Of a stretch of 64,000 nt of DNA, positions 1 through 64,000 are shown piece after piece. The DNA comes from Clostridia bacterium (GTDB lineage: Bacteria > Bacillota > Clostridia > Oscillospirales > Acutalibacteraceae), in assembly GCA_017537365.1 (NCBI GenBank), contig JAFYKZ010000022.1, positions 1 through 64,000 of the forward strand. The letters are read 5' to 3'. The translations under genes and the position numbers were made by a program. Within the stretch, counting starts at the first letter, position 1. Every line of letters begins with the position of its first letter. Below the pieces are notes generated by a model. That model saw only the letters and a list, made by a program, of their open reading frames with translations, did no database searches and was not told where the DNA came from.

Positions 1-282
1 ATGACCTACCAAAGTGAAATTAATAACGGTGGGCATAGTCAGTATTTTTGCAATGTAGATAATGTAAGTGATTTGAAAAAAGAAATGTCTGCTTTGGAAG
101 AAATTCTTACGCCGCTTTTAAGAGAGAATCTTCAAAAAGCATATAAGGCGGATTTGATATTAGAAGAAAAAGAAGATGAAGAAGCAGAAGAAATTTTAGA
201 CCAGTGTGATGATTTTTTTTATGAAAATGAAGAACAAATAAATCGCATATTGCAAGAATACGCCAATACATTAGAAATTTGA
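1..282 (+). CDS. DUF4375/DMP19-like protein, C-terminal part
   Basis: The frame is open from the first base of the window to a TGA at 280-282. Its first residues contain an E-I-N-N-G-G-x-x-Q-Y-F motif, which resembles the conserved E-V-N-N-G-G-F-x-Q-F-F core of the DUF4375 (DMP19-like) domain. In that family the motif is normally preceded by a helical stretch, so the ATG at base 1 may be an internal methionine and the gene probably starts outside the window. The rest is strongly acidic and helical, with many Glu and Asp between residues 50 and 85. The function of the family is not well defined. The family call is moderate; the coding status is good because the frame is followed directly by an intrinsic terminator. 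Confidence 0.55.
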   Translation: MTYQSEINNGGHSQYFCNVDNVSDLKKEMSALEEILTPLLRENLQKAYKADLILEEKEDEEAEEILDQCDDFFYENEEQINRILQEYANTLEI

Positions 283-339
283 TTGTTGTTGGCTGAAAAT
301 CCTCGGTTTTCACCCAGTTCTTTTTCGTACAAGAGAGAC

Positions 340-374
340 AAAAAAGAACGAAGCAATTGCTTCGTTCTTTTTTT
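340..374 (+). terminator. Intrinsic terminator after the DUF4375-like gene
   Basis: A near-perfect inverted repeat (AAAAAAGAACGAAGCAA with TTGCTTCGTTCTTTTTT) is centred at 356/357 and runs directly into a seven-T tract. It lies 58 bases after the stop codon of the gene ending at 282. The flanking A and T runs make it usable in both directions. Confidence 0.8.
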
Positions 375-376
375 AT

Positions 377-523
377 CCAAGCCGACAGGCTTGGTATATC
401 ATCACGACGCAGTCGTGTATATCATCGCCGAAGGCGTATATCATCACACGAAGTGTGTATTTATGTCGGCTTGATTATATACAACTTCTTTCGAAGTTGA
501 TGATATACAACGGCAAGCCGTTG
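377..523. repeat. Array of small hairpins joined by a GTATATCATC linker
   Basis: Six short perfect stem-loops lie head to tail: CCAAGCC/GGCTTGG (377-394), CACGAC/GTCGTG (403-417), CGCC/GGCG (426-436), CACAC/GTGTG (445-457), CAACTTC/GAAGTTG (482-499) and CAACGGC/GCCGTTG (508-523). Each stem has a different sequence. The linker (G)TATATCATC recurs at 395-403, 417-426 and 436-445. It appears as its reverse complement GATGATATAC at 499-508, so the polarity flips inside the array. AAGCCGACA at 379-387 is mirrored by TGTCGGCTT at 464-472, so an outer stem could enclose the first four hairpins. No coding role is evident. It looks like a dispersed palindromic repeat, in the manner of REP or MITE relics, but I cannot name a family. 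Confidence 0.75.
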
Positions 524-549
524 ATTTATTGTTGCTTTTATGCTATAAT
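521..549 (+). promoter_or_regulatory. Sigma-A promoter for the deacetylase gene
   Basis: TTGATT at 521-526 and TATAAT at 544-549 are separated by 17 bases, with TG at 541-542 giving an extended -10. The -35 overlaps the last hairpin arm of the repeat array, so the array supplies part of the promoter. The deacetylase start codon is at 582. Confidence 0.6.
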
Positions 550-581
550 AATTAAAACCTTTAAATCAGGAGGAAGATATT

Positions 582-1439
582 ATGCAATCTGTTTTTATGA
601 GATACCCCGGCGGTAAGTCAAAGGCTGTTACATTTAGTTATGATGACGGCGTTAAACAAGACCGTCAGTTAATCGAAATTTTTAATAAATACGGTATTAA
701 ATCAACCTTTAATTTCAACTGCAAAGCTAACAGTCAGTTCCATTATACAAATGAAGAGATACAAGACTTATATTTTGCCAACGGTCATGAAATTGCTGTT
801 CACGGGGCACTTCATAGAGCAAACGGCAACCTCAGAGCTATCGAGGGAATACGCGATGTGCTTGATTGCCGCCTTGAACTTGAAGAAAGATGCGACCGTA
901 TAATAAGAGGTATGGCATACCCCGATTCAGGCATAACCTTAATGGGCAATTTCGGAAAATATGAGGATATAAAAAATTATCTGACCGAGCTTGATATTGC
1001 CTATGCCAGAACTCTTGGTCAGGATAACGACTCTTTTATGTTGCCTGAGGATTTTCATGCCTGGATGCCATCGGCACACCACGATAATCCCAATATTATG
1101 AATTATATTGATAAATTTTTAAATATTGATATTTCTGAAAAGTCTTACCACGCGAGACGCGTTTCTAGGCTTTTGTATATCTGGGGACATAGCTATGAGT
1201 TCGACCGTAACAATAACTGGGAGCATATTGAAAAAATCTGCCAAAAGCTTGCAAACAACAACGAAATCTGGTATGCCACCAATATAGAAATATACGATTA
1301 TGTTACAGCTTATAAAAGTTTAAGATACAGTGCTAACGGCAGCAAGGTTTATAACCCGACCTTACATACAATCTGGCTTGAATATTGCTCTAAAATATAT
1401 ACCGTAAACCCGGGCGAAACTATTTGCATTGATTTATAA
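582..1439 (+). CDS. Polysaccharide deacetylase family protein
   Basis: A 285-residue protein of the NodB/polysaccharide deacetylase superfamily (carbohydrate esterase 4-like). These are metal-dependent enzymes that remove acetyl groups from chitin, peptidoglycan or related glycans. The metal-binding aspartates appear as S-Y-D-D-G around residues 19-23, in place of the usual T-F-D-D-G. The second metal motif H-G-A-L-H is at about residues 74-78. A later W-G-H-S-Y-E-F-D segment matches the end of the barrel. No signal peptide or membrane segment is seen, so a cytoplasmic role on a soluble sugar substrate is possible. Start: AGGAGG lies 7 bases before the ATG. It is a single-gene unit with its own promoter and terminator. 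The substrate is not predictable from sequence. Confidence 0.85.
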   Translation: MQSVFMRYPGGKSKAVTFSYDDGVKQDRQLIEIFNKYGIKSTFNFNCKANSQFHYTNEEIQDLYFANGHEIAVHGALHRANGNLRAIEGIRDVLDCRLELEERCDRIIRGMAYPDSGITLMGNFGKYEDIKNYLTELDIAYARTLGQDNDSFMLPEDFHAWMPSAHHDNPNIMNYIDKFLNIDISEKSYHARRVSRLLYIWGHSYEFDRNNNWEHIEKICQKLANNNEIWYATNIEIYDYVTAYKSLRYSANGSKVYNPTLHTIWLEYCSKIYTVNPGETICIDL

Positions 1440-1455
1440 TTTTAATGATAAACAC

Positions 1456-1486
1456 AACCCCTCCAAGCTTAAAGCTTGGAGGGGTT
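1456..1486 (+). terminator. Intrinsic terminator after the deacetylase gene
   Basis: Inverted repeat AACCCCTCCAAGCTT/AAGCTTGGAGGGGTT with one base between the arms; the working loop would be larger. It begins 17 bases after the stop codon. The T tract is short (TTTATTAG), so strength is uncertain. Confidence 0.7.
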
Positions 1487-1510
1487 TATTAGTTCGTTTT
1501 AAAATAATCT

Positions 1511-1708
1511 AAGCGTCCCGCACTGCCGTAATGTGCGCAAAATAACCTGCTTTTTTTTGCAGGTGGGTATCAGCCGTTTGGCTTCGCGCTCCCTTCTTCC
1601 GAACTCGGCACAGCCGCGGGAGGTCTGCAAGCCCACCAAACGAGCAAAATTCCCTATTTATAAAATTGTGGGGTTATATGAGCACGGTCCGCGAACAGCA
1701 CAGGACTA
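1511..1708 (-). ncRNA. ssrS: Probable 6S RNA
   Basis: On the minus strand the ends pair over 11 consecutive positions, counting G-U pairs: GTCCTGTGCTG (1706 down to 1696) with CAGTGCGGGAC (1525 down to 1515). Just inside, CCG/CGG and TGC/GCA extend the stem around bulges. The centre holds a stacked terminal arm: CGTTTGG/CCAAACG, then GGCTTGC/GCGAAGCC, then CTCCC/GGGAG. A separate small hairpin, ACCTGC-A8-GCAGGT, sits on the 3' side. A long rod with a closing stem, an open centre, a terminal arm and about 195 nt total is the architecture of 6S RNA, which binds sigma-A RNA polymerase in stationary phase. The sequence TGTTCGC after the closing stem also resembles known 6S RNAs. It lies just downstream of the DUF1292 gene. 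The identification is structural, not by alignment; I see no clear promoter of its own. Confidence 0.6.
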
Positions 1709-1722
1709 AAATTTCAATTAAA

Positions 1723-2037
1723 TTATTTATTATCTATCTCGAAAAAGTCTTCAAGGCGGTCTACGAAAGCATCTGCGATGGTCTCATACTCATCATCGTC
1801 CTCAATCTCGTAAAAATATTCCTCTCCGTTTTCCTCGCCAACCTTAACGATAACAAGCTCTCCGCTATCGTCTAACATTTTTTGAGGGTCATCATAGGTT
1901 GGAAGCAATGCCAAATATCTGCCCATATCAGTTTCAATAGCATCTAAAACCTCAAAGGTGTATTCCTTGCCTTCATCATCAGAAAGGGTTACTAAATCGG
2001 GATTATATTCTAATTCGTTTTTATTTTGTTCACTCAT
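1723..2037 (-). CDS. DUF1292 domain protein (YrzB-like)
   Basis: A 104-residue, very acidic protein matching the DUF1292/YrzB family: a V-T-L-x-D-D-E-G-x-E-x-x-F opening (about residues 16-28), a central Y-L-A-L-L-P segment and a C-terminal E-Y-x-x-I-x-D-D-x-E-Y-E block. In many Firmicutes the family gene sits with ruvX/yrrK and yrzL, but here it is alone between an ABC exporter and a probable 6S RNA. TTAGGAGAG lies 5-13 bases before the ATG. A sigma-A promoter is immediately upstream (2071-2099). Function is unknown; it is expected to be cytoplasmic. Confidence 0.85.
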   Translation of the reverse strand: MSEQNKNELEYNPDLVTLSDDEGKEYTFEVLDAIETDMGRYLALLPTYDDPQKMLDDSGELVIVKVGEENGEEYFYEIEDDDEYETIADAFVDRLEDFFEIDNK

Positions 2038-2070
2038 AGTATTCTCTCCTAAATCAAATTTACTAATATT

Positions 2071-2099
2071 ATTTTAATATCAATTAGCCTTCAAGTCAA
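2071..2099 (-). promoter_or_regulatory. Sigma-A promoter for the DUF1292 gene
   Basis: On the minus strand TTGACT (2099-2094), a 17-base spacer and TAAAAT (2076-2071). The predicted start of transcription is about 2064, leaving a 26-base leader before the ATG at 2037. Confidence 0.7.
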
Positions 2100-2102
2100 C
2101 CC

Positions 2103-3977
2103 TTATTTGCGGCTGTTTTCATAATCAATAACTTTTCTAAACTGGGTTTCATAAAGCTCGCGGTAGCCCGCACTTTCTTTAAGCAAATTATCGTGAGTTC
2201 CCGTTTCGGCAATTACTCCGTTTTCTAAAATCATAATTTTATCCGCTGCCATAACGGTTGAAAGTCTATGCGCTATAACAATACTCGTTCTGCCTTTCAT
2301 TATGCGGTTTAACGCTTCTTGAATAAGGCTCTCCGAAATCGAATCAAGCGAGGAGGTTGCCTCGTCTAGTATAAGTATTTTAGGGTTCTTCAAAATAACT
2401 CGCGCGATTGAAACCCTCTGCTTTTCGCCGCCCGAAAGTTTAAGACCGCGGTTACCAACTATTGTATCAAACCTTTGAGGCAAGCTATTAATAAAATCAT
2501 AGATATTAGCTGCCTTGCAGGCGTCAATTATTTCCTCCATACTCGCATCAGGCTTAGCATACAAAAGATTATCCAAAATAGAACCGTTAAAGAGATAAGT
2601 ATCCTGTGTTACGATACCTATATTCGTTCTGAGGTGTGCCAAGTCATATTCTCTTACATCAACCCCTGCTACCGTAACCATACCCTCTTTAACATCGTAT
2701 AGTCTTGGTATCATACCGATAACGGTGGACTTGCCCGCGCCCGAAGTTCCGACTATTGCATACATTTTGCCGCTTGGAACCGAGAAGCTTACCCCCTGCA
2801 AAACAGGTTTTTCATCGGTATACGAAAATTTAACATTTTTAAATTCAACAGTGGGCTCGGTTAAATCGGGTTTTTGAGGATTTTCAGGATTTTCAATTTC
2901 GTGTTTTCTGTCAAGATACTCGAAAATTCTCGAAAAGAGCGCCAAAGAGCGCACAAAATCAACCTGTAAATTAAGAAGCATCCTGACCGGCTGATAAAGG
3001 CGGTTAACGAGAGCCACAACTATCGTTATATCGCCAACTGTAAGTCCCCTATCTCTGCCGGACATAATCAAAAATCCGCCAACACAGTAAATAAGCAAGG
3101 GCGCGGTTTGAATAAACATACCAAGCATAACATGAAACCAACTGCCCGCGCGACGCTCTTTTATGGTGATTTTCGTTGCCTCGTTATTTATCCTTTTAAA
3201 CTTTTTATATTCAGCCTTTTCTTTTGTAAATAGCTTTACAAGCATTGAACCGCTAACCGATAAAGTTTCGTTTATCTGTTGATTAAGCTCGTCGTTTTTC
3301 TCTTGGGCATCGCTTAAAAGTTTCCACCGCTTTTGACCTACCTTATGGGTTGGGACAATAAGCAAGGGCAAAATAATAATGCCCACTATTGCCAATCGCC
3401 AATCGGTATAAAAAAGATAAAATACACTAACTATAACGGTTAAAAAGTTACTTACAATCGAGGTTAAAAGTCCTGAAATTACCGTGCTTACACCGTTTAT
3501 ATCGCTATTCATTCGGGTTATGATATCGCCCTGCTTTTCATTCGTAAAAAACGAGTGCGGCATTTTTTGAAGATGGTCATACATCTCATTTCGCATATCA
3601 AAAATTATTTTTTGCGATATCCAGGAATTTATGTATTGCTCTAAAACTGAAATTATTTGAGAAGCGCTAAGCACAATAAAGGCTAAGGCAACTAACTTTA
3701 AAAGGGTGTTTAAATTTCGGTTTTCGGCTATAATAGAATCAACTATCTGACCTGTTATAACCGACGGAAAAAGCCCCAGAACAGCCGATATTATAAGAGC
3801 TATAAAAACCAATAAAAACTGCCATTTATAAGGTTTTAAATATTTTAAAATTCTTTTAAGGAGAGGCATAGTGAGTTTAGGCTTGTTTTGCTTTTCGGCT
3901 TCGGTTAAAAAGTTTCGCGGTCCGCCGAGCCTCATAGGTCCTCTGCCACCGGGAGGCGGAGGCATTGTTGGTCTCAC
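2103..3977 (-). CDS. ABC exporter, fused membrane and ATPase domains
   Basis: A half-transporter with an N-terminal six-helix ABC membrane domain and a C-terminal nucleotide-binding domain. Visible motifs are the Walker A G-T-S-G-A-G-K-S-T, the signature L-S-G-G-E-K-Q-R, the Walker B I-L-I-L-D-E-A-T and the H-loop A-H-R-L-S-T-V. This is the MsbA/BmrA-type multidrug or lipid exporter layout and should work as a dimer; no partner gene is adjacent, so probably a homodimer. The N-terminus is a Pro/Gly-rich P-P-P-P-G-G-R-G-P segment. Start: a longer frame opens with ATG at 4022, but that ATG lies just upstream of the promoter -10, so it cannot be transcribed from there. GTG at 3977, preceded by AAAGGGTGAT, is the best start (ATG at 3965 is a second choice). 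Substrate unknown. Confidence 0.88.
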   Translation of the reverse strand: MRPTMPPPPGGRGPMRLGGPRNFLTEAEKQNKPKLTMPLLKRILKYLKPYKWQFLLVFIALIISAVLGLFPSVITGQIVDSIIAENRNLNTLLKLVALAFIVLSASQIISVLEQYINSWISQKIIFDMRNEMYDHLQKMPHSFFTNEKQGDIITRMNSDINGVSTVISGLLTSIVSNFLTVIVSVFYLFYTDWRLAIVGIIILPLLIVPTHKVGQKRWKLLSDAQEKNDELNQQINETLSVSGSMLVKLFTKEKAEYKKFKRINNEATKITIKERRAGSWFHVMLGMFIQTAPLLIYCVGGFLIMSGRDRGLTVGDITIVVALVNRLYQPVRMLLNLQVDFVRSLALFSRIFEYLDRKHEIENPENPQKPDLTEPTVEFKNVKFSYTDEKPVLQGVSFSVPSGKMYAIVGTSGAGKSTVIGMIPRLYDVKEGMVTVAGVDVREYDLAHLRTNIGIVTQDTYLFNGSILDNLLYAKPDASMEEIIDACKAANIYDFINSLPQRFDTIVGNRGLKLSGGEKQRVSIARVILKNPKILILDEATSSLDSISESLIQEALNRIMKGRTSIVIAHRLSTVMAADKIMILENGVIAETGTHDNLLKESAGYRELYETQFRKVIDYENSRK

Positions 3978-4010
3978 ACTATCACCCTTTCTGTAATTTT
4001 TTATTTTTTT

Positions 4011-4039
4011 ATTATACCACAAATCATTTTAAAGGTAAA
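4011..4039 (-). promoter_or_regulatory. Sigma-A promoter for the ABC exporter
   Basis: Minus strand TTTACC (4039-4034), a 17-base spacer and TATAAT (4016-4011). The start of transcription is expected near 4004, inside the longest open frame, which sets the translation start to 3977 or 3965. It lies back to back with the promoter at 4086-4114. Confidence 0.65.
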
Positions 4040-4085
4040 GAATATTAATTTTTTGTGAATATTAATAAAAGTTATAAACTTTTTA

Positions 4086-4114
4086 TTGACAAACTAGTTA
4101 TTATGCATTATAAT
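4086..4114 (+). promoter_or_regulatory. Perfect-consensus sigma-A promoter
   Basis: TTGACA at 4086-4091, exactly 17 bases, TATAAT at 4109-4114. It is the best promoter match I found in the window, yet no conventional gene lies downstream; the transcript would cover the chain of tiny open frames and end at the terminator at 4513-4540. Confidence 0.85.
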
Positions 4115-4143
4115 GAAGTCAGAAAAGAGAGGAGGAGTTAGAA

Positions 4144-4398
4144 ATGAAAAACGAAACTCCGCCAGCAATTTTTTGAAATACATTGAAAGTGGTGGTTCCG
4201 ATGAAGTAATAAGCTTTACTTCGAAATAAATTAAAGGTGAGACCAATGTACTAAACAAACTTTATTTAAAATTCTAATTTCCGTTAAGGATTTAATATAA
4301 AACCTAATAGGTGATTTGTATGATTAGGAGAAAACTTCATAACAAATAAAATGTAAAAGGTGATTCCGATGTACAAATTTAAGATTTGCTCAACCTAA
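4144..4398 (+). other. Chain of tiny open frames, or a decayed repeat gene
   Basis: After AGGAGG (4130-4135), ATG at 4144 opens a 10-codon frame (M-K-N-E-T-P-P-A-I-F, TGA at 4174). Four more ATGs follow at 4201, 4246, 4320 and 4369, giving frames of 2, 2, 9 and 9 codons. Each follows a GGTG-type element (GGTGGTTCCG, AAAGGTGAGACCA, AGGTGATTTGT, AAAGGTGATTCCG) that could pair with the 16S 3' end. The alternative reading is a damaged gene. One frame (first base divisible by 3) reads L-K-Y-I-E-S-G-G-S-D-E-V-I-S-F-T-S-K-stop from 4173, then I-K-G-E-T-N-V-L-N-K-L-stop, then K-G-D-S-D-V-Q-I-stop. A -1 slip at the six-T run 4169-4174 would join the first ATG to that frame. I recognise no family. The promoter and terminator support real transcription. 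Confidence 0.5.
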
Positions 4399-4512
4399 AA
4401 AACTTTAAAAACTTAATATTTAAAATAAAATTTTCATCCGTTATGAAACGGAAAAAAAGTAGTAAAGGATTGAGTCCAACAATTTATTAAAACTAAATAT
4501 TAAAATAAATAT

Positions 4513-4540
4513 CCACCCGCTTAGTGCGGGTGGTATTTCA
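4513..4540 (+). terminator. Intrinsic terminator of the tiny-frame unit
   Basis: CCACCCGC (4513-4520), loop TTAGT, GCGGGTGG (4526-4533), then TATTTCATTTT. The stem is strong and the T tract is interrupted. It closes a transcription unit of about 420 bases begun at the promoter 4086-4114. Confidence 0.7.
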
Positions 4541-4651
4541 TTTTCGGGCATAGCACTAAACGATACTGGTAACACAAGGGCACTTTTTGTTAGCCCGACA
4601 GCCATGCATATATTACTTGCACGGGTCAAGGGCGGAGCCATTGTCGTTTAA

Positions 4652-4771
4652 GGGGGTTAGGGTGACAATTATGCTACTATAAAATATATAGAAACTTGCC
4701 GCCAAATTGAAAACATTGTTTTCATTCTTTGGCGGCGGTTTTATGTGAATAAATTTTGTCACCTAAGGGGG
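4652..4771. mobile_element. Possible MITE-like element
   Basis: TTAGGGTGACAATT at 4657-4670 is the inverted counterpart of AAATTTTGTCACCTAA at 4751-4766, with one indel. Both ends are bordered by GGGGG (4652-4656 and 4767-4771), which could be a 5-bp target duplication. The roughly 80-bp interior is one long imperfect hairpin, CCGCCAAA...TTTGGCGG around 4699-4735. Terminal inverted repeats, a possible target duplication, a small size and no coding capacity suggest a miniature inverted-repeat element. The right-hand GGGGG is also an arm of the next hairpin, so the boundaries may be coincidental. No transposase is in the window. Confidence 0.35.
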
Positions 4772-4858
4772 AAATCGAAATTCCCCCTTAGGCGAATCTT
4801 TTCGCCCTTTCTTTTCGCCTACATAAGAAAGGGTGTGCCTGTCGCGGCATGAGCGACA
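4762..4858. repeat. Three consecutive strong hairpins
   Basis: CCTAAGGGGGAA/TTCCCCCTTAGG (4762-4773 and 4781-4792, 12 bp perfect, 7-base loop), CCCTTTCTT/AAGAAAGGG (4805-4813 and 4825-4833) and TGTCGC/GCGACA (4840-4845 and 4853-4858). None has a T tract directly after it. I see no gene on either strand between 4541 and 5017 that I would support. The remainder, 4859-4984, is AT-rich with only one 5-bp CGCGA/TCGCG hairpin near 4946-4958. Confidence 0.6.
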
Positions 4859-4984
4859 ATGCTCAAAATTTTATCTTTTTTAATCATAAAAATACTACAC
4901 TCTCTATTTCACTAAAATATTTTATCGGTTAACCTTTATTGAACCACGCGACTTTCGCGCGGGTTTAGTTATACAATAAAATTC

Positions 4985-5014
4985 AAGCGGTTACGAAGAA
5001 ATTCGCAACCGCTT
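4985..5014 (-). terminator. Intrinsic terminator after clpX
   Basis: Arms AAGCGGTTACGAA (4985-4997) and TTCGCAACCGCTT (5002-5014) pair with one mismatch across a 4-base loop. On the minus strand it follows the clpX stop at 5018 and leads into GAATTTTATT. Confidence 0.6.
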
Positions 5015-5017
5015 TTG

Positions 5018-6241
5018 TTATTTCTTAACCGAATTTTCAACTATCTGCTTTGTTATAACAATTTCAGTTATGTTTTTATCTGAGGGGGCGGTGAACATAA
5101 AGTCCTGCAAAACAGCTTCAATTATAGAGCGCAAGCCTCTCGCGCCCGTCTTTCTCTCAACCGTTAAATCCGCGATTTTTTCAAGCGCTTTTTTATCAAA
5201 TTCGAGCTTTATACCGTCCATCTCAAAAAGGGCAGTATACTGCTTAATGATAGAATTTTTAGGCTCGGTCATAATTCTAATTAAAGTATCTCTATCCATT
5301 GAATCGAGCGCAGTTATAACCGGCAAACGACCAACGAGCTCAGGGATAAGACCGAATTTAACAAGGTCTTGATGGGTTGCGATATTGGTTAAAGCCTGAG
5401 CTTCTAAGCTTTTCGGCGATTTAACCTCTGCTCCAAACCCTAAACCGCTTTTACCCATACGCTTTTCGATGATTTTTTCAATTCCATCAAACGCGCCTGC
5501 GCAGATGAATAGAATGTTCGTTGTATCAATCTGGATGAAATCCTGTTGCGGATGCTTTCTGCCACCCTGAGGCGGAACATTCGAAACTGTTCCCTCCAAA
5601 ATTTTAAGCAAAGCCTGTTGAACACCCTCACCGCTGACATCACGGGTTATAGAGGCATTCTCCGATTTTCTTGCGATTTTATCTATCTCATCAACATAAA
5701 TGATACCACATTCAGCCTTTTCGATATCATAATCGGCCGCTTGAATGAGTCTGAGCAAAATATTTTCAACATCCTCACCAACATAACCTGCCTCGGTTAA
5801 GGTTGTTGCATCGGTAATCGCAATCGGAACATCGAGCATCTTTGCCAAGGTTTGCGCAAGCAAGGTTTTACCCACACCCGTAGGTCCCAGCATCAACACA
5901 TTACTCTTATTAAGCTCAACATCTAATTCGCTTTTTTTGAAAATCCTCTTGTAGTGGTTATAAACTGCAACCGCCAAGGTTTTCTTTGCCTCATCCTGAC
6001 CTATAACATATTCATCAAGCTTTTCTTTGATTTCCATAGGCTTCGGAAGAACAAATTCGGTTTTACCCTTGCGTTTGTTATTCTTCTTAGCAGAAGCTTC
6101 ATCCTCAAAAAGCAAGGATGAACAAAACTCAATACAGTTGTCGCAGATATAAACGCCGGGACCCTCAACCAAACGGTTAACCTCGTCCTGAGATTTACCG
6201 CAGAAGGAACAGCAAATATCATTATTATGCTCTTTCGGCAT
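5018..6241 (-). CDS. clpX: ClpX, ATP-dependent protease unfoldase subunit
   Basis: A 407-residue AAA+ unfoldase that recognises substrates and feeds them to ClpP in the cytoplasm. The N-terminal zinc-binding domain has C-x2-C at about residues 11-14 and C-x2-C at 33-36. The AAA+ module carries the Walker A G-P-T-G-V-G-K-T near residue 120, Walker [10 protein letters not shown] and the sensor and arginine region G-L-I-P-E-L-V-G-R. Length and domain order are standard. It follows clpP with a 12-base gap, and clpP follows tig, the classical tig-clpP-clpX order. An AAGGGG element lies just before the ATG. Confidence 0.98.
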
Positions 6242-6253
6242 ATTTATACCCCT

Positions 6254-6841
6254 TTATCTTTTTGTTATAACCTTATCAATAAGTCCGTATTCGCAAGCCT
6301 CAGCAGCAGACATAAAGTTATCTCTCTCGGTATCGCGAATAATATCTTCAATCGGTTTGCCTGTATTCTCAGCAAGAATACGGTTCAAGGTTGCTCTTGT
6401 TTTCTCAATATGATTAGCATGAATCAAAATATCGGTTGCCTGACCTTGCGCCTGACCTAAGGGCTGATGAATCATAATTTCGCTGTTTGGAAGTGCCAAA
6501 CGCTTGCCCTTTGCTCCTGCAGCCAATAAAAATGCGCCCATACTTGCAGCCATACCCATACAAATAGTGCTGACATCGCACTTAATATATTGCATGGTAT
6601 CATAAATTGCCATACCTGCGCTAACCGAACCACCTGGGCTGTTGATATAAAAGCTTATATCTTTATCAGGGTCCTGACCTTCAAGATATAAAAGCTGAGC
6701 TATTATAACACTTGCGGTTGCGTTATCAACCTGATCATTTAACATAATAATACGGTCGTTAAGCAAACGGGAAAAAATATCATAAGAACGCTCGCCTCTG
6801 CCGGTTTGCTCTACAACATAAGGAACTAATGCCATATCCAT
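6254..6841 (-). CDS. clpP: ClpP, ATP-dependent protease proteolytic subunit
   Basis: A 195-residue serine protease that assembles as the 14-mer chamber of ClpXP. The catalytic serine lies in G-M-A-A-S-M-G-A near residue 98, the histidine in M-I-H-Q-P-L-G near 123 and the aspartate in R-D-T-E-R-D near 172. Start: AAAGGAG lies 6 bases before the ATG at 6841. A terminator-like hairpin separates it from tig, so it may be expressed partly apart from the chaperone. Confidence 0.98.
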
Positions 6842-6870
6842 AATTTTTCTCCTTTAAATTTCTAAATTTT

Positions 6871-6900
6871 AAAAAATGCCGGCACCGTTAGATGCCGGCA
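6871..6900 (-). terminator. Terminator or attenuator between tig and clpP
   Basis: TGCCGGCA at 6893-6900 and 6877-6884 form an 8-bp self-complementary stem with an 8-base loop. On the minus strand it is followed by TTTTTT (6876-6871). It sits after tig and before clpP, so read-through would be partial. Confidence 0.75.
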
Positions 6901-6936
6901 ACCTAAGTGTGAACTAAATTTATTGTTTATAATCAA

Positions 6937-8364
6937 TTATTCAGCATCTTTGGTTTCTTCTGCTTTTTTAGTGGTTGTTTTTTTAGCGGTTGTGGTCTTT
7001 TTTGCAGTTGTTGTTTTCTTAGCTGCGGTTGTTTTCTTAGCGGCAGGCTTCTTTTCTGCCTTTTCTGTTTTTGCTTCAACCTCAGTTATAACTGCATTTT
7101 CCTTAATAAAGTCGATAGCCTTACCAACAGCTAAATCCTTAGCAATCTCGGTTGCAGGGATAGCGGCTTTAATTTTATCAACTTCCATACCGTATTCCTT
7201 AGCCATCTTTTCAAACTGCTCGTTAATATCTTCCTCAGAAGCGGTAATCTTCTCAAGCTCAACGATTTTTTCAAGAGCTAATCTGAATTTAACCTGAGAT
7301 TCAGCTTGGGGACGGAAGCTAGCTTTGAAATCTTCAACGGTTGAATTTGTATACTTCAAATAGGTTTCAAGGTCAAGACCCTGAGACTGCAAACGATATG
7401 CAAACTCCTCAACGCTCTGATTCAAACGGTTTTCGAACATAGCCTCAGGAATTTCACCCTTAATGCTCTCAACTATTTGAGCAACTAAATCGTTCTCAAC
7501 CTCTTCGTCTGCAACCTTTTGCTTGCGTTCGAGAGCTTTTGCCTTTAAATCAGCCTTTAAATCAGCCAATGTATCGAATTCGCTAACATCCTTAGCAAAC
7601 TCATCGTCAATTTCAGGTAATTCCTTTACCTTAATTTCGTGAAGCTTAATCTTGAATACTGCGGGCTTGCCTGCAAGATTCTCTGCGCCGTATTCCTCAG
7701 GGAAGTTAACATCAATGTCAAACTCTTCGCCGATTTTATGACCAACAACCTGGTCTTCAAAACCGGGGATAAACTGACCTGAACCTAACTCTAAGCTAAA
7801 TCCTTCTGCTTTACCGCCATCGAAAGCAACACCATCGCAGAAGCCTTCAAAGTCAATAACAACGGTATCGCCAAGCTTTGTTTCGCGGTCATTAATCTCA
7901 ACCATACGGCTGTTGCGCTCTGCCATAGCATTGATTTGAGCATCAATTTCCTCATCCTCAACCTTTGCGATAAGCTTTTCAGCCTTTAAGCCTTTATATT
8001 CACCAATTTCGATTTCAGGATAGGTTGTAACGGTAACCTTAAAGTCAACACCGTCTTCCTTAGAGATAGAAACCATTTCGAAATCCATCTTATCGTTAAT
8101 AACATTAAGACCGGACTCGGTTATAGCCTCTTCAACAACCTCACCGTAGATAAGATTTAAAGCATCCTCAAAGAAGATTTCGCTTCCGTAATACTTCTCA
8201 ACGAAGCTTAAAGGAGCTTTACCCTTTCTAAAACCTGGGATGCTTATTTTATCAGCATTTTGAGCATAAGCCGCTTTAATTGCCTCGCGGAATTTCTCGC
8301 CATCAACAACGATTTCAAGCTGATGTCTGTTTGTTTCAATCTTTTTTGTTTCTTTTAAACTCAT
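6937..8364 (-). CDS. tig: Trigger factor with a Lys/Thr-rich tail
   Basis: A 475-residue ribosome-bound chaperone and peptidyl-prolyl isomerase that meets nascent chains at the exit tunnel. The ribosome-docking signature G-F-R-K-G-K-A-P is at about residues 44-51, the FKBP-like domain covers about 150-245 (G-D-T-V-V-I-D-F-E-G-F), and the rest is the helical chaperone domain. Unusual: residues about 435-475 are a low-complexity tail of repeated A-K-K-T-T-T units ending in acidic residues. This is longer than in Bacillus or E. coli trigger factor and would be highly positive. It is the first gene of tig-clpP-clpX. An extended -10 promoter lies just upstream and a GGAGG precedes the ATG. Confidence 0.96.
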   Translation of the reverse strand: MSLKETKKIETNRHQLEIVVDGEKFREAIKAAYAQNADKISIPGFRKGKAPLSFVEKYYGSEIFFEDALNLIYGEVVEEAITESGLNVINDKMDFEMVSISKEDGVDFKVTVTTYPEIEIGEYKGLKAEKLIAKVEDEEIDAQINAMAERNSRMVEINDRETKLGDTVVIDFEGFCDGVAFDGGKAEGFSLELGSGQFIPGFEDQVVGHKIGEEFDIDVNFPEEYGAENLAGKPAVFKIKLHEIKVKELPEIDDEFAKDVSEFDTLADLKADLKAKALERKQKVADEEVENDLVAQIVESIKGEIPEAMFENRLNQSVEEFAYRLQSQGLDLETYLKYTNSTVEDFKASFRPQAESQVKFRLALEKIVELEKITASEEDINEQFEKMAKEYGMEVDKIKAAIPATEIAKDLAVGKAIDFIKENAVITEVEAKTEKAEKKPAAKKTTAAKKTTTAKKTTTAKKTTTKKAEETKDAE

Positions 8365-8406
8365 TTTTTATTTTACCTCCGAATTGAAAGTCATATCTAA
8401 TTAAGT

Positions 8407-8415
8407 ATTATAGCA
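8407..8415 (-). promoter_or_regulatory. Extended -10 promoter element of tig
   Basis: Minus strand TGC-TATAAT (8415-8407). No good -35 lies 17 bases upstream, so it would act as an extended -10 promoter. Its position, about 43 bases before the tig ATG, fits. Confidence 0.5.
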
Positions 8416-8478
8416 TAAACTATTTCTAAATACTAGTAATTTTTTGAAATATCTGTAAATTTATTAAATTTATATATA

Positions 8479-9156
8479 TTATGCTATGAAAAACGGTGTA
8501 AAATCAATGCAATCGCACGATATTAGCTCCAATTTCAAGCCGTCATACTCCTTAACCGCATTATGAAAACCTGCACCGTGAATATGACCATAATAAACCT
8601 TATCAACATTATGCGCCTTTAAAACATCTAAAATCTCGTTGCAAACGCTATCCGAATAAACAGGAGGATAATGCAAAAAGGTTAAAATGGGAAGTCCTGT
8701 TTTCTTGGCTTCCGAAAGCGATTTATCAAGTCTGCCCGCTTCTCTTAGTAGCACCTTTTTACTTCCCGTATCATCATAAAACCAACCTCTTGTTCCCGCT
8801 ATGGCATAGCCCTCAACAACGGCGGTATTATTAAAAATTATATCAACTGATTTGATTTCATTTTTTTCAAAAAATTCTTTTATCTTTTTAGCGGTTGACC
8901 ACCATAAATCGTGGTTGCCCTTTAAAATAAGTTTTTTGCCCGGTAAACTTTCCAAAAATTTAAAATCTTCTAACGCTTCTTCTATTTTAAGCGCCCAGGA
9001 AAAATCGCCCGGCAAAATAACCGTATCATTTTCATTTACTAATCTTTTCCAATTTGCCAAAAGTCTGTCCGTATGATTTTCCCAGCCTCTGAAAATATTC
9101 ATTGGTTTATCAACACCAAAAGACAAATGCAAATCAGAAATTGCAAAAATACTCAT
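8479..9156 (-). CDS. Calcineurin-like metallophosphoesterase
   Basis: A 225-residue protein with all metallophosphoesterase motifs: I-S-D-L-H-L-S at residues 6-12, P-G-D-F-S-W near 50, K-G-N-H-D-L-W near 80 and Y-G-H-I-H-G near 193. These coordinate two metal ions. The opening I-F-A-I-S-D-L-H-L-S-F-G-V-D-K-P-M and following W-E-N-H are typical of a small Firmicute subfamily without an assigned substrate. No signal peptide is seen, so it should be cytoplasmic. GAGGAT lies before the ATG. It stands alone between tig and a convergent DUF1540 gene. Confidence 0.88.
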   Translation of the reverse strand: MSIFAISDLHLSFGVDKPMNIFRGWENHTDRLLANWKRLVNENDTVILPGDFSWALKIEEALEDFKFLESLPGKKLILKGNHDLWWSTAKKIKEFFEKNEIKSVDIIFNNTAVVEGYAIAGTRGWFYDDTGSKKVLLREAGRLDKSLSEAKKTGLPILTFLHYPPVYSDSVCNEILDVLKAHNVDKVYYGHIHGAGFHNAVKEYDGLKLELISCDCIDFTPFFIA

Positions 9157-9250
9157 TTATATCCTCGCTTTTGAATAATTGAAATTATTTTTCAAATAAT
9201 ATATTTGACAATTTTATTGTCTAATTTGCTTTGAAAGGAAGTATTTTAAA

Positions 9251-9415
9251 ATGTCAAAATGCAACTGTGAAACCGAATCCTGCGTAGCTTGCAGTGTTAC
9301 AAGCTGCGTATACCACGATACAAATGATGTTTGTACCGCAGGAAAAATCAAGGTTGGTAACCGCTCTGCTTGCACATCAGAAGAAACCTGTTGCGACACT
9401 TATAAGTCAAAGTAA
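9251..9415 (+). CDS. DUF1540 small cysteine-rich protein
   Basis: A 54-residue protein with eight cysteines, in the pattern C-N-C...C-V-A-C-S-V-T-S-C-V-Y-H...C-T-A-G-K-I-K-V...C...C-C. This is the DUF1540 signature, where conserved cysteines probably bind a metal such as zinc. The family is common in Clostridia and some members are linked to spores; the function is unproven. AAAGGAA lies 12-18 bases before the ATG, which is a long spacing, and TTGACA at 9205-9210 is a possible -35 without a clear -10. It is the only plus-strand gene between 1.5 and 21.9 kb and converges on thrC, with which it shares a terminator. Confidence 0.85.
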   Translation: MSKCNCETESCVACSVTSCVYHDTNDVCTAGKIKVGNRSACTSEETCCDTYKSK

Positions 9416-9420
9416 ATTTT

Positions 9421-9451
9421 TTAAAGGGCGAACAATAAGTTCGCCCTTTAA
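9421..9451. terminator. Shared bidirectional terminator, DUF1540 gene and thrC
   Basis: TTAAAGGGCGAAC (9421-9433) and GTTCGCCCTTTAA (9439-9451) form a 13-bp perfect stem with a 5-base loop. Plus-strand transcripts meet ATTTTAAT and minus-strand transcripts meet a T-rich run, so it can serve both convergent genes. It starts 5 bases after one stop and ends 2 bases before the other. Confidence 0.85.
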
Positions 9452-9453
9452 TT

Positions 9454-10941
9454 TTAATCTATTTTTAGAGCGCTGTAAACCGCAGAAACCATCTCGGTTT
9501 TATCGCAAATTTCATTAAATCTAACCTTGGCATTTTCAAGCTCGGCAATAGGCTCAGGAATTTCCATAGCAGAAACCTTATTTAAAAGTCTAACCTCAGC
9601 AAAATCAGAATCAGCCTTTTCATCAGTTACAGCAGAAAGCACACTGTTTGCAAACTTATAAGGCGAAGCTGTTGAAGCGATAACGGTTGGTCTATCGTCT
9701 CCTGTTTCAGCGATATACTGGTCGTAAACGTTCATAGCAACTGCCGTATGAGTATCGCAAAGATAACCGTATTCTGAGAAATATTTGTTTATCGTTTCAA
9801 GGGTTTGCTTTTCATCGCAGAAACCGCCAAAGAAAAGCTCGCTCATAGCAGTTTTAATGCTATCAGAAACAGTAAACTCACCTTTTTCGGCTAGGTCTGC
9901 CTGATATTTTGCAACCTCTTTATCATTGTTACCTGAAAGCTCAAATATCATTCTTTCAAGGTTACTTGATATTAAAATATCCATTGAAGGAGAATTGGTA
10001 GCGAAAAATTCGCGGTTGCGATTATATTTTCCTGTTTTAATAAAATCGGTTAAAACCTTATTTACATTTGATGCGCAAATGAGTTTATTTATCGGAACAC
10101 CCATTTTTTTAGCATAATAAGCCGCTAAAATGTTGCCGAAATTACCTGTTGGAACAACAACATTAAAGCCATCCTTTAAATCCTCGCCGCGTTTTAGCAT
10201 ATCGCAATAAGCGGATACATAATAAACGATTTGAGGAGCAAGTCTTCCCCAGTTTATAGAATTGGCAGAGGAGAAAAGCATATTGTTTTCTGCTAATTTT
10301 TCTTTAACTAAATTATCAGAGAAAATCTTTTTAACGCCCGACTGAGCATCATCGAAATTACCCTTAATACCGAAAACATGAACATTTTCGCCTTTTTGAG
10401 AGCTCATTTGAAGTTTCTGCATATTACTTACGCCTTCACAGGGGTAAAATACGATTATTTCAGTATTCTCAACATCCTTAAAGCCTTCAAGAGCAGCTTT
10501 ACCTGTATCACCTGAGGTTGCAACCAAAATAACGGCTTTCTTTCCACCGTTTACCTTTTTGGCGGATGTTGTTAACAAATAAGGTAAAAGCTGCAAAGCC
10601 AAATCCTTAAAAGCACAGGTAGGTCCATGCCAAAGCTCTAAAAGATTTGCATTTTTGCCTATTAAAGAAATAGGAGCAGGTTGCTCGTTCTGGAAGCTTC
10701 CGGTATAAGCCCCTTCGATACAATAATCGGTTTCTTCCTCGGTAAAATCGTTTAAGAACTGCTTTAAAATAAATTTAGCTCTTTGCTTGTAATCAACACC
10801 TGTTAAATATTCAAAATCCTTATCAGTAAACTTAGGGAAACTATCGGGAACAAAAAGTCCCCCATCATTTGATAGTCCCTGAGCAATAGCGACAGCTGCC
10901 GTTACCTTAACTGATTTATCTCTTGTACTTATATAATTCAT
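9454..10941 (-). CDS. thrC: Threonine synthase
   Basis: A 495-residue PLP enzyme that converts O-phosphohomoserine to threonine. The PLP-lysine motif H-G-P-T-C-A-F-K-D-L-A is at about residues 104-114. It has the N-terminal Y-I-S-T-R-D-K domain typical of the longer class of threonine synthases, and the phosphate-binding V-P-T-G-N-F-G-N-I-L segment. It should be cytoplasmic. A GAGAGGAGAGG run precedes the ATG. No other threonine-pathway gene is adjacent. Confidence 0.96.
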   Translation of the reverse strand: MNYISTRDKSVKVTAAVAIAQGLSNDGGLFVPDSFPKFTDKDFEYLTGVDYKQRAKFILKQFLNDFTEEETDYCIEGAYTGSFQNEQPAPISLIGKNANLLELWHGPTCAFKDLALQLLPYLLTTSAKKVNGGKKAVILVATSGDTGKAALEGFKDVENTEIIVFYPCEGVSNMQKLQMSSQKGENVHVFGIKGNFDDAQSGVKKIFSDNLVKEKLAENNMLFSSANSINWGRLAPQIVYYVSAYCDMLKRGEDLKDGFNVVVPTGNFGNILAAYYAKKMGVPINKLICASNVNKVLTDFIKTGKYNRNREFFATNSPSMDILISSNLERMIFELSGNNDKEVAKYQADLAEKGEFTVSDSIKTAMSELFFGGFCDEKQTLETINKYFSEYGYLCDTHTAVAMNVYDQYIAETGDDRPTVIASTASPYKFANSVLSAVTDEKADSDFAEVRLLNKVSAMEIPEPIAELENAKVRFNEICDKTEMVSAVYSALKID

Positions 10942-10985
10942 AAGCCTCTCCTCTATTTACACATACTACTTTTATTTTACTTCTT

Positions 10986-11837
10986 TTAATCCAATTTTGC
11001 AATATAATTTAACGCATTTTTATAAAAAACTTTATGGATTATTTCTTTTGCCAGTCCTTTTTCGAATAAAAATTTATAAAGCAATGGAATTTGGGTTGTT
11101 TTGCAAAGTTTTTTATCCATTTCGCATCCATCAAAATCCGAACCGATAGCAATATTATCCTCTAAACCGAGCTCACAAAAATAGCAAATGTTTTTATAAA
11201 CACCATCGTATATATCCTCGCCCGTAAATTCAGGATAAAGGCATATACCGATAACACCGCCTTTTTCGGCTATTAACTTTGCCTGAACATCGGTTAAATT
11301 TCTTTTATGATTTATAATTTCTCGGCTTGAAGAATGGGTGCAAATCGGAAATTCGGCTTTTTCCACCGCCGCAAAAAAACTTTTTTCATTCAAATGAGAT
11401 AAATCTGCGCCGATTTTAAGGCGGTTCATTTTATCTATAACATTTTTACCAAAATCGGTTAAACCCTTAGCAGTATCTACACCGCCTGCAATTTCATTTT
11501 CACCATTCCAAGTGAGTGTTAAAAATTTAATCTTATCCTCTTTTAAAATTTCAAGACGGTCTAAATCATTTTCTAAAACCGCGCCGCCCTCAACCGCTAA
11601 AACAGGCTTTAAATTTAAAGGCAAATTTCTCGTTTTTTCTTTAAAATCATTATAAATTTTTTTATATAATTCAAACGGATTTTTAACATCATCTTTAATC
11701 CAAATCGCAAAGGTTTGCACCCAATTTTCAAAGCATTTTGACGCCTCGCCCGATACAGCAAGTTGGTTTACATAAAACTCTTCGCTTTTAGTGTAACACT
11801 CATAAGGTGTATCCGAATGTAAATCAAAAAAATCCAT
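10986..11837 (-). CDS. Membrane dipeptidase family (peptidase M19)
   Basis: A 283-residue zinc metallopeptidase of the renal dipeptidase family. The first metal site is D-L-H-S-D-T-P near residues 5-11. The bridging glutamate is in A-V-E-G-G, and later sites are in D-L-S-H-L-N and I-C-T-H-S-S-S. The G-S-D-F-D-G motif lies near residue 237. It is shorter than mammalian members and has no signal peptide, so it should be cytoplasmic and act on dipeptides. AGAGG precedes the ATG, and the gene follows a broken LysR fragment by 12 bases. Confidence 0.9.
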   Translation of the reverse strand: MDFFDLHSDTPYECYTKSEEFYVNQLAVSGEASKCFENWVQTFAIWIKDDVKNPFELYKKIYNDFKEKTRNLPLNLKPVLAVEGGAVLENDLDRLEILKEDKIKFLTLTWNGENEIAGGVDTAKGLTDFGKNVIDKMNRLKIGADLSHLNEKSFFAAVEKAEFPICTHSSSREIINHKRNLTDVQAKLIAEKGGVIGICLYPEFTGEDIYDGVYKNICYFCELGLEDNIAIGSDFDGCEMDKKLCKTTQIPLLYKFLFEKGLAKEIIHKVFYKNALNYIAKLD

Positions 11838-11849
11838 ATTAAAACCTCT

Positions 11850-12014
11850 TTAACGGTTAAAATAATTATCGCTAACCTCGCTTTTCAGTAACTCTATAAA
11901 GGTATTTGTTAGTTCAGATACCTTTTTATCGGTTCTTAAAATATATCCAATTATATAAAAATCCTGATACTGCGGTGGTAATATAAAAAAACTATAAATT
12001 CCGTTCAAAAACAT
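11850..12014 (-). pseudogene. C-terminal remnant of a LysR-type regulator
   Basis: A 54-codon open frame (ATG at 12014, TAA ending at 11850) ends with a segment of the form I-I-G-Y-I-L-R-T-D-K-K-V-S-E-L-T-N-T-F-I. This closely fits the end of the substrate-binding domain of LysR regulators, where a G-Y-I-x-R-K-D-x-x-L-S strand and helix close the fold. No HTH or rest of the domain is present: upstream lies the yraN stop at 12029. There is no convincing ribosome site. I read it as what is left after deletion of a regulator, perhaps one that once controlled the adjacent dipeptidase gene. Confidence 0.55.
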
Positions 12015-12028
12015 TAAATATTAAGTTT

Positions 12029-12391
12029 TTAAAAAGCATTTTCTATATAATGCAGGCTATAAGATAAGCTTTTATCCGCTTTTTCTAAAACCTCAACCTC
12101 AGCCACATCAAACCTCGGCTGCAAATGGGTTTCGGTTTTTGAAATATAATCCTCTGCGGTTAACATAATCCTTTTAACCTTTTTGCTATCAACCGCCTCT
12201 ATGGGCGATACCAAGCTCCCCTTTTTTCTTGCCTTAACTTCGACGAAAATAATATATTCATCCTTTTCGGCAATTATGTCTATCTCACCGAAACGGCAAG
12301 AATAGTTTCTTTTTAAAATTTTATATCCATTTTTTCTTAAAAAGGCAGAGGTTTTATCCTCCGCCGTTTTTCCAATTATACCTAAATTCAT
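12029..12391 (-). CDS. YraN/UPF0102 family protein
   Basis: A 120-residue protein with the UPF0102 nuclease-like fold: G-x-x-x-E-D-x-x-x-x-x-L near the start and the core [21 protein letters not shown] near residues 35-55. The E/D...E-V-K motif is that of the PD-(D/E)XK nuclease superfamily. Biochemical role not established. It overlaps rnhB by 4 bases, the usual Firmicute order rbgA-rnhB-yraN. Confidence 0.92.
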
Positions 12392-13005
12392 TTTTTGCCA
12401 CCTAAAAGATTTTTTAAGAATGACATTCTATGTATCTCGCACGGACCGTATTTTAAAATTAACTCGGTGTGCTCTTTTGTTCCGTAACCCTTATGCTTTT
12501 TGAAGTTATATTCGGGATATTTCTCATCATACTCTAAAAGCAAGCGGTCTCGCGTAACCTTAGCTAAAATAGAAGCCGCCGCAATAGATGAGGATTTTGC
12601 ATCCCCTTTGACCACCGTAGCAGAAGGAATTTGCAAACCTTTCGGGGTACGGTTTCCGTCTATAAGGCAAAAATCAGGTTTAATGCTTAAAGCCTCAACC
12701 GCTCTGTTCATAGCAAGATAGGTTGCTTCTAAAATATTAAGGGTTTCGATTTCCTCTAAGCTGCCGTATGCGATACCGTAAGCCAACGCTTTTTCGATAA
12801 TTTCATCATATAAAGCTTCTCGCTTTTTTTCGCTAAGCTTCTTAGAATCGTTTAAACCTATTATTTCGGTATCAGTAGGTAATATAACCGCCGCCGCGCA
12901 AACAGGTCCTGCCAACGGACCTCTTCCAGCCTCATCAACACCGCAAACGAATTTACAGCCTTTTTCAAGTGCAATTTTTTCAAGCTCAAAATCAGGCATT
13001 TTCAT
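12388..13005 (-). CDS. rnhB: Ribonuclease HII
   Basis: Cleaves the RNA strand of RNA-DNA hybrids and removes misincorporated ribonucleotides. The motif [14 protein letters not shown] supplies the first acidic residues, followed by [15 protein letters not shown] and the [20 protein letters not shown] region. Start: upstream in-frame TTG (13017) and GTG codons exist, but the family normally begins close to M-x-x-x-F-E. ATG at 13005 or 12999 is preferred; ATG 12999 overlaps the rbgA stop, suggesting translational coupling. Neither has a strong ribosome site. Confidence 0.95.
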
Positions 13006-13861
13006 CCACACTTTCAAGAGAAATTAAACCGATTTTGCAGTTTCGGTATTCTTCCAAGAGCATATTTGCCGCTCTTTCGGTATCGGTTTCGCCGCCGCGA
13101 ATAACCATACCGCGTTTTTTGCCAACCTGACACAGTAAATCATAGCTATCACATTCAAAATCAAGCTCGCCAAAACGAGACACCAATAAATCTCTGTATT
13201 TTTCGCTTAAAATTTCGAGAAGTCTCATAGCTAATAGCTCGGTATCTAAAATGCGGTCTTTAACCGCACCCGTAAACGCCAATCGTTCACCCACCGCTTT
13301 ATCCTCAAATTTAGGCCAAAGAACTCCCGGGGTATCCAATAATTCGAGCTGTTTATCAATAGTAAACCATTGGTTACCTCTTGTAACACCGGGTCGGTTT
13401 TCAACCTTTGCGCGAGTTTTACCTGCAATTTTATTAATAAACGAGGATTTTCCAACATTAGGAATACCAACCACCATTACTCGAAGCGGTTTTCCTATCA
13501 TTCCTTTTTGTTTATATGCTTCAAGCTTATCTGCTAAGGCAGTTTTAACACTATCCTTAAACAAAGACAAGCCTTTTCCCGATTTACAATCAACCGCAAT
13601 AGCGATAATGCCCTGCTTTTTATAATAGCTTATCCACTGTTCAGTTACGGTTTTATCCGCCATATCGCATTTATTAAGCAAAATTATATGAGGCTTGCCC
13701 TCAATCAATTCTTTAATTTCAGGGTTTCGGCTCGACTGTGGTATTCTCGCATCTACCACCTCTGCAACCGCATCAATCAAAGGCAAAATCACTTTAATTT
13801 TGCGGCGGGTTTTCGCCATGTGCCCCGGAAACCATTGTATACTTTGTGTTGTATCGTTCAT
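12992..13861 (-). CDS. rbgA: RbgA/YlqF ribosome biogenesis GTPase
   Basis: A 289-residue circularly permuted GTPase needed late in 50S subunit assembly. The permuted order is visible: G4 L-N-K-C-D near residue 62 comes before the P-loop G-I-P-N-V-G-K-S-S near 132, then G3 D-T-P-G-V. The N-terminal [11 protein letters not shown] signature is exact for YlqF/RbgA. It follows lepB by 2 bases and overlaps rnhB, in the order rplS-lepB-rbgA-rnhB-yraN as in Bacillus and many Clostridia. Confidence 0.97.
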
Positions 13862-13863
13862 TT

Positions 13864-14532
13864 TTAATCCAACTTACCTATTTTATTAAAGGGGAAAATT
13901 CTGTAAACCGCGTGTCCCAAAACATAGCGGTTATCTATAATACCGTCTTTTCCGATATGAATAGAACGGCTGTCAAGCGAGTTTTGACGGTTATCACCAA
14001 GCACAAAAATGCAACCCTCAGGCACATAAACAGGGAAATCAACCTCCCATTTAGTAGTGGTTGGAGTGCTGATATAATCCTCTTTTAAAACCTTACCGTC
14101 AACCGAAACCTCGCCCTTTTCAAAATCAATATTAACAGTTTGACCGCCAACCGCAATAACTCGTTTGATAATCGGTCCATCGCTGCTGTCCTGATTTTCA
14201 ACGCTGTTTTCTATATTACGCGAAACAACCACAATATCGCCATTCTTTGGGGTATACGCAAAATTAGAAATAATAACTCGCTCGCCCGAATGGAGAGTGT
14301 TTTGCATTGAAGGTCCGCTAATGGTTGCTATTCTGAAAAGCAACGAGAATATAACAACAACCGAAATCACCGCGATAGACAAAACATCGAGCCAATCAAA
14401 AATCTCTTTTGCTGCCGATTTTGGTTCTTCTATAACCATTTCCTCGGGCAAATTTTCTGCAAATTCAGAATTCACCTGAAAACCGTTTATATTTTGGGGT
14501 GTTTCTTTCCTTTTTAAAAACAAAAACTTCAT
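13864..14532 (-). CDS. lepB: Signal peptidase I
   Basis: A 222-residue membrane serine protease that removes signal peptides at the outer face of the membrane. A single transmembrane helix covers about residues 49-70. The catalytic serine is in S-G-P-S-M-Q-N-T-L and the catalytic lysine in I-I-K-R-V-I-A-V-G-G. Box E is G-D-N-R-Q-N-S-L-D-S-R near residue 183. The N-terminal 45 residues form a cytoplasmic, charged extension. A terminator lies between rplS and this gene, so expression may be partly separate from the ribosomal gene. Confidence 0.96.
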   Translation of the reverse strand: MKFLFLKRKETPQNINGFQVNSEFAENLPEEMVIEEPKSAAKEIFDWLDVLSIAVISVVVIFSLLFRIATISGPSMQNTLHSGERVIISNFAYTPKNGDIVVVSRNIENSVENQDSSDGPIIKRVIAVGGQTVNIDFEKGEVSVDGKVLKEDYISTPTTTKWEVDFPVYVPEGCIFVLGDNRQNSLDSRSIHIGKDGIIDNRYVLGHAVYRIFPFNKIGKLD

Positions 14533-14550
14533 AATCTGCCTGCTTTCTAA

Positions 14551-14593
14551 AAATAAAAGGGAGAAGCCAAGGCATTAACCTTTTCCTCTCCCT
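14551..14593 (-). terminator. Terminator after rplS
   Basis: Minus strand GGGAGA...AAGG-TTAATG-CCTT...TCTCCC, two stacked stems, followed by TTTTATTTTT. It lies in the gap between the rplS stop (14614) and the lepB start (14532). Confidence 0.7.
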
Positions 14594-14613
14594 CAAATTT
14601 TCTGCCTTTTAGC

Positions 14614-14955
14614 TTAGATAAGCTCTTTAACTTTTGCAGCCTTACCAACGCGGTCGCGCAAGTAATAAAGCTTAGCTCTGCGAACCTTACCCTTGCGAAC
14701 AAGCTCAACCTTAGCAACTGAAGGTGAGTGCACAGGGAATACACGCTCAACGCCTACGCCATAAGATACACGGCGAACGGTGAAGGTTTCAGAAATACCG
14801 CTGTTGTTCTTAGCGATAACAGTTCCTTCGAAAACCTGAATTCTTTCCTTTTCGCCTTCCTTAATTCTTACATGCACTTTAACGGTGCTACCGATAAGAA
14901 TTTCAGGAGCGTCTGCTTTAAGCATATCGGCTGTTAATTCCTTAATTACGTCCAT
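14614..14955 (-). CDS. rplS: 50S ribosomal protein L19
   Basis: A 113-residue ribosomal protein at the 30S-50S interface. The family signatures [24 protein letters not shown] and [14 protein letters not shown] are all present, and the length is normal. AAGGAGGAAAG precedes the ATG. It has its own promoter and a leader of about 120 bases. Confidence 0.98.
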
Positions 14956-15075
14956 TTTCTTTCCTCCTTAAAATTTTACCAGATGTTCATAAGGCAAATC
15001 CCCAGAGGACCATCCGCTTCAATGTCGATTTTTCGGCAATGAACCCACTTAGTAAGGCCTAAGCGACTCAAATGC
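14956..15075 (-). promoter_or_regulatory. rplS leader RNA
   Basis: About 120 transcribed bases separate the promoter from the L19 ribosome site. They are richer in G+C than typical spacers here and contain short complementary pieces (for example GGTCC/GGGGA and CATTTG/CAAATC-type pairings). Firmicute rplS genes often carry an autoregulatory L19 leader; the position fits, but I cannot match the known consensus by eye. Confidence 0.4.
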
Positions 15076-15081
15076 TCGTAT

Positions 15082-15110
15082 ATTTTACCATAACACTTAT
15101 AAAAAATCAA
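15082..15110 (-). promoter_or_regulatory. Sigma-A promoter for rplS
   Basis: Minus strand TTGATT (15110-15105), a 17-base spacer, TAAAAT (15087-15082). The -35 overlaps the last codons of the lipid kinase gene. Start of transcription near 15075. Confidence 0.65.
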
Positions 15111-16045
15111 GCATTATTTTTAATTTTTATTTCTTTTTTCTCTAAAACCGCTTTCGGAACAGCAAAATTCACCGCTTCGGGTATGATTTCAATCGTGCTA
15201 TCGTTGCTGAAAATAAGCTCACCGTCCACCGAATAGGGTATTTTTTTATCAGAAATTATCCTGACCGATTTAGCTCTTTTATAATTGATATATTTCCTAA
15301 AACGTTTATCTTCTAAATGAAGTCCCTCTTTATAGGTGTTCATAAGCCTTAAAAAATTAAGACGGGAAATTGGGTTTATAACGCAAACCTCCATAAGACC
15401 GTCGCTATTATCTGTAAGCGGCGCAGTTTTATAGCTTCCTCCAACATGGCTTCCGTTACAAAATGTTGCAAGAAGTATTTTTTTGCCACCAATTTCTTCA
15501 CCGTCAGCAAAAACCTGAGCATTGGTTTTCATTCCAAAAAGAAAAGCCATTGCAACGCCAAATGTATATGCGTTTTTGCCAATTATCGGCTTGCGTTTTG
15601 CTTTAAACATATTCTTTAAAACGCATCCGTCTATTCCAAAACCTATCGCGTTTATGGAATATTTATCACCCATTTTAAGAACATCAACCGAATGATTTTC
15701 AGCAGTTACAAGCTCTTTAATATCAGAAAAATCCTTCGAGGTGCCGTAATATTTAATATAATCGTTTCCGCTTCCGCAAGGATAAACGGTTATACTGGCA
15801 TTGGAAAAACCGATAACACCATTTACAACCTCGTTTAAAGTACCGTCGCCGCCGCAAGAATAAAAGCGGATTTCTTCGTTTGTTTCAGATAAGGTTTCTT
15901 TTATAAAACGAGTTCCATCGCCTGCGTATTTGGTTGGATAAAGCTCATAATCTATCCCTAAATCAGCATTTTCAAGCAGTTCTTTTATAGCCTTGGTTGA
16001 ATCCTCCTTGCCTGCCGCAGGGTTTATAATAAAAATATGTTTCAT
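15107..16045 (-). CDS. YegS/DgkB-type lipid kinase
   Basis: A diacylglycerol kinase-like catalytic domain protein of about 312 residues. The opening H-I-F-I-I-N-P-A-A-G-K and the nucleotide site S-C-G-G-D-G-T-L-N-E-V-V-N-G-V identify the DAGK/LCB5 family, which includes DgkB for membrane lipid recycling. Further signatures are P-C-G-S-G-N-D-Y and G-F-G-I-D-G. Start: an upstream ATG (16078) gives an 11-residue extension, but AAAGGAA lies correctly before the ATG at 16045, giving M-K-H-I-F. It lies at the end of the nucleoside transporter cluster, 48 bases after the last permease gene. Lipid substrate uncertain. Confidence 0.9.
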   Translation of the reverse strand: MKHIFIINPAAGKEDSTKAIKELLENADLGIDYELYPTKYAGDGTRFIKETLSETNEEIRFYSCGGDGTLNEVVNGVIGFSNASITVYPCGSGNDYIKYYGTSKDFSDIKELVTAENHSVDVLKMGDKYSINAIGFGIDGCVLKNMFKAKRKPIIGKNAYTFGVAMAFLFGMKTNAQVFADGEEIGGKKILLATFCNGSHVGGSYKTAPLTDNSDGLMEVCVINPISRLNFLRLMNTYKEGLHLEDKRFRKYINYKRAKSVRIISDKKIPYSVDGELIFSNDSTIEIIPEAVNFAVPKAVLEKKEIKIKNNA

Positions 16046-16093
16046 ATAAAATTCCTTTATTTTGAAAGTAGCCGCCAACGGCGGCTACAAAAT

Positions 16094-17080
16094 CTATCTT
16101 TCCTCGCGGAAATAAGCTAAACCTAAGCTTTGAGGCGGTTGATTTTCCTTTTTATCGCGGATACTAACAATAACAAGCACCACAATAGTTACAAGATAAG
16201 GCAAAATCTTGATAAGCTCTTGGCTTTTATTACTAAGTCCCAAAATAAATGGACCTATAACATAAAGCGCGCCAAAAATAATCGAGCCGAAAACCGCAAT
16301 ATTGGGACGCCATACCGCAAATATTACCAAAGCTACTGCAAGCCAACCGAATTGGTCAAGAATATTATTCTGCCAGTTTGCCGCCGCAAAATCCATAACA
16401 TAGCAAAGACCGCCGAGTCCTGAAATAATTCCGCCGAGACAGGTAGCAGTATACTTATAGCGGTTAACATTGATACCTGCCGCATCTGCGGTTGCAGGGT
16501 TTTCACCAACCGCGCGAAGATTAAGTCCCACTCTGGTTTTTGTTATAACAAAAGCCACAATAACCGCAATTATTATGCCAAGATAGGTCATAAATCCATA
16601 AGACAGGAATATTTTTCCAAAAACTCCCAATTTATCAGCAAAAGGCAAGGTTGCGCGGTATGCTTCGCCAATTTCGGGGAAAGCCGCAATACCTGTTCCT
16701 CCCATTTTGCCGTTAATCAAGCTTCCTATGAAGTTACTAATACCGATACCAAATGTGGTTAATGCCAAGCCCGTAACATTTTGATTTGTTTTAAGAGTTA
16801 TTGTTAAGAAACAGTATATAAGCGTGGTAAGCAACGCGCCGATAATAGCGCAACCAAAAGTGATTAAAATGCTTACTATCGGATTAAAGGGTATGCCGCT
16901 TTTGGTATAAAAATATGCACCGATAATACCGCTTATAGCACCGCTTGCCATAATACCGGGTGTTCCAAGGTTAAGGTTACCCGATTTTTCGGTTATGATT
17001 TCACCGGTTGAACCTAAAAGAAGGGTTGAACTAAGTCTTACAGACTGCTGAATAAACGCAATTAACATTTCAAAACTCAT
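16094..17080 (-). CDS. nupQ: Nucleoside ABC transporter permease (NupQ-like)
   Basis: A 328-residue BPD_transp_2 family permease with about eight to ten hydrophobic helices. The segment L-S-S-T-L-L-L-G-S-T-G-E-I-I-T-E-K-S-G near the N-terminus and A-V-G-E-N-P-A-T-A-D-A-A-G-I-N-V near residue 190 are typical of the BMP-type nucleoside uptake systems (YufQ/NupQ). It works with the preceding permease, the double-ATPase and the BMP lipoprotein. Only 3 bases separate it from the previous gene. Confidence 0.9.
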   Translation of the reverse strand: MSFEMLIAFIQQSVRLSSTLLLGSTGEIITEKSGNLNLGTPGIMASGAISGIIGAYFYTKSGIPFNPIVSILITFGCAIIGALLTTLIYCFLTITLKTNQNVTGLALTTFGIGISNFIGSLINGKMGGTGIAAFPEIGEAYRATLPFADKLGVFGKIFLSYGFMTYLGIIIAVIVAFVITKTRVGLNLRAVGENPATADAAGINVNRYKYTATCLGGIISGLGGLCYVMDFAAANWQNNILDQFGWLAVALVIFAVWRPNIAVFGSIIFGALYVIGPFILGLSNKSQELIKILPYLVTIVVLVIVSIRDKKENQPPQSLGLAYFREER

Positions 17081-17083
17081 AGC

Positions 17084-18208
17084 TTAATCCTCCTTACCGA
17101 ATTTGCGGAAATTAACCTTATATCTTGTGAAAAATTCGCAAGCAATAATCGAGAAAATAACAATAGCGGTTAAAATATCGCCTATACTGTTATCAACCTT
17201 AAATGCCGAGGTTGCGAATTTACTGCCAACACTAAGGAAAACTATAAGAAGCGAAACAGGAATCATAATTATAGGATTAAACTTCGCCATCCAGGAAACC
17301 ATTATAGCGGTAAAGCCTTGACCGCCAACTATATCAGGTTTAATAGAATGTTTATCACCTGCAACAATCATAAAGCCAACAAGACCGCAAATTGCGCCCG
17401 AAATAGCAACAGTTCTGATGATTACCTTTTTAACATTTATTCCTATATATCTTGCGGTGTTTTCGCTTTCACCAACAACCGAAATCTCATAGCCTTGTTT
17501 ACTGTATTTTAAGTATATAAACATAAATACAACAACGCCCGCAACGATTAAAATATTGAAAATATAATTCATTCCGAATAGGTCAGGCAAATAACCGTAA
17601 CCTGTTCGCTCATTTAAAATACCAAGGTCGCTTCTGCCCGACCTATCCTTAATCATTATGAAATATGAAACCAAGGTCATTGCAACATAGTTCATCATAA
17701 GGGTGAATAAGGTTTCGTTAGTATTCCAAAGCGCCTTACAAATAGCAGGAATAACCGCCCAGATAGCGCCAACTAAAATACTTGCCAAAAGCATTATGAT
17801 AAGCAAAACCGTATTATCAACCATACCGCCGAATTCAAGCATACAGTATGCCGAAGCCAAGCAACCCATAAGCACCTGACCCTCAGCGCCGATATTCCAG
17901 AATTTCATTTTAAAAGCAGGGGTTACAGCCAATGAAATGCAAAGCAAAATAGCGCCGATATGAATTGATTCCATATACTTTTTATTTATGCCCATATTTG
18001 CCGCAGGAGTTCCTATAACTCCCTCATACATAGCCTTAAAAAGCTTTAAAGGGTTTTCGCCTGTAACCGAAATGATTAATAAACTACTCAAAACAAGGGC
18101 AACTGCTATTCCGATTAAATGAATTATAATTGATTTTGCAAAACTAACATCATCCCGCTTGGTTATATGAATAAGCGGTTCTTTCTGCTTGATTTTAATA
18201 TCAGCCAT
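17084..18208 (-). CDS. nupP: Nucleoside ABC transporter permease (NupP-like)
   Basis: A BPD_transp_2 permease of about 374 residues. The N-terminal helix leads to G-V-I-G-T-P-A-A-N-M-G-I-N and P-A-F-K-M-K-F-W-N-I-G-A-E-G-Q, a signature of the NupP/YufP branch. A second coupling-type motif, V-V-G-E-S-E-N-T-A-R-Y-I-G-I-N, lies near residue 240. Start: GTG at 18217 is possible, but AGGTGAGGG lies before ATG 18208 (M-A-D-I-K). Its start overlaps the end of the ATPase gene, suggesting coupled translation. Confidence 0.9.
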   Translation of the reverse strand: MADIKIKQKEPLIHITKRDDVSFAKSIIIHLIGIAVALVLSSLLIISVTGENPLKLFKAMYEGVIGTPAANMGINKKYMESIHIGAILLCISLAVTPAFKMKFWNIGAEGQVLMGCLASAYCMLEFGGMVDNTVLLIIMLLASILVGAIWAVIPAICKALWNTNETLFTLMMNYVAMTLVSYFIMIKDRSGRSDLGILNERTGYGYLPDLFGMNYIFNILIVAGVVVFMFIYLKYSKQGYEISVVGESENTARYIGINVKKVIIRTVAISGAICGLVGFMIVAGDKHSIKPDIVGGQGFTAIMVSWMAKFNPIIMIPVSLLIVFLSVGSKFATSAFKVDNSIGDILTAIVIFSIIACEFFTRYKVNFRKFGKED

Positions 18209-19739
18209 TACCCTCACCTCTATCCGTTTTGGTCATTAAAAGACCGATTTCTTCTTTGGTTGTGTTTCTACCGTCAACCACACCTGTTATTTTACCTGAG
18301 CCTATAACCATAATTCTATCGCAAAGCTCAACCAAAACATCGAGGTCCTCGCCAACAAAGATAACCGCAACACCTTTTTCTTTTTGCTCGTTTAAAAGAT
18401 TGTAAATCATATAAGAGGAGTTAATGTCAAGACCTCTTACAGGGTATGCCGCCATTAAAACGGTTGGCGAAGCGGCTATTTCACGGCCAACCAATACCTT
18501 TTGAACATTACCGCCCGAAAGTCTTCTTACAGGGGTATTCTCATTAGGGGTTACAACCTCTAAATCATCAATAATTTTAAGAGCCAAATCCTTTGGACGC
18601 TTTCTCTCTAAGAATACCGATTTTCCTTTTCGATAGCTTCTTAGCATCATATTATCAACAATATCCATATTGCCAACAAGGCCCATTCCGAGTCTATCCT
18701 CAGGAACGAAGGACAAGCGAACACCTAGTTCTCTTATCTGCAAAGGATTTTTATCTCTTAAATTCTCGGTTTTATCGGTTTTAGGGTTATTATATAAAAC
18801 CTCGCCCTTTTGAATATGTTGAAGTCCCGCAATAGCCTCTAACAACTCGCGTTGACCGCTACCTGCGATACCTGCTATACCCAAAATTTCACCTGCTTTT
18901 GCGGTGAACGAAATATCGTCAAGCACCTTAACGCCCTCGCGGTTAATGCAATCAAGGTTTTTAATAACCAAACGGTCGGCAGTATTTTTAGGCTCACTGC
19001 GGTCAATATTAAGGTCTATTTTCTTGCCAACCATCATTTCGGTAAGCTCAGACTCAGAAGTATTTTTAGTTTCAACCGTTCCGATATATTCGCCTTTTCT
19101 TAAAACTGCAACTCTATCAGACAGCGACAATACCTCATGAAGCTTATGAGTGATAATTATAATAGCTTTACCATCATCTCTCATTTTGCGAAGCACAGCA
19201 AACAATTTTTGAGTTTCCTGAGGTGTTAAAACCGCCGTTGGCTCATCAAGAATTAAAATATCAGCTCCGCGATATAAAACCTTTATGATTTCAACTGTTT
19301 GTTTTTCGGAAACACTCATTTCGTGTATCTTTTTGGAAGGCTCAACCTCAAAGCTATATTTATCTGCAATTTCCTTAATGTTAATCTCAGCTTTTTTAAT
19401 ATCGTATTTGCCCTCTTCTTTAAGACCTAAAACGATATTTTCGGCAGCAGAAAAAACATCAACAAGCTTAAAATGCTGATGAATCATACCTATTTTAAGG
19501 TCGAACGCATCCTTTGGAGAGCGAATAACAACCTCTTCGCCGTCAACGAAAATCTGACCCTCATCGGGATAATAAATACCCGAAATCATATTCATAAGGG
19601 TGGTTTTTCCGCTTCCGTTCTCACCGAGTATCGATAAAATCTCTCCTCGGTTAACCGTTAGATTAATATCCTTATTTGCGATAACACTACCAAAGGTTTT
19701 AGTTATATTTTTAAGTTCAATAGCCGCTTTATTATTCAC
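18201..19739 (-). CDS. nupO: Nucleoside ABC transporter, double ATPase (NupO-like)
   Basis: About 512 residues with two ABC ATPase domains in tandem, as in sugar and nucleoside importers. The first has Walker A G-E-N-G-S-G-K-T-T, signature M-S-V-S-E-K-Q and Walker B I-L-I-L-D-E-P-T. The second is degenerate: G-I-A-G-S-G-Q-R-E in place of Walker A, and L-S-G-G-N-V-Q-K as signature, normal for this family. Start: the longest frame has ATG at 19778, but that lies inside a stable hairpin; AAAGGAG lies 7 bases before GTG 19739, which I choose. Energises the two permeases that follow. Confidence 0.92.
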   Translation of the reverse strand: MNNKAAIELKNITKTFGSVIANKDINLTVNRGEILSILGENGSGKTTLMNMISGIYYPDEGQIFVDGEEVVIRSPKDAFDLKIGMIHQHFKLVDVFSAAENIVLGLKEEGKYDIKKAEINIKEIADKYSFEVEPSKKIHEMSVSEKQTVEIIKVLYRGADILILDEPTAVLTPQETQKLFAVLRKMRDDGKAIIIITHKLHEVLSLSDRVAVLRKGEYIGTVETKNTSESELTEMMVGKKIDLNIDRSEPKNTADRLVIKNLDCINREGVKVLDDISFTAKAGEILGIAGIAGSGQRELLEAIAGLQHIQKGEVLYNNPKTDKTENLRDKNPLQIRELGVRLSFVPEDRLGMGLVGNMDIVDNMMLRSYRKGKSVFLERKRPKDLALKIIDDLEVVTPNENTPVRRLSGGNVQKVLVGREIAASPTVLMAAYPVRGLDINSSYMIYNLLNEQKEKGVAVIFVGEDLDVLVELCDRIMVIGSGKITGVVDGRNTTKEEIGLLMTKTDRGEGNG

Positions 19740-19753
19740 GGTTTTTCTCCTTT

Positions 19754-19809
19754 CACTGCAATTCTGGTATGAGTACATCTATTTATGTGCCTATACCAGA
19801 ACTGCACTG
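19754..19809 (-). promoter_or_regulatory. Stable hairpin just before nupO
   Basis: Minus-strand arms at 19809-19793 and 19770-19754 pair over 17 positions with one mismatch and one G-U, enclosing 22 bases. The 3' arm ends next to the nupO ribosome site. It follows a separate terminator-like hairpin, so transcripts of the BMP gene would end in or carry two strong stems. Confidence 0.65.
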
Positions 19810-19818
19810 TTAAAATGG

Positions 19819-19850
19819 AAATAAGGCGGAGTACATTTGCACTCCGCCTT
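19819..19850 (-). terminator. Terminator between the BMP gene and nupO
   Basis: Perfect 10-bp stem AAGGCGGAGT/ACTCCGCCTT (19823-19832 and 19841-19850) with an 8-base loop, followed on the minus strand by ATTTCC. The short T run suggests partial termination, as is common after abundant binding-protein genes. Confidence 0.65.
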
Positions 19851-19862
19851 AAAATCAGTTAA

Positions 19863-21116
19863 TTATTCAGCAGGTACAGTAATACCATCAATAATTACAT
19901 TGAAATAAGGAGCAGATCTCTTCTCAGATTCGATGAAGCGACCGTCAACGATAGCCTCTGTATCCGGAACATAATCGCCTAAATCAACAACGTCTGCAAG
20001 ATAAGTTTTGAGCTCTTTGCCCTCAACGGTGAAGGTAGCGGTATCAAATACTTTGAGTTCGCCTTTGTTAAGCTTTTCCTTAGCAGCGTCAATAGCTTCC
20101 TGAGTTCCTGCAGCAGCATTCTTTGTTAAAGCGGTGAGCTGAACAGCACCCTCTTCAAGAGTTGCACAATAGTCAGCAGGGATAGAAGTACCGTCTAACA
20201 TAGCCTGAATCATCTTGGTCATATAAGGAACCCAAGAAATTTTGGAAGAAATGATAGCGGTGTTAGGTCCGATGTTGGAAGTATCAACATTATAAGCAAC
20301 GTTGGGGATACCAGCAGCTTCGCATGCAGAAGGAGCACCCGAAGAGTCAGCATGTTGGCTTATAAGCTTACAGCCGTTAGCGATAAGAGCCTTAGCTGCG
20401 GTGTTTTCTTTCTCGATATCAAACCAAGACTGAGTATACTGAACTTCCATAGTAACGGTTGGGCATACAGATTTAACGCCTAGGTAGAAAGAAGTGTAAC
20501 CCGAGATAACCTCTGCATAGGGGAATGCGCCAACATAACCGATTTTAGCTTCTTCTTTGGTGAATTTGCCGGCTTCGATTAATTCGTTGAGCTTCATACC
20601 TGCAGCGATACCTGCAAGATAACGGCCTTTGTAAATCTCAGCAAATGCAGTATGATAGTTGCCAAGACCTTCGATTTTACCGCGAGTACCAGTTGCATGG
20701 CAGAACTGAACCTTCGGGAACTCTTTTGCAGCCTTAATTAAATAGGGCTCATGACCGAAAGAGTCAGCAAAAATTACCTGACAGCCGGCGGTAACAAGTT
20801 CCTTAGCGGTTGTGTAGCACTCTTCACCCTCAGGGATACCGGTTTTCATAATAACCTGAGTATCTGCAATTCCAAGAGCTTCGCAAGCAGCATTAGCTGC
20901 ATCGATAAAGTTCTTATCGTAGGTGGAGTTTGCATCATGCAAGAAGATGAAACCAACTTTAAGGTCAGCCTTTGCAACCTTTTCGATTGTTGCCGGAGTT
21001 GTTAACTCAACTTCGTCAATAGATTGAACCTTAGTCTCTTCGGTTTCGTTTTCGCCGCAAGCTGCAAAGCAGAAAATCATTGCGACACAGAGAAGTAATG
21101 CGAGTAGTTTTTTCAT
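19863..21116 (-). CDS. BMP/PnrA-family nucleoside-binding lipoprotein
   Basis: A 417-residue secreted lipoprotein. The N-terminus is a lipoprotein signal (M-K-K-L-L-A-L-L-L-C-V-A-M-I-F-C-F-A-A-C) with the lipobox cysteine near residue 20. The mature protein has the Bmp/PnrA fold markers K-V-G-F-I-F-L-H-D-A-N-S-T-Y-D and G-Y-V-G-A-F-P-Y-A-E-V-I-S-G. These bind purine nucleosides and deliver them to the NupOPQ importer. AGGAG lies before the ATG. It follows xpt, consistent with purine salvage. Confidence 0.93.
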   Translation of the reverse strand: MKKLLALLLCVAMIFCFAACGENETEETKVQSIDEVELTTPATIEKVAKADLKVGFIFLHDANSTYDKNFIDAANAACEALGIADTQVIMKTGIPEGEECYTTAKELVTAGCQVIFADSFGHEPYLIKAAKEFPKVQFCHATGTRGKIEGLGNYHTAFAEIYKGRYLAGIAAGMKLNELIEAGKFTKEEAKIGYVGAFPYAEVISGYTSFYLGVKSVCPTVTMEVQYTQSWFDIEKENTAAKALIANGCKLISQHADSSGAPSACEAAGIPNVAYNVDTSNIGPNTAIISSKISWVPYMTKMIQAMLDGTSIPADYCATLEEGAVQLTALTKNAAAGTQEAIDAAKEKLNKGELKVFDTATFTVEGKELKTYLADVVDLGDYVPDTEAIVDGRFIESEKRSAPYFNVIIDGITVPAE

Positions 21117-21182
21117 TTTGAAAATCTCCTTTTTAAAAATTTGCGCAATAGTTTCGCTCTCTATCGCGCTATGTAAATAAAA

Positions 21183-21758
21183 TTACATCTGTCTGAAAAT
21201 GAGAGAATCGTCCGACATGCTCTCTACAATGGCAAGCGATTCAACCTTAATTCCTTTTGCTCTAAGATTATCGCCGCCCTTTTGGAAGCCCTTTTCAATA
21301 GCGCAGCTACAACCTGCCAGGGTTGCTCCTGCTTGTCCGATAATATCAATCAGACCTTCAAGCGCTTTGCCGTTTGCCAAAAAATCATCTATTATAAGAA
21401 CATTATCCTTCTCACTTAAATATTCGCGGCTGACAACAACATCATAATCCCTGCCATGAGTATAGGAATGAACCACCGTTTTATAAACATCGCCCGAAAT
21501 ATTTCCCGATTTATTCTTCTTAGCAAAAACCACCGGCACATGCATAGCCGCAGCAGCAGCCACAGCGATAGGAATACCGGAGGTTTCAATAGTTAAAATT
21601 TTATTTACCTTTGCATCACTAAACAAACGGGCAATTTCCTCACCCATCTGCATAATAAAATCAACATCTAATCTATGATTTAAAAAAGAGCCAACCTTTA
21701 AAATATTGCCCGGCAAAACCGAGCCTTCTTTTATAATTTTTTCTTCGAGAGCTTTCAT
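21183..21758 (-). CDS. xpt: Xanthine phosphoribosyltransferase
   Basis: A 191-residue purine salvage enzyme converting xanthine and PRPP to XMP. The PRPP-binding motif V-L-I-I-D-D-F-L-A-N-G-K-A is at about residues 123-135. The F-L-N-H-R-L-D-V segment near residue 27 is specific for the Xpt subgroup. Length is normal (about 190). It heads the purine uptake cluster. A guanine riboswitch is often found before xpt in Firmicutes, but the short leader here shows none. AAAGGAGG lies upstream of the ATG. Confidence 0.95.
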   Translation of the reverse strand: MKALEEKIIKEGSVLPGNILKVGSFLNHRLDVDFIMQMGEEIARLFSDAKVNKILTIETSGIPIAVAAAAAMHVPVVFAKKNKSGNISGDVYKTVVHSYTHGRDYDVVVSREYLSEKDNVLIIDDFLANGKALEGLIDIIGQAGATLAGCSCAIEKGFQKGGDNLRAKGIKVESLAIVESMSDDSLIFRQM

Positions 21759-21797
21759 AATTAAAGGCGACCTCCTTTTACCATTAAATACACATAT

Positions 21798-21826
21798 ATA
21801 TTATCATATTGATAGCTTAAAGTCAA
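21798..21826 (-). promoter_or_regulatory. Sigma-A promoter for the xpt-nup cluster
   Basis: Minus strand TTGACT (21826-21821), 17 bases, TAATAT (21803-21798). Start of transcription near 21791, leaving only about 33 bases of leader, too short for a purine riboswitch. Confidence 0.6.
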
Positions 21827-21877
21827 TAAATTATACGACTTTTTTCGTTTATTTTTGCAAACATTTTATTGCTGTTC

Positions 21878-21906
21878 GCATTATTAAGGATTTTTAAAGC
21901 ATACTA
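21878..21906 (+). promoter_or_regulatory. Possible sigma-G (forespore) promoter
   Basis: CATACTA at 21900-21906 equals the -10 consensus of sigma-G in Bacillus and Clostridia, and GCATTA at 21878-21883 resembles its -35 with a 16-base spacer. It lies 25 bases before the ATG of a gerA-type gene, where sigma-G control is expected. No sigma-A promoter competes nearby. Confidence 0.5.
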
Positions 21907-21930
21907 ATTTTAAAACGAAAGGGTGGTTTT

Positions 21931-23421
21931 ATGTCGGGCAGAACAAAAGATTATCAAAACGAGAAATTAACAGGAAATCTAAGCTTAGATATAGCCATTT
22001 TCAAAGAAATTTTTAAAAACGAATCAGCATTAAGAATTAAATATATCCGCTCGCGCAATAAGGTAAATTACGACTGTGCTCTGATTTATATAGACGGTAT
22101 GATAAACGGCACTCAAATTAACGATTCGATTATAAAACCTATTATAACGGTTGATGCTATGCCCGACAGCGAAGATTTAACCGAATACATCGAAAAACAG
22201 GTGCTTTTTGCAAGGGATATTAAGAAAAAATCGCTTGTTTCGGATATTTTAGAGGGTGTTCTTTACGGCGAAGTTTTGCTTTTGATATCGGGAAGTCTTG
22301 AAGCCCTGCTTATTGATTCAAAGGGCTGGCGCACAAGAGGAATTTCCGAGCCGAAAAATGAAACTGTTTTGCAAGGTCCGAGAGAGGGGTTTGACGAGGC
22401 GGCGCTTTTGAATGTTGCAATGATTAGAAGAAAGCTCCAAACCCCTGATTTTTGCACCGAAATGCTGAGAATAGGCAGACGAAGCTCAACCATCGTTTTT
22501 ATATGTTATCTGAATACTCTTACCGATAAAAAAATATTATCCGAGCTCAAACGCAAACTTGAAAAAATAGATATAGACGGTATTTTAGATTCAAACTATA
22601 TATCCGAGCAGATAAGAGCTGATAAATTTTCTCTTTTTTCCACTATCGGCTCAACCGAACGACCCGATATTATTGCTTCAAAGCTTTTAGAAGGCAGAAT
22701 TGCGGTTGTTGTTGACGGAACTCCCGTAGTGCTTACTCTGCCTTACCTTTTCTCAGAAAACTTCCAATCAGACGAAGATTATTATCTGAATTTCCTTTTT
22801 GCGTCGTCGGGCAGAATTTTAAGATATATAAGCTTTTTTCTTTCAATCAGTATCCCCGCAATATTCATAAGCCTTTTAGCTTTTCACACTTCTCTTTTAC
22901 CCACCTCACTTGCAATAGCAATAGCAAGACTAAGGGGCGGAGTGCCTTTTTCACCTTCAACCGAATGTATAATTATGCTTTTTGTTTTTGAAGCTCTTAG
23001 AGAAGCAGGACTTCGAATGTCTCAAAACTTGGGGCACACGCTGAGCGTCGTAGGCGGTTTGGTTGTAGGTCAGGCGGCGGTTGAAGCTAGAATTATAAGC
23101 ACGCCTATGCTTATCGTTATTGCTCTTAGCGGAATTTGCGGTCTTATGGTGCCGAAACTCAGAAGCGCTGTATTATATCTCAGAATTGCCCTTTTAATAG
23201 CTTCCGCTCTTTTCGGGCTTTACGGATTTTTTATCGGTATCAGTATTATAATTATGCATATAATTTCGCTCTCTTCTTTCGGCGTTGATTATACTGTATC
23301 CCTTAGAAAATCGAGCTTTCAATCGCTTAAAGACACTATAATCAGAGCCGATTTCAAAAAAATGCTTACCAGACCTCTATTTAATTTTAATTTAATCAGA
23401 CAAAAAAGGTATAAAAAATGA
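21931..23421 (+). CDS. Spore germination protein GerA family, A subunit
   Basis: A 496-residue inner spore membrane protein of the GerAA/SpoVAF family, part of nutrient germinant receptors. The N-terminal soluble region (about 1-270) carries the S-A-L-R-I-K-Y-I opening and G-V-L-Y-G-E-V-L-L-L. Several hydrophobic helices follow from about residue 295 to 455, with the family block G-P-R-E-G-F-D-E near 148 and L-G-H-T-L-S-V-V-G-G-L-V-V-G-Q-A-A-V near 370. AAAGGGTGG precedes the ATG. It is followed by gerC-like and gerB-like genes with 4-base overlaps, a compact receptor operon. Confidence 0.92.
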   Translation: MSGRTKDYQNEKLTGNLSLDIAIFKEIFKNESALRIKYIRSRNKVNYDCALIYIDGMINGTQINDSIIKPIITVDAMPDSEDLTEYIEKQVLFARDIKKKSLVSDILEGVLYGEVLLLISGSLEALLIDSKGWRTRGISEPKNETVLQGPREGFDEAALLNVAMIRRKLQTPDFCTEMLRIGRRSSTIVFICYLNTLTDKKILSELKRKLEKIDIDGILDSNYISEQIRADKFSLFSTIGSTERPDIIASKLLEGRIAVVVDGTPVVLTLPYLFSENFQSDEDYYLNFLFASSGRILRYISFFLSISIPAIFISLLAFHTSLLPTSLAIAIARLRGGVPFSPSTECIIMLFVFEALREAGLRMSQNLGHTLSVVGGLVVGQAAVEARIISTPMLIVIALSGICGLMVPKLRSAVLYLRIALLIASALFGLYGFFIGISIIIMHIISLSSFGVDYTVSLRKSSFQSLKDTIIRADFKKMLTRPLFNFNLIRQKRYKK

Positions 23422-24074
23422 AAAAATTTTTAAGTTTAAGTTTAATTGCCGTAATATGTTTTTTATCCCTGTCGGGTTGCTCGGGTGGGAATAAATTTTC
23501 CGCCGCAACCCATAAATACATTCTGTCCGCAATCGGTTTCGACAAGGAAAACGGCTATTTAACCGTAACGCTTGAAGCGGTTGTTATAAATTCGGAAGAA
23601 TCAGCAGACAACAGCAAAAGGGTTGTTATTTCGGGCAAATCAAAACGAGTATACGATGCCTTTAAACTAGCCCTCACCAAAGCGGTTGAGCCGCTTGAAA
23701 CAGGCCATTGCACAACCATAATCCTTGGAAAAAACATCAAAGGAAAATGCCTTGAAAATATCCTCATTTTTTTAAATGAAAAACAAAATGTTAACCCTGC
23801 AATAAGCTTAGTTTCAGCCGATAATGCCTTGAAGCTTTTAAAAACCGAGCCTGTTTCCTCGGTTGCAATAGGCTATGACCTTTTGAGTATGCAAAGCAGT
23901 ATATCAAGACATTTTAATATAAAATTCGAAAACCGCCTTTATAACTTTTTAAATGAAACCCAAATTCTTTTAATACCTTACTTTAAAATAAACGGTAAAG
24001 AGTATTGCTTAAAAAATGTTCATTTATATAAAAGCGAAGATTATACATTTAGCGAGGCGAAGGACCCAAAATGA
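23418..24074 (+). CDS. Short GerAC-family germination lipoprotein
   Basis: A 218-residue lipoprotein: signal helix and lipobox L-S-L-S-G-C with the cysteine near residue 21, then a GerAC N-terminal-type domain (Y-I-L-S-A-I-G-F-D-K near residue 36, V-V-I-S-G-K-S, E-P-L-E-T-G-H). Typical GerAC subunits have about 350-400 residues with a C-terminal domain that is absent here. The gene overlaps the A gene by ATGA and the next gene likewise, so it is intact as a reading frame rather than frameshifted. A naturally shortened C subunit seems likely. Confidence 0.75.
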   Translation: MKKFLSLSLIAVICFLSLSGCSGGNKFSAATHKYILSAIGFDKENGYLTVTLEAVVINSEESADNSKRVVISGKSKRVYDAFKLALTKAVEPLETGHCTTIILGKNIKGKCLENILIFLNEKQNVNPAISLVSADNALKLLKTEPVSSVAIGYDLLSMQSSISRHFNIKFENRLYNFLNETQILLIPYFKINGKEYCLKNVHLYKSEDYTFSEAKDPK

Positions 24075-24937
24075 AAACAAAATCTTTTTATGCTCATAAT
24101 ATTGCTCTTTTCGCCCTTTATATTTTAGGCACTAGTATATTTTTGTTGCCATCCGCAAACAGCGGAAAATACACCGTTTTAGCCTTTTTGATTGTTTCGC
24201 TATTATCAGTTTTAACATTTTTAATACTAAGCTTTTTAACCGAAAAAATATTTTTTTCAAAAATAAAATGGATAAAAATTTTATATTTTTTAAGATGCAG
24301 TTATTTATCTTTCTCGATTTTAAGTTATACCGCCTTCGATTTTTTAAGACTTGTTAAATCGGTTATTTTGCCAAACCTTGCTTTATTTGTTTCGGCGATA
24401 CTTCTTTTTGTTCTAGCTTTTTACTTTTTTAAAAAAAGGCAAGAAGATATTTTAAAATTTTTCCTTTTGGGTTTTATAGTTTCATTTGGAATAATCATAT
24501 TTTTTGCTATCGCTTTAAGCTTTCATTTTGATTTCAAAAATCTTTATATCAGTTCTTTGCCGAGTATAAAAGAGCTTTATAGAGAAACTTTGCCATATTT
24601 TTCAAAAATCACTTTGCCTTTACTTCTTTTGCCGTTATATAATCTTTTCGTTTTTAAAGAAAGACGAACAAAAGAGGGAATTTTGGGAGTTTCAATCGGC
24701 GTATTGCTTTTAGGAGTTTGCATTTCTTTACCCATTTTGGTTTTCGGAATAAAGCTTTCGGGCGAATACACTTATCCCCTTTCAAAAGCGGTTAGTATTC
24801 TTTCAATCGGCAGACTTTTCACCCGAACAGACGGAATTTTTTATCTTTTATGCTTTATAACCTCGCTTTCGAAAATTTCTATATCAGCATTTATTTTAAA
24901 ACAAAGTCTTAAAAAATTAGATAATCTTTTAAATTGA
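24071..24937 (+). CDS. Short GerAB-family germination permease
   Basis: A 288-residue integral membrane protein with about eight hydrophobic helices and little else, in the position of the GerAB subunit. GerAB members belong to the APC transporter superfamily and usually have about 360 residues and ten helices. Here the start (I-A-L-F-A-L-Y-I-L-G-T-S-I-F) corresponds to the first helix, so loss is internal or C-terminal. Sequence is poor in charged signatures, and the call rests on operon position plus topology. It ends 53 bases before the reductase gene. Confidence 0.65.
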   Translation: MKTKSFYAHNIALFALYILGTSIFLLPSANSGKYTVLAFLIVSLLSVLTFLILSFLTEKIFFSKIKWIKILYFLRCSYLSFSILSYTAFDFLRLVKSVILPNLALFVSAILLFVLAFYFFKKRQEDILKFFLLGFIVSFGIIIFFAIALSFHFDFKNLYISSLPSIKELYRETLPYFSKITLPLLLLPLYNLFVFKERRTKEGILGVSIGVLLLGVCISLPILVFGIKLSGEYTYPLSKAVSILSIGRLFTRTDGIFYLLCFITSLSKISISAFILKQSLKKLDNLLN

Positions 24938-25001
24938 TGTAGCATATTTTTTAATTTCATAGTATAATCTTTTTATAATTTGAAATGAAATGAGATTAAC
25001 T

Positions 25002-26180
25002 ATGACCTACCGCGAAGATAAATACGGCAATAAATTATCGGTTTTAGGATACGGTTGTATGCGGTTTCCGCGAAATGTCGGTCTAACCGATTTTAAAAAC
25101 ACCGAGAAACAAATAAAGCTTGCAATAGAAAAGGGTATCAATTATTTTGATACCGCCTATATCTATCCCGAAAGCGAAGCCACTCTCGGCAAAATCTTAG
25201 AGAAAAACAATCTCAGAGATAAGGTTTATATTGCAACCAAGCTTCCCCATTATCTCATAAAAAGCCGCGAGGGCTTAAATAAGATTTTCGAGGAAGAATT
25301 ATCCCGTCTTAAAACCCGGAAAATTGATTATTATTTAATGCATATGCTAACCGATACTGATACCTGGTCGCGTCTTAAAGATTTAGGAATTGAAGACTGG
25401 ATTTCAGAAAAAAAGGCAGAGGGCAAAATCGGTCAAATCGGTTTTTCGTATCACGGAAACAGCGATATGTTTTGTAAATTGGTTGATACCTTTGATTGGG
25501 ATTTTTGCATGATTCAATATAACTATATGGATGAGCATACCCAAGCAGGCAGACGAGGACTAAACCACGCGCATAAAAAAGGTATTCCTGTTATGATAAT
25601 GGAGCCTTTGCGCGGAGGTAAACTCGTTAAAGGACTTCCCGAAAAGGCAAAAGCCGAATTTAAAAATCATACCGTCAAAAGAACACCTGCCGAATGGAGC
25701 TTTGCCTGGCTTTATGACCAACCGGAAGTTTCGGTTGTTCTTTCAGGTATGAACAGCGAGGAAATGATATTAGAAAATGTTAAAACCGCCGAAACCTGCG
25801 GTATTGGTGATTTAACCGAGCAAGACCGCGAAATGCTAAGCCGCGTGGTTAAAGAAATTAACTCAAAAATCAAGGTAGGTTGCACAGGATGCGGATACTG
25901 TATGCCCTGCCCTAAGGGTGTTGATATACCGGGCTCTTTTGCGGCTTATAACAGATACTACTCTGACAGCAAATTCGAGGGCTTAAAGGATTACTTTATG
26001 TGCACCGCTTTAAGAAAAAATTCAACCGCCGTTTCAAACTGCATAAACTGCGGAAAATGCGAAAGCCATTGTCCTCAGGCTATTGAAATCAGAAAAGAGC
26101 TTAAAAATGTTCAAGCAAAGCTCGAAGTTCCGATTTATAAAGTGGCAAGCAAACTAGCTAAAAAATTTGTTAAGTTCTAA
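25002..26180 (+). CDS. Aldo/keto reductase with 4Fe-4S domain
   Basis: About 392 residues. The first 270 form an aldo/keto reductase barrel: Y-G-C-M-R-F-P near residue 20, F-D-T-A-Y-I-Y-P (catalytic Asp and Tyr), K-L-P-H-Y (Lys) and the family G-F-S-Y-H-G. The C-terminal part has C-T-G-C-G-Y-C-M-P-C-P and C-I-N-C-G-K-C-E-S-H-C-P, ferredoxin-like clusters. This AKR-ferredoxin fusion is common in anaerobic Clostridia, with unknown substrates. Start: ATG 24990 gives four extra residues; ATG 25002 (M-T-Y-R-E-D-K-Y-G-N-K) matches the family start. Ribosome site is weak. Confidence 0.92.
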   Translation: MTYREDKYGNKLSVLGYGCMRFPRNVGLTDFKNTEKQIKLAIEKGINYFDTAYIYPESEATLGKILEKNNLRDKVYIATKLPHYLIKSREGLNKIFEEELSRLKTRKIDYYLMHMLTDTDTWSRLKDLGIEDWISEKKAEGKIGQIGFSYHGNSDMFCKLVDTFDWDFCMIQYNYMDEHTQAGRRGLNHAHKKGIPVMIMEPLRGGKLVKGLPEKAKAEFKNHTVKRTPAEWSFAWLYDQPEVSVVLSGMNSEEMILENVKTAETCGIGDLTEQDREMLSRVVKEINSKIKVGCTGCGYCMPCPKGVDIPGSFAAYNRYYSDSKFEGLKDYFMCTALRKNSTAVSNCINCGKCESHCPQAIEIRKELKNVQAKLEVPIYKVASKLAKKFVKF

Positions 26181-26216
26181 AAGAAAAACGCACTCGTTTG
26201 AGTGCGTTTTTCTTTT
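26179..26216. terminator. Bidirectional terminator, reductase and trhA
   Basis: AAAAGAAAAACGCACTC and GAGTGCGTTTTTCTTTT form a 17-bp perfect inverted repeat with a GTTT loop. Its A and T flanks serve both converging genes; it overlaps both stop codons. Confidence 0.9.
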
Positions 26217-26895
26217 AAACCAATATAAAAAACAAAATTGAAATGAATTGAAGAATAGAGCCTGCAACCACAAACAAATGGAATATGGAATGCATATATC
26301 TATGAACGCTTTTTCCTGCAATACCGTATAGCACTGCGCCTATCGAATAAGCAATACCGCCAGCCAGAAGCCATAAAAAGCCTTCGAGTCCTATCGCCTT
26401 TATAGCAGTAGGTCCTGTTAAAATAATGCACCAGCCTTGCACCAAATAGCAAACAACCGAAAAAACATTGTATTTTTTGAGGTCGATAGCATTAAGGGTT
26501 ATTCCAAGAGCGGATATTCCCCAAACAACACCGAAAACAGTCCAACCGAGCGCGGTATTATATTCTCTCAAAGATACCAACGCTATCGGAGTATATGTTC
26601 CCGAAATCAGAAGAAAAATCGAACAATGGTCGATAATCTGAAAAACCTTTTTAGCGGTTTTATGAGTAAGACCGTGATATATACTCGACATAGTATAAAG
26701 GATTATCATAGTAAACCCATAGATAAACGAACCTGTTACCTGATAGGCATCGTGATTAAAAAACGATTTAATAACACAAAGCGCGCAAACCGCAACCCCG
26801 ATACCTCCGCCGACTATATGCGATACCATATTAAAAATTTCTTCACCGCGAGTATAATCAGGCAAAATTCTATCTATTAATTTAGTTCTTTTCAT
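26215..26895 (-). CDS. trhA: TrhA/hemolysin III family membrane protein
   Basis: A 226-residue protein of the PAQR/hemolysin III family with seven hydrophobic helices. Family histidines appear in V-S-H-I-V-G-G-G, S-I-Y-H-G-L-T-H, I-I-D-H-C-S-I-F and the C-terminal M-H-S-I-F-H-L-F. Members influence membrane fluidity in Bacillus. Start: a GTG at 26901 is in frame, but AAAGGTG lies before ATG 26895. Confidence 0.9.
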   Translation of the reverse strand: MKRTKLIDRILPDYTRGEEIFNMVSHIVGGGIGVAVCALCVIKSFFNHDAYQVTGSFIYGFTMIILYTMSSIYHGLTHKTAKKVFQIIDHCSIFLLISGTYTPIALVSLREYNTALGWTVFGVVWGISALGITLNAIDLKKYNVFSVVCYLVQGWCIILTGPTAIKAIGLEGFLWLLAGGIAYSIGAVLYGIAGKSVHRYMHSIFHLFVVAGSILQFISILFFILV

Positions 26896-27039
26896 AAGCA
26901 CCTTTCTTTACTTCAAAAACAGAGATTTTTCCATAATATTTTATGCCAAATTTGGCGGTTTCGACGAAAAATTTTTTCTGTCAAAAAATGTCGAAATACT
27001 TTACATAAAACAAACCTCTAAATTATTATAAAACCCAAG

Positions 27040-27137
27040 TTATCCAACAAATTAACATAGTTATCCACCGTTTTTTATCCCCAAATTCAAATTTAATCGG
27101 GGACAAGCCTCAAAAATGTGGATAACTCTGTTGATAA
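27040..27137. promoter_or_regulatory. Cluster of DnaA-box-like sites
   Basis: Within 98 bases: TTATCCAAC (27040, 7 of 9), TTATCCACC (27061, 8 of 9), TTATCCCCA (27075, 8 of 9), and on the other strand TGTGGATAA (27117-27125, perfect) and TGTTGATAA (27129-27137, 8 of 9). The consensus used is TTATCCACA. The intergenic region 26896-27182 is AT-rich and has no gene I can support. Density and quality suggest DnaA binding, either an origin or a regulatory cluster. Confidence 0.6.
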
Positions 27138-27182
27138 AGTGGAAAAGTTTTAAGGTTATCGGGGTTTACATAAGACCATTTT

Positions 27183-28400
27183 TTACCCTATTTTTCCAAT
27201 TAGTTTTTCCATAATATCGGGGCCATGTTCCACAAAAATTCCGCTCGCCTTTGCCGACTTTTCGGTAAAGCTTTCTGCACCCGCTTTTTCTATTCGATTA
27301 TCATATAAAAGATAAGGAACAGGCTCCGCTGAATGAGTCATAATATCAAGCGGAGTCGGATGGTCGGGCATAATTAAAATTCTATAATCCTCACCCGAAT
27401 TTTCAAGATAATCAAGCATAAGTTTAAGAGATAAACTATCAATAAGCTCAATGGCCTTAACCTTATTTTGAGCCTCGCCTCTATGACCGCATTCGTCGGG
27501 AGCTTCAAAATGGAGATAAACCAAATCCGTACCCTTTTTAAAGCTTTCGATACCTGCAAGAGTTTTAGCTTCAAAATCTGTATCTATGTATCCCGTAGCG
27601 CCTTTAACCTCGGGAGTTTCAGCGCCTGCGCAAATTCCGATACCTTTAAGCAAATCAACCGCGCTTACGATACAAGCCGAAACACCGTTTTTTTCCTTAA
27701 AGTTTTGAAGCTCAGGCTTTCTTCCCTCGCCCCAAAGCCAGATAGAGTTTGCCTCGTTTTTACCCTCAGCGCGTCTTTTTAGGTTAACGGGGTGGTCTTT
27801 TAAAATTTCATAGCTTTTTTTCATAAGCTCGATTAAAGGCTTAGCATTTTCGCTATCGCTTAAATACTCGGTTATAACTCTGCCTGAAATATCATGAGGC
27901 GGAGTTAAACTTCCTAAATCGGTTGTTCCGTTTGAAACAACAAGACAATGGCGGTAACTAACACCGCTATAAAACTTATAAATCTCGTTGCCAAGCTTTT
28001 CTTCAACAGTTTTGATTATTTCTTCTGCCTCGGCGGTTGAAATATCGCCTGCGCAATAATCAACCATTGTTTTATCCTGATAATTTTCCTCATCGGATAA
28101 GGTTACGATATTGCAACGAAGCGCAACATCGGTTTCTTTTAACTCAACCCCGATAGAAGCCGCCTCTAAGGGAGAACGACCTGTGTAACACTCGGCGGGG
28201 TCGTATCCCAAAACCGAAAGATTTGCAACATCGCTTCCGGGTTTAAGCCCGTCTGCCACGGTTTTGCACATACCAAGCTCGGCAGTTTTAGCCAGTTTAT
28301 CCATATAAGGCTTAAAAGCCTTTTCCATTGGGGTTTTATTTCCAAGTTTCTCATTTGGGGTATCTGCCATACCGTCGCAAAGCAAAACTAAATATTTCAT
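27183..28400 (-). CDS. apgM: 2,3-bisphosphoglycerate-independent phosphoglycerate mutase (ApgM type)
   Basis: A 405-residue alkaline-phosphatase-superfamily enzyme interconverting 3- and 2-phosphoglycerate in glycolysis. The metal and phosphate motifs are V-L-L-C-D-G-M-A-D near residue 8 and P-G-S-D-V-A-N-L-S-V-L-G near 54. C-terminal metal sites are D-E-C-G-H-R-G-E and M-P-D-H-P-T-P. The S-D-V-A-N serine is the expected nucleophile. The length and G-R-S-P-L-E-A-A-S motif are those of the archaeal-type ApgM form, frequent in Clostridia, not of GpmI. Single gene before the glycogen pair. Confidence 0.93.
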   Translation of the reverse strand: MKYLVLLCDGMADTPNEKLGNKTPMEKAFKPYMDKLAKTAELGMCKTVADGLKPGSDVANLSVLGYDPAECYTGRSPLEAASIGVELKETDVALRCNIVTLSDEENYQDKTMVDYCAGDISTAEAEEIIKTVEEKLGNEIYKFYSGVSYRHCLVVSNGTTDLGSLTPPHDISGRVITEYLSDSENAKPLIELMKKSYEILKDHPVNLKRRAEGKNEANSIWLWGEGRKPELQNFKEKNGVSACIVSAVDLLKGIGICAGAETPEVKGATGYIDTDFEAKTLAGIESFKKGTDLVYLHFEAPDECGHRGEAQNKVKAIELIDSLSLKLMLDYLENSGEDYRILIMPDHPTPLDIMTHSAEPVPYLLYDNRIEKAGAESFTEKSAKASGIFVEHGPDIMEKLIGKIG

Positions 28401-28432
28401 AAAAACACCTTCTATTTACTAATATAATATAA

Positions 28433-30292
28433 TTATATCACATTATGAATCAATATGCTATACTCATTCTGATTTAAAACAAGCTTATAATTTTGAGGTT
28501 TCTCACCGAAGCTCATATCAAACTCATTAAAATCAAGACTAATTTCAACCTGTTTTTCGGTAGGATTTACGGCAGTTATACTTATATTCTCGCCTGATTT
28601 TCTCATAAATACAAGAGCGCCGTTTACCGATTTAATGCTTATAAGCTCACCGTCTTTAAACACTTTACCCTCGCGCCTTAACTTTCCGAGAGCCTTATAA
28701 AACTCTAAAAGCTCCGTGTTTTCTCTGCCCCAGGGATAACCGGCACGGCAAAATGGGTCGCCAAAGCCTTGCATACCTGCCTCGTCTCCATAATAAAGGG
28801 AAGGTACACCTGGCAAGGTATACTGCAAAACTGCCGCCAATTTTAAAAGACTTATTCCTTTTTTATATTCTGCTTCATTCAAGTTAAACTTAGATTGACT
28901 CTCTCTATCCCCATCAAATCGGCAATCGGTTGCAAGTCTGGTTAAAATTCTCGGAGTGTCGTGAGTTCCGATATGATTCATCAAAAGCTTAACCGTTTGA
29001 GGCGGATAATTCTCGCATATTGAGGACACTGTATTTATAAAGTTATCGGGATTTTTTGATTTCAAATAATCAATTATAGCATCGGCAAAAGGATAATTCA
29101 TAACCGAATCAAGCTCTTTGCCTCGAAGGAATTTTCGTCTTTCGCCATAGCTTATCTTATTAGAAGCATCCTCCCAAACCTCACCTAACAGGAAGTTATC
29201 CTCGCCCTCGGTTTTAATGGCGGTTCTGATTTTTTCTAAAAAGTTATCGGGCAATTCGTCGGCAACATCAAGTCTCCAACCCATAACCCCTTTTTTAAGC
29301 CAATATTTTAAAACTCCCTTTTCGCCCGTTATAAACTCAGAAAAGCTTTCATCATCTTCAATGGTTTCAGGCAAGGTATCTATTCCCCACCAGGATTTGT
29401 ATTTTTCGGGATAATTTTCAAACTTAAACCAACTAAAATACTCTGAATCAGGACTTTGATAAGCCCCCAAACTATTATATCTTCCATAACGGTTAAAGTA
29501 AATGCTGTCATCTCCCGTATGAGAGAAAACACCGTCTAATATTATATAAATACCGCGTTTTTTAGCTTCTTTTACAAGATTTTTCAAATCTTTTTCGTTT
29601 CCCAAAAGACTATCTATCTTGAAATAATCGGCGGTATTATAACGATGGTTTGAATGAGCCTCAAAAATCGGGTTTAAATAAATGCAGTTTACCCCTAAAT
29701 CTTTTAAATAGTCTAGTTTTTCTGCAATACCTTTAAGGTCTCCGCCATAATAATCGTTACCGAGAACCTTTTTTTCACCCTTAACATATCGGTGCTCGGG
29801 GGTTTTATACCAATCGTTATTTATAAATCTATCGGCAGGAATATTCTCTTTTGCTTCGCCCGATTTATAAAATCTATCAGGAAAAATCTGATAAATAATT
29901 CCGCCTGCAAGCCAGTCGGGTGTTTTAAAGGAATTACTGTAAACCGTTTGTTGCCAGCTTCCGCCGTCTTTTGAAACAACTCCCAAAGAGGTATCGGTTT
30001 TGGTTACATAAAATTCGCCAAACTCGCTTTCATATCTGAAATGATACCAATAAAGTCCCTCACAGAGCTCTATTTCGGTTTCATAAACCTTATAATCATA
30101 ATGATTTCCGTTTTGTTTTAAAAGAATTTCTTTAAAATTCTCGTCATTATCCTCTTTGTATCTTAAAAAAGCAGAATAAACCTTTGCATCGTTATGAAGC
30201 AAAAGCCTTAGCCGAAGAGTTTCCCCCTCGGCTAAGGCTCCTATTTTATCTCTATATAAATTGTTTCTCGAATCAAACGGATAAAACTGCAT
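28433..30292 (-). CDS. Alpha-amylase family glycosidase (GH13, neopullulanase-like)
   Basis: A 619-residue GH13 enzyme. An N-terminal beta domain (about 1-120, of the CBM34/N-domain type) precedes the barrel. Catalytic regions are D-G-V-F-S-H-T-G, G-W-R-L-D-V-A-D-E (nucleophile Asp), L-L-G-E-V-W-E-D (acid Glu) and I-G-T-H-D-T-P-R (third Asp). The I-Y-Q-I-F-P-D-R-F and N-D-W start of the barrel is neopullulanase/cyclomaltodextrinase-like. No signal peptide, so it acts on intracellular maltodextrins or glycogen. It lies 2 bases after glgP, so the two probably degrade storage glucan together. Confidence 0.93.
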   Translation of the reverse strand: MQFYPFDSRNNLYRDKIGALAEGETLRLRLLLHNDAKVYSAFLRYKEDNDENFKEILLKQNGNHYDYKVYETEIELCEGLYWYHFRYESEFGEFYVTKTDTSLGVVSKDGGSWQQTVYSNSFKTPDWLAGGIIYQIFPDRFYKSGEAKENIPADRFINNDWYKTPEHRYVKGEKKVLGNDYYGGDLKGIAEKLDYLKDLGVNCIYLNPIFEAHSNHRYNTADYFKIDSLLGNEKDLKNLVKEAKKRGIYIILDGVFSHTGDDSIYFNRYGRYNSLGAYQSPDSEYFSWFKFENYPEKYKSWWGIDTLPETIEDDESFSEFITGEKGVLKYWLKKGVMGWRLDVADELPDNFLEKIRTAIKTEGEDNFLLGEVWEDASNKISYGERRKFLRGKELDSVMNYPFADAIIDYLKSKNPDNFINTVSSICENYPPQTVKLLMNHIGTHDTPRILTRLATDCRFDGDRESQSKFNLNEAEYKKGISLLKLAAVLQYTLPGVPSLYYGDEAGMQGFGDPFCRAGYPWGRENTELLEFYKALGKLRREGKVFKDGELISIKSVNGALVFMRKSGENISITAVNPTEKQVEISLDFNEFDMSFGEKPQNYKLVLNQNEYSILIHNVI

Positions 30293-30294
30293 AA

Positions 30295-32697
30295 TTATTC
30301 CACAGGTTTAATATGCCAGATGTTGTTTGCATAATCGTTTATTGAACGGTCTGACGCGAAAATACCCGATTTTGCAATATTATTGAGCGACATATTATTC
30401 CAAATTTCCTTATTATTATAAAGCTCGCGAGCTTTTGCCTGAGCATTTCTGTAATCGGCAAAATCAGCCAAAGCCATATATCTATCGTTATTTTTAAGCG
30501 AATTATAAATATTATCAAAGGGTTGACCGGAGATACCGCGACCGATAAAATCAAGCGCTTCTCTGAGCTCAGCATTGTTGTTATAATACTCTATAGCATT
30601 ATAGCCTTTTTTCTGCAATGCCAAAACTTCGGGAGTTTGCATACCGAAGATAATTATATTGTCATCGCCAACCGCTTTATGAATTTCAACATTTGCGCCG
30701 TCCTCTGTGCCTAAGGTTATTGCGCCGTTCATCATAAGCTTCATATTACCTGTTCCGCTAGCCTCGGTTGAAGCTAAGGAAATCTGCTCGCTTATATCGG
30801 CAGAGGGAATCATAAGCTCAGCCAAGCTCACGCGATAATCCTCTAAGAAAACGATTTTTAGCTTATCGTTAACATCGCGGTCGTTATCAATAACGGTTGA
30901 TAAGCGGTAAATCATCTGAATAATCTCTTTTGCAAAGAGATAACCTGCGGCAGCTTTTGCACCAAAGATATAGGTCTTAGGAGTGAAATCTGCGTTTGGA
31001 TTATTTTTAAGATATAAATACTCACTTATGATATTAAGCGCATTAAGGTGCTGACGCTTATATTCATGCAAACGCTTAACCTGCATATCAAAAATAGAAT
31101 CAGGATTTAAAACAATACCGTTTGCTTCTTTGAGATATTTTGCAAATCTTTCTTTGTTTACACGCTTAATCTCGGCTAATTTATTTAAAACCTCAGGATT
31201 ATTCTCATATTGCATTAACTTTTCAAGCTCAGAGGGGTTTTTGATAAATCCATCGCCAATAATCTCGCTTAAATATTTTGTAAGCTCAGGGTTAGCTTGG
31301 CATAGCCAACGGCGGTGAGCAATACCGTTAGTAACATTAGTAAACTTCTCAGGGGTAATTTTAGCATAATCATTAAATAATTCATCAACCAAAATCTCAC
31401 TATGAAGCTTGGAAACACCGTTTACAGTATGGCAGGTAACAACGCAGAGATTAGCCATTCTAACAACACCGTTGCTTATAATAGCGGTGCGCTCAGCTAA
31501 ACCGAAGTCGCCTGTTTTTTGGATAATATCCTCTCTGTAACGGCGGTCGATTTCCTTAATAATCTGATAAATTCTAGGAATTCTCTGCTTAATAAGAGAT
31601 TCTTGCCAACATTCAAGAGCTTCTGACATAATTGTATGATTAGTGTAAGCCACTGTTCCCTTAACTAATTCCCAAGCTCTGTCCCAAGAGTAACCGCATT
31701 CATCAAGCAAGAAACGCATAAGCTCAGGGATACAGAGGGTTGGATGGGTATCATTGATATGAATAGCAACCTTTTCAGGCAAGTTTTCAAGAGTATGATA
31801 TCTATCTAAATGACGCTTTAAAATATCCTGAACCGAAGCAGATACCAAGAAATACTGCTGACGAAGTCTAAGCGATTTACCCTCCATATGATTATCCTCA
31901 GGATAAAGCACCTTAGAGATAGTTTCGGTCATAGCGCGGGTTTCGAGCGCGCGAACATAATCGCCCTGATTAAATGCAGACATATCAAAATCCTGACATT
32001 CAGCCGACCAAAGTCTTAAAGCGTTAACTGTTTTACCGTCATGTCCTGCAACCATAAGGTCATAAGGAACGGCCTTAACAGTCTGATAGCCTCTATGCTC
32101 GATATGGTGATAATCACCGTCCCACCATTCGTCAATCTTACCGTCAAAATTAACATCAACCGCGCTTGCAGGCTTAGCCTCTAACCAAACACCGCCGCCC
32201 GGAAGCCAGAAATCAGGCATTTCGGTCTGCCAACCATCAACCAATTTTTGACGGAAAATACCAAGCTCATATTTAATGCAATATCCCATAGCGGAATAAC
32301 CGCCTGAGGATAATGAATCTAGGAAGCAAGCGGCAAGTCTGCCCAAACCGCCGTTACCCAAGCCTGCATCAGGCTCTAAATCATAAAGCTTATCAAGCTT
32401 AACCTTAAATTTAGAAAGAGCCTTTGCCATAGTATCGGTTAGCTCTAAATTGAAAAGATTACTTTTAAGCGAGCGGCCCATCAAAAACTCCATACTCATA
32501 TAGTATACGGTTTTAGCCTCTTGCTCACCAACGCTCTTTTTAAACTCGGCGCGGCGCTCGTTCATAATTTCAAGCAAAACCAAAACGGTTGCCTTATAAA
32601 AAAGCTCATCTGATGCCAAATTCGGTGTTACACCAAAATTATGAGAAAGCTTCTTTTCTATCATTGAAGCAAGCATAGTAGATGTATATTTTTTCAT
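30295..32697 (-). CDS. glgP: Glycogen/starch/maltodextrin phosphorylase
   Basis: An 800-residue GT35 phosphorylase that releases glucose-1-phosphate from alpha-1,4-glucan. The PLP-lysine motif E-A-S-G-T-G-N-M-K-L-M-M-N-G is near residue 650. Active-site signatures L-G-N-G-G-L-G-R-L-A-A-C and V-K-R-L-H-E-Y-K-R-Q are present. Full length. A promoter lies at 32763-32791. AAGGGGTTAAAG lies before the ATG. Confidence 0.97.
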   Translation of the reverse strand: MKKYTSTMLASMIEKKLSHNFGVTPNLASDELFYKATVLVLLEIMNERRAEFKKSVGEQEAKTVYYMSMEFLMGRSLKSNLFNLELTDTMAKALSKFKVKLDKLYDLEPDAGLGNGGLGRLAACFLDSLSSGGYSAMGYCIKYELGIFRQKLVDGWQTEMPDFWLPGGGVWLEAKPASAVDVNFDGKIDEWWDGDYHHIEHRGYQTVKAVPYDLMVAGHDGKTVNALRLWSAECQDFDMSAFNQGDYVRALETRAMTETISKVLYPEDNHMEGKSLRLRQQYFLVSASVQDILKRHLDRYHTLENLPEKVAIHINDTHPTLCIPELMRFLLDECGYSWDRAWELVKGTVAYTNHTIMSEALECWQESLIKQRIPRIYQIIKEIDRRYREDIIQKTGDFGLAERTAIISNGVVRMANLCVVTCHTVNGVSKLHSEILVDELFNDYAKITPEKFTNVTNGIAHRRWLCQANPELTKYLSEIIGDGFIKNPSELEKLMQYENNPEVLNKLAEIKRVNKERFAKYLKEANGIVLNPDSIFDMQVKRLHEYKRQHLNALNIISEYLYLKNNPNADFTPKTYIFGAKAAAGYLFAKEIIQMIYRLSTVIDNDRDVNDKLKIVFLEDYRVSLAELMIPSADISEQISLASTEASGTGNMKLMMNGAITLGTEDGANVEIHKAVGDDNIIIFGMQTPEVLALQKKGYNAIEYYNNNAELREALDFIGRGISGQPFDNIYNSLKNNDRYMALADFADYRNAQAKARELYNNKEIWNNMSLNNIAKSGIFASDRSINDYANNIWHIKPVE

Positions 32698-32762
32698 CTC
32701 TTTAACCCCTTTTATTTTAAAAAAATAAAATTATAATTTTTCCATATTATTATATACATATA

Positions 32763-32791
32763 ATAATACAATATTCTAACCGAAATTTCAA
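32763..32791 (-). promoter_or_regulatory. Sigma-A promoter for glgP
   Basis: Minus strand TTGAAA (32791-32786), 17 bases, TATTAT (32768-32763). Transcription would start near 32756, with an AT-rich leader of about 58 bases. Confidence 0.55.
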
Positions 32792-32822
32792 GTGTATTAT
32801 ATTACTTTCTATAAATTAGAAA

Positions 32823-32858
32823 TACCGATTTTTGTTGAAATTAAACAAAAAATCGGTA
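32823..32858 (-). terminator. Hairpin after the Noc-like gene
   Basis: TACCGATTTTT and AAAAATCGGTA arms with a U-rich interior; on the minus strand it follows the gene ending at 32903 and leads into TTTCTAATTTATAG. The stem holds its own T run, so termination efficiency is uncertain. Confidence 0.45.
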
Positions 32859-32902
32859 TAATTTAAAAAAATAAATTTAAAAACTAGCATTTAGTACAAT
32901 TT

Positions 32903-33739
32903 TTATACTATTTTTAATTGCGTGGCGGTTTTATTTTCCTCTCCGCTTTTTAAGATTTTTATCCTGAATTCTACAAATTTATCAGTTTCTATTCTTTTAT
33001 CGTCAACCTTAAAGCCAGAATTTTTAAGAGTTACTATCATTCTTTGCAAACTGTTTTCAAAAAGTCTTGCATCATTTATAACCGCTTTTCTTATCGGTTT
33101 TTCTTCGGTTTTTGGCGGTTTTTCCTCTGAAAAAAGCATTTTTTCAACATATCGCTCGGTTTGTTTAAGACTCAGTTCTTCTGTTATTACTTTTTCAACC
33201 GCTTCCTGTCTTTTTTCCTCAGGAAGTCTTAATATCTCTTTTGCCTGTTTTTCGCAAAGACCGCCCATAATCATTCTGTCCTGTAAACTCAAATCAAGCT
33301 TTAAAAGATTTAATTTTTCTTTTAACATATTTTTCGAAATCCCAAGACTTAATGCCATTTCCTCCTCAGAAAAAGAGTTTTCCCGCATAAGCTTTTTTAT
33401 CGCCGCTGCCTCTTCAAAATAATGAAGCTTTGCCTGGCTTAAATTCTCGGTTATGGTATAAATATCAGCTAAAACGGGTGTTGCCTTATGAAGAACACAG
33501 GGTATTCTTCTAAGCCCCGCAAGCTTTGCCGCTTTATACCGTCTTTCACCCGAAATTAAAATATATTCTTTTTCCTCCGATTTATAAACCGCCAAGGGAA
33601 CTATCATTCCGAGAGTATGTATGCTATCGGCTAAAAGCCTGAGGTTATAATCATCTATCACTTGCCTTCCGCTTCGCCTGTTTAATACTATTTGTTCGGG
33701 TTTTAGCATCAAAATTTTCTTATCCGATATGGTGTGCAT
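32903..33739 (-). CDS. Noc-like ParB-family DNA-binding protein
   Basis: A 278-residue ParB/Noc family protein. The N-terminal CTP-binding domain has I-V-P-L-A-V-Y and I-S-G-E-R-R-Y-K-A-A-K-L-A-G-L-R-R-I-P (about residues 57-76) and L-S-Q-A-K-L-H-Y-F-E-E-A. The HTH L-S-L-G-I-S-K-N-M-L-K-E-K-L-N-L-L lies near residues 129-145. It is a second ParB besides the one at 58815-59651 and follows rsmG, the place of noc in Bacillus. Noc binds its own sites and blocks division over the nucleoid; ParB would load at parS. Which role applies cannot be read from sequence. AAAGGGGCG precedes the ATG. Confidence 0.85.
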   Translation of the reverse strand: MHTISDKKILMLKPEQIVLNRRSGRQVIDDYNLRLLADSIHTLGMIVPLAVYKSEEKEYILISGERRYKAAKLAGLRRIPCVLHKATPVLADIYTITENLSQAKLHYFEEAAAIKKLMRENSFSEEEMALSLGISKNMLKEKLNLLKLDLSLQDRMIMGGLCEKQAKEILRLPEEKRQEAVEKVITEELSLKQTERYVEKMLFSEEKPPKTEEKPIRKAVINDARLFENSLQRMIVTLKNSGFKVDDKRIETDKFVEFRIKILKSGEENKTATQLKIV

Positions 33740-33836
33740 AAAAACGCCCCTTTCGATACAATTATCGGTTAAATTCTACCTGTTGTAAAGAAAATTCGGT
33801 CGCGCTTTTCGGCATAAAAAACTAAAAACAGCCGCG

Positions 33837-34556
33837 TTATAACGGCTGTTTTGATATATCAGAGGGCTTTCTCGGATATTTTGGCGCACTTTGCGATATT
33901 TTTTTATAAATAACAAAGGCTCTTTTGGAATTTTCGGGCAGGGTTTCGCATATAATCTTTGGATTATTAAGTCCCAAAACCTTTTCGGCGTTTCCGCATT
34001 TCTCGGCTTCCTCGTTGGCAGACGGACCCTTCATAGCAACGAAATTTCCCTCAACCTTAACAAGCGGTGCACAGTATTCACAAAGCACTGGAAGATTAGC
34101 AACCGCTCTCGCGGTTACAACATCGAACTTCTCGCGGTATAGCTTGGATTTTCCTGCTTCCTCCGCTCTTATATGAACGGTTTTTATTTTTTGAAGTCCT
34201 AATTTATCTATAACCTCATTTAAAAATATAAGTCTTTTATTAAGACTGTCAATCAAGGTTACATCAAGATCAGGTCTTGCAATTTTCAAAACCATTGCAG
34301 GAAAACCTGCACCCGTTCCAACATCGGCAAGGCTCGCGTTTTCTTTTGGACTGAAATGCTTTAAAAACAAAAGACAATCATAAAAATGCTTATATAAAAC
34401 CTCTTCGGGTTCAGTTATAGCGGTTAGATTTATTTTCTCGTTCCATTCAAGTAATAAATTTCCGTATAAATTTAAGTTTCTCTTTTTCTCATCGTCTAGC
34501 AAAACACCGAACTCTTTACACAAAGGCTCAATCTTTTCAATACCGAAATCAATCAT
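33837..34556 (-). CDS. rsmG: 16S rRNA (guanine527-N7)-methyltransferase
   Basis: A 239-residue RsmG/GidB protein, methylating G527 of 16S rRNA (the site linked to streptomycin). Class I methyltransferase motif A-D-V-G-T-G-A-G-F-P-A-M-V near residue 76 and L-I-D-S-L-N-K-R near 100 are clear. N-terminal W-N-E-K-I-N-L-T-A-I is the family signature. It overlaps trmB by 8 bases and precedes the noc-like gene. Confidence 0.96.
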   Translation of the reverse strand: MIDFGIEKIEPLCKEFGVLLDDEKKRNLNLYGNLLLEWNEKINLTAITEPEEVLYKHFYDCLLFLKHFSPKENASLADVGTGAGFPAMVLKIARPDLDVTLIDSLNKRLIFLNEVIDKLGLQKIKTVHIRAEEAGKSKLYREKFDVVTARAVANLPVLCEYCAPLVKVEGNFVAMKGPSANEEAEKCGNAEKVLGLNNPKIICETLPENSKRAFVIYKKISQSAPKYPRKPSDISKQPL

Positions 34557-35223
34557 TAAGATATGCCTCCAATCTGTAAATCGGTTGACCTAATGAGGCA
34601 AAACGGTGCTCATATTCGGTTTCAATATTGCCCTCAAAATCGCTATTATGCAAATCAAGAGATATATTTTTAAGCTTGAAACCGCCCAAAGTAAACTGCT
34701 CTATCGAAAACTCAAAAAAATGCATATTATCGGTTTTTTGATGAATTTCGGCAGTTGGTTTTAAAAGCTTTTTATAGATTTCCAAAAATTTAATATGTGT
34801 TAATCTATGCGAAGCATAAGCCTTTTTAGGAAACGGACAAGAAAAATTAAGAAATAACCTTTCAATGCTGTTTTCCATAATATATTTCTCTAAATATTCA
34901 GCCGAGCATTTTAAAAATTTAAGATTTTCAATATTTTCCGTCTTCGCCTTTTCACAGGCAGAAACTAAAACATTAGCCGTTTTTTCAACCGCAATTAAAT
35001 TAATTTCGGGGTGGCTTTTAGCGTATTCGCAGGAAAATTTACCCTTTCCGCAACCGATTTCAAGATAAATCGGGTTATCGTTTTTAAACCAATTTTTGAA
35101 ATCTATGTATTCCTTATCGTCCTTCGCGGTTTTAAAATTGCGGTCTTCTATATCACTTATAAAAAGAATATCCCCAACAGCCGATAGCCTTTCCTCTAAG
35201 TTTTTCTTTTTTCGCATTCGCAT
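34549..35223 (-). CDS. trmB: tRNA (guanine46-N7)-methyltransferase
   Basis: A 224-residue methyltransferase making m7G46 in tRNA. The SAM motif is Y-L-E-I-G-C-G-K-G-K-F near residue 55, with I-A-V-E-K-T following. The substrate motif, usually F-x-D-P-W-P-K, reads L-N-F-S-C-P-F-P-K-K-A-Y here, then R-L-T-H. The Asp to Cys change is worth noting, although I believe related Clostridia share this pattern. AGATAGCCTCGC-side spacing shows only a weak ribosome site. Confidence 0.9.
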   Translation of the reverse strand: MRMRKKKNLEERLSAVGDILFISDIEDRNFKTAKDDKEYIDFKNWFKNDNPIYLEIGCGKGKFSCEYAKSHPEINLIAVEKTANVLVSACEKAKTENIENLKFLKCSAEYLEKYIMENSIERLFLNFSCPFPKKAYASHRLTHIKFLEIYKKLLKPTAEIHQKTDNMHFFEFSIEQFTLGGFKLKNISLDLHNSDFEGNIETEYEHRFASLGQPIYRLEAYLND

Positions 35224-35236
35224 AAAGATAGCCTCG

Positions 35237-36229
35237 CTATTCGTAAATTTTAAGCACCAAAAGTGCTCTTTCTTTAATCATTTCCTTTAAGTTTTCGGGT
35301 TTCACAACCTCAATTTTATCCGAATAATTTATAATCCAGGTTACAAGTGCATCTGAAACCACCGCTTTAACAGAAAACGAAAAGTCTTTCTCGGTTTCAC
35401 TTTTAATAAAAATATCCTCACCGAAGCGGTCTAAAACAGGTTCTGCAATAGACTTATCGCATTTAAGCTCAACCGCGGTCTGCTCACCGGTATGCATACC
35501 GAAAAGCTTATTGACATAATCAGCAACATCAAAATTTTCCTTATAATCGGAAACCTCAGAAAAATGTCTCGCTTTATCCTTTAAAACCTCTACCTTGCTC
35601 ATTCTATCAAGTCTTAAATGAATTAAATTATCATATTTTATATGATTTCCCAAAAGATAATAGCAATCGTCCTCCCAAGCAAGCGCATAAGGATTTATAG
35701 TCATTTCCTTTGATTTTTTTATAATATTTCGGTTATCGTCAATCGCTCTTACGGTATATACAAGCTTTATTTGTTTGCCCTCTTTGATAGCCTCGTTTAT
35801 TTTATCTATATTATAATAAATCGATTCATTATCGCATTTGCCGAAAAGCGAAAAATAAACCGCGTCTTTATTGCGCTTTGCCTCAAAAACACTAAGCTCG
35901 GAATAAAGCTTATCAACTAGCTCGCGGGTTTTTTTAGCGCTTATAAATTTTGCCGAACGCACCGCGTCGCTAAGCATATAAACCTCTGCGGCTTCAAGCT
36001 CACGGCTTGCTAAAAACCAACCCTTCGGTGAGGTTGATTTTATAATATCAAACCCAAAATCACACAAAAGCTCTATATCGGCATAAACCGATTTTCGCTC
36101 GGCAGAAATACCAAAGCCTTCTAATTTTTCTATAATATAAGCGGCTGTTAAAGGGTGATTTTCGTCTGAATACTTTCTTAAAATTTCTAAAACATATAAA
36201 ATTTTAAGCTTTGAGCTGGTATTAGCCAT
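35237..36229 (-). CDS. WYL-domain transcriptional regulator
   Basis: A 330-residue regulator. An N-terminal winged HTH (about 1-75: L-K-I-L-Y-V-L-E-I-L-R-K-Y-S and D-I-E-L-L-C-D-F-G-F) is followed by a WYL domain near 145-250 (Y-A-L-A-W-E-D-D-C-Y-Y-L-L-G, L-R-L-D-R-M), then a C-terminal WCX-like extension. WYL proteins sense ligands, some of them nucleic acids, and many control stress or defence genes. Here it sits in a housekeeping cluster with 8-base overlap to rnmV. The target is unknown. Confidence 0.88.
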   Translation of the reverse strand: MANTSSKLKILYVLEILRKYSDENHPLTAAYIIEKLEGFGISAERKSVYADIELLCDFGFDIIKSTSPKGWFLASRELEAAEVYMLSDAVRSAKFISAKKTRELVDKLYSELSVFEAKRNKDAVYFSLFGKCDNESIYYNIDKINEAIKEGKQIKLVYTVRAIDDNRNIIKKSKEMTINPYALAWEDDCYYLLGNHIKYDNLIHLRLDRMSKVEVLKDKARHFSEVSDYKENFDVADYVNKLFGMHTGEQTAVELKCDKSIAEPVLDRFGEDIFIKSETEKDFSFSVKAVVSDALVTWIINYSDKIEVVKPENLKEMIKERALLVLKIYE

Positions 36230-36803
36230 TTTTCATCACCTCATAAAACTCTTCTTTACTATAAAAATTATTAAGAACATCAAGCAATGCGTTCGGGGAT
36301 AAATTCTCAGGAAGCTCTAATTTTTTAAGCAATTTTTTTCGGTTATCCGCGCTGTTTTCAGTTCCCGAAAGACCAAATTCAAACATATCGGTTTTGGTGA
36401 TTTTTTCTCGCTTTTCCCGAACCTCATCTGCCATAACACCGCTTTTTTCAAGCGCACTTAAAATAACCTGAGCGCTCATACCCTCAACCCCCAAAATTCC
36501 TTCCTTTGAGGGTGAAGCTTTGCGCTTTTCCTTACCTTTCAAACACGGAACATAAACATTAATAATCTCGCAGTTTGAGGCTATTTTTTTAATATATCCT
36601 CTAATAACCGAGCCTGCCGAATCAGAATCGGTCATTATAATAATACCGTTTTTCTCACCTGTTTTACGAATAAGAGCGCATTTTTCTTTGTCCTTAAAAA
36701 TACCAAAACCATCGGTTTTAATTATAAGAGCATCTATAACATTTTCGAGGGTTATTTTATCGTATTTGCCCTCAACTATAACCGTCTGTTTAAGTTTAAT
36801 CAA
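36222..36803 (-). CDS. rnmV: Ribonuclease M5 (toprim primase-like)
   Basis: About 193 residues. A toprim domain has V-I-V-E-G-K-Y-D (catalytic Glu) near residue 8 and I-I-M-T-D-S-D-S-A-G (Asp pair) near 55, then a DUF4093-type C-terminal part. RNase M5 matures 5S rRNA. Start: no ATG fits well. AAAGGGAG lies before TTG at 36803 (L-I-K-L-K-Q), which overlaps the holA stop by 8 bases; I take TTG as the start. An upstream in-frame start at 36833 would add ten residues inside holA. Confidence 0.85.
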   Translation of the reverse strand: MIKLKQTVIVEGKYDKITLENVIDALIIKTDGFGIFKDKEKCALIRKTGEKNGIIIMTDSDSAGSVIRGYIKKIASNCEIINVYVPCLKGKEKRKASPSKEGILGVEGMSAQVILSALEKSGVMADEVREKREKITKTDMFEFGLSGTENSADNRKKLLKKLELPENLSPNALLDVLNNFYSKEEFYEVMKNG

Positions 36804-37851
36804 TGCTTTCTCCCTTTGCAATAATGTACACAAGTTTAATTATCAGCGATTCTAAAATAATTCTAGGCTCGATTTTTACCGATTTTAATTTTTCGTCCGC
36901 CTCTTTGAGAGACATTAAACTTAAATGAATTTTCTTGGAATCAAAGCTTTTATTCAAATGCCTTGAAGCTTTTTCCAAAACAAACATTTTAGATTTATAT
37001 GAGGGGTATATTTCTGCAACCTCTTTAAGCCCCAGCCCCGAGCTTTTTGCAGAATGAACCCTCGTTATATCAATATAAACCGAGGAAACGGTGGCGAGTA
37101 TAACAATCGGCTCGATTCTCATAAATAAAAGCTCGTCTAAAAGCTTAACCGCCGAAGTTGCATCACAGTTTAATATAAATTCCGCAAGCTTAAATACCGA
37201 TGCTTCAACCGTTTTAACCGAAACCAAATCAACCGTTTCGCGAGTGATTTTTTCGCCTTTTTTAAAGTTTGAAAGCTTAGTTATTTCATTTGAAAGAGTG
37301 TTAATATCGTCGCCTGCTAGCTCTATTAAATAATCGGCAACACTTCTATCCATAACGCTGCCGCGCTTTGCCGCCGCATCGGTTAGCATTTTGCTAAGCT
37401 CCGCTTTGCTTCTAAACCCTAAATCAACCGCAACGCCGCCCGATTGCTGAGCGCTTTTAACCAAACCACTAAATTTAGAGCTTTTAGGGTCAATCTCTAT
37501 CGCATCAAATCTTAAAATTAAAACGGTTGTATCAGGAACATCCTTTAATATTTCGTTTAAGCGGTCCAGTTCGGATTTGGAACAATGCTCAAAATCGAAA
37601 TCACAGATTTCAACAAACCTTTTATCCGCCATAAAGGGCATCTGGTCAACCGAAACCGAAACCTCCTGCAAATCGCAGCCGGTTTCAAATTTATTATAAT
37701 TAAAAACATCGTCCGGAGTGGTTACAAGCTTTAAAATCTTATCGGAATAAAGCTTTTTCAAATAACTATCTCTCCCGAAAAGGATATAAACCGGCAAAAG
37801 CTTTTCAGGTTTTAAGGTGTTTTTAAGCTCCGCCTCTTTAATTATCGGCAT
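36796..37851 (-). CDS. holA: DNA polymerase III subunit delta
   Basis: A 351-residue clamp-loader subunit that opens the sliding clamp. It shows the family N-terminus L-L-P-V-Y-I-L-F-G-R-D-S-Y-L and the V-D-Q-M-P-F-M-A-D-K-R-F-V segment near residue 70. Its C-terminal helical domain is complete. AAAGGAG precedes the ATG. The downstream genes rnmV, WYL, trmB, rsmG and the noc-like gene overlap or nearly touch, so it probably heads a long operon. Confidence 0.93.
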   Translation of the reverse strand: MPIIKEAELKNTLKPEKLLPVYILFGRDSYLKKLYSDKILKLVTTPDDVFNYNKFETGCDLQEVSVSVDQMPFMADKRFVEICDFDFEHCSKSELDRLNEILKDVPDTTVLILRFDAIEIDPKSSKFSGLVKSAQQSGGVAVDLGFRSKAELSKMLTDAAAKRGSVMDRSVADYLIELAGDDINTLSNEITKLSNFKKGEKITRETVDLVSVKTVEASVFKLAEFILNCDATSAVKLLDELLFMRIEPIVILATVSSVYIDITRVHSAKSSGLGLKEVAEIYPSYKSKMFVLEKASRHLNKSFDSKKIHLSLMSLKEADEKLKSVKIEPRIILESLIIKLVYIIAKGESID

Positions 37852-37936
37852 TTATCCCACTCCTTTCGTACATTCAAAGATATTTTACCATAATAATTAA
37901 ATTTTTACAAGATTTATTCGGGACGATAAAAATGAA

Positions 37937-38096
37937 TGATTAATAATTTCGGTGTGCCTGCAGCACGAATACAAAAATCGTATTGCAGGGGAGGGGTGCG
38001 GGTGTCTGGCAGACACCTCTGCGAAGCAGAAGCACCGACCGAGGCGGCAGCCGAGACCTCCTCGTTCTCCCGTTTTTTTAAGCCAAAACAAATTTA
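37937..38096. repeat. G+C-rich hairpin block beside the left flanking repeat
   Basis: This 160-base block is clearly richer in G+C than its surroundings. It includes GGTGTCT/AGACACC (around 38001-38017) and TCTGC/GCAGA (38018-38030). It also includes CGAGG/CCTCG-type pairs and an imperfect stem around 37958-37988. Both strands have open frames here but with improbable composition, so I do not call genes. The TCTGCGAAGCAGA hairpin recurs at about 62292. Nothing of note lies in 37852-37936. Confidence 0.55.
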
Positions 38097-38113
38097 TCGG
38101 GAGGGCGCGGAGA

Positions 38114-38196
38114 CCCTCCCCTACAAATTATTATTTATTATAAATTCACATTTGAAAATAAAAACGGGAGGCATAAATGCCTCCCCTACGATTTGT
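38114..38196. repeat. 83-bp direct repeat, left copy
   Basis: Identical over 83 bases to 39080-39162. It contains AAATTATTATTTATTATAAA and a CGGGAGGCATAAATGCCTCCC hairpin. Just outside, both copies have a GGGAGGG/CCCTCCC stem, but the 8-base loop CGCGGAGA here is TCTCCGCG in the right copy, its reverse complement. It ends 10 bases before the XRE gene. Confidence 0.9.
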
Positions 38197-38205
38197 TATA
38201 TATAA

Positions 38206-38436
38206 TTAATCTTCTTCAAGCAGTTTGGACGGTGATACTTTGAGCACCTGCGCAATTTTAAACAATGTTTCCAAAGAAACACCGCGCACTGTACCTGTCC
38301 CCTCAACTTGTCCCACGAAACTTACGCTCTTTCCGATAAGCTCGGCAAAGTATTCCTGAGTATAACCGGCTTTTCTTCGATAATATGCAATCTTTAATCC
38401 AAGAGTAATATATCTTTCTGGAAACTCGGTTTTCAT
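38206..38436 (-). CDS. XRE-family HTH regulator
   Basis: A 76-residue Cro/C1-type HTH protein: L-G-L-K-I-A-Y-Y-R-R-K-A-G-Y-T-Q-E-Y-F-A-E-L-I-G covers the first helices and the recognition helix follows at S-V-S-F-V-G-Q-V-E. It ends after the DNA-binding domain, so it is a bare repressor fold. Start: ATG 38454 is in frame, but AAAGGGG lies 7 bases before ATG 38436. It is divergent from the SLOG-like gene, with 141 bases between start codons, and both lie inside the 83-bp repeats. Confidence 0.85.
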   Translation of the reverse strand: MKTEFPERYITLGLKIAYYRRKAGYTQEYFAELIGKSVSFVGQVEGTGTVRGVSLETLFKIAQVLKVSPSKLLEED

Positions 38437-38577
38437 TTCATCGCCCCTTTTCATTTATAAATATATTTTACTGAAAAATAAGGCAATTTATTATAATATG
38501 TAATTGCAGATATATTTACTTTGAGTGAATAATATTATATAATAAGTAAATAATTATTTACTTATAGGGTGTGGATT

Positions 38578-39057
38578 ATGAATACCAATACTTGTTGCTT
38601 TTTCGGTCATAGGAAAATAAATGAAACTGAAGAATTAAAGTTAACACTTTACGAAATAATAGAAAATTTAATTATAAATGAAAATGTTGATACATTTATG
38701 TTTGGAAGTAAAAGCCGTTTTGACGGCCTTTGTTTAGAAACAGTAACAAAAATAAAAGAAAAATACCCCAACATAAAACGAATTTATGTTAGGGCAGAAT
38801 ATCCTAATATCAGTAAACATTATGAAAATTATCTTTTAAAAAGCTATGAGGAAACCTATTATCCTGAAAAAATTAAAAATTCAGGCAAAGCGGTTTATGT
38901 TGAAAGGAATTTTGAAATGATAAACAAAAGCCAAATTTGTATTATTTATTACGACGAACAATGCGCGCCCAAAAACCGCAAAAGCGGAACAAAAATAGCA
39001 TTTGATTACGCCATAAAACAAGGAAAAAGAATTATAAAATTACCAATATCGTTTTGA
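38578..39057 (+). CDS. SLOG-like (DUF1273/YpsA-type) protein
   Basis: About 159 residues of Rossmann-like fold. C-C-F-F-G-H-R near residue 5, F-M-F-G-S-K-S-R-F-D near 42 and the C-terminal S-G-T-K-I-A-F-D-Y-A-I-K-Q-G-K-R-I-I-K-L match the DUF1273/YpsA branch of the SLOG superfamily. SLOG proteins bind nucleotides or derivatives, and some work in phage defence or stress signalling. Start: an upstream start adds three residues, but TAGGGTG lies before ATG 38578. It is AT-rich compared with its housekeeping neighbours. Function not known. Confidence 0.72.
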   Translation: MNTNTCCFFGHRKINETEELKLTLYEIIENLIINENVDTFMFGSKSRFDGLCLETVTKIKEKYPNIKRIYVRAEYPNISKHYENYLLKSYEETYYPEKIKNSGKAVYVERNFEMINKSQICIIYYDEQCAPKNRKSGTKIAFDYAIKQGKRIIKLPISF

Positions 39058-39079
39058 TTTGTAGGGGAGGGTCTCCGCG

Positions 39080-39162
39080 CCCTCCCCTACAAATTATTAT
39101 TTATTATAAATTCACATTTGAAAATAAAAACGGGAGGCATAAATGCCTCCCCTACGATTTGT
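39080..39162. repeat. 83-bp direct repeat, right copy
   Basis: Right-hand partner of 38114-38196, exactly 966 bases away. It begins 22 bases after the SLOG stop, within the hairpin GTAGGGGAGGG-TCTCCGCG-CCCTCCCCTAC (39061-39090). That hairpin may also end the SLOG transcript, although no T tract follows. Downstream it reaches to 30 bases before the end of pyrI. Confidence 0.9.
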
Positions 39163-39192
39163 ATATAAATAAAAATATTCCTGAAACCCGAT

Positions 39193-39612
39193 TTAATCTT
39201 TTGCTTGCGCCTCGCAATATAAACAGCGATAAACTCGGTTTTCGCGGTCTGCAAGGGTGAAAACATGTGGTAGTTCCTGCTCGGTTGCCGAAATGCAACG
39301 AGGATTTTTACAAACCAAAACATTTTCGAGTCTTTCGGGCAAATCAATAGTCTTTTTATCAACATTTTTGCCGTCTTTAATAACATTAACGGTTATATCA
39401 GGGTCAACAAAACCGATTATATCGGTATTAACCTCTATATCAGCATCAATTTTAATAATATCCTTTTTACCCATTTTTTTAGAATACGCATTTTTGATAA
39501 GGGCTATCTGACAATCAAGCTTATCGAGTCCCAAAAGATTATAAATCTCCATACCCTTACCTGCGGTTATATGGTCTAATACAATGCCGTTTTTAATTTC
39601 ATTAACTGTCAT
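39193..39612 (-). CDS. pyrI: Aspartate carbamoyltransferase regulatory subunit
   Basis: A 139-residue PyrI with an N-terminal allosteric domain (I-K-N-G-I-V-L-D-H-I-T-A-G-K-G near residue 6) and a C-terminal zinc domain with C-K-N-P-R-C and C-L-Y-C. PyrI binds nucleotides and holds PyrB trimers together. One base separates it from pyrB. Presence of PyrI shows ATCase is allosterically regulated here, unlike in Bacillus. Confidence 0.96.
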   Translation of the reverse strand: MTVNEIKNGIVLDHITAGKGMEIYNLLGLDKLDCQIALIKNAYSKKMGKKDIIKIDADIEVNTDIIGFVDPDITVNVIKDGKNVDKKTIDLPERLENVLVCKNPRCISATEQELPHVFTLADRENRVYRCLYCEAQAKD

Positions 39613-39613
39613 T

Positions 39614-40525
39614 TTATTCGACCTCCAATAATTTCAAAATCAATGCCATTCGCATATATTTTCCGTAAAGCACCTGTTTAAAATAGCAAGCTCTGGGGTC
39701 TTTATCAATAGCAACACTGATTTCGTTAACTCTCGGAAGCGGATGCAAAATTGATAAATCAGGTTTTGCATTAGAAAGCTTTTCGGGAGTTAAAATATAG
39801 CTATCTTTAAGACGCAAATACTCTTCCTCATTAAAGAAGCGCTCTTGTTGAACTCTGGTCATATAAAGAATATCGAGTTCAGGCATAACCTCTTCTAAAT
39901 CGGTTGTTTCGATATAAGGAAAGCCCTCTTTTTCAAGCGAAGCTTTAACATAATCGGGCATTTTTAATTCGTTTGGAGAAATGAAAACAAATTTAATTCC
40001 TTTGTATCTGCGAAGCGCAGTTATAAGCGAGTGTACCGTTCTGCCGAATTTAAGGTCTCCGCAAAGACCAACGGTTAAATTATCAAATCTTCCTTTTTCT
40101 CTATGAATAGTTAATAAATCGGCAAGTGTTTGGGTTGGGTGGTTATGACCGCCATCACCCGCGTTGATAACAGGGATAGACGCGTTCATTGATGCAACCA
40201 AGGGCGCGCCCTCTTTTGGATGGCGCATAGCGATAATATCGGCATAACAGCTAACAGTTTTAGCGGTATCGGCAACACTTTCTCCCTTTGCGGCAGAGCT
40301 GCTGTTTGCCTCAGAAAAACCTAAAACATTACCGCCAAGCTCGTACATAGCCGCCTCGAAGCTGAGTCTTGTTCTGGTTGAAGGCTCAAAAAACAAGGTT
40401 GCAAGCTTTTTGCCGGCACACTTATGCGCATATTTTTCAGGATTTGCAATAATATCATCTGCCGTTGCGATTAGTTCATCAATTTCCGCAACCGTTAAAG
40501 TTGCTATATCAATTAAACTTCTCAT
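39614..40525 (-). CDS. pyrB: Aspartate carbamoyltransferase catalytic subunit
   Basis: About 303 residues; forms carbamoyl aspartate from carbamoyl phosphate and aspartate. The carbamoyl phosphate loop [12 protein letters not shown] is near residue 45, with H-P-x-Q motif [10 protein letters not shown] near 133 and L-H-P-L-P-R-V near 266. Start: AAGGAAAGG lies before ATG 40525 (M-R-S-L-I-D-I-A); an ATG 33 bases earlier is less likely. Confidence 0.97.
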
Positions 40526-40572
40526 CTTTTTAATCCTTTCCTTGAAAGTATAAAACAATGTGAATAAAACAT

Positions 40573-40604
40573 ATTAATTTTGCATTTTGCACTTTGCATT
40601 TTGC
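40573..40604. repeat. Micro-repeat of TTTGCAT/TTTGCAC
   Basis: Between pyrE and pyrB the sequence TTTGCATTTTGCAC occurs twice in tandem, as alternating heptamers TTTGCAT and TTTGCAC. No hairpin or ribosome site involves it. It is the sort of simple repeat that can vary in copy number between strains. Confidence 0.7.
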
Positions 40605-40605
40605 A

Positions 40606-41262
40606 CTATTCTTTCGCGCCGTTTACTTCTAAGTATTTCTTTATTCTTTCAACATTTTCGCGGTTTTTCTCGTCTTCCTCTAAATACTCGATAATATCAT
40701 AAACATCAACAACCGAATATACAGGGAAGCCGTATTCCTCGCCAACCTCTGCCATTGCAGATTTTTCGGTTTTACCTTTTTCCTTGCGGTCAACCATAAC
40801 GAAAGTTGCGGCAACCTTTGTTCCCTCAATTTTAGAGAGAATTTCCATGCTCTCGCGAATAGCAGTTCCTGCGGTTATAACATCCTCAACGATAACGATT
40901 TCCTCGCCCGCCTGAGGCTTATAACCAACGAAAACTCCGCCTTCACCGTGGTCTTTTTCCTCTTTTCTATTAAAGAAGAAAGGAACATCCAAACCGTTTT
41001 TAGCAAGAGCAACTGCAACCGATACTGCAATCGGGATACCTTTATAAGCAGGTCCGTAAAGCACGGTCTTTTTGTTACCAACCTTTTCAAAATAAGCCTT
41101 TGCATAAAATTCGCCAAGCTTGCAGATTTGCTCGCCTGTTTTAATATCGCCCGCATTTATGAAATAAGGGATTTTTCTGCCTGATTTAGCGGTGAAATCG
41201 CCAAACTTCAAAACACCTGCGCCCTCTAAAAACTCAATAAATTCTCTTTTATAGCTTTCCAT
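40606..41262 (-). CDS. pyrE: Orotate phosphoribosyltransferase
   Basis: A 218-residue enzyme making OMP from orotate and PRPP. The PRPP motif E-I-V-I-V-E-D-V-I-T-A-G-T-A is near residues 118-131. The N-terminal L-K-F-G-D-F-T-A-K-S-G-R-K-I-P-Y is typical of the longer PyrE group. It follows pyrF in the operon and ends before the TTTGCA micro-repeat. AAAAGGAG precedes the ATG. Confidence 0.96.
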   Translation of the reverse strand: MESYKREFIEFLEGAGVLKFGDFTAKSGRKIPYFINAGDIKTGEQICKLGEFYAKAYFEKVGNKKTVLYGPAYKGIPIAVSVAVALAKNGLDVPFFFNRKEEKDHGEGGVFVGYKPQAGEEIVIVEDVITAGTAIRESMEILSKIEGTKVAATFVMVDRKEKGKTEKSAMAEVGEEYGFPVYSVVDVYDIIEYLEEDEKNRENVERIKKYLEVNGAKE

Positions 41263-41330
41263 AACAATTCTCCTTTTATATCTTATTCATCTGACATTCA
41301 GCCTTCTCCAAAATCATAGAAAATTATGAT

Positions 41331-42029
41331 TTAATCTATAAACTCTGCACAGCAGCGCTCATAAGCTGCAACCGGGTCTTCTGCTGCGGTAATCGGTCTG
41401 CCTACAACGATATAATCACTTCCGATTTTCTTAGCCTGGGCAGGAGTCATAACTCGCTTTTGGTCGCCGATATCACCATCTGCAAAGCGAACACCAGGGG
41501 TAACTGTTAAGAAGCTCTTGCCACAGGTATCGTGCACCTTCTCTGCCTCTAACGGTGAGCAAACAACACCGTCAAGCCCTGCGATTTCGGCATTTTTTGC
41601 ATAATGCATAACAACCTTATCAATAGGCTCTTTAATAAGCAAATCATTTTCCATTCTTTCCTGGTCGGTAGAAGTTAACTGAGTAACCGCAATAAGTAAA
41701 GGTCTTGTTCCGTCTGGTCTGGTTAAACCCTCCAACGCGCCTTGCATCATAGAGATAGTTCCTGCCGCATGAAGATTGGTCATATCAACATCAAGGCGAG
41801 ACAAAACTGCCATTGATTTTTTAACTGTGTTCGGGATATCGTGAAGTTTAAGGTCTAAGAATATTTTATGGCCTCTTGCCTTAATATCTTTAACGATTTG
41901 GGGACCCTCAGCATAAAAAAGCTCCATACCGATTTTAACGAAAGGCTTTCTGCCTGTAAACTTATCTAAAAATTCAAGTGTTGCCTCGCGACTTGAAAAA
42001 TCACAAGCTATAATTACATCCTTACCCAT
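41331..42029 (-). CDS. pyrF: Orotidine 5'-phosphate decarboxylase
   Basis: A 232-residue OMP decarboxylase making UMP. The catalytic D-L-K-L-H-D-I-P motif is at about residues 59-66, and the phosphate site D-Y-I-V-V-G-R-P-I near 206. It overlaps pyrD by 8 bases, so translation is coupled. GGAGGCGC lies before the ATG. Confidence 0.97.
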
Positions 42030-42939
42030 TATGAGCGCCTCCTATAATTTCTGTTAAACTGTTTATTTTATATTTTTCCATAACCCTCGGCAAATCCTCG
42101 ATTATGTTTTTGCAAGCATAAGGCTCAACCAAATTAGCCGCGCCAACCTGAACGGCGGTTGCGCCCGCAAGCATAAATTCGATAACATCCTCGGCAGTAG
42201 ACACACCGCCCATACCGATAATCGGAATTTTAACCGCATCATAAACCTGATAAACCTGCCTTAAAGCAACCGGTTTAATCGCAGGCCCTGAAAAACCTCC
42301 CATTTTGTTTGCCAAAATAGGTTTTTTAGTTTTTAAATCTATTCGCATACCAAGAAGTGTGTTTATAAGGCTCACACCGTCTGCCCCTGCCGCCTCGCAA
42401 GCCTTTGCGATTTCCACAATATCGGTAACATTAGGGGATAATTTTATAAAAACAGGTTTAGTTGTTACCTTTTTAACCGCTTTGGTTACAAGCTCGGCAT
42501 TTTTTGCACTTGTTCCGAAAGCAAGACCGCCACCGTGAACATTAGGGCAAGAAATATTAACCTCAAACCAACCGATTTGTTCCTCGTCGTCTAGCTTTTC
42601 GCAGGTATAAGCATAATCCTCAACCGAAAAACCGCTGACATTTGCCATAACCGGTTTCGAAAAGCATTTTTTAAGCTTTGGGAGCTCGATAGATTTAACC
42701 TTATCAACCCCTGGGTTTTGAAGACCAACCGAGTTAAGCATACCGTTTGGTGTTTCGGCAATTCTGGGGGTATCGTTTCCAAATCTCGCGTCCTTAGTTG
42801 TTCCCTTAAAAGAGAAGGTTCCGAGCATATTTATATCATAAAGCTCTGCAAACTCATAGCCGAAACCAAAGGTTCCGCTCGCGGGGATAACAGGATTAGA
42901 AAGCTCTATACCGCAAAGATTAACCTTTGTGTTTACCAT
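42022..42939 (-). CDS. pyrD: Dihydroorotate dehydrogenase B, catalytic subunit
   Basis: A 305-residue class 1B dehydrogenase using FMN, oxidising dihydroorotate to orotate and passing electrons to PyrK. Typical sites are [22 protein letters not shown] and the catalytic cysteine region N-I-S-C-P-N-V-H near residue 130. It overlaps pyrK by 7 bases; together they form the NAD-linked PyrDB-PyrK complex. Confidence 0.97.
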
Positions 42940-43664
42940 ATTATCTCCTCTCTTTCTAAAACAGGACCGTCCTTACAAATTCGCTTGTTTCCGTACTTGG
43001 TTTTGCAGCTGCATCCCATACAAGCTCCAAAACCGCAGCCCATTCTCTCCTCAAAGCTATACTGACCGCTCGTTTTAGCGGTATTTTCTATCGCTTTGAA
43101 CATCGGCATAGGTCCGCAGGTATAGAAATAATCATAATCTATGTTTTCCATAGCATTTGTAACAAAGCCTTTTATACCGTAGCTTCCGTCAACCGTTGTT
43201 ACAAAAACTTTGGCTCCAAGCTTTTTAAAATCTTCTTCGCAAAAAATTTCAGTTTCAGTATTAAAACCTAATATAACCGAAACATCCTTGCCCTCGGCTA
43301 TTAATTTTTTGCAAAGGTTATATAGAGGCGGAATACCAACGCCACCGCCGATAAGTAAAGGTTTGTTTCCGCTTTTTACTATATCAAAGCCGTTGCCGAG
43401 ACCTACTAAAATATCGAAGCTATCGCCTGTTTGGGCTTTGCTCATAATTTCAGTTCCCTCTCCCACAACCTTATATATAACGGTTACGGTTTTATCGTTA
43501 TAATCATAAACCGAAATAGGTCTTCTTAGAAAAAGTCCGTCAATTTTAAAATTGATAAACTGACCCGAAGCGGTTAAAGCGGAAGTATCTCCCGAAAGCT
43601 CCATCTTAAAAACAGATGGAGCTATATTTATATTAGAAATAACTTTATAAATTCCCTGTGTCAT
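42933..43664 (-). CDS. pyrK: Dihydroorotate dehydrogenase electron transfer subunit
   Basis: About 243 residues with an FAD-binding barrel, NAD site and C-terminal 2Fe-2S cluster. Cluster ligands appear in [15 protein letters not shown] and C-K-D-G-P-V. Flavin motif F-L-R-R-P-I-S-V-Y is near residue 43. Start: ATG 43709 lies in carB; GAGGTAATT before ATG 43664 fits better (M-T-Q-G-I-Y). Partner of pyrD. Confidence 0.95.
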
Positions 43665-43671
43665 AATTACC

Positions 43672-46600
43672 TCACGAATCAATGGTAGAAATTGTGATAG
43701 TGGTTTCATCTAAAACATCGAGTAAAACCTTAACAGTATCAAGCGCGGTAAATAAGGTTACATTGTTTTCGGTTGCCGCGCGGCGAATTTCAAAACCATC
43801 GGTTACAGGACCTGAGGAATTGATATCTCTTGTATTAATGATATAAGCGATATGACCTTGACGGATAGCCTCAGGAATTTCTTCGCTTCCCTCGCCAATC
43901 TTTTTAAGCACATGGGTTCTGATTCCGTTTTCAATTAAGAATTCGGCAGTTCCCTTTGTTGCCTCGATATTAAAGCCTAAATTATAGAATCGGCGGATTA
44001 GAGGTAACGCTTCTTCCTTATCGCAATCTGCAATAGTTGCTAAGATTGTTCCGTAATTTTGAAGCTTCATACCGCTAGCCTGCAAAGCCTTATAAAGAGC
44101 GCGGTTTAGCTTATCGTCATAACCGATAGCTTCACCTGTTGACTTCATTTCGGGTGAGAGATATGCATCAAGTCCGCGGATTTTATTAAATGAGAATACC
44201 GGCACCTTAACATAATAGCGCTTTTTCTCCTCGGGATATACATCAAAAATACCCTGCTCTTTTAGGGATTTACCCAAGATAACCTCGGTTGCAATATCCG
44301 CCAGGCTATAACCTGTTGCCTTTGATAAGAAAGGAACGGTTCTTGAAGAACGGGGGTTAACCTCGATTATATAAACATCGTCGTTCTCGTCTACAATAAA
44401 CTGAATGTTATAAAGACCAACTATTCCGATACCAAGTCCCAACTGCTTAGCATATTGAAGGATTATACCCTTAACCTTATTTGAAATGCTGAATGTCGGG
44501 TAAACGCTTATCGAGTCTCCCGAGTGGATACCTGTACGCTCTACAAGTTCCATAATACCCGGAACAAATACATCTCTGCCATCGCAGATAGCGTCAATCT
44601 CAACCTCTTTACCTGAGATATATTTATCTACGAGAACAGGCTTATCCTCATCAATTTCAACGGCGGTTTTTAGATAATGGCGAAGCTGATTTTCATCTGC
44701 AACTATCTGCATAGCGCGTCCACCCAAAACGAAGGAAGGACGAACTAAAACAGGGTAGCCGATTTCGGCAGCAGCCGCAACACCTGCTTCAATATTAGTA
44801 ACCGCTTTGCCCTTAGGCTGAGGAATATTGAGACTCTTTAATACCTTTTCGAAGCTATCGCGGTTTTCAGCCTTTTCGATAGCGGCGCAATCGGTGCCGA
44901 TAATTTTTATACCGTGTTTCATAAGAGGCTCTGCAAGGTTAATCGCAGTTTGACCGCCCAATGACGCAATAACACCCTCAGGTTTTTCAAACTCGATAAT
45001 GTTCATAACATCCTCGGTGGTTAATGGCTCGAAATAGAGCTTGTCCGAACAGGTATAGTCGGTTGAAACGGTTTCGGGGTTGTTATTTATAATAATAGCC
45101 TCATAGCCTGAGTTTTTAATAGTTGTTACAGCGTGAACGGTTGAATAGTCAAACTCAACACCCTGACCGATACGGATAGGACCTGCGCCCAAAACGATAA
45201 TCTTCTTTTTATCGGTTAAAACAGATGCATTTTCACCCTGATATGAAGAATAGAAATAAGGGATATAAGCATTTGTATGGCAGGTATCAACCATTTTATA
45301 AATCGGGAAGATGTTATTTGCTTTTCTAAGGTCAAACACCTCGCGCTCAGAAACTGACCAAAGCTTTGCAATAAACTTATCGCCAAAGCCCATAACCTTT
45401 GCTTCTTTAAGGGTTTCGATATCACCCTTATTTTCAGCAATTTTCTTTTCGAGCTTAATCATTTTCTCGATAGACTCTAAGAAATAAGCGGTGATTTTGG
45501 TTGCCTCGTGAAGCTCGGCTACCGAAACTCCCAAACGCATTAATTCTGCAACCGCAAAAATGTTATCATCCTTAAACTCTTTGATATAATCGAAAAGTTC
45601 TTCTTTTGTTTTACCGTCAAACTTAGGCAAATGGAAGTGATATGCGCCTGTTTCCAAGGAACGAACCGATTTAAGCAAGCATTCCTCTAAGGTTGAGCCA
45701 ATACCCATAACCTCGCCTGTTGCCTTCATCTGAGTTCCTAAGGTGTTCGGTGCGTTTGCAAATTTATCAAAGGGAAATCGCGGCATTTTTGCAACGATAT
45801 AATCAAGTCTTGGTTCAAATGCCGCAGTTGTGTTAGCAATTTCTATATCTTCAAGCGCCATACCAACCGCAATTTTAGCGGTAACACGCGCAATCGGGTA
45901 TCCGCTCGCCTTTGAAGCCAAAGCAGAAGAACGCGAAACGCGAGGGTTAACCTCAATCAGATAATATTCAGAGCTTTCGGGGTTTAGCGCAAACTGAACA
46001 TTACAGCCACCCTCAATTTTAAGCTCTTTAATGATTTTAATTGCGCTATCGTTCAGCATTTTAAGGTCATGGTCGTTAAGAGTTAAAATCGGCGCAACAA
46101 CCAAAGAGTCGCCTGTATGAACACCAACAGGGTCGATATTTTCCATACCGCAGATGGTTATAGCGTGGTCGTTAGAATCGCGCATAACCTCAAACTCGAT
46201 TTCCTTATATCCCTTAACACTCTTTTCAATAAGCACCTGAGAAACAGGGGAGAGCTTAAACGCATTAAGACCTATTTCAACCAATTCTTCCTCGTTATAA
46301 GCAAAGCCGCCGCCTGTTCCGCCCAAGGTAAATGCAGGACGAAGAACAACAGGATAACCTATTCTGCTTGCCGCTTCCTTTGCTTCCTCAATGTTATAAG
46401 TTATTTCAGAAGGAATGGTTGGCTCGCCGATAGACTGGCAAAGCTCTTTAAACAGCTCGCGGTCCTCAGCGCGCTCAATACTTTCGCTGCTAGTACCCAA
46501 AAGCTCAACACCGCATTCCTTTAAAATGCCCTTCTTTTCAAGCTGCATAGCAAGGTTTAAGCCGGTTTGACCGCCGATTCCCGGAACAATCGCATCAGGG

Positions 46601-46845
46601 CGCTCAAATCTTAAAATCTTTGCAATATATTCAAGGGTTAAAGGCTCCATATAAACCTTATCTGCAATGGTGGTATCGGTCATAATAGTAGCAGGGTTTG
46701 AGTTGCAGAGAACAACCTCATAGCCCTCTTCCTTTAATGCCAGGCAAGCCTGAGTTCCCGCATAATCAAACTCAGCAGCCTGACCTATAATAATAGGTCC
46801 TGAACCTATAATTAAAATCTTTTTAATATCTTTTCTTTTTGCCAT
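43672..46845 (-). CDS. carB: Carbamoyl-phosphate synthase large subunit
   Basis: A 1057-residue synthase with two homologous ATP-grasp halves, an oligomerisation region and a C-terminal MGS-like allosteric domain. I-I-G-S-G-P-I-I-I-G-Q-A-A-E-F-D-Y-A-G begins the first half and V-L-G-A-G-P-I-R-I-G-Q-G-V-E-F-D-Y-S the second. It makes carbamoyl phosphate for pyrimidines and arginine using ammonia delivered by CarA. No carA is adjacent, so the small subunit must be encoded elsewhere. A 21-base gap follows pyrC, and AGGAGG precedes the ATG. Confidence 0.98.
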   Translation of the reverse strand: MAKRKDIKKILIIGSGPIIIGQAAEFDYAGTQACLALKEEGYEVVLCNSNPATIMTDTTIADKVYMEPLTLEYIAKILRFERPDAIVPGIGGQTGLNLAMQLEKKGILKECGVELLGTSSESIERAEDRELFKELCQSIGEPTIPSEITYNIEEAKEAASRIGYPVVLRPAFTLGGTGGGFAYNEEELVEIGLNAFKLSPVSQVLIEKSVKGYKEIEFEVMRDSNDHAITICGMENIDPVGVHTGDSLVVAPILTLNDHDLKMLNDSAIKIIKELKIEGGCNVQFALNPESSEYYLIEVNPRVSRSSALASKASGYPIARVTAKIAVGMALEDIEIANTTAAFEPRLDYIVAKMPRFPFDKFANAPNTLGTQMKATGEVMGIGSTLEECLLKSVRSLETGAYHFHLPKFDGKTKEELFDYIKEFKDDNIFAVAELMRLGVSVAELHEATKITAYFLESIEKMIKLEKKIAENKGDIETLKEAKVMGFGDKFIAKLWSVSEREVFDLRKANNIFPIYKMVDTCHTNAYIPYFYSSYQGENASVLTDKKKIIVLGAGPIRIGQGVEFDYSTVHAVTTIKNSGYEAIIINNNPETVSTDYTCSDKLYFEPLTTEDVMNIIEFEKPEGVIASLGGQTAINLAEPLMKHGIKIIGTDCAAIEKAENRDSFEKVLKSLNIPQPKGKAVTNIEAGVAAAAEIGYPVLVRPSFVLGGRAMQIVADENQLRHYLKTAVEIDEDKPVLVDKYISGKEVEIDAICDGRDVFVPGIMELVERTGIHSGDSISVYPTFSISNKVKGIILQYAKQLGLGIGIVGLYNIQFIVDENDDVYIIEVNPRSSRTVPFLSKATGYSLADIATEVILGKSLKEQGIFDVYPEEKKRYYVKVPVFSFNKIRGLDAYLSPEMKSTGEAIGYDDKLNRALYKALQASGMKLQNYGTILATIADCDKEEALPLIRRFYNLGFNIEATKGTAEFLIENGIRTHVLKKIGEGSEEIPEAIRQGHIAYIINTRDINSSGPVTDGFEIRRAATENNVTLFTALDTVKVLLDVLDETTITISTIDS

Positions 46846-46866
46846 TTTAGTTTCCTCCTGAATATA

Positions 46867-48102
46867 TTAAATGTTTTGATATACTGTTTTTTCGCCGCAA
46901 ACGGTAAGCTTGCATTTGCCCGAAAGCTTTTCGTTTTCAAACGGGGTTGCTCTGCCTCTTGACTTAAATTCCTCGGGGTTTACTATAAACTCCTCATTCA
47001 AATCGAAAACGCAGAAATCGTTTGTTTCTGAAAGCCCGAATCTTTTTCGCGGATTTATAGACATAACTTCAATTAGCTTTTCCAGAGTTATTTCACCTGT
47101 TTTAACTAATTTTGTATACAAAACTGCAAACGCAGTTTCTAATCCTACTACTCCCATAAGACTTTTTTCTAGTCCCTTAGATTTTTCCTCTGAGGTATGA
47201 GGCGCATGGTCGGTTGCTATCATATCAATCGTTCCGTCTTTAAGTCCCTCTAACAATGCAAGACGGTCCTCTTCGCTTCTGATTGGCGGATTCATTTTAA
47301 ACCTACCGTGTTCTTTAAGGTCCATATCATTCATAACCAAGTAATGCGGCGCGGTTTCACAGGTTACATCAACGCCCTCGGCTTTGGCTTTTCTTATAAG
47401 TTCAACCGTTTCCTTGCAGGATATATGGCATACATGGTATTTAGCTCCCGTTTCTTTTGCCAGTTTCAAATCCCTCTGGACAGGTTTCCATTCACTTTCA
47501 CTGCATATTCCTCTATGCCCGTGAAGCTTTGCATACTCGCCATCGTGAATATAACCGCCGTTTAAAAGACTGTTATCCTCACAATGAGCTACTATTATTT
47601 TATCAAGCTCTTTGGCTTTTATCATAGCTTCTCGCATTAATTCTTCGGATTGAACTCCGCGCCCATCGTCCGAAAAGCCTGCGCATAAATCTTTTAAGCT
47701 GTAAAAATCGGAAAGCTCTTCGCCTTTTTGAGCTATTGTTATTGAGGCATAAGGGTGAACATTTATAACCGCTTTTTCTTTAATAGCCGATATCTGCTCG
47801 TTTATATGCTCTTCGCTATCAGGAACAGGATTTAAGTTTGGCATTGAGAAAACATCGCTATATCCTCCTGCCGCTGCTGACATAGTTCCCGATAAAACAT
47901 CCTCTTTATATGAAAAACCCGGCTCTCTCAGATGAACATGAACATCACAAAAAGCCGGAAAAACAAAACAATTATTTAATTTAGAAACAATAATACCTTG
48001 AGGCGCTGAGGGAATAGAAAGACTATCGGTTTCAAAAGAAAAATCACCCGATTTGAATATTCCTTTTTGATATATTTTAACATCTTTAAGGGTAACCTTC
48101 AT
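46867..48102 (-). CDS. pyrC: Dihydroorotase
   Basis: A 411-residue amidohydrolase closing carbamoyl aspartate to dihydroorotate. The zinc motif F-C-D-V-H-V-H-L-R-E-P-G is at about residues 51-62. Other markers are S-M-P-N-L-N-P-V-P-D, a metal histidine in A-H-C-E-D and the final A-T-D-H-A-P-H. First gene of the operon pyrC-carB-pyrK-pyrD-pyrF-pyrE-pyrB-pyrI, from the promoter at 48146-48174. There is a 45-base leader with no room for a PyrR attenuator. Confidence 0.96.
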   Translation of the reverse strand: MKVTLKDVKIYQKGIFKSGDFSFETDSLSIPSAPQGIIVSKLNNCFVFPAFCDVHVHLREPGFSYKEDVLSGTMSAAAGGYSDVFSMPNLNPVPDSEEHINEQISAIKEKAVINVHPYASITIAQKGEELSDFYSLKDLCAGFSDDGRGVQSEELMREAMIKAKELDKIIVAHCEDNSLLNGGYIHDGEYAKLHGHRGICSESEWKPVQRDLKLAKETGAKYHVCHISCKETVELIRKAKAEGVDVTCETAPHYLVMNDMDLKEHGRFKMNPPIRSEEDRLALLEGLKDGTIDMIATDHAPHTSEEKSKGLEKSLMGVVGLETAFAVLYTKLVKTGEITLEKLIEVMSINPRKRFGLSETNDFCVFDLNEEFIVNPEEFKSRGRATPFENEKLSGKCKLTVCGEKTVYQNI

Positions 48103-48145
48103 TTAAAAAACTGCCTTTCTTCTAGTATTATTTACAATTCAATAT

Positions 48146-48174
48146 ATTTTATCATAATAAGCCTTTAAAGTCAA
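48146..48174 (-). promoter_or_regulatory. Sigma-A promoter for the pyr operon
   Basis: Minus strand TTGACT (48174-48169), 17 bases, TAAAAT (48151-48146). Transcription should start near 48139, about 37 bases before the pyrC ATG. Confidence 0.65.
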
Positions 48175-48183
48175 GCAAAAAGA

Positions 48184-48221
48184 AAGCACAAATCTCTCTT
48201 TTTTAAGAAAAATTTGTGCTT
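48184..48221 (-). terminator. Terminator after the ACT-domain gene
   Basis: AAGCACAAAT/ATTTGTGCTT arms (48184-48193, 48212-48221) with an 18-base loop; minus-strand transcripts then meet TTCTTTTTGC. It isolates the pyr promoter from the ACT/PaaK pair. Confidence 0.7.
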
Positions 48222-48230
48222 AAAATTTGA

Positions 48231-48659
48231 TTATAATTTATCAATATCCTCATCGGTTATAAGATGGAAGCCCGCCTTTTCAAGCACAGCTTCTGCCGCT
48301 TTATTATCAGCAACTCTAAGCACAACATAAGCGTGCTTTTCAGTTCTGGTCATAAATGCATATAAATACTCAATATTTATATCTGCATTATCTAATACCT
48401 TTAAAGCGGTTGAAAGCTTACCGGGGGCATCACCTATTTTAACACCAACAACCTCGGTGGTTTTAATAAGAAAATTATCCTTTAAAGTATTTATAGCAGC
48501 ATCGTTATCATTAACGATTAAACGCAAAATACCAAATTCCTCGCTTTCCGCGATTGAAAGAGCGCGGATATTAACATTATTTAAAGCTAAGGTATCGGTT
48601 ATCTCAACCAAAGCACCTTTTTTATTTTCAACAAAGATAGTAAGCTGTTTTAATGACAT
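48231..48659 (-). CDS. Tandem ACT-domain protein
   Basis: A 142-residue protein with two ACT domains: residues about 4-65 (L-T-I-F-V-E-N-K-K-G-A-L-V-E-I) and about 70-140 (V-V-G-V-K-I-G-D-A-P-G-K-L). ACT pairs bind amino acids and regulate enzymes. The gene follows a PaaK-type ligase by 11 bases, a frequent pairing in anaerobes that links it to aromatic amino acid or aryl-acid metabolism. Ligand unknown. Confidence 0.88.
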   Translation of the reverse strand: MSLKQLTIFVENKKGALVEITDTLALNNVNIRALSIAESEEFGILRLIVNDNDAAINTLKDNFLIKTTEVVGVKIGDAPGKLSTALKVLDNADINIEYLYAFMTRTEKHAYVVLRVADNKAAEAVLEKAGFHLITDEDIDKL

Positions 48660-48670
48660 AATTTCATCTC

Positions 48671-49984
48671 CTAATCATGCAATTTGCGCTTATCTATAAC
48701 GCGGACTGCCTTGCCTTCGCTTCGAACAATACTCTTTGGAGCAACCAGATTAACCTTAGGATTAATACCAAGCACCTTTTTCATAGCCTCTGCCAAAGCC
48801 TTTTCCATAGCAGTAACACCGCTTACAATATCAGTGAACTGTTCTGCGTTCATTTCAACATTAACCTCAAATGTATCAACATTATTAACTCTGTCAACAA
48901 CAATCTGATAGTTAGGTTGATAACCCTCGCTTAGCAATACCGATTCAATCTGACTCGGGAAAACATTAACACCGCGGATAATAAGCATATCATCGCTTCT
49001 GCCCATCGGCTTGGTCATTTTAATATGGGTTCTTCCGCAAGAGCAGGGCTTTCTGGATAAAATACAAATATCACGGGTTCTGTAACGAAGAAGAGGGAAG
49101 GCCTCTTTATCAAGAGCGGTGAAAACCAACTCGCCCTTACTGCCCTCAGGCAAAACCTCACCTGTTTCAGGGTCAATAATCTCGGCTAAGAAATGGTCCT
49201 CATTAATATGCATACCGCTTTGCTCTTCACATTCAAAAGAAACACCCGGACCTGAGGTCTCGGTTAAACCGTAAATATCATAAGCTTTAATTCCCAAAGA
49301 CTTTTCAATTTCTCTGCGCATTTCCTCGGTCCAGGGCTCTGCACCGAAAATACCCGCTTTTAAAGAAAGCTCGTCAGGCGAGATACCCATTTCCTTTAAG
49401 GTTTCTCCGATATATGCCGCATAGGACGGAGTGCAGCAAAGAATGGTTGAACCTAAATCCTGCATAAACTGAATTTGCCTCTCGGTAAAGCCTGAGGACA
49501 TAGGAAGAGTTAAACAACCAACCTTATGAGAGCCACCATGAAGTCCCGAGCCGCCGGTAAACAAACCATAACCGTAAGCCACATGGCAAACATCTTCCTT
49601 TGTTCCGCCCGCCGCAACTATTGCTCTGGCGCAACAATCTTCCCACAAATCAACATCATTTTGGGTATAGAAAGCAACAACACGTTTTCCGGTTGTTCCC
49701 GAAGTTGAATGAATTCTGACACACTCTTCGAGCGGTTTTGCTAAAAGACCGTAAGGATATGCTTCTCTTAAATCTGCTTTGGTTAAAAAGGGAAGCTTAT
49801 GCAAATCTTCAATACCATTTATATCATCAGGGGTAACCCCTTTTTTATCCATTAAATCGCGATAATAAGGCACATTTTCATAAACATGCTTAACCTGTTT
49901 TACAAGCTTTTCCGACTGGAGTTTTTTAAGCTCTTCAACCGGCATAGTTTCTATTTCTTTTTGGTAGTATCGTTTTTCCACCAA
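48671..49984 (-). CDS. Phenylacetate-CoA ligase family protein
   Basis: A 437-residue adenylate-forming enzyme of the PaaK family. The AMP motif I-H-S-T-S-G-T-T-G-K is near residue 91, and Y-G-L-T-E-T-S-G-P-G near 240. A late R-T-R-D-I segment leads to the C-terminal lid domain starting at R-S-D-D-M-L-I-I-R-G-V-N. It activates aryl acids such as phenylacetate with ATP and CoA. In fermenting Clostridia such ligases sit with indolepyruvate oxidoreductase genes; none is adjacent here. Forms a pair with the ACT gene. Confidence 0.9.
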   Translation of the reverse strand: MVEKRYYQKEIETMPVEELKKLQSEKLVKQVKHVYENVPYYRDLMDKKGVTPDDINGIEDLHKLPFLTKADLREAYPYGLLAKPLEECVRIHSTSGTTGKRVVAFYTQNDVDLWEDCCARAIVAAGGTKEDVCHVAYGYGLFTGGSGLHGGSHKVGCLTLPMSSGFTERQIQFMQDLGSTILCCTPSYAAYIGETLKEMGISPDELSLKAGIFGAEPWTEEMRREIEKSLGIKAYDIYGLTETSGPGVSFECEEQSGMHINEDHFLAEIIDPETGEVLPEGSKGELVFTALDKEAFPLLRYRTRDICILSRKPCSCGRTHIKMTKPMGRSDDMLIIRGVNVFPSQIESVLLSEGYQPNYQIVVDRVNNVDTFEVNVEMNAEQFTDIVSGVTAMEKALAEAMKKVLGINPKVNLVAPKSIVRSEGKAVRVIDKRKLHD

Positions 49985-50084
49985 AATCGCCGTCCTTTAT
50001 AATAAAATGCTTATTTTTAAATATATCATTTTGAAAAGATATTGTCAATATAATAGGAAAATTTTTCGATTAAAAAAGAAAAGC

Positions 50085-50111
50085 GGAGACAGTCTTAAAA
50101 CTATCTCCACC
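50085..50111 (-). terminator. Terminator after the zinc-ribbon membrane gene
   Basis: GGAGACAG and CTATCTCC arms pair with one wobble around a short loop; on the minus strand CTTTTCTTTTTTAAT follows. It ends 15 bases before the stop of the gene at 50126-51322. Confidence 0.7.
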
Positions 50112-50125
50112 TAATTTAAAAATTA

Positions 50126-51322
50126 TTAATTCTTTGGTTTTTTATAGAAAACATAGTTATAATACTGCGCATAGAAACCGCTTTGGCTTCCGAAGTGTTG
50201 GATACGACCGCTCCTATTTGAAACAACCATAGCTTCAGGATTATTTTTCTTCCATTCTGCCAAATGCTTTTCGCCGCTATAACCGATAGGTCCGAACAAA
50301 CGGAACTTATAAAGGAAAGCAAAACCGTACTGATTTTTACTTGGAGTATTCGAAACATCAAACTCAATAGAAGCTTTTTTAACAAAGAATTTGTATTTAA
50401 CAAATGGCAAGAATAAAGACTGATGTGTATCAACATTTAATTTCACATTACAAGCATAGGGGTTTTCAGCAAGCCATTCATTTATGTATTTCTCAAAGTT
50501 TTGGGCTGTCATTCGCTTATTAATCGGAACAACATAAACATTTTTTGTCTTTTTGGAAATTCCACAGGTTGCACAGAATTCGCCCTCACCAAACGGAGTC
50601 TGGCACTTAGGGCAAACAGTTTTATCAGGCATACCCTGTCTAACCGTTCTTTCGGTTTCCTTTATTTCAGGTAACACCCTCGCACCCATACTCTTTTTGC
50701 TAAGGCTAACTATTGTTACAATTTGATATAAAAGAATACCTATTGCCAAAAGCCAAATAAGAGCAAAAAAGCCTGCGCCGATAATTGCTGCGCCCATACT
50801 TGCTATTGCAGTAACAGCAGCTGCGCCTAATCCGGCTATCATTCCAAAAATGCTTTTATTTTTTATAATTTCGCTTTCAATTTCATCTTCGGTTTCAGGC
50901 AAAATTTCTTCCAAAAGGGTATCAGAATCGTCATCATCGGAATCGGGGACAGGCAGTAAACCGCCTATAACTGAGCCTTCTTCTTTTGCTTCAACCACGG
51001 TATACTCTATGATCTGATACATACCGGTTGTGCCTTGATTCATAAGATAAGCCGTTCCCACACCAACCGCTTCAACCGAACCATCGCTCAATGCTCTGAT
51101 AACATTATCATTGCTCGAATATGATTCTCCGCCGTTTTGAACCCAAATAGCCGAGCCGTGCATATGAGTTTCGCCAACCTCTAACTCAACACTGGTATGG
51201 ATACCTTTTTCCTCAATATACGGACTCAAATCATAGCTCACCGCAAATACCGAAAGGCTAAGTGAAGATACTATCGCAACCGCCATAAAAAGAACCGCTA
51301 AAATTTTTGCCACTTTTTTCAT
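50126..51322 (-). CDS. Membrane protein with secreted domain and zinc ribbon
   Basis: A 398-residue protein I cannot assign to a family. The N-terminus is a signal-type helix (K-I-L-A-V-L-F-M-A-V-A-I-V-S-S). Residues 30-130 would be extracellular and contain a Y-S-S-N-D-N-V-I-R-A-L-S-D-G-S segment like bacterial Ig-like (BIG2) repeats. An acidic linker follows, then a hydrophobic region near 160-215. The cytoplasmic tail has a zinc ribbon, C-P-K-C near residue 238 and C-A-T-C near 252, and a C-terminal domain with many aromatic residues. It has AGGAG upstream and its own terminator. Role unknown, perhaps sensing or cell-surface function. Confidence 0.7.
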   Translation of the reverse strand: MKKVAKILAVLFMAVAIVSSLSLSVFAVSYDLSPYIEEKGIHTSVELEVGETHMHGSAIWVQNGGESYSSNDNVIRALSDGSVEAVGVGTAYLMNQGTTGMYQIIEYTVVEAKEEGSVIGGLLPVPDSDDDDSDTLLEEILPETEDEIESEIIKNKSIFGMIAGLGAAAVTAIASMGAAIIGAGFFALIWLLAIGILLYQIVTIVSLSKKSMGARVLPEIKETERTVRQGMPDKTVCPKCQTPFGEGEFCATCGISKKTKNVYVVPINKRMTAQNFEKYINEWLAENPYACNVKLNVDTHQSLFLPFVKYKFFVKKASIEFDVSNTPSKNQYGFAFLYKFRLFGPIGYSGEKHLAEWKKNNPEAMVVSNRSGRIQHFGSQSGFYAQYYNYVFYKKPKN

Positions 51323-51404
51323 GATTTTTTCTCCTTAAACTTCTTAAATTTTTCGAAATCTTATTTCTTACATCTATAAAGGGGAATGAAAAACTAAAAA
51401 GGTT

Positions 51405-52562
51405 TTATTTTTTTGAAAAATTCATTTTTTTCTTTTCATTTGCTATTTCAACCGCTTCTTTCAAAAGGGTGTAGACCACCGCCGCAGTGGGCACCGCAAT
51501 AAGCGCGCCAACAATTCCACCGATATTGCCGCCTAATAGCACCGCGCAAACAACTATAACACCGGGAAGACCTACCGCTTTTCCTACAACCCTTGGATAA
51601 ATAAGATTTCCCTCAACCTGTTGAAGCACAAGTATAAACAAAACAAACAAAATCGCTTTTAGAGGATTTGTTATAACTATAAGCAAAAATCCGATTATAA
51701 CACCAACCGTTGAACCGATAACAGGAACTAATGCCGTAACACTTATAAGCACCGAAATAATAAGAGCATTCGGCAATCTGAAAATAATCATACAAACGAA
51801 ACAAAGCGCGCCTAAAATTATCGCTTCTATAAGCTGACCGCCGATAAATCTTGAAAAAGCTTCCTCTGTTCTTAAAGCTATATGATAAATAATCTTTGTT
51901 TGGTTTTCGGGAATAAACGCATCTATAACCCTTTTAACAAATCTGCCGATTCTTTCTTTTTGCGCCAATATATAAACCGAAATAACAAAGCTGAAAATGG
52001 TATTATAAACACCGCCTACTACCGAAGTGGTTATACCGATAGCGCCATCAAAAATTTTATTATAATAATTGGAAACCAAAGATTTTGCGGTTTCAAAAAT
52101 ACTGTTCCAATTAATCTTGATTTCAGGCAGAATTTCCTTATCAATCTTAAATCTTTCAAGCAACTCACCGAGACGGTTATAACTCTTTGTAACAAAAGAG
52201 GGAAGCTTTTCGGCAATATAGGTTATGGTTTCAATAATATCGGGTATGATTACGAGAATTAAAAGCGAAACCAAACCGAAAGCTATAAGATAGGTTAATA
52301 CTAAACAAATAGGACGCCTCAATTTATTAACAAACTTTTTATTGCTATTTCCCATAAATGCGAAAACCTTTGTTTCTAAGGCTCTCAGCAAAACATTAAG
52401 AACAAAAGCAAGGCAAAGCGCCGCGATAATTGGGTTAAAGAGGGAAATTACAACCGAAAATCCCGCCCAAACACTCGGCAGCTTTTGAATAGCGGTAAAA
52501 ATCACCGCACCGCAAAAGATAATAAACAAAATTTTCTTTATCGTTTTAGAATTAAGCTCCAT
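51405..52562 (-). CDS. AI-2E family transporter
   Basis: A 385-residue polytopic membrane protein of the AI-2E exporter-like family (formerly UPF0118). About seven to eight helices are predicted, with a charged central region near 130-180. The family block R-F-I-G-G-Q-L-I-E-A-I-I-L-G and the later P-R-V-V-G-K-A-V-G-L-P are present. Members are reported to export autoinducer-2 or act as ion antiporters; the substrate here is open. AGGAG precedes the ATG. It is downstream of the OadB/OadG pair but behind a terminator. Confidence 0.88.
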   Translation of the reverse strand: MELNSKTIKKILFIIFCGAVIFTAIQKLPSVWAGFSVVISLFNPIIAALCLAFVLNVLLRALETKVFAFMGNSNKKFVNKLRRPICLVLTYLIAFGLVSLLILVIIPDIIETITYIAEKLPSFVTKSYNRLGELLERFKIDKEILPEIKINWNSIFETAKSLVSNYYNKIFDGAIGITTSVVGGVYNTIFSFVISVYILAQKERIGRFVKRVIDAFIPENQTKIIYHIALRTEEAFSRFIGGQLIEAIILGALCFVCMIIFRLPNALIISVLISVTALVPVIGSTVGVIIGFLLIVITNPLKAILFVLFILVLQQVEGNLIYPRVVGKAVGLPGVIVVCAVLLGGNIGGIVGALIAVPTAAVVYTLLKEAVEIANEKKKMNFSKK

Positions 52563-52583
52563 TTTATTCTCCTAAAAATTAAA

Positions 52584-52613
52584 ATAGGATTACGGCAAAC
52601 ACCGTAATCCTAT
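52584..52613 (-). terminator. Terminator after the OadG-like gene
   Basis: ATAGGATTACGG/CCGTAATCCTAT, 12-bp perfect stem (52584-52595 and 52602-52613), 6-base loop; minus strand continues TTTTAATTTTT. Ends the riboswitch-controlled unit. Confidence 0.85.
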
Positions 52614-52648
52614 TATATACCAGTTTTTACAATTAGTAAACCAATAAA

Positions 52649-52801
52649 TTATTTTTTACCCGAAAAAATCTTATTAAGAAGCACGGTTATCAAGATAATA
52701 ACACCTATAACCGCGAAAATGCTAAGCATACCTACACCTAAAAATTTAAGGCTATCAAACATTTTATCGGGTGAATATTGAATAATAGAGTTTAACAACA
52801 T
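52649..52801 (-). CDS. OadG-like small membrane subunit
   Basis: A 50-residue protein with a single hydrophobic helix (about residues 18-42: L-K-F-L-G-V-G-M-L-S-I-F-A-V-I-G-V-I-I-L) and a basic tail. Small OadG-related subunits of this form often accompany OadB-type sodium pumps and may stabilise the complex. It is 17 bases after the oadB-like gene. AGGAAGG lies before the ATG. Classical OadG has a longer zinc-binding tail, absent here. Confidence 0.75.
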   Translation of the reverse strand: MLLNSIIQYSPDKMFDSLKFLGVGMLSIFAVIGVIILITVLLNKIFSGKK

Positions 52802-52818
52802 AATTTCAGCCTTCCTTT

Positions 52819-53970
52819 CTATCTAAACAACGGAGTGCCTAAAATCAAACCGCCGGCGATAACCGAAGCAATCTGACCTGAAACATTTACACCGATAGAA
52901 TGCATAAGCAAGAAGTTCTGAGGGTCTTCTTTAAGTCCCATTTTATGAACAACTCTGCCTGACATCGGGAAAGCAGAAATACCTGCCGCACCTATCATAG
53001 GATTAATCTTCTTATCTCTCGGCAAGAAAATATTCAAGAACTTAGCAAAGATAACACCGAAAGCGGTATCAAAAATAAATGCAACTAAACCTAAACCTAA
53101 GATAAGCAAGGTTTGAGGTCTTAAAAACTCGGTAGCTTCCATACGGCAAGCAATAGTAAAGCCTAAGAAAATAGTTACAAGGTTTGCTAAAACATTTTGC
53201 GCTGTATCCGATAAAGAATTAAGCACACCGCACTCGCGAATTAAGTTACCAAACATAAGGAAGCCAACCAGAGCTACCGATTCGGGTGCAACCAAGCCTG
53301 CAACCGCAGTTATGATAATAGGGAATAAAATCTTGGTTAGCTTAGAAACGCTCTTTGGAGAATAGGGCATACGGATAAGGCGCTCTTTCTTGGTGGTTAA
53401 AGCCTTTATAACAGGAGGCTGAATAATCGGAACTAATGCCATATATGAATATGCCGCAACCATTATTGCGCCTGTTATATTACTCTTTGGTCCTAATAAC
53501 TCATTAGCAACAACTATCGCAGTCGGACCGTCTGCCGCGCCGATAACACCGATAGAAGCGGCTTCGGGAAGCTTGAAGAAGAAAGAAGAAACAAATAAAG
53601 TAAAGAAAATACCAAACTGCGCCGCCGCGCCGAAAATCATAAGCTTTGGATTAGATAACAGCGGTCCGAAATCTATCATCGCGCCTATACCTATAAACAA
53701 AATCAGCGGAAACAGTTCATTAGCGATACCTGCGTTAAACAGGGTAGTTAACGCGCCGTCTTTACCGATAACGCCTGAAAGGGGGATATTAACAAGTATT
53801 GTTCCAAATCCCATCGGTAAAAGCAAAGTTGGCTCCATATCAAAGCGAATAGCCAAGAAAATGAGCAAACCGCCGATAGCCCACATAACAGGGTATTTCC
53901 AACCGCCGTTTTCAAAAAGCATTTTGATACCTTCGATTAAAAATTCGAAGCTTTGCAAAAATTCCATCAA
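52819..53970 (-). CDS. Sodium ion-translocating decarboxylase, beta subunit
   Basis: A 383-residue membrane protein of the OadB/GcdB/MmdB family, which couples decarboxylation of biotin-CO2 to sodium export. Family motifs are I-G-A-A-D-G-P-T-A-I-V-V near residue 143 (sodium-binding Asp), G-S/N-L-I-R-E-C-G-V near 240 and G-A-A-G-I-S-A-F-P-M-S-G-R near 330. No alpha (carboxyltransferase) or biotin-carrier gene is adjacent, so the pump must use a partner elsewhere or act differently. AAAGGTTG lies before the ATG. Transcription is under a yybP-ykoY-type riboswitch. Confidence 0.92.
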   Translation of the reverse strand: MMEFLQSFEFLIEGIKMLFENGGWKYPVMWAIGGLLIFLAIRFDMEPTLLLPMGFGTILVNIPLSGVIGKDGALTTLFNAGIANELFPLILFIGIGAMIDFGPLLSNPKLMIFGAAAQFGIFFTLFVSSFFFKLPEAASIGVIGAADGPTAIVVANELLGPKSNITGAIMVAAYSYMALVPIIQPPVIKALTTKKERLIRMPYSPKSVSKLTKILFPIIITAVAGLVAPESVALVGFLMFGNLIRECGVLNSLSDTAQNVLANLVTIFLGFTIACRMEATEFLRPQTLLILGLGLVAFIFDTAFGVIFAKFLNIFLPRDKKINPMIGAAGISAFPMSGRVVHKMGLKEDPQNFLLMHSIGVNVSGQIASVIAGGLILGTPLFR

Positions 53971-53995
53971 ATCAACCTTTCTTTCATTTTTAAGG

Positions 53996-54118
53996 AATAA
54001 AAAAAGACCTTTACTATGCCCTAAACACAGTAAAAGTCTTGCCGTTTAATGCAAAAGCGGGTTTTTTAAAACCGTATTGACGCCTTTGCTGCGGATTAAT
54101 CCGTCGGCTACTCCCTTA
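53996..54118 (-). promoter_or_regulatory. yybP-ykoY (manganese) riboswitch with terminator
   Basis: On the minus strand the leader starts AAGGGAGTAGCC, the L1 signature of the yybP-ykoY aptamer. It continues through GCGTCAATACGG (the second conserved loop) and ends with ACGGCAAGACTTTTACT. That 3' strand, AAGACTTTTACT (54040-54029), also pairs with AGTAAAGGTCTT (54015-54004) to form a terminator that runs into TTTTTTT. Pairing on this strand is complete with one G-U, while the plus strand has an A-C mismatch, which supports the orientation. Mn2+ binding would hold the 3' strand in the aptamer and allow transcription. Downstream is the OadB-family gene, not the usual Mn2+ exporter. Confidence 0.72.
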
Positions 54119-54128
54119 AACTGCACAC

Positions 54129-54157
54129 ATAATACCATAATTTTACTCTGAATGCAA
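54129..54157 (-). promoter_or_regulatory. Sigma-A promoter for the riboswitch and oadB-like operon
   Basis: Minus strand TTGCAT (54157-54152), 17 bases, TATTAT (54134-54129). The transcript begins about 54122, a few bases before the aptamer. Confidence 0.65.
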
Positions 54158-54207
54158 GAAAAATATTCAGTAGCTTTTTTCTTCGTGTTTTCACAACCCG
54201 ATTTTTA

Positions 54208-54236
54208 TTGACTTATTGTGTTTTTAAAAGTATAAT
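54208..54236 (+). promoter_or_regulatory. Sigma-A promoter for rarA
   Basis: TTGACT (54208-54213), 17 bases, TATAAT (54231-54236). The longest open frame of rarA begins at this -35, so the true start codon must be further on, at 54277. Confidence 0.8.
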
Positions 54237-54276
54237 ATACATATATATAGTTATTTTTAGTATTGGTGGTGGTAAA

Positions 54277-55536
54277 ATGAGTTCGCCGTTGGCTGACCGA
54301 CTAAGACCTAAAAATCTAGACGAGGTTGCAGGTCAAAAAGCACTTTTAGGAGAGGGGAAAATCCTCAGAAAAATAATTGAGCAGGGAAATACACCCAATC
54401 TTATTTTCTACGGTCCGTCGGGCGTTGGCAAAACAACCGTTGCAAATATCATTGCTAATAATTGCGGCAAAAAGCTCTACCACCTGAATGCAACTACCGC
54501 CTCAACCGCCGATATTAAGGAAATCGTTTCTAACATAGGAAGTATTGATGCTCAGGGCGGTATACTTTTATATCTCGATGAAATTCAGTATTTTAATAAA
54601 AAACAGCAGCAAATTCTGCTTTCATACATAGAAAACGGCGATATAACCCTTATTGCCTCCACAACCGAAAATCCATATTTTTATGTTTATTCGGCAATTT
54701 TAAGCCGTTCATCCGTTTTTGAATTTAAAACCCTTTCAGCCGAAGATATAATATCGGTTATAAACAGGGGAATAACTATTTTAAAACAAGAGCAAAACAA
54801 GGAAATTATAATTTCGCCCGAAGCGGTTAAAAAAATGGCAACCGCGGCAGCAGGGGATGTTAGAAAATCCTTAAATATGCTTGAACTTTGCGTTTTAACC
54901 GCTGAAAACAACGATAAAACCGAAATAACTGATGATATTTTAGAGCAAATTCTTTCCTCTAATGCCGTAAGATACGACCGCGAGGGTGATGAGCATTATG
55001 ATATTATTTCGGCATATCAGAAATCTATGCGAGGCTCAGACCCCGATGCCGCAGTTTATTATCTTGGCAGACTTTTGGCGGCAGGGGATTTACCGAGCGC
55101 TTGCCGAAGGCTTTTAGTTTGCGCAAACGAGGATGTTGGACTGGCTTATCCTCAAATAATACCTATTGTTAAAGCCGCAGTTGATACCGCTATAATGGTT
55201 GGACTTCCCGAAGCCAGAATACCGCTTGCAAACGCGGTTATTCTTGTTGCAACCTCGCCAAAATCAAATTCTGCTTATAATGCGATTAATTCGGCAATGG
55301 CAGATATAACCGCAGGTGTAGGCGGCGATATCCCTCGTCAGCTAAAAAATAAGCATTTCGACGGAGACGAAGCGGAAATAAAAGGTCAAAATTATAAATA
55401 TCCTCACGATTTTCCTATGCATTATGTAAACCAACAATATTTGCCCGATAATATTAAAACAAAGAAATATTATAAATTCGGTGATAATAAAACCGAACAA
55501 AAATACAAGGAATATTGGGATAAAATCAAGAAATAA
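54277..55536 (+). CDS. rarA: RarA/MgsA, replication-associated recombination ATPase
   Basis: About 419 residues of AAA+ ATPase that acts at stalled replication forks. Starts L-A-D-R-L-R-P-K-N-L-D-E-V-A-G-Q; Walker A G-P-S-G-V-G-K-T-T near residue 50; Walker B L-L-Y-L-D-E-I-Q near 98; C-terminal helical domain with G-G-D-I-P-R-Q-L. Start: GGTGGTGG lies before ATG 54277. A TTG at 54208 is in frame but falls in the promoter. It is the first gene of the rightward block. Confidence 0.95.
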   Translation: MSSPLADRLRPKNLDEVAGQKALLGEGKILRKIIEQGNTPNLIFYGPSGVGKTTVANIIANNCGKKLYHLNATTASTADIKEIVSNIGSIDAQGGILLYLDEIQYFNKKQQQILLSYIENGDITLIASTTENPYFYVYSAILSRSSVFEFKTLSAEDIISVINRGITILKQEQNKEIIISPEAVKKMATAAAGDVRKSLNMLELCVLTAENNDKTEITDDILEQILSSNAVRYDREGDEHYDIISAYQKSMRGSDPDAAVYYLGRLLAAGDLPSACRRLLVCANEDVGLAYPQIIPIVKAAVDTAIMVGLPEARIPLANAVILVATSPKSNSAYNAINSAMADITAGVGGDIPRQLKNKHFDGDEAEIKGQNYKYPHDFPMHYVNQQYLPDNIKTKKYYKFGDNKTEQKYKEYWDKIKK

Positions 55537-55566
55537 GCTTTCAAAAACAAAGGACGGTGAGCTCTT

Positions 55567-55998
55567 TTGAAAACCTATATCATACCCAAAAAAACGTTAA
55601 CTCTTTGGCGCATTAGAGTTGTTATGTTAACCGTAGCATTACTAGGTATTTTTTTCGTTATTCCATTACCAAAACTCGCTTTCATAATTATAGCATCGGT
55701 TATTTTATTTTTAAGTTTGCTTGCTAATTTTTGGTATTTACCGAAATTTATAAAAAGCTGCCGTATATCCGTTTTCGACGGTAAGGTTGTTATAACCCGA
55801 GGTGTTTTGATTGAAAACACACACATAATGCCTTTCTCCCGTCTCATTCATTCCCAAACCGTTCAAACCCCGTTAGCAAGGTTGTTTGGTCTTTCGATAC
55901 TCTTTTTAAAAGCGGCTCGTTTCAGACTCTTTATAATTGATATGTCTGACGAGGACATAACCTCGCTTATAGACGAGCTCGGAGTGGGAGGTAAATAA
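55567..55998 (+). CDS. PH-domain (YdbS-like) membrane protein
   Basis: A 143-residue protein with two close hydrophobic helices (about 14-60) and a bacterial PH domain (bPH2, DUF304): S-V-F-D-G-K-V-V-I-T-R-G-V-L near residue 72 and S-R-L-I-H-S-Q-T-V-Q-T-P-L near 95. Start: TTG at 55567, preceded by AAAGGACGGTGA. The pair with the next gene corresponds to Bacillus YdbS-YdbT. Role unclear; such pairs affect membrane stress responses. Confidence 0.85.
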   Translation: MKTYIIPKKTLTLWRIRVVMLTVALLGIFFVIPLPKLAFIIIASVILFLSLLANFWYLPKFIKSCRISVFDGKVVITRGVLIENTHIMPFSRLIHSQTVQTPLARLFGLSILFLKAARFRLFIIDMSDEDITSLIDELGVGGK

Positions 55999-57452
55999 TG
56001 AAAAAGGTTTACCGCGCCCATCCTTTAATGGTTTTCAATTTTTTAAAACCGTTTTTATTTGTTTTGATTTTTCCTTTCATTACAGCGGCTATCCGTTATT
56101 TTACCGACCGCCATTTAACCTGGCTTTTTGTTTTAGAAATGTTGGCTGTTACGGTGGTTATTTTAACCGCAATAATCCGTTGTATAGCTTTCAGGCTTAT
56201 AATAGAGGATAATCTGCTGACCATAAAAACAGGTGTGCTTTTTATCAGAAAATCAAAAATCAGAATTTCAAGACTTTCTTCTATCCAAACCGAGCAAAAT
56301 CCTTTGGATATGCTATTCAGAGCGGCAACCTGCCGAATTAACACCGAAGCAGGCGTTACCCGAAAATCAGATTTTCAATTCAAGTTAAAGCTTAAAGAGG
56401 CGAGAGAGCTTTTAAGTATTATATATCCCGATAAAACAATTTCAAAGGTTCGTTTTTCGGCATTTAAGGTTGCAATTATGGCGGCGGCAACCTCCTCAGC
56501 GGCAACAGGTATGATTTTATGGGTGCCTACCCTTCGCCAAATCGCAAATCTTGTTGGTGTTGGTATCGACCGTGCTTTGTTTGACGGTATTAACAATATA
56601 ACCAGCCGTTTCCATACCTATTTTCCGCCTATCGTTAATATAGTTTCCTTGGTAATCCTCGCGTCTTACGCGGTTTCGTTCCTTTATTCATTTTTAAAGC
56701 ATATTAATTTTAAGGTTTCTTTCGGCGAAAAGAAGATAGCTGTGCAATCCGGCTTCTTTGTTAGAACTAAGACCTATTTCCGCCGAACAAGAGTTAACAA
56801 TATCAAAATCGAGCAAACACCTCTGCTTAGGCTTCTCCACCGCTATACATTAAAGGTTAGCGTTGGCGGTTTTGATAATTCGAAATCGGTTTCGCAAGTG
56901 GTTGTTCCTTCGGGTAAAAGGCGGAAAATTCAAGAGGATTTTAAAGAATTTTTTCCTTTCTTAACCCATAAAGGAAAAGTCCTGAAACCTGAAAAAAGAC
57001 CGCTAATCCAAAATCTTTTCTTAATGTGGCCCGGCATTTATCTGCTTCTTATGATAGCCGCCGCTTTAATTTCGGCATACCTTTTTCCGAGTTTCAGCCG
57101 ACTCATTCAATTTTTAACAATCGTTTGCTTTGGCTTCCTTATCATATATACCCATACCTGTCTGTTTGAATACAACTGCGGTTCGCTCAAGCTTGGCGAC
57201 TTTGTTTTCGCCCAGAGTAATTATTTTCTTAATACCCGCGAGCTTTATTGCCCTAAGAAGAATATTGGTCAATTAAAGATAACCCGTTTTCCTATGGACC
57301 GAATGCTCGGCATTTGCCGAATAAGGCTTACGGTTTGCAGCGAAAACGCCGATACTATAAGGGTTCGTCATCTTAAATACGACGAAGCCGTCAAAGAGCT
57401 TTCAAACACCTTTGAGTTAGATGAATATTTTAATACAAAAGACGAAAAATAA
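55998..57452 (+). CDS. PH-domain (YdbT-like) membrane protein
   Basis: A 484-residue membrane protein with three PH-domain repeats (DUF304) between helix pairs. The repeated motifs are L-S-S-I-Q-T-E-Q-N-P-L near residue 95, V-N-N-I-K-I-E-Q-T-P-L near 265 and K-N-I-G-Q-L-K-I-T-R-F near 420. It overlaps the preceding gene by one base. The stop is followed after a few bases by a hairpin that also contains a parS-like site. Confidence 0.87.
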   Translation: MKKVYRAHPLMVFNFLKPFLFVLIFPFITAAIRYFTDRHLTWLFVLEMLAVTVVILTAIIRCIAFRLIIEDNLLTIKTGVLFIRKSKIRISRLSSIQTEQNPLDMLFRAATCRINTEAGVTRKSDFQFKLKLKEARELLSIIYPDKTISKVRFSAFKVAIMAAATSSAATGMILWVPTLRQIANLVGVGIDRALFDGINNITSRFHTYFPPIVNIVSLVILASYAVSFLYSFLKHINFKVSFGEKKIAVQSGFFVRTKTYFRRTRVNNIKIEQTPLLRLLHRYTLKVSVGGFDNSKSVSQVVVPSGKRRKIQEDFKEFFPFLTHKGKVLKPEKRPLIQNLFLMWPGIYLLLMIAAALISAYLFPSFSRLIQFLTIVCFGFLIIYTHTCLFEYNCGSLKLGDFVFAQSNYFLNTRELYCPKKNIGQLKITRFPMDRMLGICRIRLTVCSENADTIRVRHLKYDEAVKELSNTFELDEYFNTKDEK

Positions 57453-57480
57453 GAATGTTTCATATGAAACATTCTTATTT
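57448..57480 (+). terminator. Terminator containing a parS-like palindrome
   Basis: A perfect inverted repeat, AAATAAGAATGTTTCAT/ATGAAACATTCTTATTT, runs into a T tract. Its centre (57456-57471) is TGTTTCATATGAAACA, two bases from parS. It begins at the stop codon of the YdbT-like gene. Confidence 0.8.
57456..57471. promoter_or_regulatory. parS-like site 1
   Basis: TGTTTCATATGAAACA, a perfect palindrome differing from the parS consensus TGTTTCACGTGAAACA at two central positions. It lies 585 bases before soj. A ParB bound here would sit inside a transcription terminator. Confidence 0.65.
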
Positions 57481-57502
57481 TTTTACTTAAAGGAGAATTT
57501 TT

Positions 57503-57874
57503 ATGAGCATTTTACTCGATTGCCTGAAAGCGTTTTTGGTGGGCGGTTTTATCTGCCTTATCGGGCAAATACTAATCGACTATACCAAGCTCACACCCGC
57601 ACGAATACTGGTTTCTTTCGTGGTTGCGGGGGTGATTTTAACCGCGATTGGAGTTTATGAGCCTATCGTTAAATTTGCGGGCGCGGGCGCAACCGTTCCC
57701 TTAACAGGCTTTGGGTACAGTCTGGCTTGCGGAGTTAAAGAGGCAATTAACACTCATGGTTTTTTAGGAATTTTGAGCGGAGGGCTCACCGCAACCGCCG
57801 CAGGAATTACCGCTTCGGTGTTTTTTGGTCTTTTAATGGCGCTTATTTTCAAGCCGGGAGACAAAACCAATTAG
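57503..57874 (+). CDS. spoVAE: Stage V sporulation protein AE
   Basis: A 123-residue SpoVAC/SpoVAE family membrane protein with four helices. G-Q-I-L-I-D-Y-T-K-L-T-P near residue 22 and G-A-G-A-T-V-P-L-T-G-F-G near 60 are family motifs. SpoVA proteins form the dipicolinic acid channel in the spore membrane. AAAGGAG precedes the ATG. Unusually it stands apart from other spoVA genes and directly after a terminator, without a promoter that I can see. Confidence 0.93.
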   Translation: MSILLDCLKAFLVGGFICLIGQILIDYTKLTPARILVSFVVAGVILTAIGVYEPIVKFAGAGATVPLTGFGYSLACGVKEAINTHGFLGILSGGLTATAAGITASVFFGLLMALIFKPGDKTN

Positions 57875-57926
57875 TTTGATTGTTTTAATGCGTAAAATTT
57901 TTGCGCATTATTTACATATTATTAAC

Positions 57927-57955
57927 TTTACTTTTTCTCATAATACTGATATAAT
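57927..57955 (+). promoter_or_regulatory. Sigma-A promoter for soj-parB
   Basis: TTTACT (57927-57932), 17 bases, TATAAT (57950-57955). Transcription starts near 57962, so the parS-like site at 57981 lies in the leader. Confidence 0.65.
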
Positions 57956-57980
57956 GAGTTTAAATTATTCTGATTTTAAT

Positions 57981-57996
57981 TGTTTCATGTGAAACA
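57981..57996. promoter_or_regulatory. parS-like site 2
   Basis: TGTTTCATGTGAAACA, one base from the parS consensus TGTTTCACGTGAAACA. It lies in the leader of soj, 45 bases before the ATG, so ParB binding could both nucleate partition complexes and repress the operon. Confidence 0.85.
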
Positions 57997-58040
57997 TTTT
58001 TAAGTTTTATAGGTTTAAAACTGCCGAAAGGGGCATATTT

Positions 58041-58811
58041 ATGGGAAAAATCATTTCCGTTGTTAATCAAAAAGGCGGTGTTGGAAAAACCACAACCGCC
58101 GTTAATTTAGCCGCCGCGATAGGTATTGCAGGCAAAAAGGTTCTGCTTATTGACGCCGACCCGCAAGGAAACACAACCAGCGGTTACGGAATAAACAAGA
58201 AAAAGGTTCAAATTTCGTCTTACGACCTGCTTATAGGTAATTCAACCGCCGAAAAAGCCAGATTAGAAACCGAATATAAAAATGTTGATATTGTTCCATC
58301 CTCAATAGACTTAGCCGCCGCAGAGGTTGATTTAATCGAAATTGACCGCCGCGAAGCTCAGCTTAAAATGGCGGTAGCCGCGGTCAGAGAACAGTATGAC
58401 TACATATTTATAGACTGTCCGCCATCATTAGGTCTTATAACAATAAACGCATTAAACGCAAGCGACACCGTTTTAGTTCCCATTCAATGCGAATATTTTG
58501 CTCTTGAAGGACTTTCGCAGTTAATGGCAACCGTTCGTCAGGTAAAAAGACTCTATAACCCAACCTTAGAGATTGAGGGAATAGTGCTTACTATGTTTGA
58601 CGGCAGACTCAATTTAACCCAACAGGTTGTTGGTGAAATAAAGAAATATTTTGCAGACAAGCTTTATAAATCAGCTATTCCGCGCGCTGTCAGACTTTCG
58701 GAGGCGCCAAGCTACGGTATGCCTATTCAGTATTACGACAAGCGTTCAAAGGGAAGCCTTGCATATAATGATTTAGCAAAAGAATTTTTGAAAAAGAACA
58801 GGAGAAGATAG
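58041..58811 (+). CDS. soj: ParA-family ATPase Soj
   Basis: A 256-residue chromosome partition ATPase. It opens with the deviant Walker A K-G-G-V-G-K-T-T (residues 11-18), with D-A-D-P-Q-G-N near 40 and D-C-P-P-S-L-G near 125. It binds DNA non-specifically, and ParB stimulates its ATPase. GAAAGGGG precedes the ATG. parB follows 3 bases later, with a parS-like site upstream. Confidence 0.97.
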   Translation: MGKIISVVNQKGGVGKTTTAVNLAAAIGIAGKKVLLIDADPQGNTTSGYGINKKKVQISSYDLLIGNSTAEKARLETEYKNVDIVPSSIDLAAAEVDLIEIDRREAQLKMAVAAVREQYDYIFIDCPPSLGLITINALNASDTVLVPIQCEYFALEGLSQLMATVRQVKRLYNPTLEIEGIVLTMFDGRLNLTQQVVGEIKKYFADKLYKSAIPRAVRLSEAPSYGMPIQYYDKRSKGSLAYNDLAKEFLKKNRRR

Positions 58812-58814
58812 ACT

Positions 58815-59651
58815 ATGGCAGTTAAAAAGGGTGGTTTAGGACGCGGACTCGATTCGCTTTTTAATGAAAATTCAACCGACAACAATAATGCTGTTACGGT
58901 TAATCTTAATGACATAGAGCCAAACAGAAATCAACCTCGAAAAGACTTCGATGAGCAAGCCTTATCTGAGCTTGCGGACAGTATCGCAAAGCACGGTCTT
59001 ATACAACCTATTGTGGTTAAACCAACAGCAAACGGAAGATATATGATAATTGCAGGTGAGCGCCGTTGGAGAGCTAGCCGTTTGGCAGGGCTTACGGAAG
59101 TTCCTGTTATGATAAAGGATACCGACGATCAGACTCTTATGGAATTAGCTTTAATCGAGAATTTGCAACGCGAGGATTTAAATCCTGTTGAAGAAGCTTT
59201 GGGATACAAAGCTTTGATGGACGAATATTCCTTAACTCAGGAAAAGGTTTCCGAAATTGTTGGCAAATCTCGTTCGGCGGTTGCAAACGCTTTAAGACTT
59301 TTAGGCTTAAACGAAGAAGAGCTTGACTCCTTAAAGCAGGGCAAAATCACCTCAGGCCACGCAAGAGCTTTACTTTCAGCAACCGACGCAGACCTCAGAG
59401 AAAAGATGTTCAGGTTAGCATTGCTCGGTGTTTCGGTGCGCGAGCTTGAAAGAATGGCGCAAGCCAAGAAAAAGCCTCAGCCGAAAAAAGAGCAAAAGTC
59501 TAATTTTTACAGCGAGGTTGAGCTTTCGCTTAAAAACGAGCTTCACAGAAAGGTTTTAGTAAAACCAACCTCAAAAGGCAAAGGTACTATAACTATCGAA
59601 TTTTATAACGATAAGGAGCTTGCTGATTTCGCAAAAAAATTAGCAGACTAA
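58815..59651 (+). CDS. parB: ParB/Spo0J chromosome partition protein
   Basis: A 278-residue CTP-dependent DNA clamp loading at parS. The N-terminal G-G-L-G-R-G-L-D-S-L-F is the ParA-interacting peptide. Other motifs are R-N-Q-P-R-K-D-F near residue 37, the CTP motif G-E-R-R-W-R-A-S near 75 and the HTH V-S-E-I-V-G-K-S-R-S-A-V-A-N-A-L-R-L-L near 145-163. Its residues differ from the second ParB (32903-33739), which lacks the G-R-G-L start. A 24-codon basic open frame (59655-59729) follows without ribosome site; I do not call it. Confidence 0.97.
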   Translation: MAVKKGGLGRGLDSLFNENSTDNNNAVTVNLNDIEPNRNQPRKDFDEQALSELADSIAKHGLIQPIVVKPTANGRYMIIAGERRWRASRLAGLTEVPVMIKDTDDQTLMELALIENLQREDLNPVEEALGYKALMDEYSLTQEKVSEIVGKSRSAVANALRLLGLNEEELDSLKQGKITSGHARALLSATDADLREKMFRLALLGVSVRELERMAQAKKKPQPKKEQKSNFYSEVELSLKNELHRKVLVKPTSKGKGTITIEFYNDKELADFAKKLAD

Positions 59652-59760
59652 TATATGACGAAAAGACTTAAAAAAATCCTTTCAAACAGGCATTTTCGCC
59701 GCAGACCGCCCCCGTTAGTCCTTTTTTAAAGATTTTATTTAAGAAAGGAATTTAAAAATT

Positions 59761-60684
59761 ATGTGGTTTATATTTGCATTAATCACCGTCTTTTTCTGGG
59801 GCGGTTCGGATTTGTTTTCAAAAATGGGTTCAAACCCGAAAGATAAATACAGTCATTGGAAAATTGTAACAGCAGTTGGCTTTATTATGGGTGCTCACGC
59901 TACTATCACCCTTAAAAGCACCTTAGACGGCGGCAGTTTTGATTTCTCGGTATTTTTAAAATATTCGCCTGCAATAATCCTTTATATCGGCTCAATGATT
60001 TTAGGATACATAGGTCTCAGATATATAATGCTCTCGGTTTCCTCACCAATTTGCAACTCATCGGGTGCGGTAGCTTGCATTTTATGCCTTATTTTCTTAA
60101 AACAACTTCCCGATACTCTCACTTGGATTGGTATCGTTCTTGTAACCATCGGTGTTATCGGCTTGGCATTTGTTGAAAAGAAAAACGACCAAGAAGCAGA
60201 AGCACTCAGCAAAAAAAGCGAAAACAAAAAATATGTTAATAGCTTTATAGCAATCTTTTTCCCGATTTTCTATTGTATTTTAGACGGTCTCGGAACCTTT
60301 GCTGATGCCATTTTATTAGATGAAGGCATTGTTAATGAAGATTTAGCAAATATCGCTTATGAATATACATTTTTTGCTTGCGGTTTAATCGCATTTATAT
60401 ATGTATATATCATCAAACGCGAAAAGCTCAAAATCAAAGAAGATTTGCCGAAGCTTGCCGGCGGACTTTGCGAAACCGCAGGTCAATTCTTCTATATCTA
60501 TGCAATAGGCGATGATTTCGGTAACCCAACCGTTGCAACTCCTATGATTTCGGCTTATTGCGTATTTTCAGTATTGCTTTCTCGCATTTTCCTCAAAGAA
60601 AAGCTTTCACTTAAACACTATGCGGTTGTTTTCACGGTTTTTGCAGGAATTATTCTTATGGGTGTTGCAGAGGGCTTAGCATAA
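59761..60684 (+). CDS. EamA/DMT family transporter
   Basis: A 307-residue transporter with about ten transmembrane helices and two EamA-type repeats: L-I-T-V-F-F-W-G-G-S-D-L-F-S near residue 8 and A-I-F-F-P-I-F-Y-C-I-L-D-G near 165. Between them lies a charged loop (E-K-K-N-D-Q-E-A-E). DMT proteins export or import metabolites such as amino acids; substrate unknown. AAAGGAAT precedes the ATG. Not clearly operonic with parB. Confidence 0.87.
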   Translation: MWFIFALITVFFWGGSDLFSKMGSNPKDKYSHWKIVTAVGFIMGAHATITLKSTLDGGSFDFSVFLKYSPAIILYIGSMILGYIGLRYIMLSVSSPICNSSGAVACILCLIFLKQLPDTLTWIGIVLVTIGVIGLAFVEKKNDQEAEALSKKSENKKYVNSFIAIFFPIFYCILDGLGTFADAILLDEGIVNEDLANIAYEYTFFACGLIAFIYVYIIKREKLKIKEDLPKLAGGLCETAGQFFYIYAIGDDFGNPTVATPMISAYCVFSVLLSRIFLKEKLSLKHYAVVFTVFAGIILMGVAEGLA

Positions 60685-60705
60685 TTTAAAAATTATATTT
60701 AATTT

Positions 60706-60743
60706 AAGGGTTGTCAAAATTTTAATCTGTTTTGACAACCCTT
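60706..60743. promoter_or_regulatory. Operator-like palindrome before bioY
   Basis: AAGGGTTGTCAAAA (60706-60719) and TTTTGACAACCCTT (60730-60743) form a perfect 14-bp inverted repeat with a 10-base gap and no T tract after it. It ends 6 bases before the bioY ribosome site. TTGTCAAA...TTTGACAA resembles the layout of BirA operators (TTGTTAAC-N15-GTTAACAA), but spacing and sequence deviate. It could instead be an RNA hairpin ending the EamA transcript. Confidence 0.5.
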
Positions 60744-60758
60744 GATATAAGGAAATAT

Positions 60759-61286
60759 ATGAAACCTAAAAAACATATACATAATATTGTTCTTTCGGCT
60801 CTTTTCGCCGCTATAATCGCTCTGCTTTCGCAGATTTCAATACAAACACCCTTTGGTGTTCCCATAACCTTGCAAACCTTTGCAATCGCATTTTGCGGAT
60901 ATTTTTTAGGCGCCAAATGGGCTTCTCTTTCGGTTGTGGCTTATATTTTCACAGGCGCTGTGGGGCTTCCTGTTTTTTCGCAGTTTAATGGCGGTATCGG
61001 AGTTCTTTTCGGGCTTTCGGGCGGATATATTATCGGCTTTTTATTTTTGAGCCTTTTCTGCGGATTTTGCCGAAAAAGCAAAAATGTATTTAAAAATATA
61101 GGTTTTAGCGCGTCAGGTCTTATACTTTGCCATTTAATCGGCATTTTATGGATTTTATTTATGTCGAAAGGGGATATGCTGTCCTCGTTTGCCGCAGGCT
61201 CTTTTATATTCGTTTTAAAAGACATTATTTCCCTAACTCTCGCATATTTTTCATCTAAAACTATTCTAAAAAGAATAAAAATCTAG
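60759..61286 (+). CDS. bioY: BioY biotin transporter, ECF S component
   Basis: A 175-residue membrane protein with six helices. I-S-I-Q-T-P-F-G-V-P-I-T-L-Q-T-F near residue 28 and the Y-I-F-T-G-A-V-G-L-P-V-F region near 65 are the BioY signature. It captures biotin for the ECF energy module (EcfAA'T), which is not in this window. Biotin would serve carboxylases and sodium-pump decarboxylases such as the OadB system. Start: ATAAGGAAAT lies before ATG 60759; a further upstream start falls inside the palindrome. Confidence 0.92.
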   Translation: MKPKKHIHNIVLSALFAAIIALLSQISIQTPFGVPITLQTFAIAFCGYFLGAKWASLSVVAYIFTGAVGLPVFSQFNGGIGVLFGLSGGYIIGFLFLSLFCGFCRKSKNVFKNIGFSASGLILCHLIGILWILFMSKGDMLSSFAAGSFIFVLKDIISLTLAYFSSKTILKRIKI

Positions 61287-61298
61287 TTAGAGGTGCCC

Positions 61299-61976
61299 AT
61301 GTTGACTAAACCCACTGTAAGCTATAAGGGCTTGCGACTTAAAAATATAACCTCGCCCGAATACAGACATTTGTTTTTAATTCTCGGTTGGCCGTTATAT
61401 TTTGCCCTTTATTATTTAACTGAAAACTTTATACCAAACGAAAACTGCCATATTGTTCATAGCTTTTTCGATGATATAATTCCGTTTTCTGAAATATTTG
61501 TTATACCTTATGTTTTATGGTATGCTCTTATCGCTTTCTCGCTTATATACTTTCTATTTTACAGTCTTGAAAGCTTTAAAGCGCTTCAAACCTATTTTAT
61601 AATAGTTCAGCTTTTGGCTACGGTTATATTTATAGTTTATCCCTCAAAGCAAATGCTTCGTCCTGAGGAATTTGCAAGAGATAACCTTTTAACCGATTTG
61701 GTTGGCGCGCTTTATTCTGCCGATACTAATACAGGGGTTTGCCCATCGCTCCATGTTGCAATGTCGATAGGTATTGCGTCGGCTTGGTTAAAAGAGAAGT
61801 CGGCGCACTGGACATTTAAAGCATTTATCGTTTTGTTTTGCATTATAATCTGTCTTTCAACCGCATTTATCAAACAACATTCAGTAGTTGATACTTATGT
61901 TGCTATTCCGGTTTGTATGGTGGCAGAAATAATCGTATTTTATAAATGGTATAAGGCTAAACTAAAAAGAAAATAA
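61299..61976 (+). CDS. PAP2-superfamily membrane phosphatase
   Basis: About 225 residues with six hydrophobic helices. The PAP2 active-site motifs are C-P-S-L-H-V-A-M-S (near residue 150) and K-Q-H-S-V-V-D (near 195). An R-P-E-E-F segment stands where K-x6-R-P would be expected. These enzymes dephosphorylate lipid phosphates such as phosphatidate or undecaprenyl-PP, or act as inositol-lipid synthases. Start: AGAGGTG lies 4 bases before ATG 61299; the GTG inside it adds two residues. Confidence 0.88.
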   Translation: MLTKPTVSYKGLRLKNITSPEYRHLFLILGWPLYFALYYLTENFIPNENCHIVHSFFDDIIPFSEIFVIPYVLWYALIAFSLIYFLFYSLESFKALQTYFIIVQLLATVIFIVYPSKQMLRPEEFARDNLLTDLVGALYSADTNTGVCPSLHVAMSIGIASAWLKEKSAHWTFKAFIVLFCIIICLSTAFIKQHSVVDTYVAIPVCMVAEIIVFYKWYKAKLKRK

Positions 61977-61981
61977 AAATT

Positions 61982-62018
61982 AACGCAGAAAAGCAAAATT
62001 AATATGCTTTTCTGCGTT
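61982..62018 (+). terminator. Terminator after the PAP2 gene
   Basis: AACGCAGAAAAGCA (61982-61995) and TGCTTTTCTGCGTT (62005-62018), 14-bp perfect stem with a 9-base loop, followed by TTCG. It converges with the small membrane-protein gene. Confidence 0.8.
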
Positions 62019-62038
62019 TTCGTATTACAATAATTCGA

Positions 62039-62230
62039 TTAATAATTTTCTTTTATCTCGGTTGCAGGCTCAGGGTTTTCTATTATTATTTCACCGTTTT
62101 CTTCGCCTTTATTTTTCTTTCTGGTTAATAAAATGATAAGGAAAACAAGCCCGCCGATAAACGCCAGACCTAACAATAATATTAAAAGAAAAATAATAAT
62201 ATAAATTAAAAGCATTAAAAAAAGTTTCAT
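62039..62230 (-). CDS. Small single-pass membrane protein
   Basis: A 63-residue protein. Residues 1-36 are almost entirely hydrophobic (one or two helices), then a positive R-K-K-N-K-G stretch, then an acidic tail. AAGGAG precedes the ATG, so it is probably real. No family recognised. Confidence 0.65.
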   Translation of the reverse strand: MKLFLMLLIYIIIFLLILLLGLAFIGGLVFLIILLTRKKNKGEENGEIIIENPEPATEIKENY

Positions 62231-62278
62231 TTTGTATTCTCCTTAAATAGTTCGTATTTTAGTTTTTATATAATTTCT

Positions 62279-62392
62279 TATATTTTAGTCTGCGAAGCAG
62301 ACACCGAACTTCTTCACTATTACATATTACTTATTACCTCAAAATTCCAAGGACTCTTCTAGTGAAGAGTGAAAAGTGAAGAGTTAATAAGT
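62279..62392. repeat. Simple and inverted repeats near tRNA-Leu
   Basis: Contains a TCTGCGAAGCAGA hairpin (about 62292-62304) also found at 38018-38030, TATTAC/TACTTATTAC repeats around 62320-62338, and tandem AGTGAAGAGTGAAAAGTGAAGAG (split by single bases) at 62360-62382. AAAATTCCAAGGACT at 62341-62355 is the inverse of AGTCCTTGGAATTTT at 62412-62426. No gene is seen. Confidence 0.6.
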
Positions 62393-62427
62393 AAAAATTC
62401 CAAGAACTTAAAGTCCTTGGAATTTTT
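62393..62427 (-). terminator. Terminator of tRNA-Leu
   Basis: AAAAATTCCAAG (62393-62404) and CTTGGAATTTTT (62416-62427), 12 bp, 11-base loop, directly adjoining the CCA end of the tRNA; minus-strand tail is TTTTTAC. Confidence 0.8.
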
Positions 62428-62510
62428 GGTGCGAGTGACGAGACTTGAACTCGTACGTCATTGACACACGCCCCTCAAACGTGCCTGTCTGCCTATTCCA
62501 GCACACTCGC
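62427..62510 (-). tRNA. tRNA-Leu (anticodon GAG)
   Basis: An 84-nt class II tRNA on the minus strand. Acceptor stem GCGAGTG/CACTCGC, discriminator A and an encoded CCA. The anticodon arm is CACGT-TTGAGGG-GCGTG, with T33 before GAG at 34-36. A long variable arm and the T arm ACGAG-TTCAAGT-CTCGT follow. It reads CUC and CUU leucine codons. Confidence 0.95.
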
Positions 62511-62659
62511 ATTTACACATATTAAATTATCGCACCTTGATATTATATCAAAAGCATTACCCAATGTCAACTAAAATTTTTAAAAATATTAATTTGCTCT
62601 TTAAATTTTCGTTAAAATAAGGTAAAATGATAAAGTAATAATTTTTAAGGACTTGTTTT

Positions 62660-64000
62660 ATGCAAAAATTTAAAGATGCAGAAATTCTTTCTCCTGCAGG
62701 AAATTTCGAAATGCTGACTGCCGCAGTACGCAGCGGCGCAGACGCGGTATATCTCGGTGCTAAGGATTTTTCTGCCAGAAGAAATGCTCAGAATTTCGAT
62801 TTAAAAGAGCTTAGCGAAGCTATTAAATATTGTCATATCAGAGGGGTTAAGGTTTATTTAACCCTTAATATTGCGTTGAAAGAAAATGAAATTTCAGATG
62901 CCTTTTATTTGGCTCAAAATGCTTATAATATGGGAATAGACGGCATAATTCTATCCGATTTAGGTTTAGCTAAGCTTCTTAAAACCTATATTCCCGATTT
63001 GCCGCTTCATGCCTCAACTCAAACTTCGGTTCATTCTGTTTCGGCGTTAAAAATTTTAAAAGAGTTAGGTTTTTGCCAAGTTGTTGTGGCGCGTGAGATG
63101 AGCAAACAAGAACTTGAAGTTTTTTGCAAAAGGGCAAAAGAGCTTGATATTAAGGTTGAGGTTTTTGTTCACGGAGCTTTGTGTATGTCGGTTTCAGGTC
63201 AATGCCTATTATCCGCATTTTTAGGCTCTCGAAGCGGAAACAGAGGTCTTTGCGCAGGTCCTTGCCGACTTCCCTTTGAAGCTAAAAACGGCACAGGCTA
63301 TGATTTAAGCCTGAAAGATTTATCTCTTTTAGAATATCTTAGTGAATTATATGATATGGGTGTTAGGTCTTTTAAAATAGAGGGCAGAATGAAACGCCCT
63401 GAATATGTTGCCGCCGCAACCTCTGCCGCAAAGTTTTCTCTTTATAACGGATATATAAACAAAGAGCTTGACGAAACCTTAAAAAATGTTTTCTCCCGTT
63501 CAGGTTTTACAAACGGTTATTATACCGATAACCTCGGTCGCGATATGTTCGGTATCCGAACAAAAGAGGATGTTTTAAGCGCAAACAAAGCTTTTCCTGT
63601 ACTCCACGAGCTTTACAGAAATGAAAGGCAATCGGTTAAAATAAACTTAAAATCCGAAATAAAAGAAAATTATCCTATAACCCTTTTAGGTTTCGACGGT
63701 GAAAACGAGGTTTCGGTTAAAGGTGCTGTTCCGCAAAAAGCACAAAACCGCCCGACTACTGCTGACGATATTAAAAAAGCTCTGTCTAAACTCGGCTCAA
63801 CCCCTTATTATTGCGAAAATTTTGAAATTTCAGTAGATGACGGACTTTTTATCAGCCAAAGCGAGCTTAATTCTTTAAGGCGAGAGCTTTGCGAAAAATT
63901 AAATGAGAAAAGAGCAGAAGTTAAGCGAAAATCATCTAATATAACCTTATCTAAACTTGAAAATCATAAAAAATCAGATAAAACACCCGAACTTTTAATA
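62660..64000 (+). CDS. U32-family peptidase (YhbU-like), truncated by window end
   Basis: The frame is open for 447 codons to the end of the window. I-L-S-P-A-G-N-F-E-M-L-T-A-A-V and G-A-D-A-V-Y-L-G-A near residue 30 open the U32 domain. The signature E-V-F-V-H-G-A-L-C-M-S-V-S-G-Q-C is near residue 175. G-N-R-G-x-C-A-G-P-C-R follows, then K-I-E-G-R-M-K-R-P-E-Y near 235. This cysteine-rich layout is shared by U32 proteins that act in tRNA or ubiquinone hydroxylation as well as putative collagenases. The part after about 300 resembles the extra domain of longer YhbU/RlhA-type members. TTAAGGACTTG precedes the ATG. The 3' end lies outside. Confidence 0.92.
   Translation, partial: MQKFKDAEILSPAGNFEMLTAAVRSGADAVYLGAKDFSARRNAQNFDLKELSEAIKYCHIRGVKVYLTLNIALKENEISDAFYLAQNAYNMGIDGIILSDLGLAKLLKTYIPDLPLHASTQTSVHSVSALKILKELGFCQVVVAREMSKQELEVFCKRAKELDIKVEVFVHGALCMSVSGQCLLSAFLGSRSGNRGLCAGPCRLPFEAKNGTGYDLSLKDLSLLEYLSELYDMGVRSFKIEGRMKRPEYVAAATSAAKFSLYNGYINKELDETLKNVFSRSGFTNGYYTDNLGRDMFGIRTKEDVLSANKAFPVLHELYRNERQSVKINLKSEIKENYPITLLGFDGENEVSVKGAVPQKAQNRPTTADDIKKALSKLGSTPYYCENFEISVDDGLFISQSELNSLRRELCEKLNEKRAEVKRKSSNITLSKLENHKKSDKTPELLI

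Follow-up and report, generated by a model that had tools for sequence, protein, structure and literature searches.

A divergent regulator-SLOG gene unit with exchanged regulators and predicted operators in Clostridia

Introduction

Why do a small SLOG gene and a divergent XRE regulator lie between two identical 83-bp direct repeats, and do the repeats account for the spread of the pair? The question is raised by a locus in the window, the whole 64,000-nucleotide stretch of DNA analysed here, in which the two genes stand between the repeats and the outer neighbours are holA and pyrI (Table 1). A first-pass annotation had described this arrangement as a cassette that interrupts the holA-pyrI space, is spread by recombination between the repeats, and forms an inducible, perhaps defensive or toxin-like unit. 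The layout itself was confirmed: both genes and both identical repeat copies were located, the repeat having no match in shuffles of the window, as were the two border hairpins, at 38098-38124 with loop CGCGGAGA and at 39061-39090 with loop TCTCCGCG.

Table 1. Features of the locus, in window positions.
Feature	Position	Strand	Basis
REPIN-like pair of inverted REP hairpins, its left arm enlarged by a further hairpin	37985..38128	.	arms and spacer same as in other REPINs of the genome
Left copy of 83-bp direct repeat	38114..38196	+	duplicate of pyrI 3' flank
Intrinsic-terminator-like hairpin, now downstream of XRE gene	38166..38185	-	sequence
Class-A XRE regulator in its 76-aa form (reading frame open from 38454)	38206..38436	-	Pfam HTH_3
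Predicted SLOG promoter TTTACT-N17-TATAAT	38515..38543	+	strongest promoter-like match in the region
Predicted operator, perfect 24-nt palindrome ATAAGTAAATAATTATTTACTTAT	38542..38565	.	class-A k-mer inside class-A gaps
SLOG (YspA/YpsA-related) protein, constant payload	38578..39057	+	PF06908; fold; purifying selection
Putative collapsed REPIN hairpin, terminator-like for SLOG gene	39055..39096	+	sequence
Right copy of 83-bp repeat	39080..39162	+	native pyrI 3' flank; 86% in alignment with G037 pyrI 3' flank
pyrBI intrinsic-terminator-like hairpin	39132..39151	-	conserved in G037

The 83-bp repeat and its hairpins

A search of the genome to which the window belongs (1.72 Mb in 31 contigs), the only means by which REP copies were counted, returned 22 places that match parts of the 83-bp repeat and no other place that matches it whole. 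The other partial matches are pieces of REP/REPIN hairpins and lie away from any SLOG unit. Hairpins of the border type are dispersed over the genome, often as inverted pairs in which TTGTAGGGGAGGGTCTCYGYGCCCTCCCG is followed by a short spacer and then by CGGGAGGGCRCRGAGACCCTCCCCTACAA; two inverted REP hairpins lying between genes, the arrangement characteristic of REPINs, were seen on contigs C13, C19, C26 (two) and C21. The right-hand REP of the REPIN-like element in the window is the left border hairpin of the cassette, and the right border hairpin is probably a REPIN after deletion between its two CCCTCCC repeats, with the loop of the left half remaining. The loops would then be mutually reverse-complementary because the halves of a REPIN are inverted copies, and the local inversion or template switching previously proposed for them is not needed.

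The remainder of the 83 bp comprises AT-rich sequence together with a hairpin, GGGAGGCATTTATGCCTCCC-GTTTTTATTT, that resembles a terminator when read on the minus strand. In the nearest relative, G037, whose pyrI is 94% identical to that of the window, the corresponding stretch lies directly 3' of pyrI; an expanded REPIN stands ahead of it, as do the final codons of a SLOG gene. This 3' region aligns with the left block of the window (37982-38200) at 86.8% over 197 columns and with the right block at 85.7% over 119 columns, which identifies the right copy as native to pyrI and the left copy as a duplicate; since the copies are 100% identical to each other and about 86% identical to G037, the duplication (or gene conversion) is recent. 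Judged from these alignments, the 83-bp repeat is an ordinary, local and recent duplicate of the pyrBI terminator region plus half a REPIN. The predicted terminator in the left copy lies 20-40 nt behind the XRE stop codon, where it can serve the XRE gene.

The SLOG remnant in G037 implies that a SLOG gene adjoined pyrI before the two species parted. No clean empty holA-pyrI site was found, the site at pyrI in G037 being occupied by the SLOG 3' remnant, and holA was not found in that incomplete genome. In none of the 29 other pyrI loci examined does holA follow pyrI within 1.5 kb, so that the cassette interrupts no conserved holA-pyrI space. At the place beside pyrI in G037 where the 5' part of the SLOG unit was lost, a tiny membrane-peptide ORF (MEQETFIIILMVLVIGYILSIKK; L074:1056-1124) resembles a type I toxin-like peptide.

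The SLOG protein

The SLOG protein narrowly exceeds the curated cut-off of the PF06908 YspA SLOG profile (E 1.5e-6; 28.8 bits vs 27.7), and its AlphaFold model shows a confident, Rossmann-like SLOG fold (pLDDT 92.1). The best fold match in the PDB is B. subtilis YpsA (2NX2, E 2.2e-6), at 14% identity in the fold alignment; a molybdenum-cofactor carrier protein is also among the best matches and ThsA stands at rank 10. A sequence search of the PDB returned no relative. Invariant residues of the aligned family include GHR (10-12) and FGS (42-44). The predicted nucleotide-binding motif that was named GxD/E for YpsA (PMC6459960) is altered to GSKSxF(D/N), with the second G absent and D often replaced by N; because that second G is missing, canonical YpsA activity should not be assumed. 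Values of dN/dS between 0.09 and 0.27 in nine pairs indicate purifying selection.

Overexpression of YpsA inhibits division and colony formation in B. subtilis (PMC7376506; PMC6459960), which the protein also protects from oxidative stress (PMC6459960), and SLOG domains of the YpsA clade, which are sensors of ADP-ribose derivatives or have a predicted action on them, have been linked to ADP-ribose signals in conflict systems (PMC9503650). By inspection, gpsB is absent from the SLOG neighbourhoods. Against the PADLOC (2023) models, the SLOG protein matched only ShosA at E 0.0065 and no described defence system, the regulators matched only generic control proteins, and the units showed no stable association with known defence genes.

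Two SLOG copies persist without a regulator, on G000 C29 (the genome of the window) and G037 C4. These are orthologs lacking a divergent regulator (L039 and L041), of which the G037 copy has an in-frame stop; in both, a terminator-like hairpin lies directly upstream of the SLOG start codon and may be an attenuator. At L280 and L283, ribbon-helix-helix (RHH) regulators stand beside SLOG-like proteins from which the GHR and GSKS motifs have been lost and which may be degenerate or re-purposed payloads.

One SLOG family with many regulator classes

Members of the SLOG family were found in 24 of 70 genomes of the genus (E<=1e-30) and in 37 of 398 genomes of the family, representing 25 of 135 genera (E<=1e-35). 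A scan of the genome collection yielded 291 SLOG relatives, of which the best 80 all belong to Clostridia/Oscillospiraceae or Bacillota metagenome-assembled genomes (MAGs), mostly from ruminant gut; all SLOG loci come from MAGs. Of the 114 distinct loci, about eight lack a recognised small DNA-binding regulator in divergent orientation upstream of the SLOG gene, and these are mainly loci that are truncated, degenerate or placed at the end of a contig; all the others have one.

The 104 usable loci that were typed, all from Clostridia/Oscillospiraceae MAGs, carry 12 partner classes of the XRE or RHH type, separated from the SLOG gene by gaps of 74-171 nt. Class A accounts for 32 loci, R (RHH, 66 aa) for 28, C for 9, D2 for 8, D for 7, B for 6, G for 5, E for 4 and F for 2; classes E2, H and I have one locus each. 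Every listed regulator is antisense to the SLOG gene, and none forms a bicistronic operon with it. The class-A regulator of the window (ORF 38206-38454, minus strand) matches HTH_3 at E 6.7e-11, and its relatives start at the internal ATG at 38436, which gives the 76-aa form.

The same SLOG has repeatedly changed partners. Mapped on the SLOG tree, partner type requires at least 51 changes, a rough figure given the weak support of the tree, in which 7 of 101 inner branches are starred; the least possible number is 11 and the mean of shuffled assignments 62.3, with none of 200 shuffles as low. Well-supported SLOG clades also mix classes, as for G000 C21 (A), G037 C16 (C) and G000 C20 (R). Mean regulator identity is 83-94% within classes A, R, B, C, D2 and G, as against 65-74% for their SLOG proteins (class D: 70% and 63%), and SLOG identity is nearly the same within classes (67.1%) as between them (64.9%). 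Concerted evolution of SLOG copies within genomes was considered and rejected: copies cluster in G000 and G037, but not in most other multi-copy genomes.

In G072, G145 and G174 the class-R regulator stands divergently to another SLOG of smaller size (112-116 aa, or about 135 when a GTG start is used), and other XRE proteins are divergent from SLOGs of 29-32% identity in G058 and G051. In the three former genomes, which belong to distant genera (L284, L285 and L287), the RHH regulator is 74-79% identical, suggesting a larger regulator-SLOG network.

Class-specific operators, exchange in place and nested fossils

Each of the main classes has a 9-mer in the regulator-SLOG gap that is absent from the gaps of all other classes: AAAGTAAAT in 30 of 32 class-A gaps (0 of 72 others), GTATATCTA in 20 of 28 class-R gaps (0 of 76), AATAGGATA in 8 of 9 class-C gaps (0 of 95), CATATATGG in 8 of 8 class-D2 gaps (0 of 96), ATATATCGC in 6 of 7 class-D gaps (0 of 97) and GACTATTGA in all 6 class-B gaps (0 of 98). 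Most of these 9-mers form a palindrome or lie within one, and the classes share almost none of them. In the window, the predicted class-A operator overlaps the end of the best promoter-like site and is among only three perfect palindromes of at least 18 nt in the 64 kb. The other two, at 340-373 and 57445-57482, resemble bidirectional terminators.

Exchange of the regulator can be seen at fixed sites with conserved flanks. Loci L144 (class R) and L160 (class C) are alike in the left flank (90.7% over 483 nt), in the SLOG gene (87.3%) and in the right flank (96.0% over 600 nt), whereas the regulator segment has background similarity only (alignment score 83, vs 900 for the same-class pair L160 and L166). 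G000 C20 (class R) and G037 C16 (class C) likewise have different regulators beside a SLOG of 93.7% identity and a right flank of 94.1%, and their left terminator and lysS end are 84% alike. Together with the class-specific 9-mers, these loci document a regulator that moves together with its own predicted operator.

Stacks of two or three regulators, uniform in orientation, were found at 13 loci. In several stacks the displaced regulator's own predicted operator is followed by the first codons of an older SLOG and then by the terminator of the next unit. At L177 the order is D2 operators, 30 codons of SLOG, AAACTCTCTGCCGAATTTTAGCAGAGAGT, a class-D regulator, class-D operators and an intact SLOG; at L186 the nested pattern occurs twice, with the older SLOGs reduced to the start codon and two or three further codons. 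The older SLOG retains 56 codons at L208, 26 at L205, 101 at L190 and 40 at G017 C157, and its 3' part at L188. Intermediate operators are gone from the tight stacks (B-A-R, E-A and R-B-R, with 12-67 nt between regulators), and class-A motifs are missing from the SLOG promoters of all stacks with a displaced A. The stack layout suggests that the newest unit lies nearest the SLOG gene and the older ones outside. Regulator and operator exchange, class specificity of the predicted operators and nested displacement are thus read directly from the compared loci.

Unit ends and genomic context

A left terminator, CTCTSYGC..GCRSAGAG (CTCTCTGC..GCAGAGAG), follows the outermost regulator at a distance of 10-25 nt in 26 of 102 loci, which belong to classes A, B, C, D, D2 and R. 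It has only 29 occurrences in 560 kb of collected sequence, and 5 of its 8 exact sites in the 398 genomes are at units; apart from this terminator, in a quarter of loci, no shared unit ends were found.

Among loci with both flanks, 91 of 96 have different neighbours. As controls, pyrI is followed by 17 contexts in 28 loci and lysS by 15 in 21, and the 91 contexts are weaker as evidence of mobility because gene order at operon ends is fluid in this genus. The unit contains no transposase or integrase gene such as would mark a transposon or an integrative element. An origin in phages or plasmids was rejected, since the viral collection contained no relative and a few phages and plasmids gave only matches of 25-35% identity.

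No empty lysS-copA site was found among 30 lysS loci; part of the clustering of units behind lysS can be explained by integrative elements. Behind lysS in the genome of the window lies a small element of integrative type (L334; G000 C20:39771-43172), with genes named from reading the sequences as a Tn916-type excisionase-like gene, an integrase-like gene and a VbhA-like/Fic pair. On its far side are a copy of the lysS 3' end and then a second SLOG unit, of the RHH class.

Discussion

The reading favoured here, with a probability of about 0.58, is that of a repressor-gated SLOG effector, probably conflict-related, which spreads and is displaced unit by unit. The unit would consist of terminator, regulator, operator/promoter and SLOG gene, the cassette being one copy. 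A small DNA-binding protein, here the class-A XRE protein, would sit on palindromic operators over the divergent promoter and keep SLOG expression low; upon removal or inactivation of the regulator, the SLOG protein would be made and would act on, or sense, a nucleotide-type ligand, most likely with the outcome that the cell is slowed or stopped, or that an invader is interfered with. Units would arrive at new places, sometimes on or inside older units, each bringing its own regulator, operator and SLOG gene. The resident SLOG would be truncated and eventually disappear, and its regulator might survive as a fossil. A new regulator could also come to stand before an old SLOG through recombination between SLOG 5' ends. 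The 83-bp repeat would only provide this XRE gene with a terminator. Repression and the effector role are what we infer from the anatomy of the unit and from its relatives; induction, the activity of the payload, the role in conflict and the means of movement are proposed in the same conditional sense. What holds of the first-pass interpretation is that the pair is a genuine unit found at scattered places, with a repressor-type regulator in divergent orientation, and that it is probably inducible and possibly conflict-related; neither its spread via the repeats nor a local inversion is supported.

An extension of this model that we consider speculative is a self-competing mobile effector system with repressor-defined compatibility groups, resembling prophage immunity reduced to one gene. 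Each repressor class would silence only its own operator, a resident would tolerate newcomers of other classes only, and incoming units would displace residents by nesting into their SLOG gene. Same-class pairs of copies within a genome number 0 of 12 where 2.2 are expected when E and E2 are kept apart (P 0.08), and 1 of 12 when they are lumped (P 0.28); same-class exclusion is therefore not significant and suggestive only, and compatibility groups are not established.

Two alternatives are held to be unlikely. The SLOG protein may be a signal-response protein, either a co-regulator or a housekeeping stress protein that senses or processes a nucleotide derivative, with regulator exchange retuning its expression. 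The ADP-ribose link of YpsA-clade SLOG domains (PMC9503650), the presence of ThsA among the fold matches and the oxidative-stress protection by YpsA (PMC6459960) agree with such a role, but the patchy presence in the genus and the family, the several copies per genome, the decay and the nested displacement are more in keeping with a conflict or selfish unit than with housekeeping. Alternatively, the unit may not be mobile at all: an inherited pair in a setting of fluid gene order, with regulators exchanged only by homologous recombination after ordinary horizontal transfer. This second alternative, on which we place as little weight, would accommodate the fluid gene order, exchange at fixed sites with conserved flanks, the remnant of a SLOG 3' end that G037 has at this pyrI site and the lack of a transposase; it is opposed by the nested units, in which the next unit's terminator is joined to a truncated SLOG, by several copies at unrelated sites in one genome and by patchy presence.

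A toxin-antitoxin pair, in which the small DNA-binding protein is also an antitoxin that neutralises a SLOG toxin by binding, appears improbable. Small helix-turn-helix (HTH) or RHH partners are typical of antitoxins, those found here have weak matches to HipB- and HigA-type antitoxins, and YpsA overexpression is harmful in B. subtilis (PMC7376506). The genes are divergent rather than in one operon, however, and a conserved protein-protein interface is unlikely when one SLOG is paired with ten or more unrelated classes of partner; every partner is accompanied by a predicted operator of its own, as fits transcriptional control, and the two partnerless SLOG copies persist, one with a stop. Finally, the proposal that the cassette spread by recombination between the 83-bp repeats is very improbable and is refuted as a general mechanism, for although this copy stands between perfect direct repeats, the complete repeat was found nowhere else in the genome, is absent from and unlinked to the SLOG units elsewhere, and here represents the native pyrBI terminator flank and its duplicate.

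No prior description of the SLOG/regulator unit was found in the accessible papers and family libraries, a coverage outside which the 2015 SLOG-network review falls. One payload under at least ten unrelated, exchanged repressor-operator switches would constitute a natural experiment in the gain and discard of regulators. The results also point to a small conflict-type unit in gut Clostridia that is not listed in PADLOC 2023, and the predicted operators, swap sites and fossil nested units make the model testable with 1-kb constructs.

Comparison with known systems

The border hairpins share with REPIN/REP elements (PMC3116915) the organisation as short inverted hairpin pairs between genes and differ in being of the GTAGGGGAGGG sequence type. 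With B. subtilis YpsA and its family (PF06908), the SLOG protein has in common the fold, the Pfam match and the N-terminal GHR motif, whereas the GxD/E motif is altered, gpsB is not a neighbour and the divergent regulators are exchangeable. ThsA of Thoeris, a SIR2-SLOG protein, has the same SLOG domain fold; the SLOG described here stands alone, with neither a sirtuin effector domain nor an adjacent TIR partner. Type II toxin-antitoxin modules (HipB, HigA and RHH types) resemble the unit in combining a small autorepressor-like DNA-binding protein with a small payload and in partner swapping, but in the SLOG unit the genes are divergent, the regulator is exchanged with its predicted operator and toxicity of the payload is putative. 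Prophage immunity modules likewise have a divergent repressor, palindromic operators over a promoter and many repressor classes per slot; the SLOG unit differs from them in having no phage genes and no relative in the viral collection, and in placing a single payload gene under this type of control.
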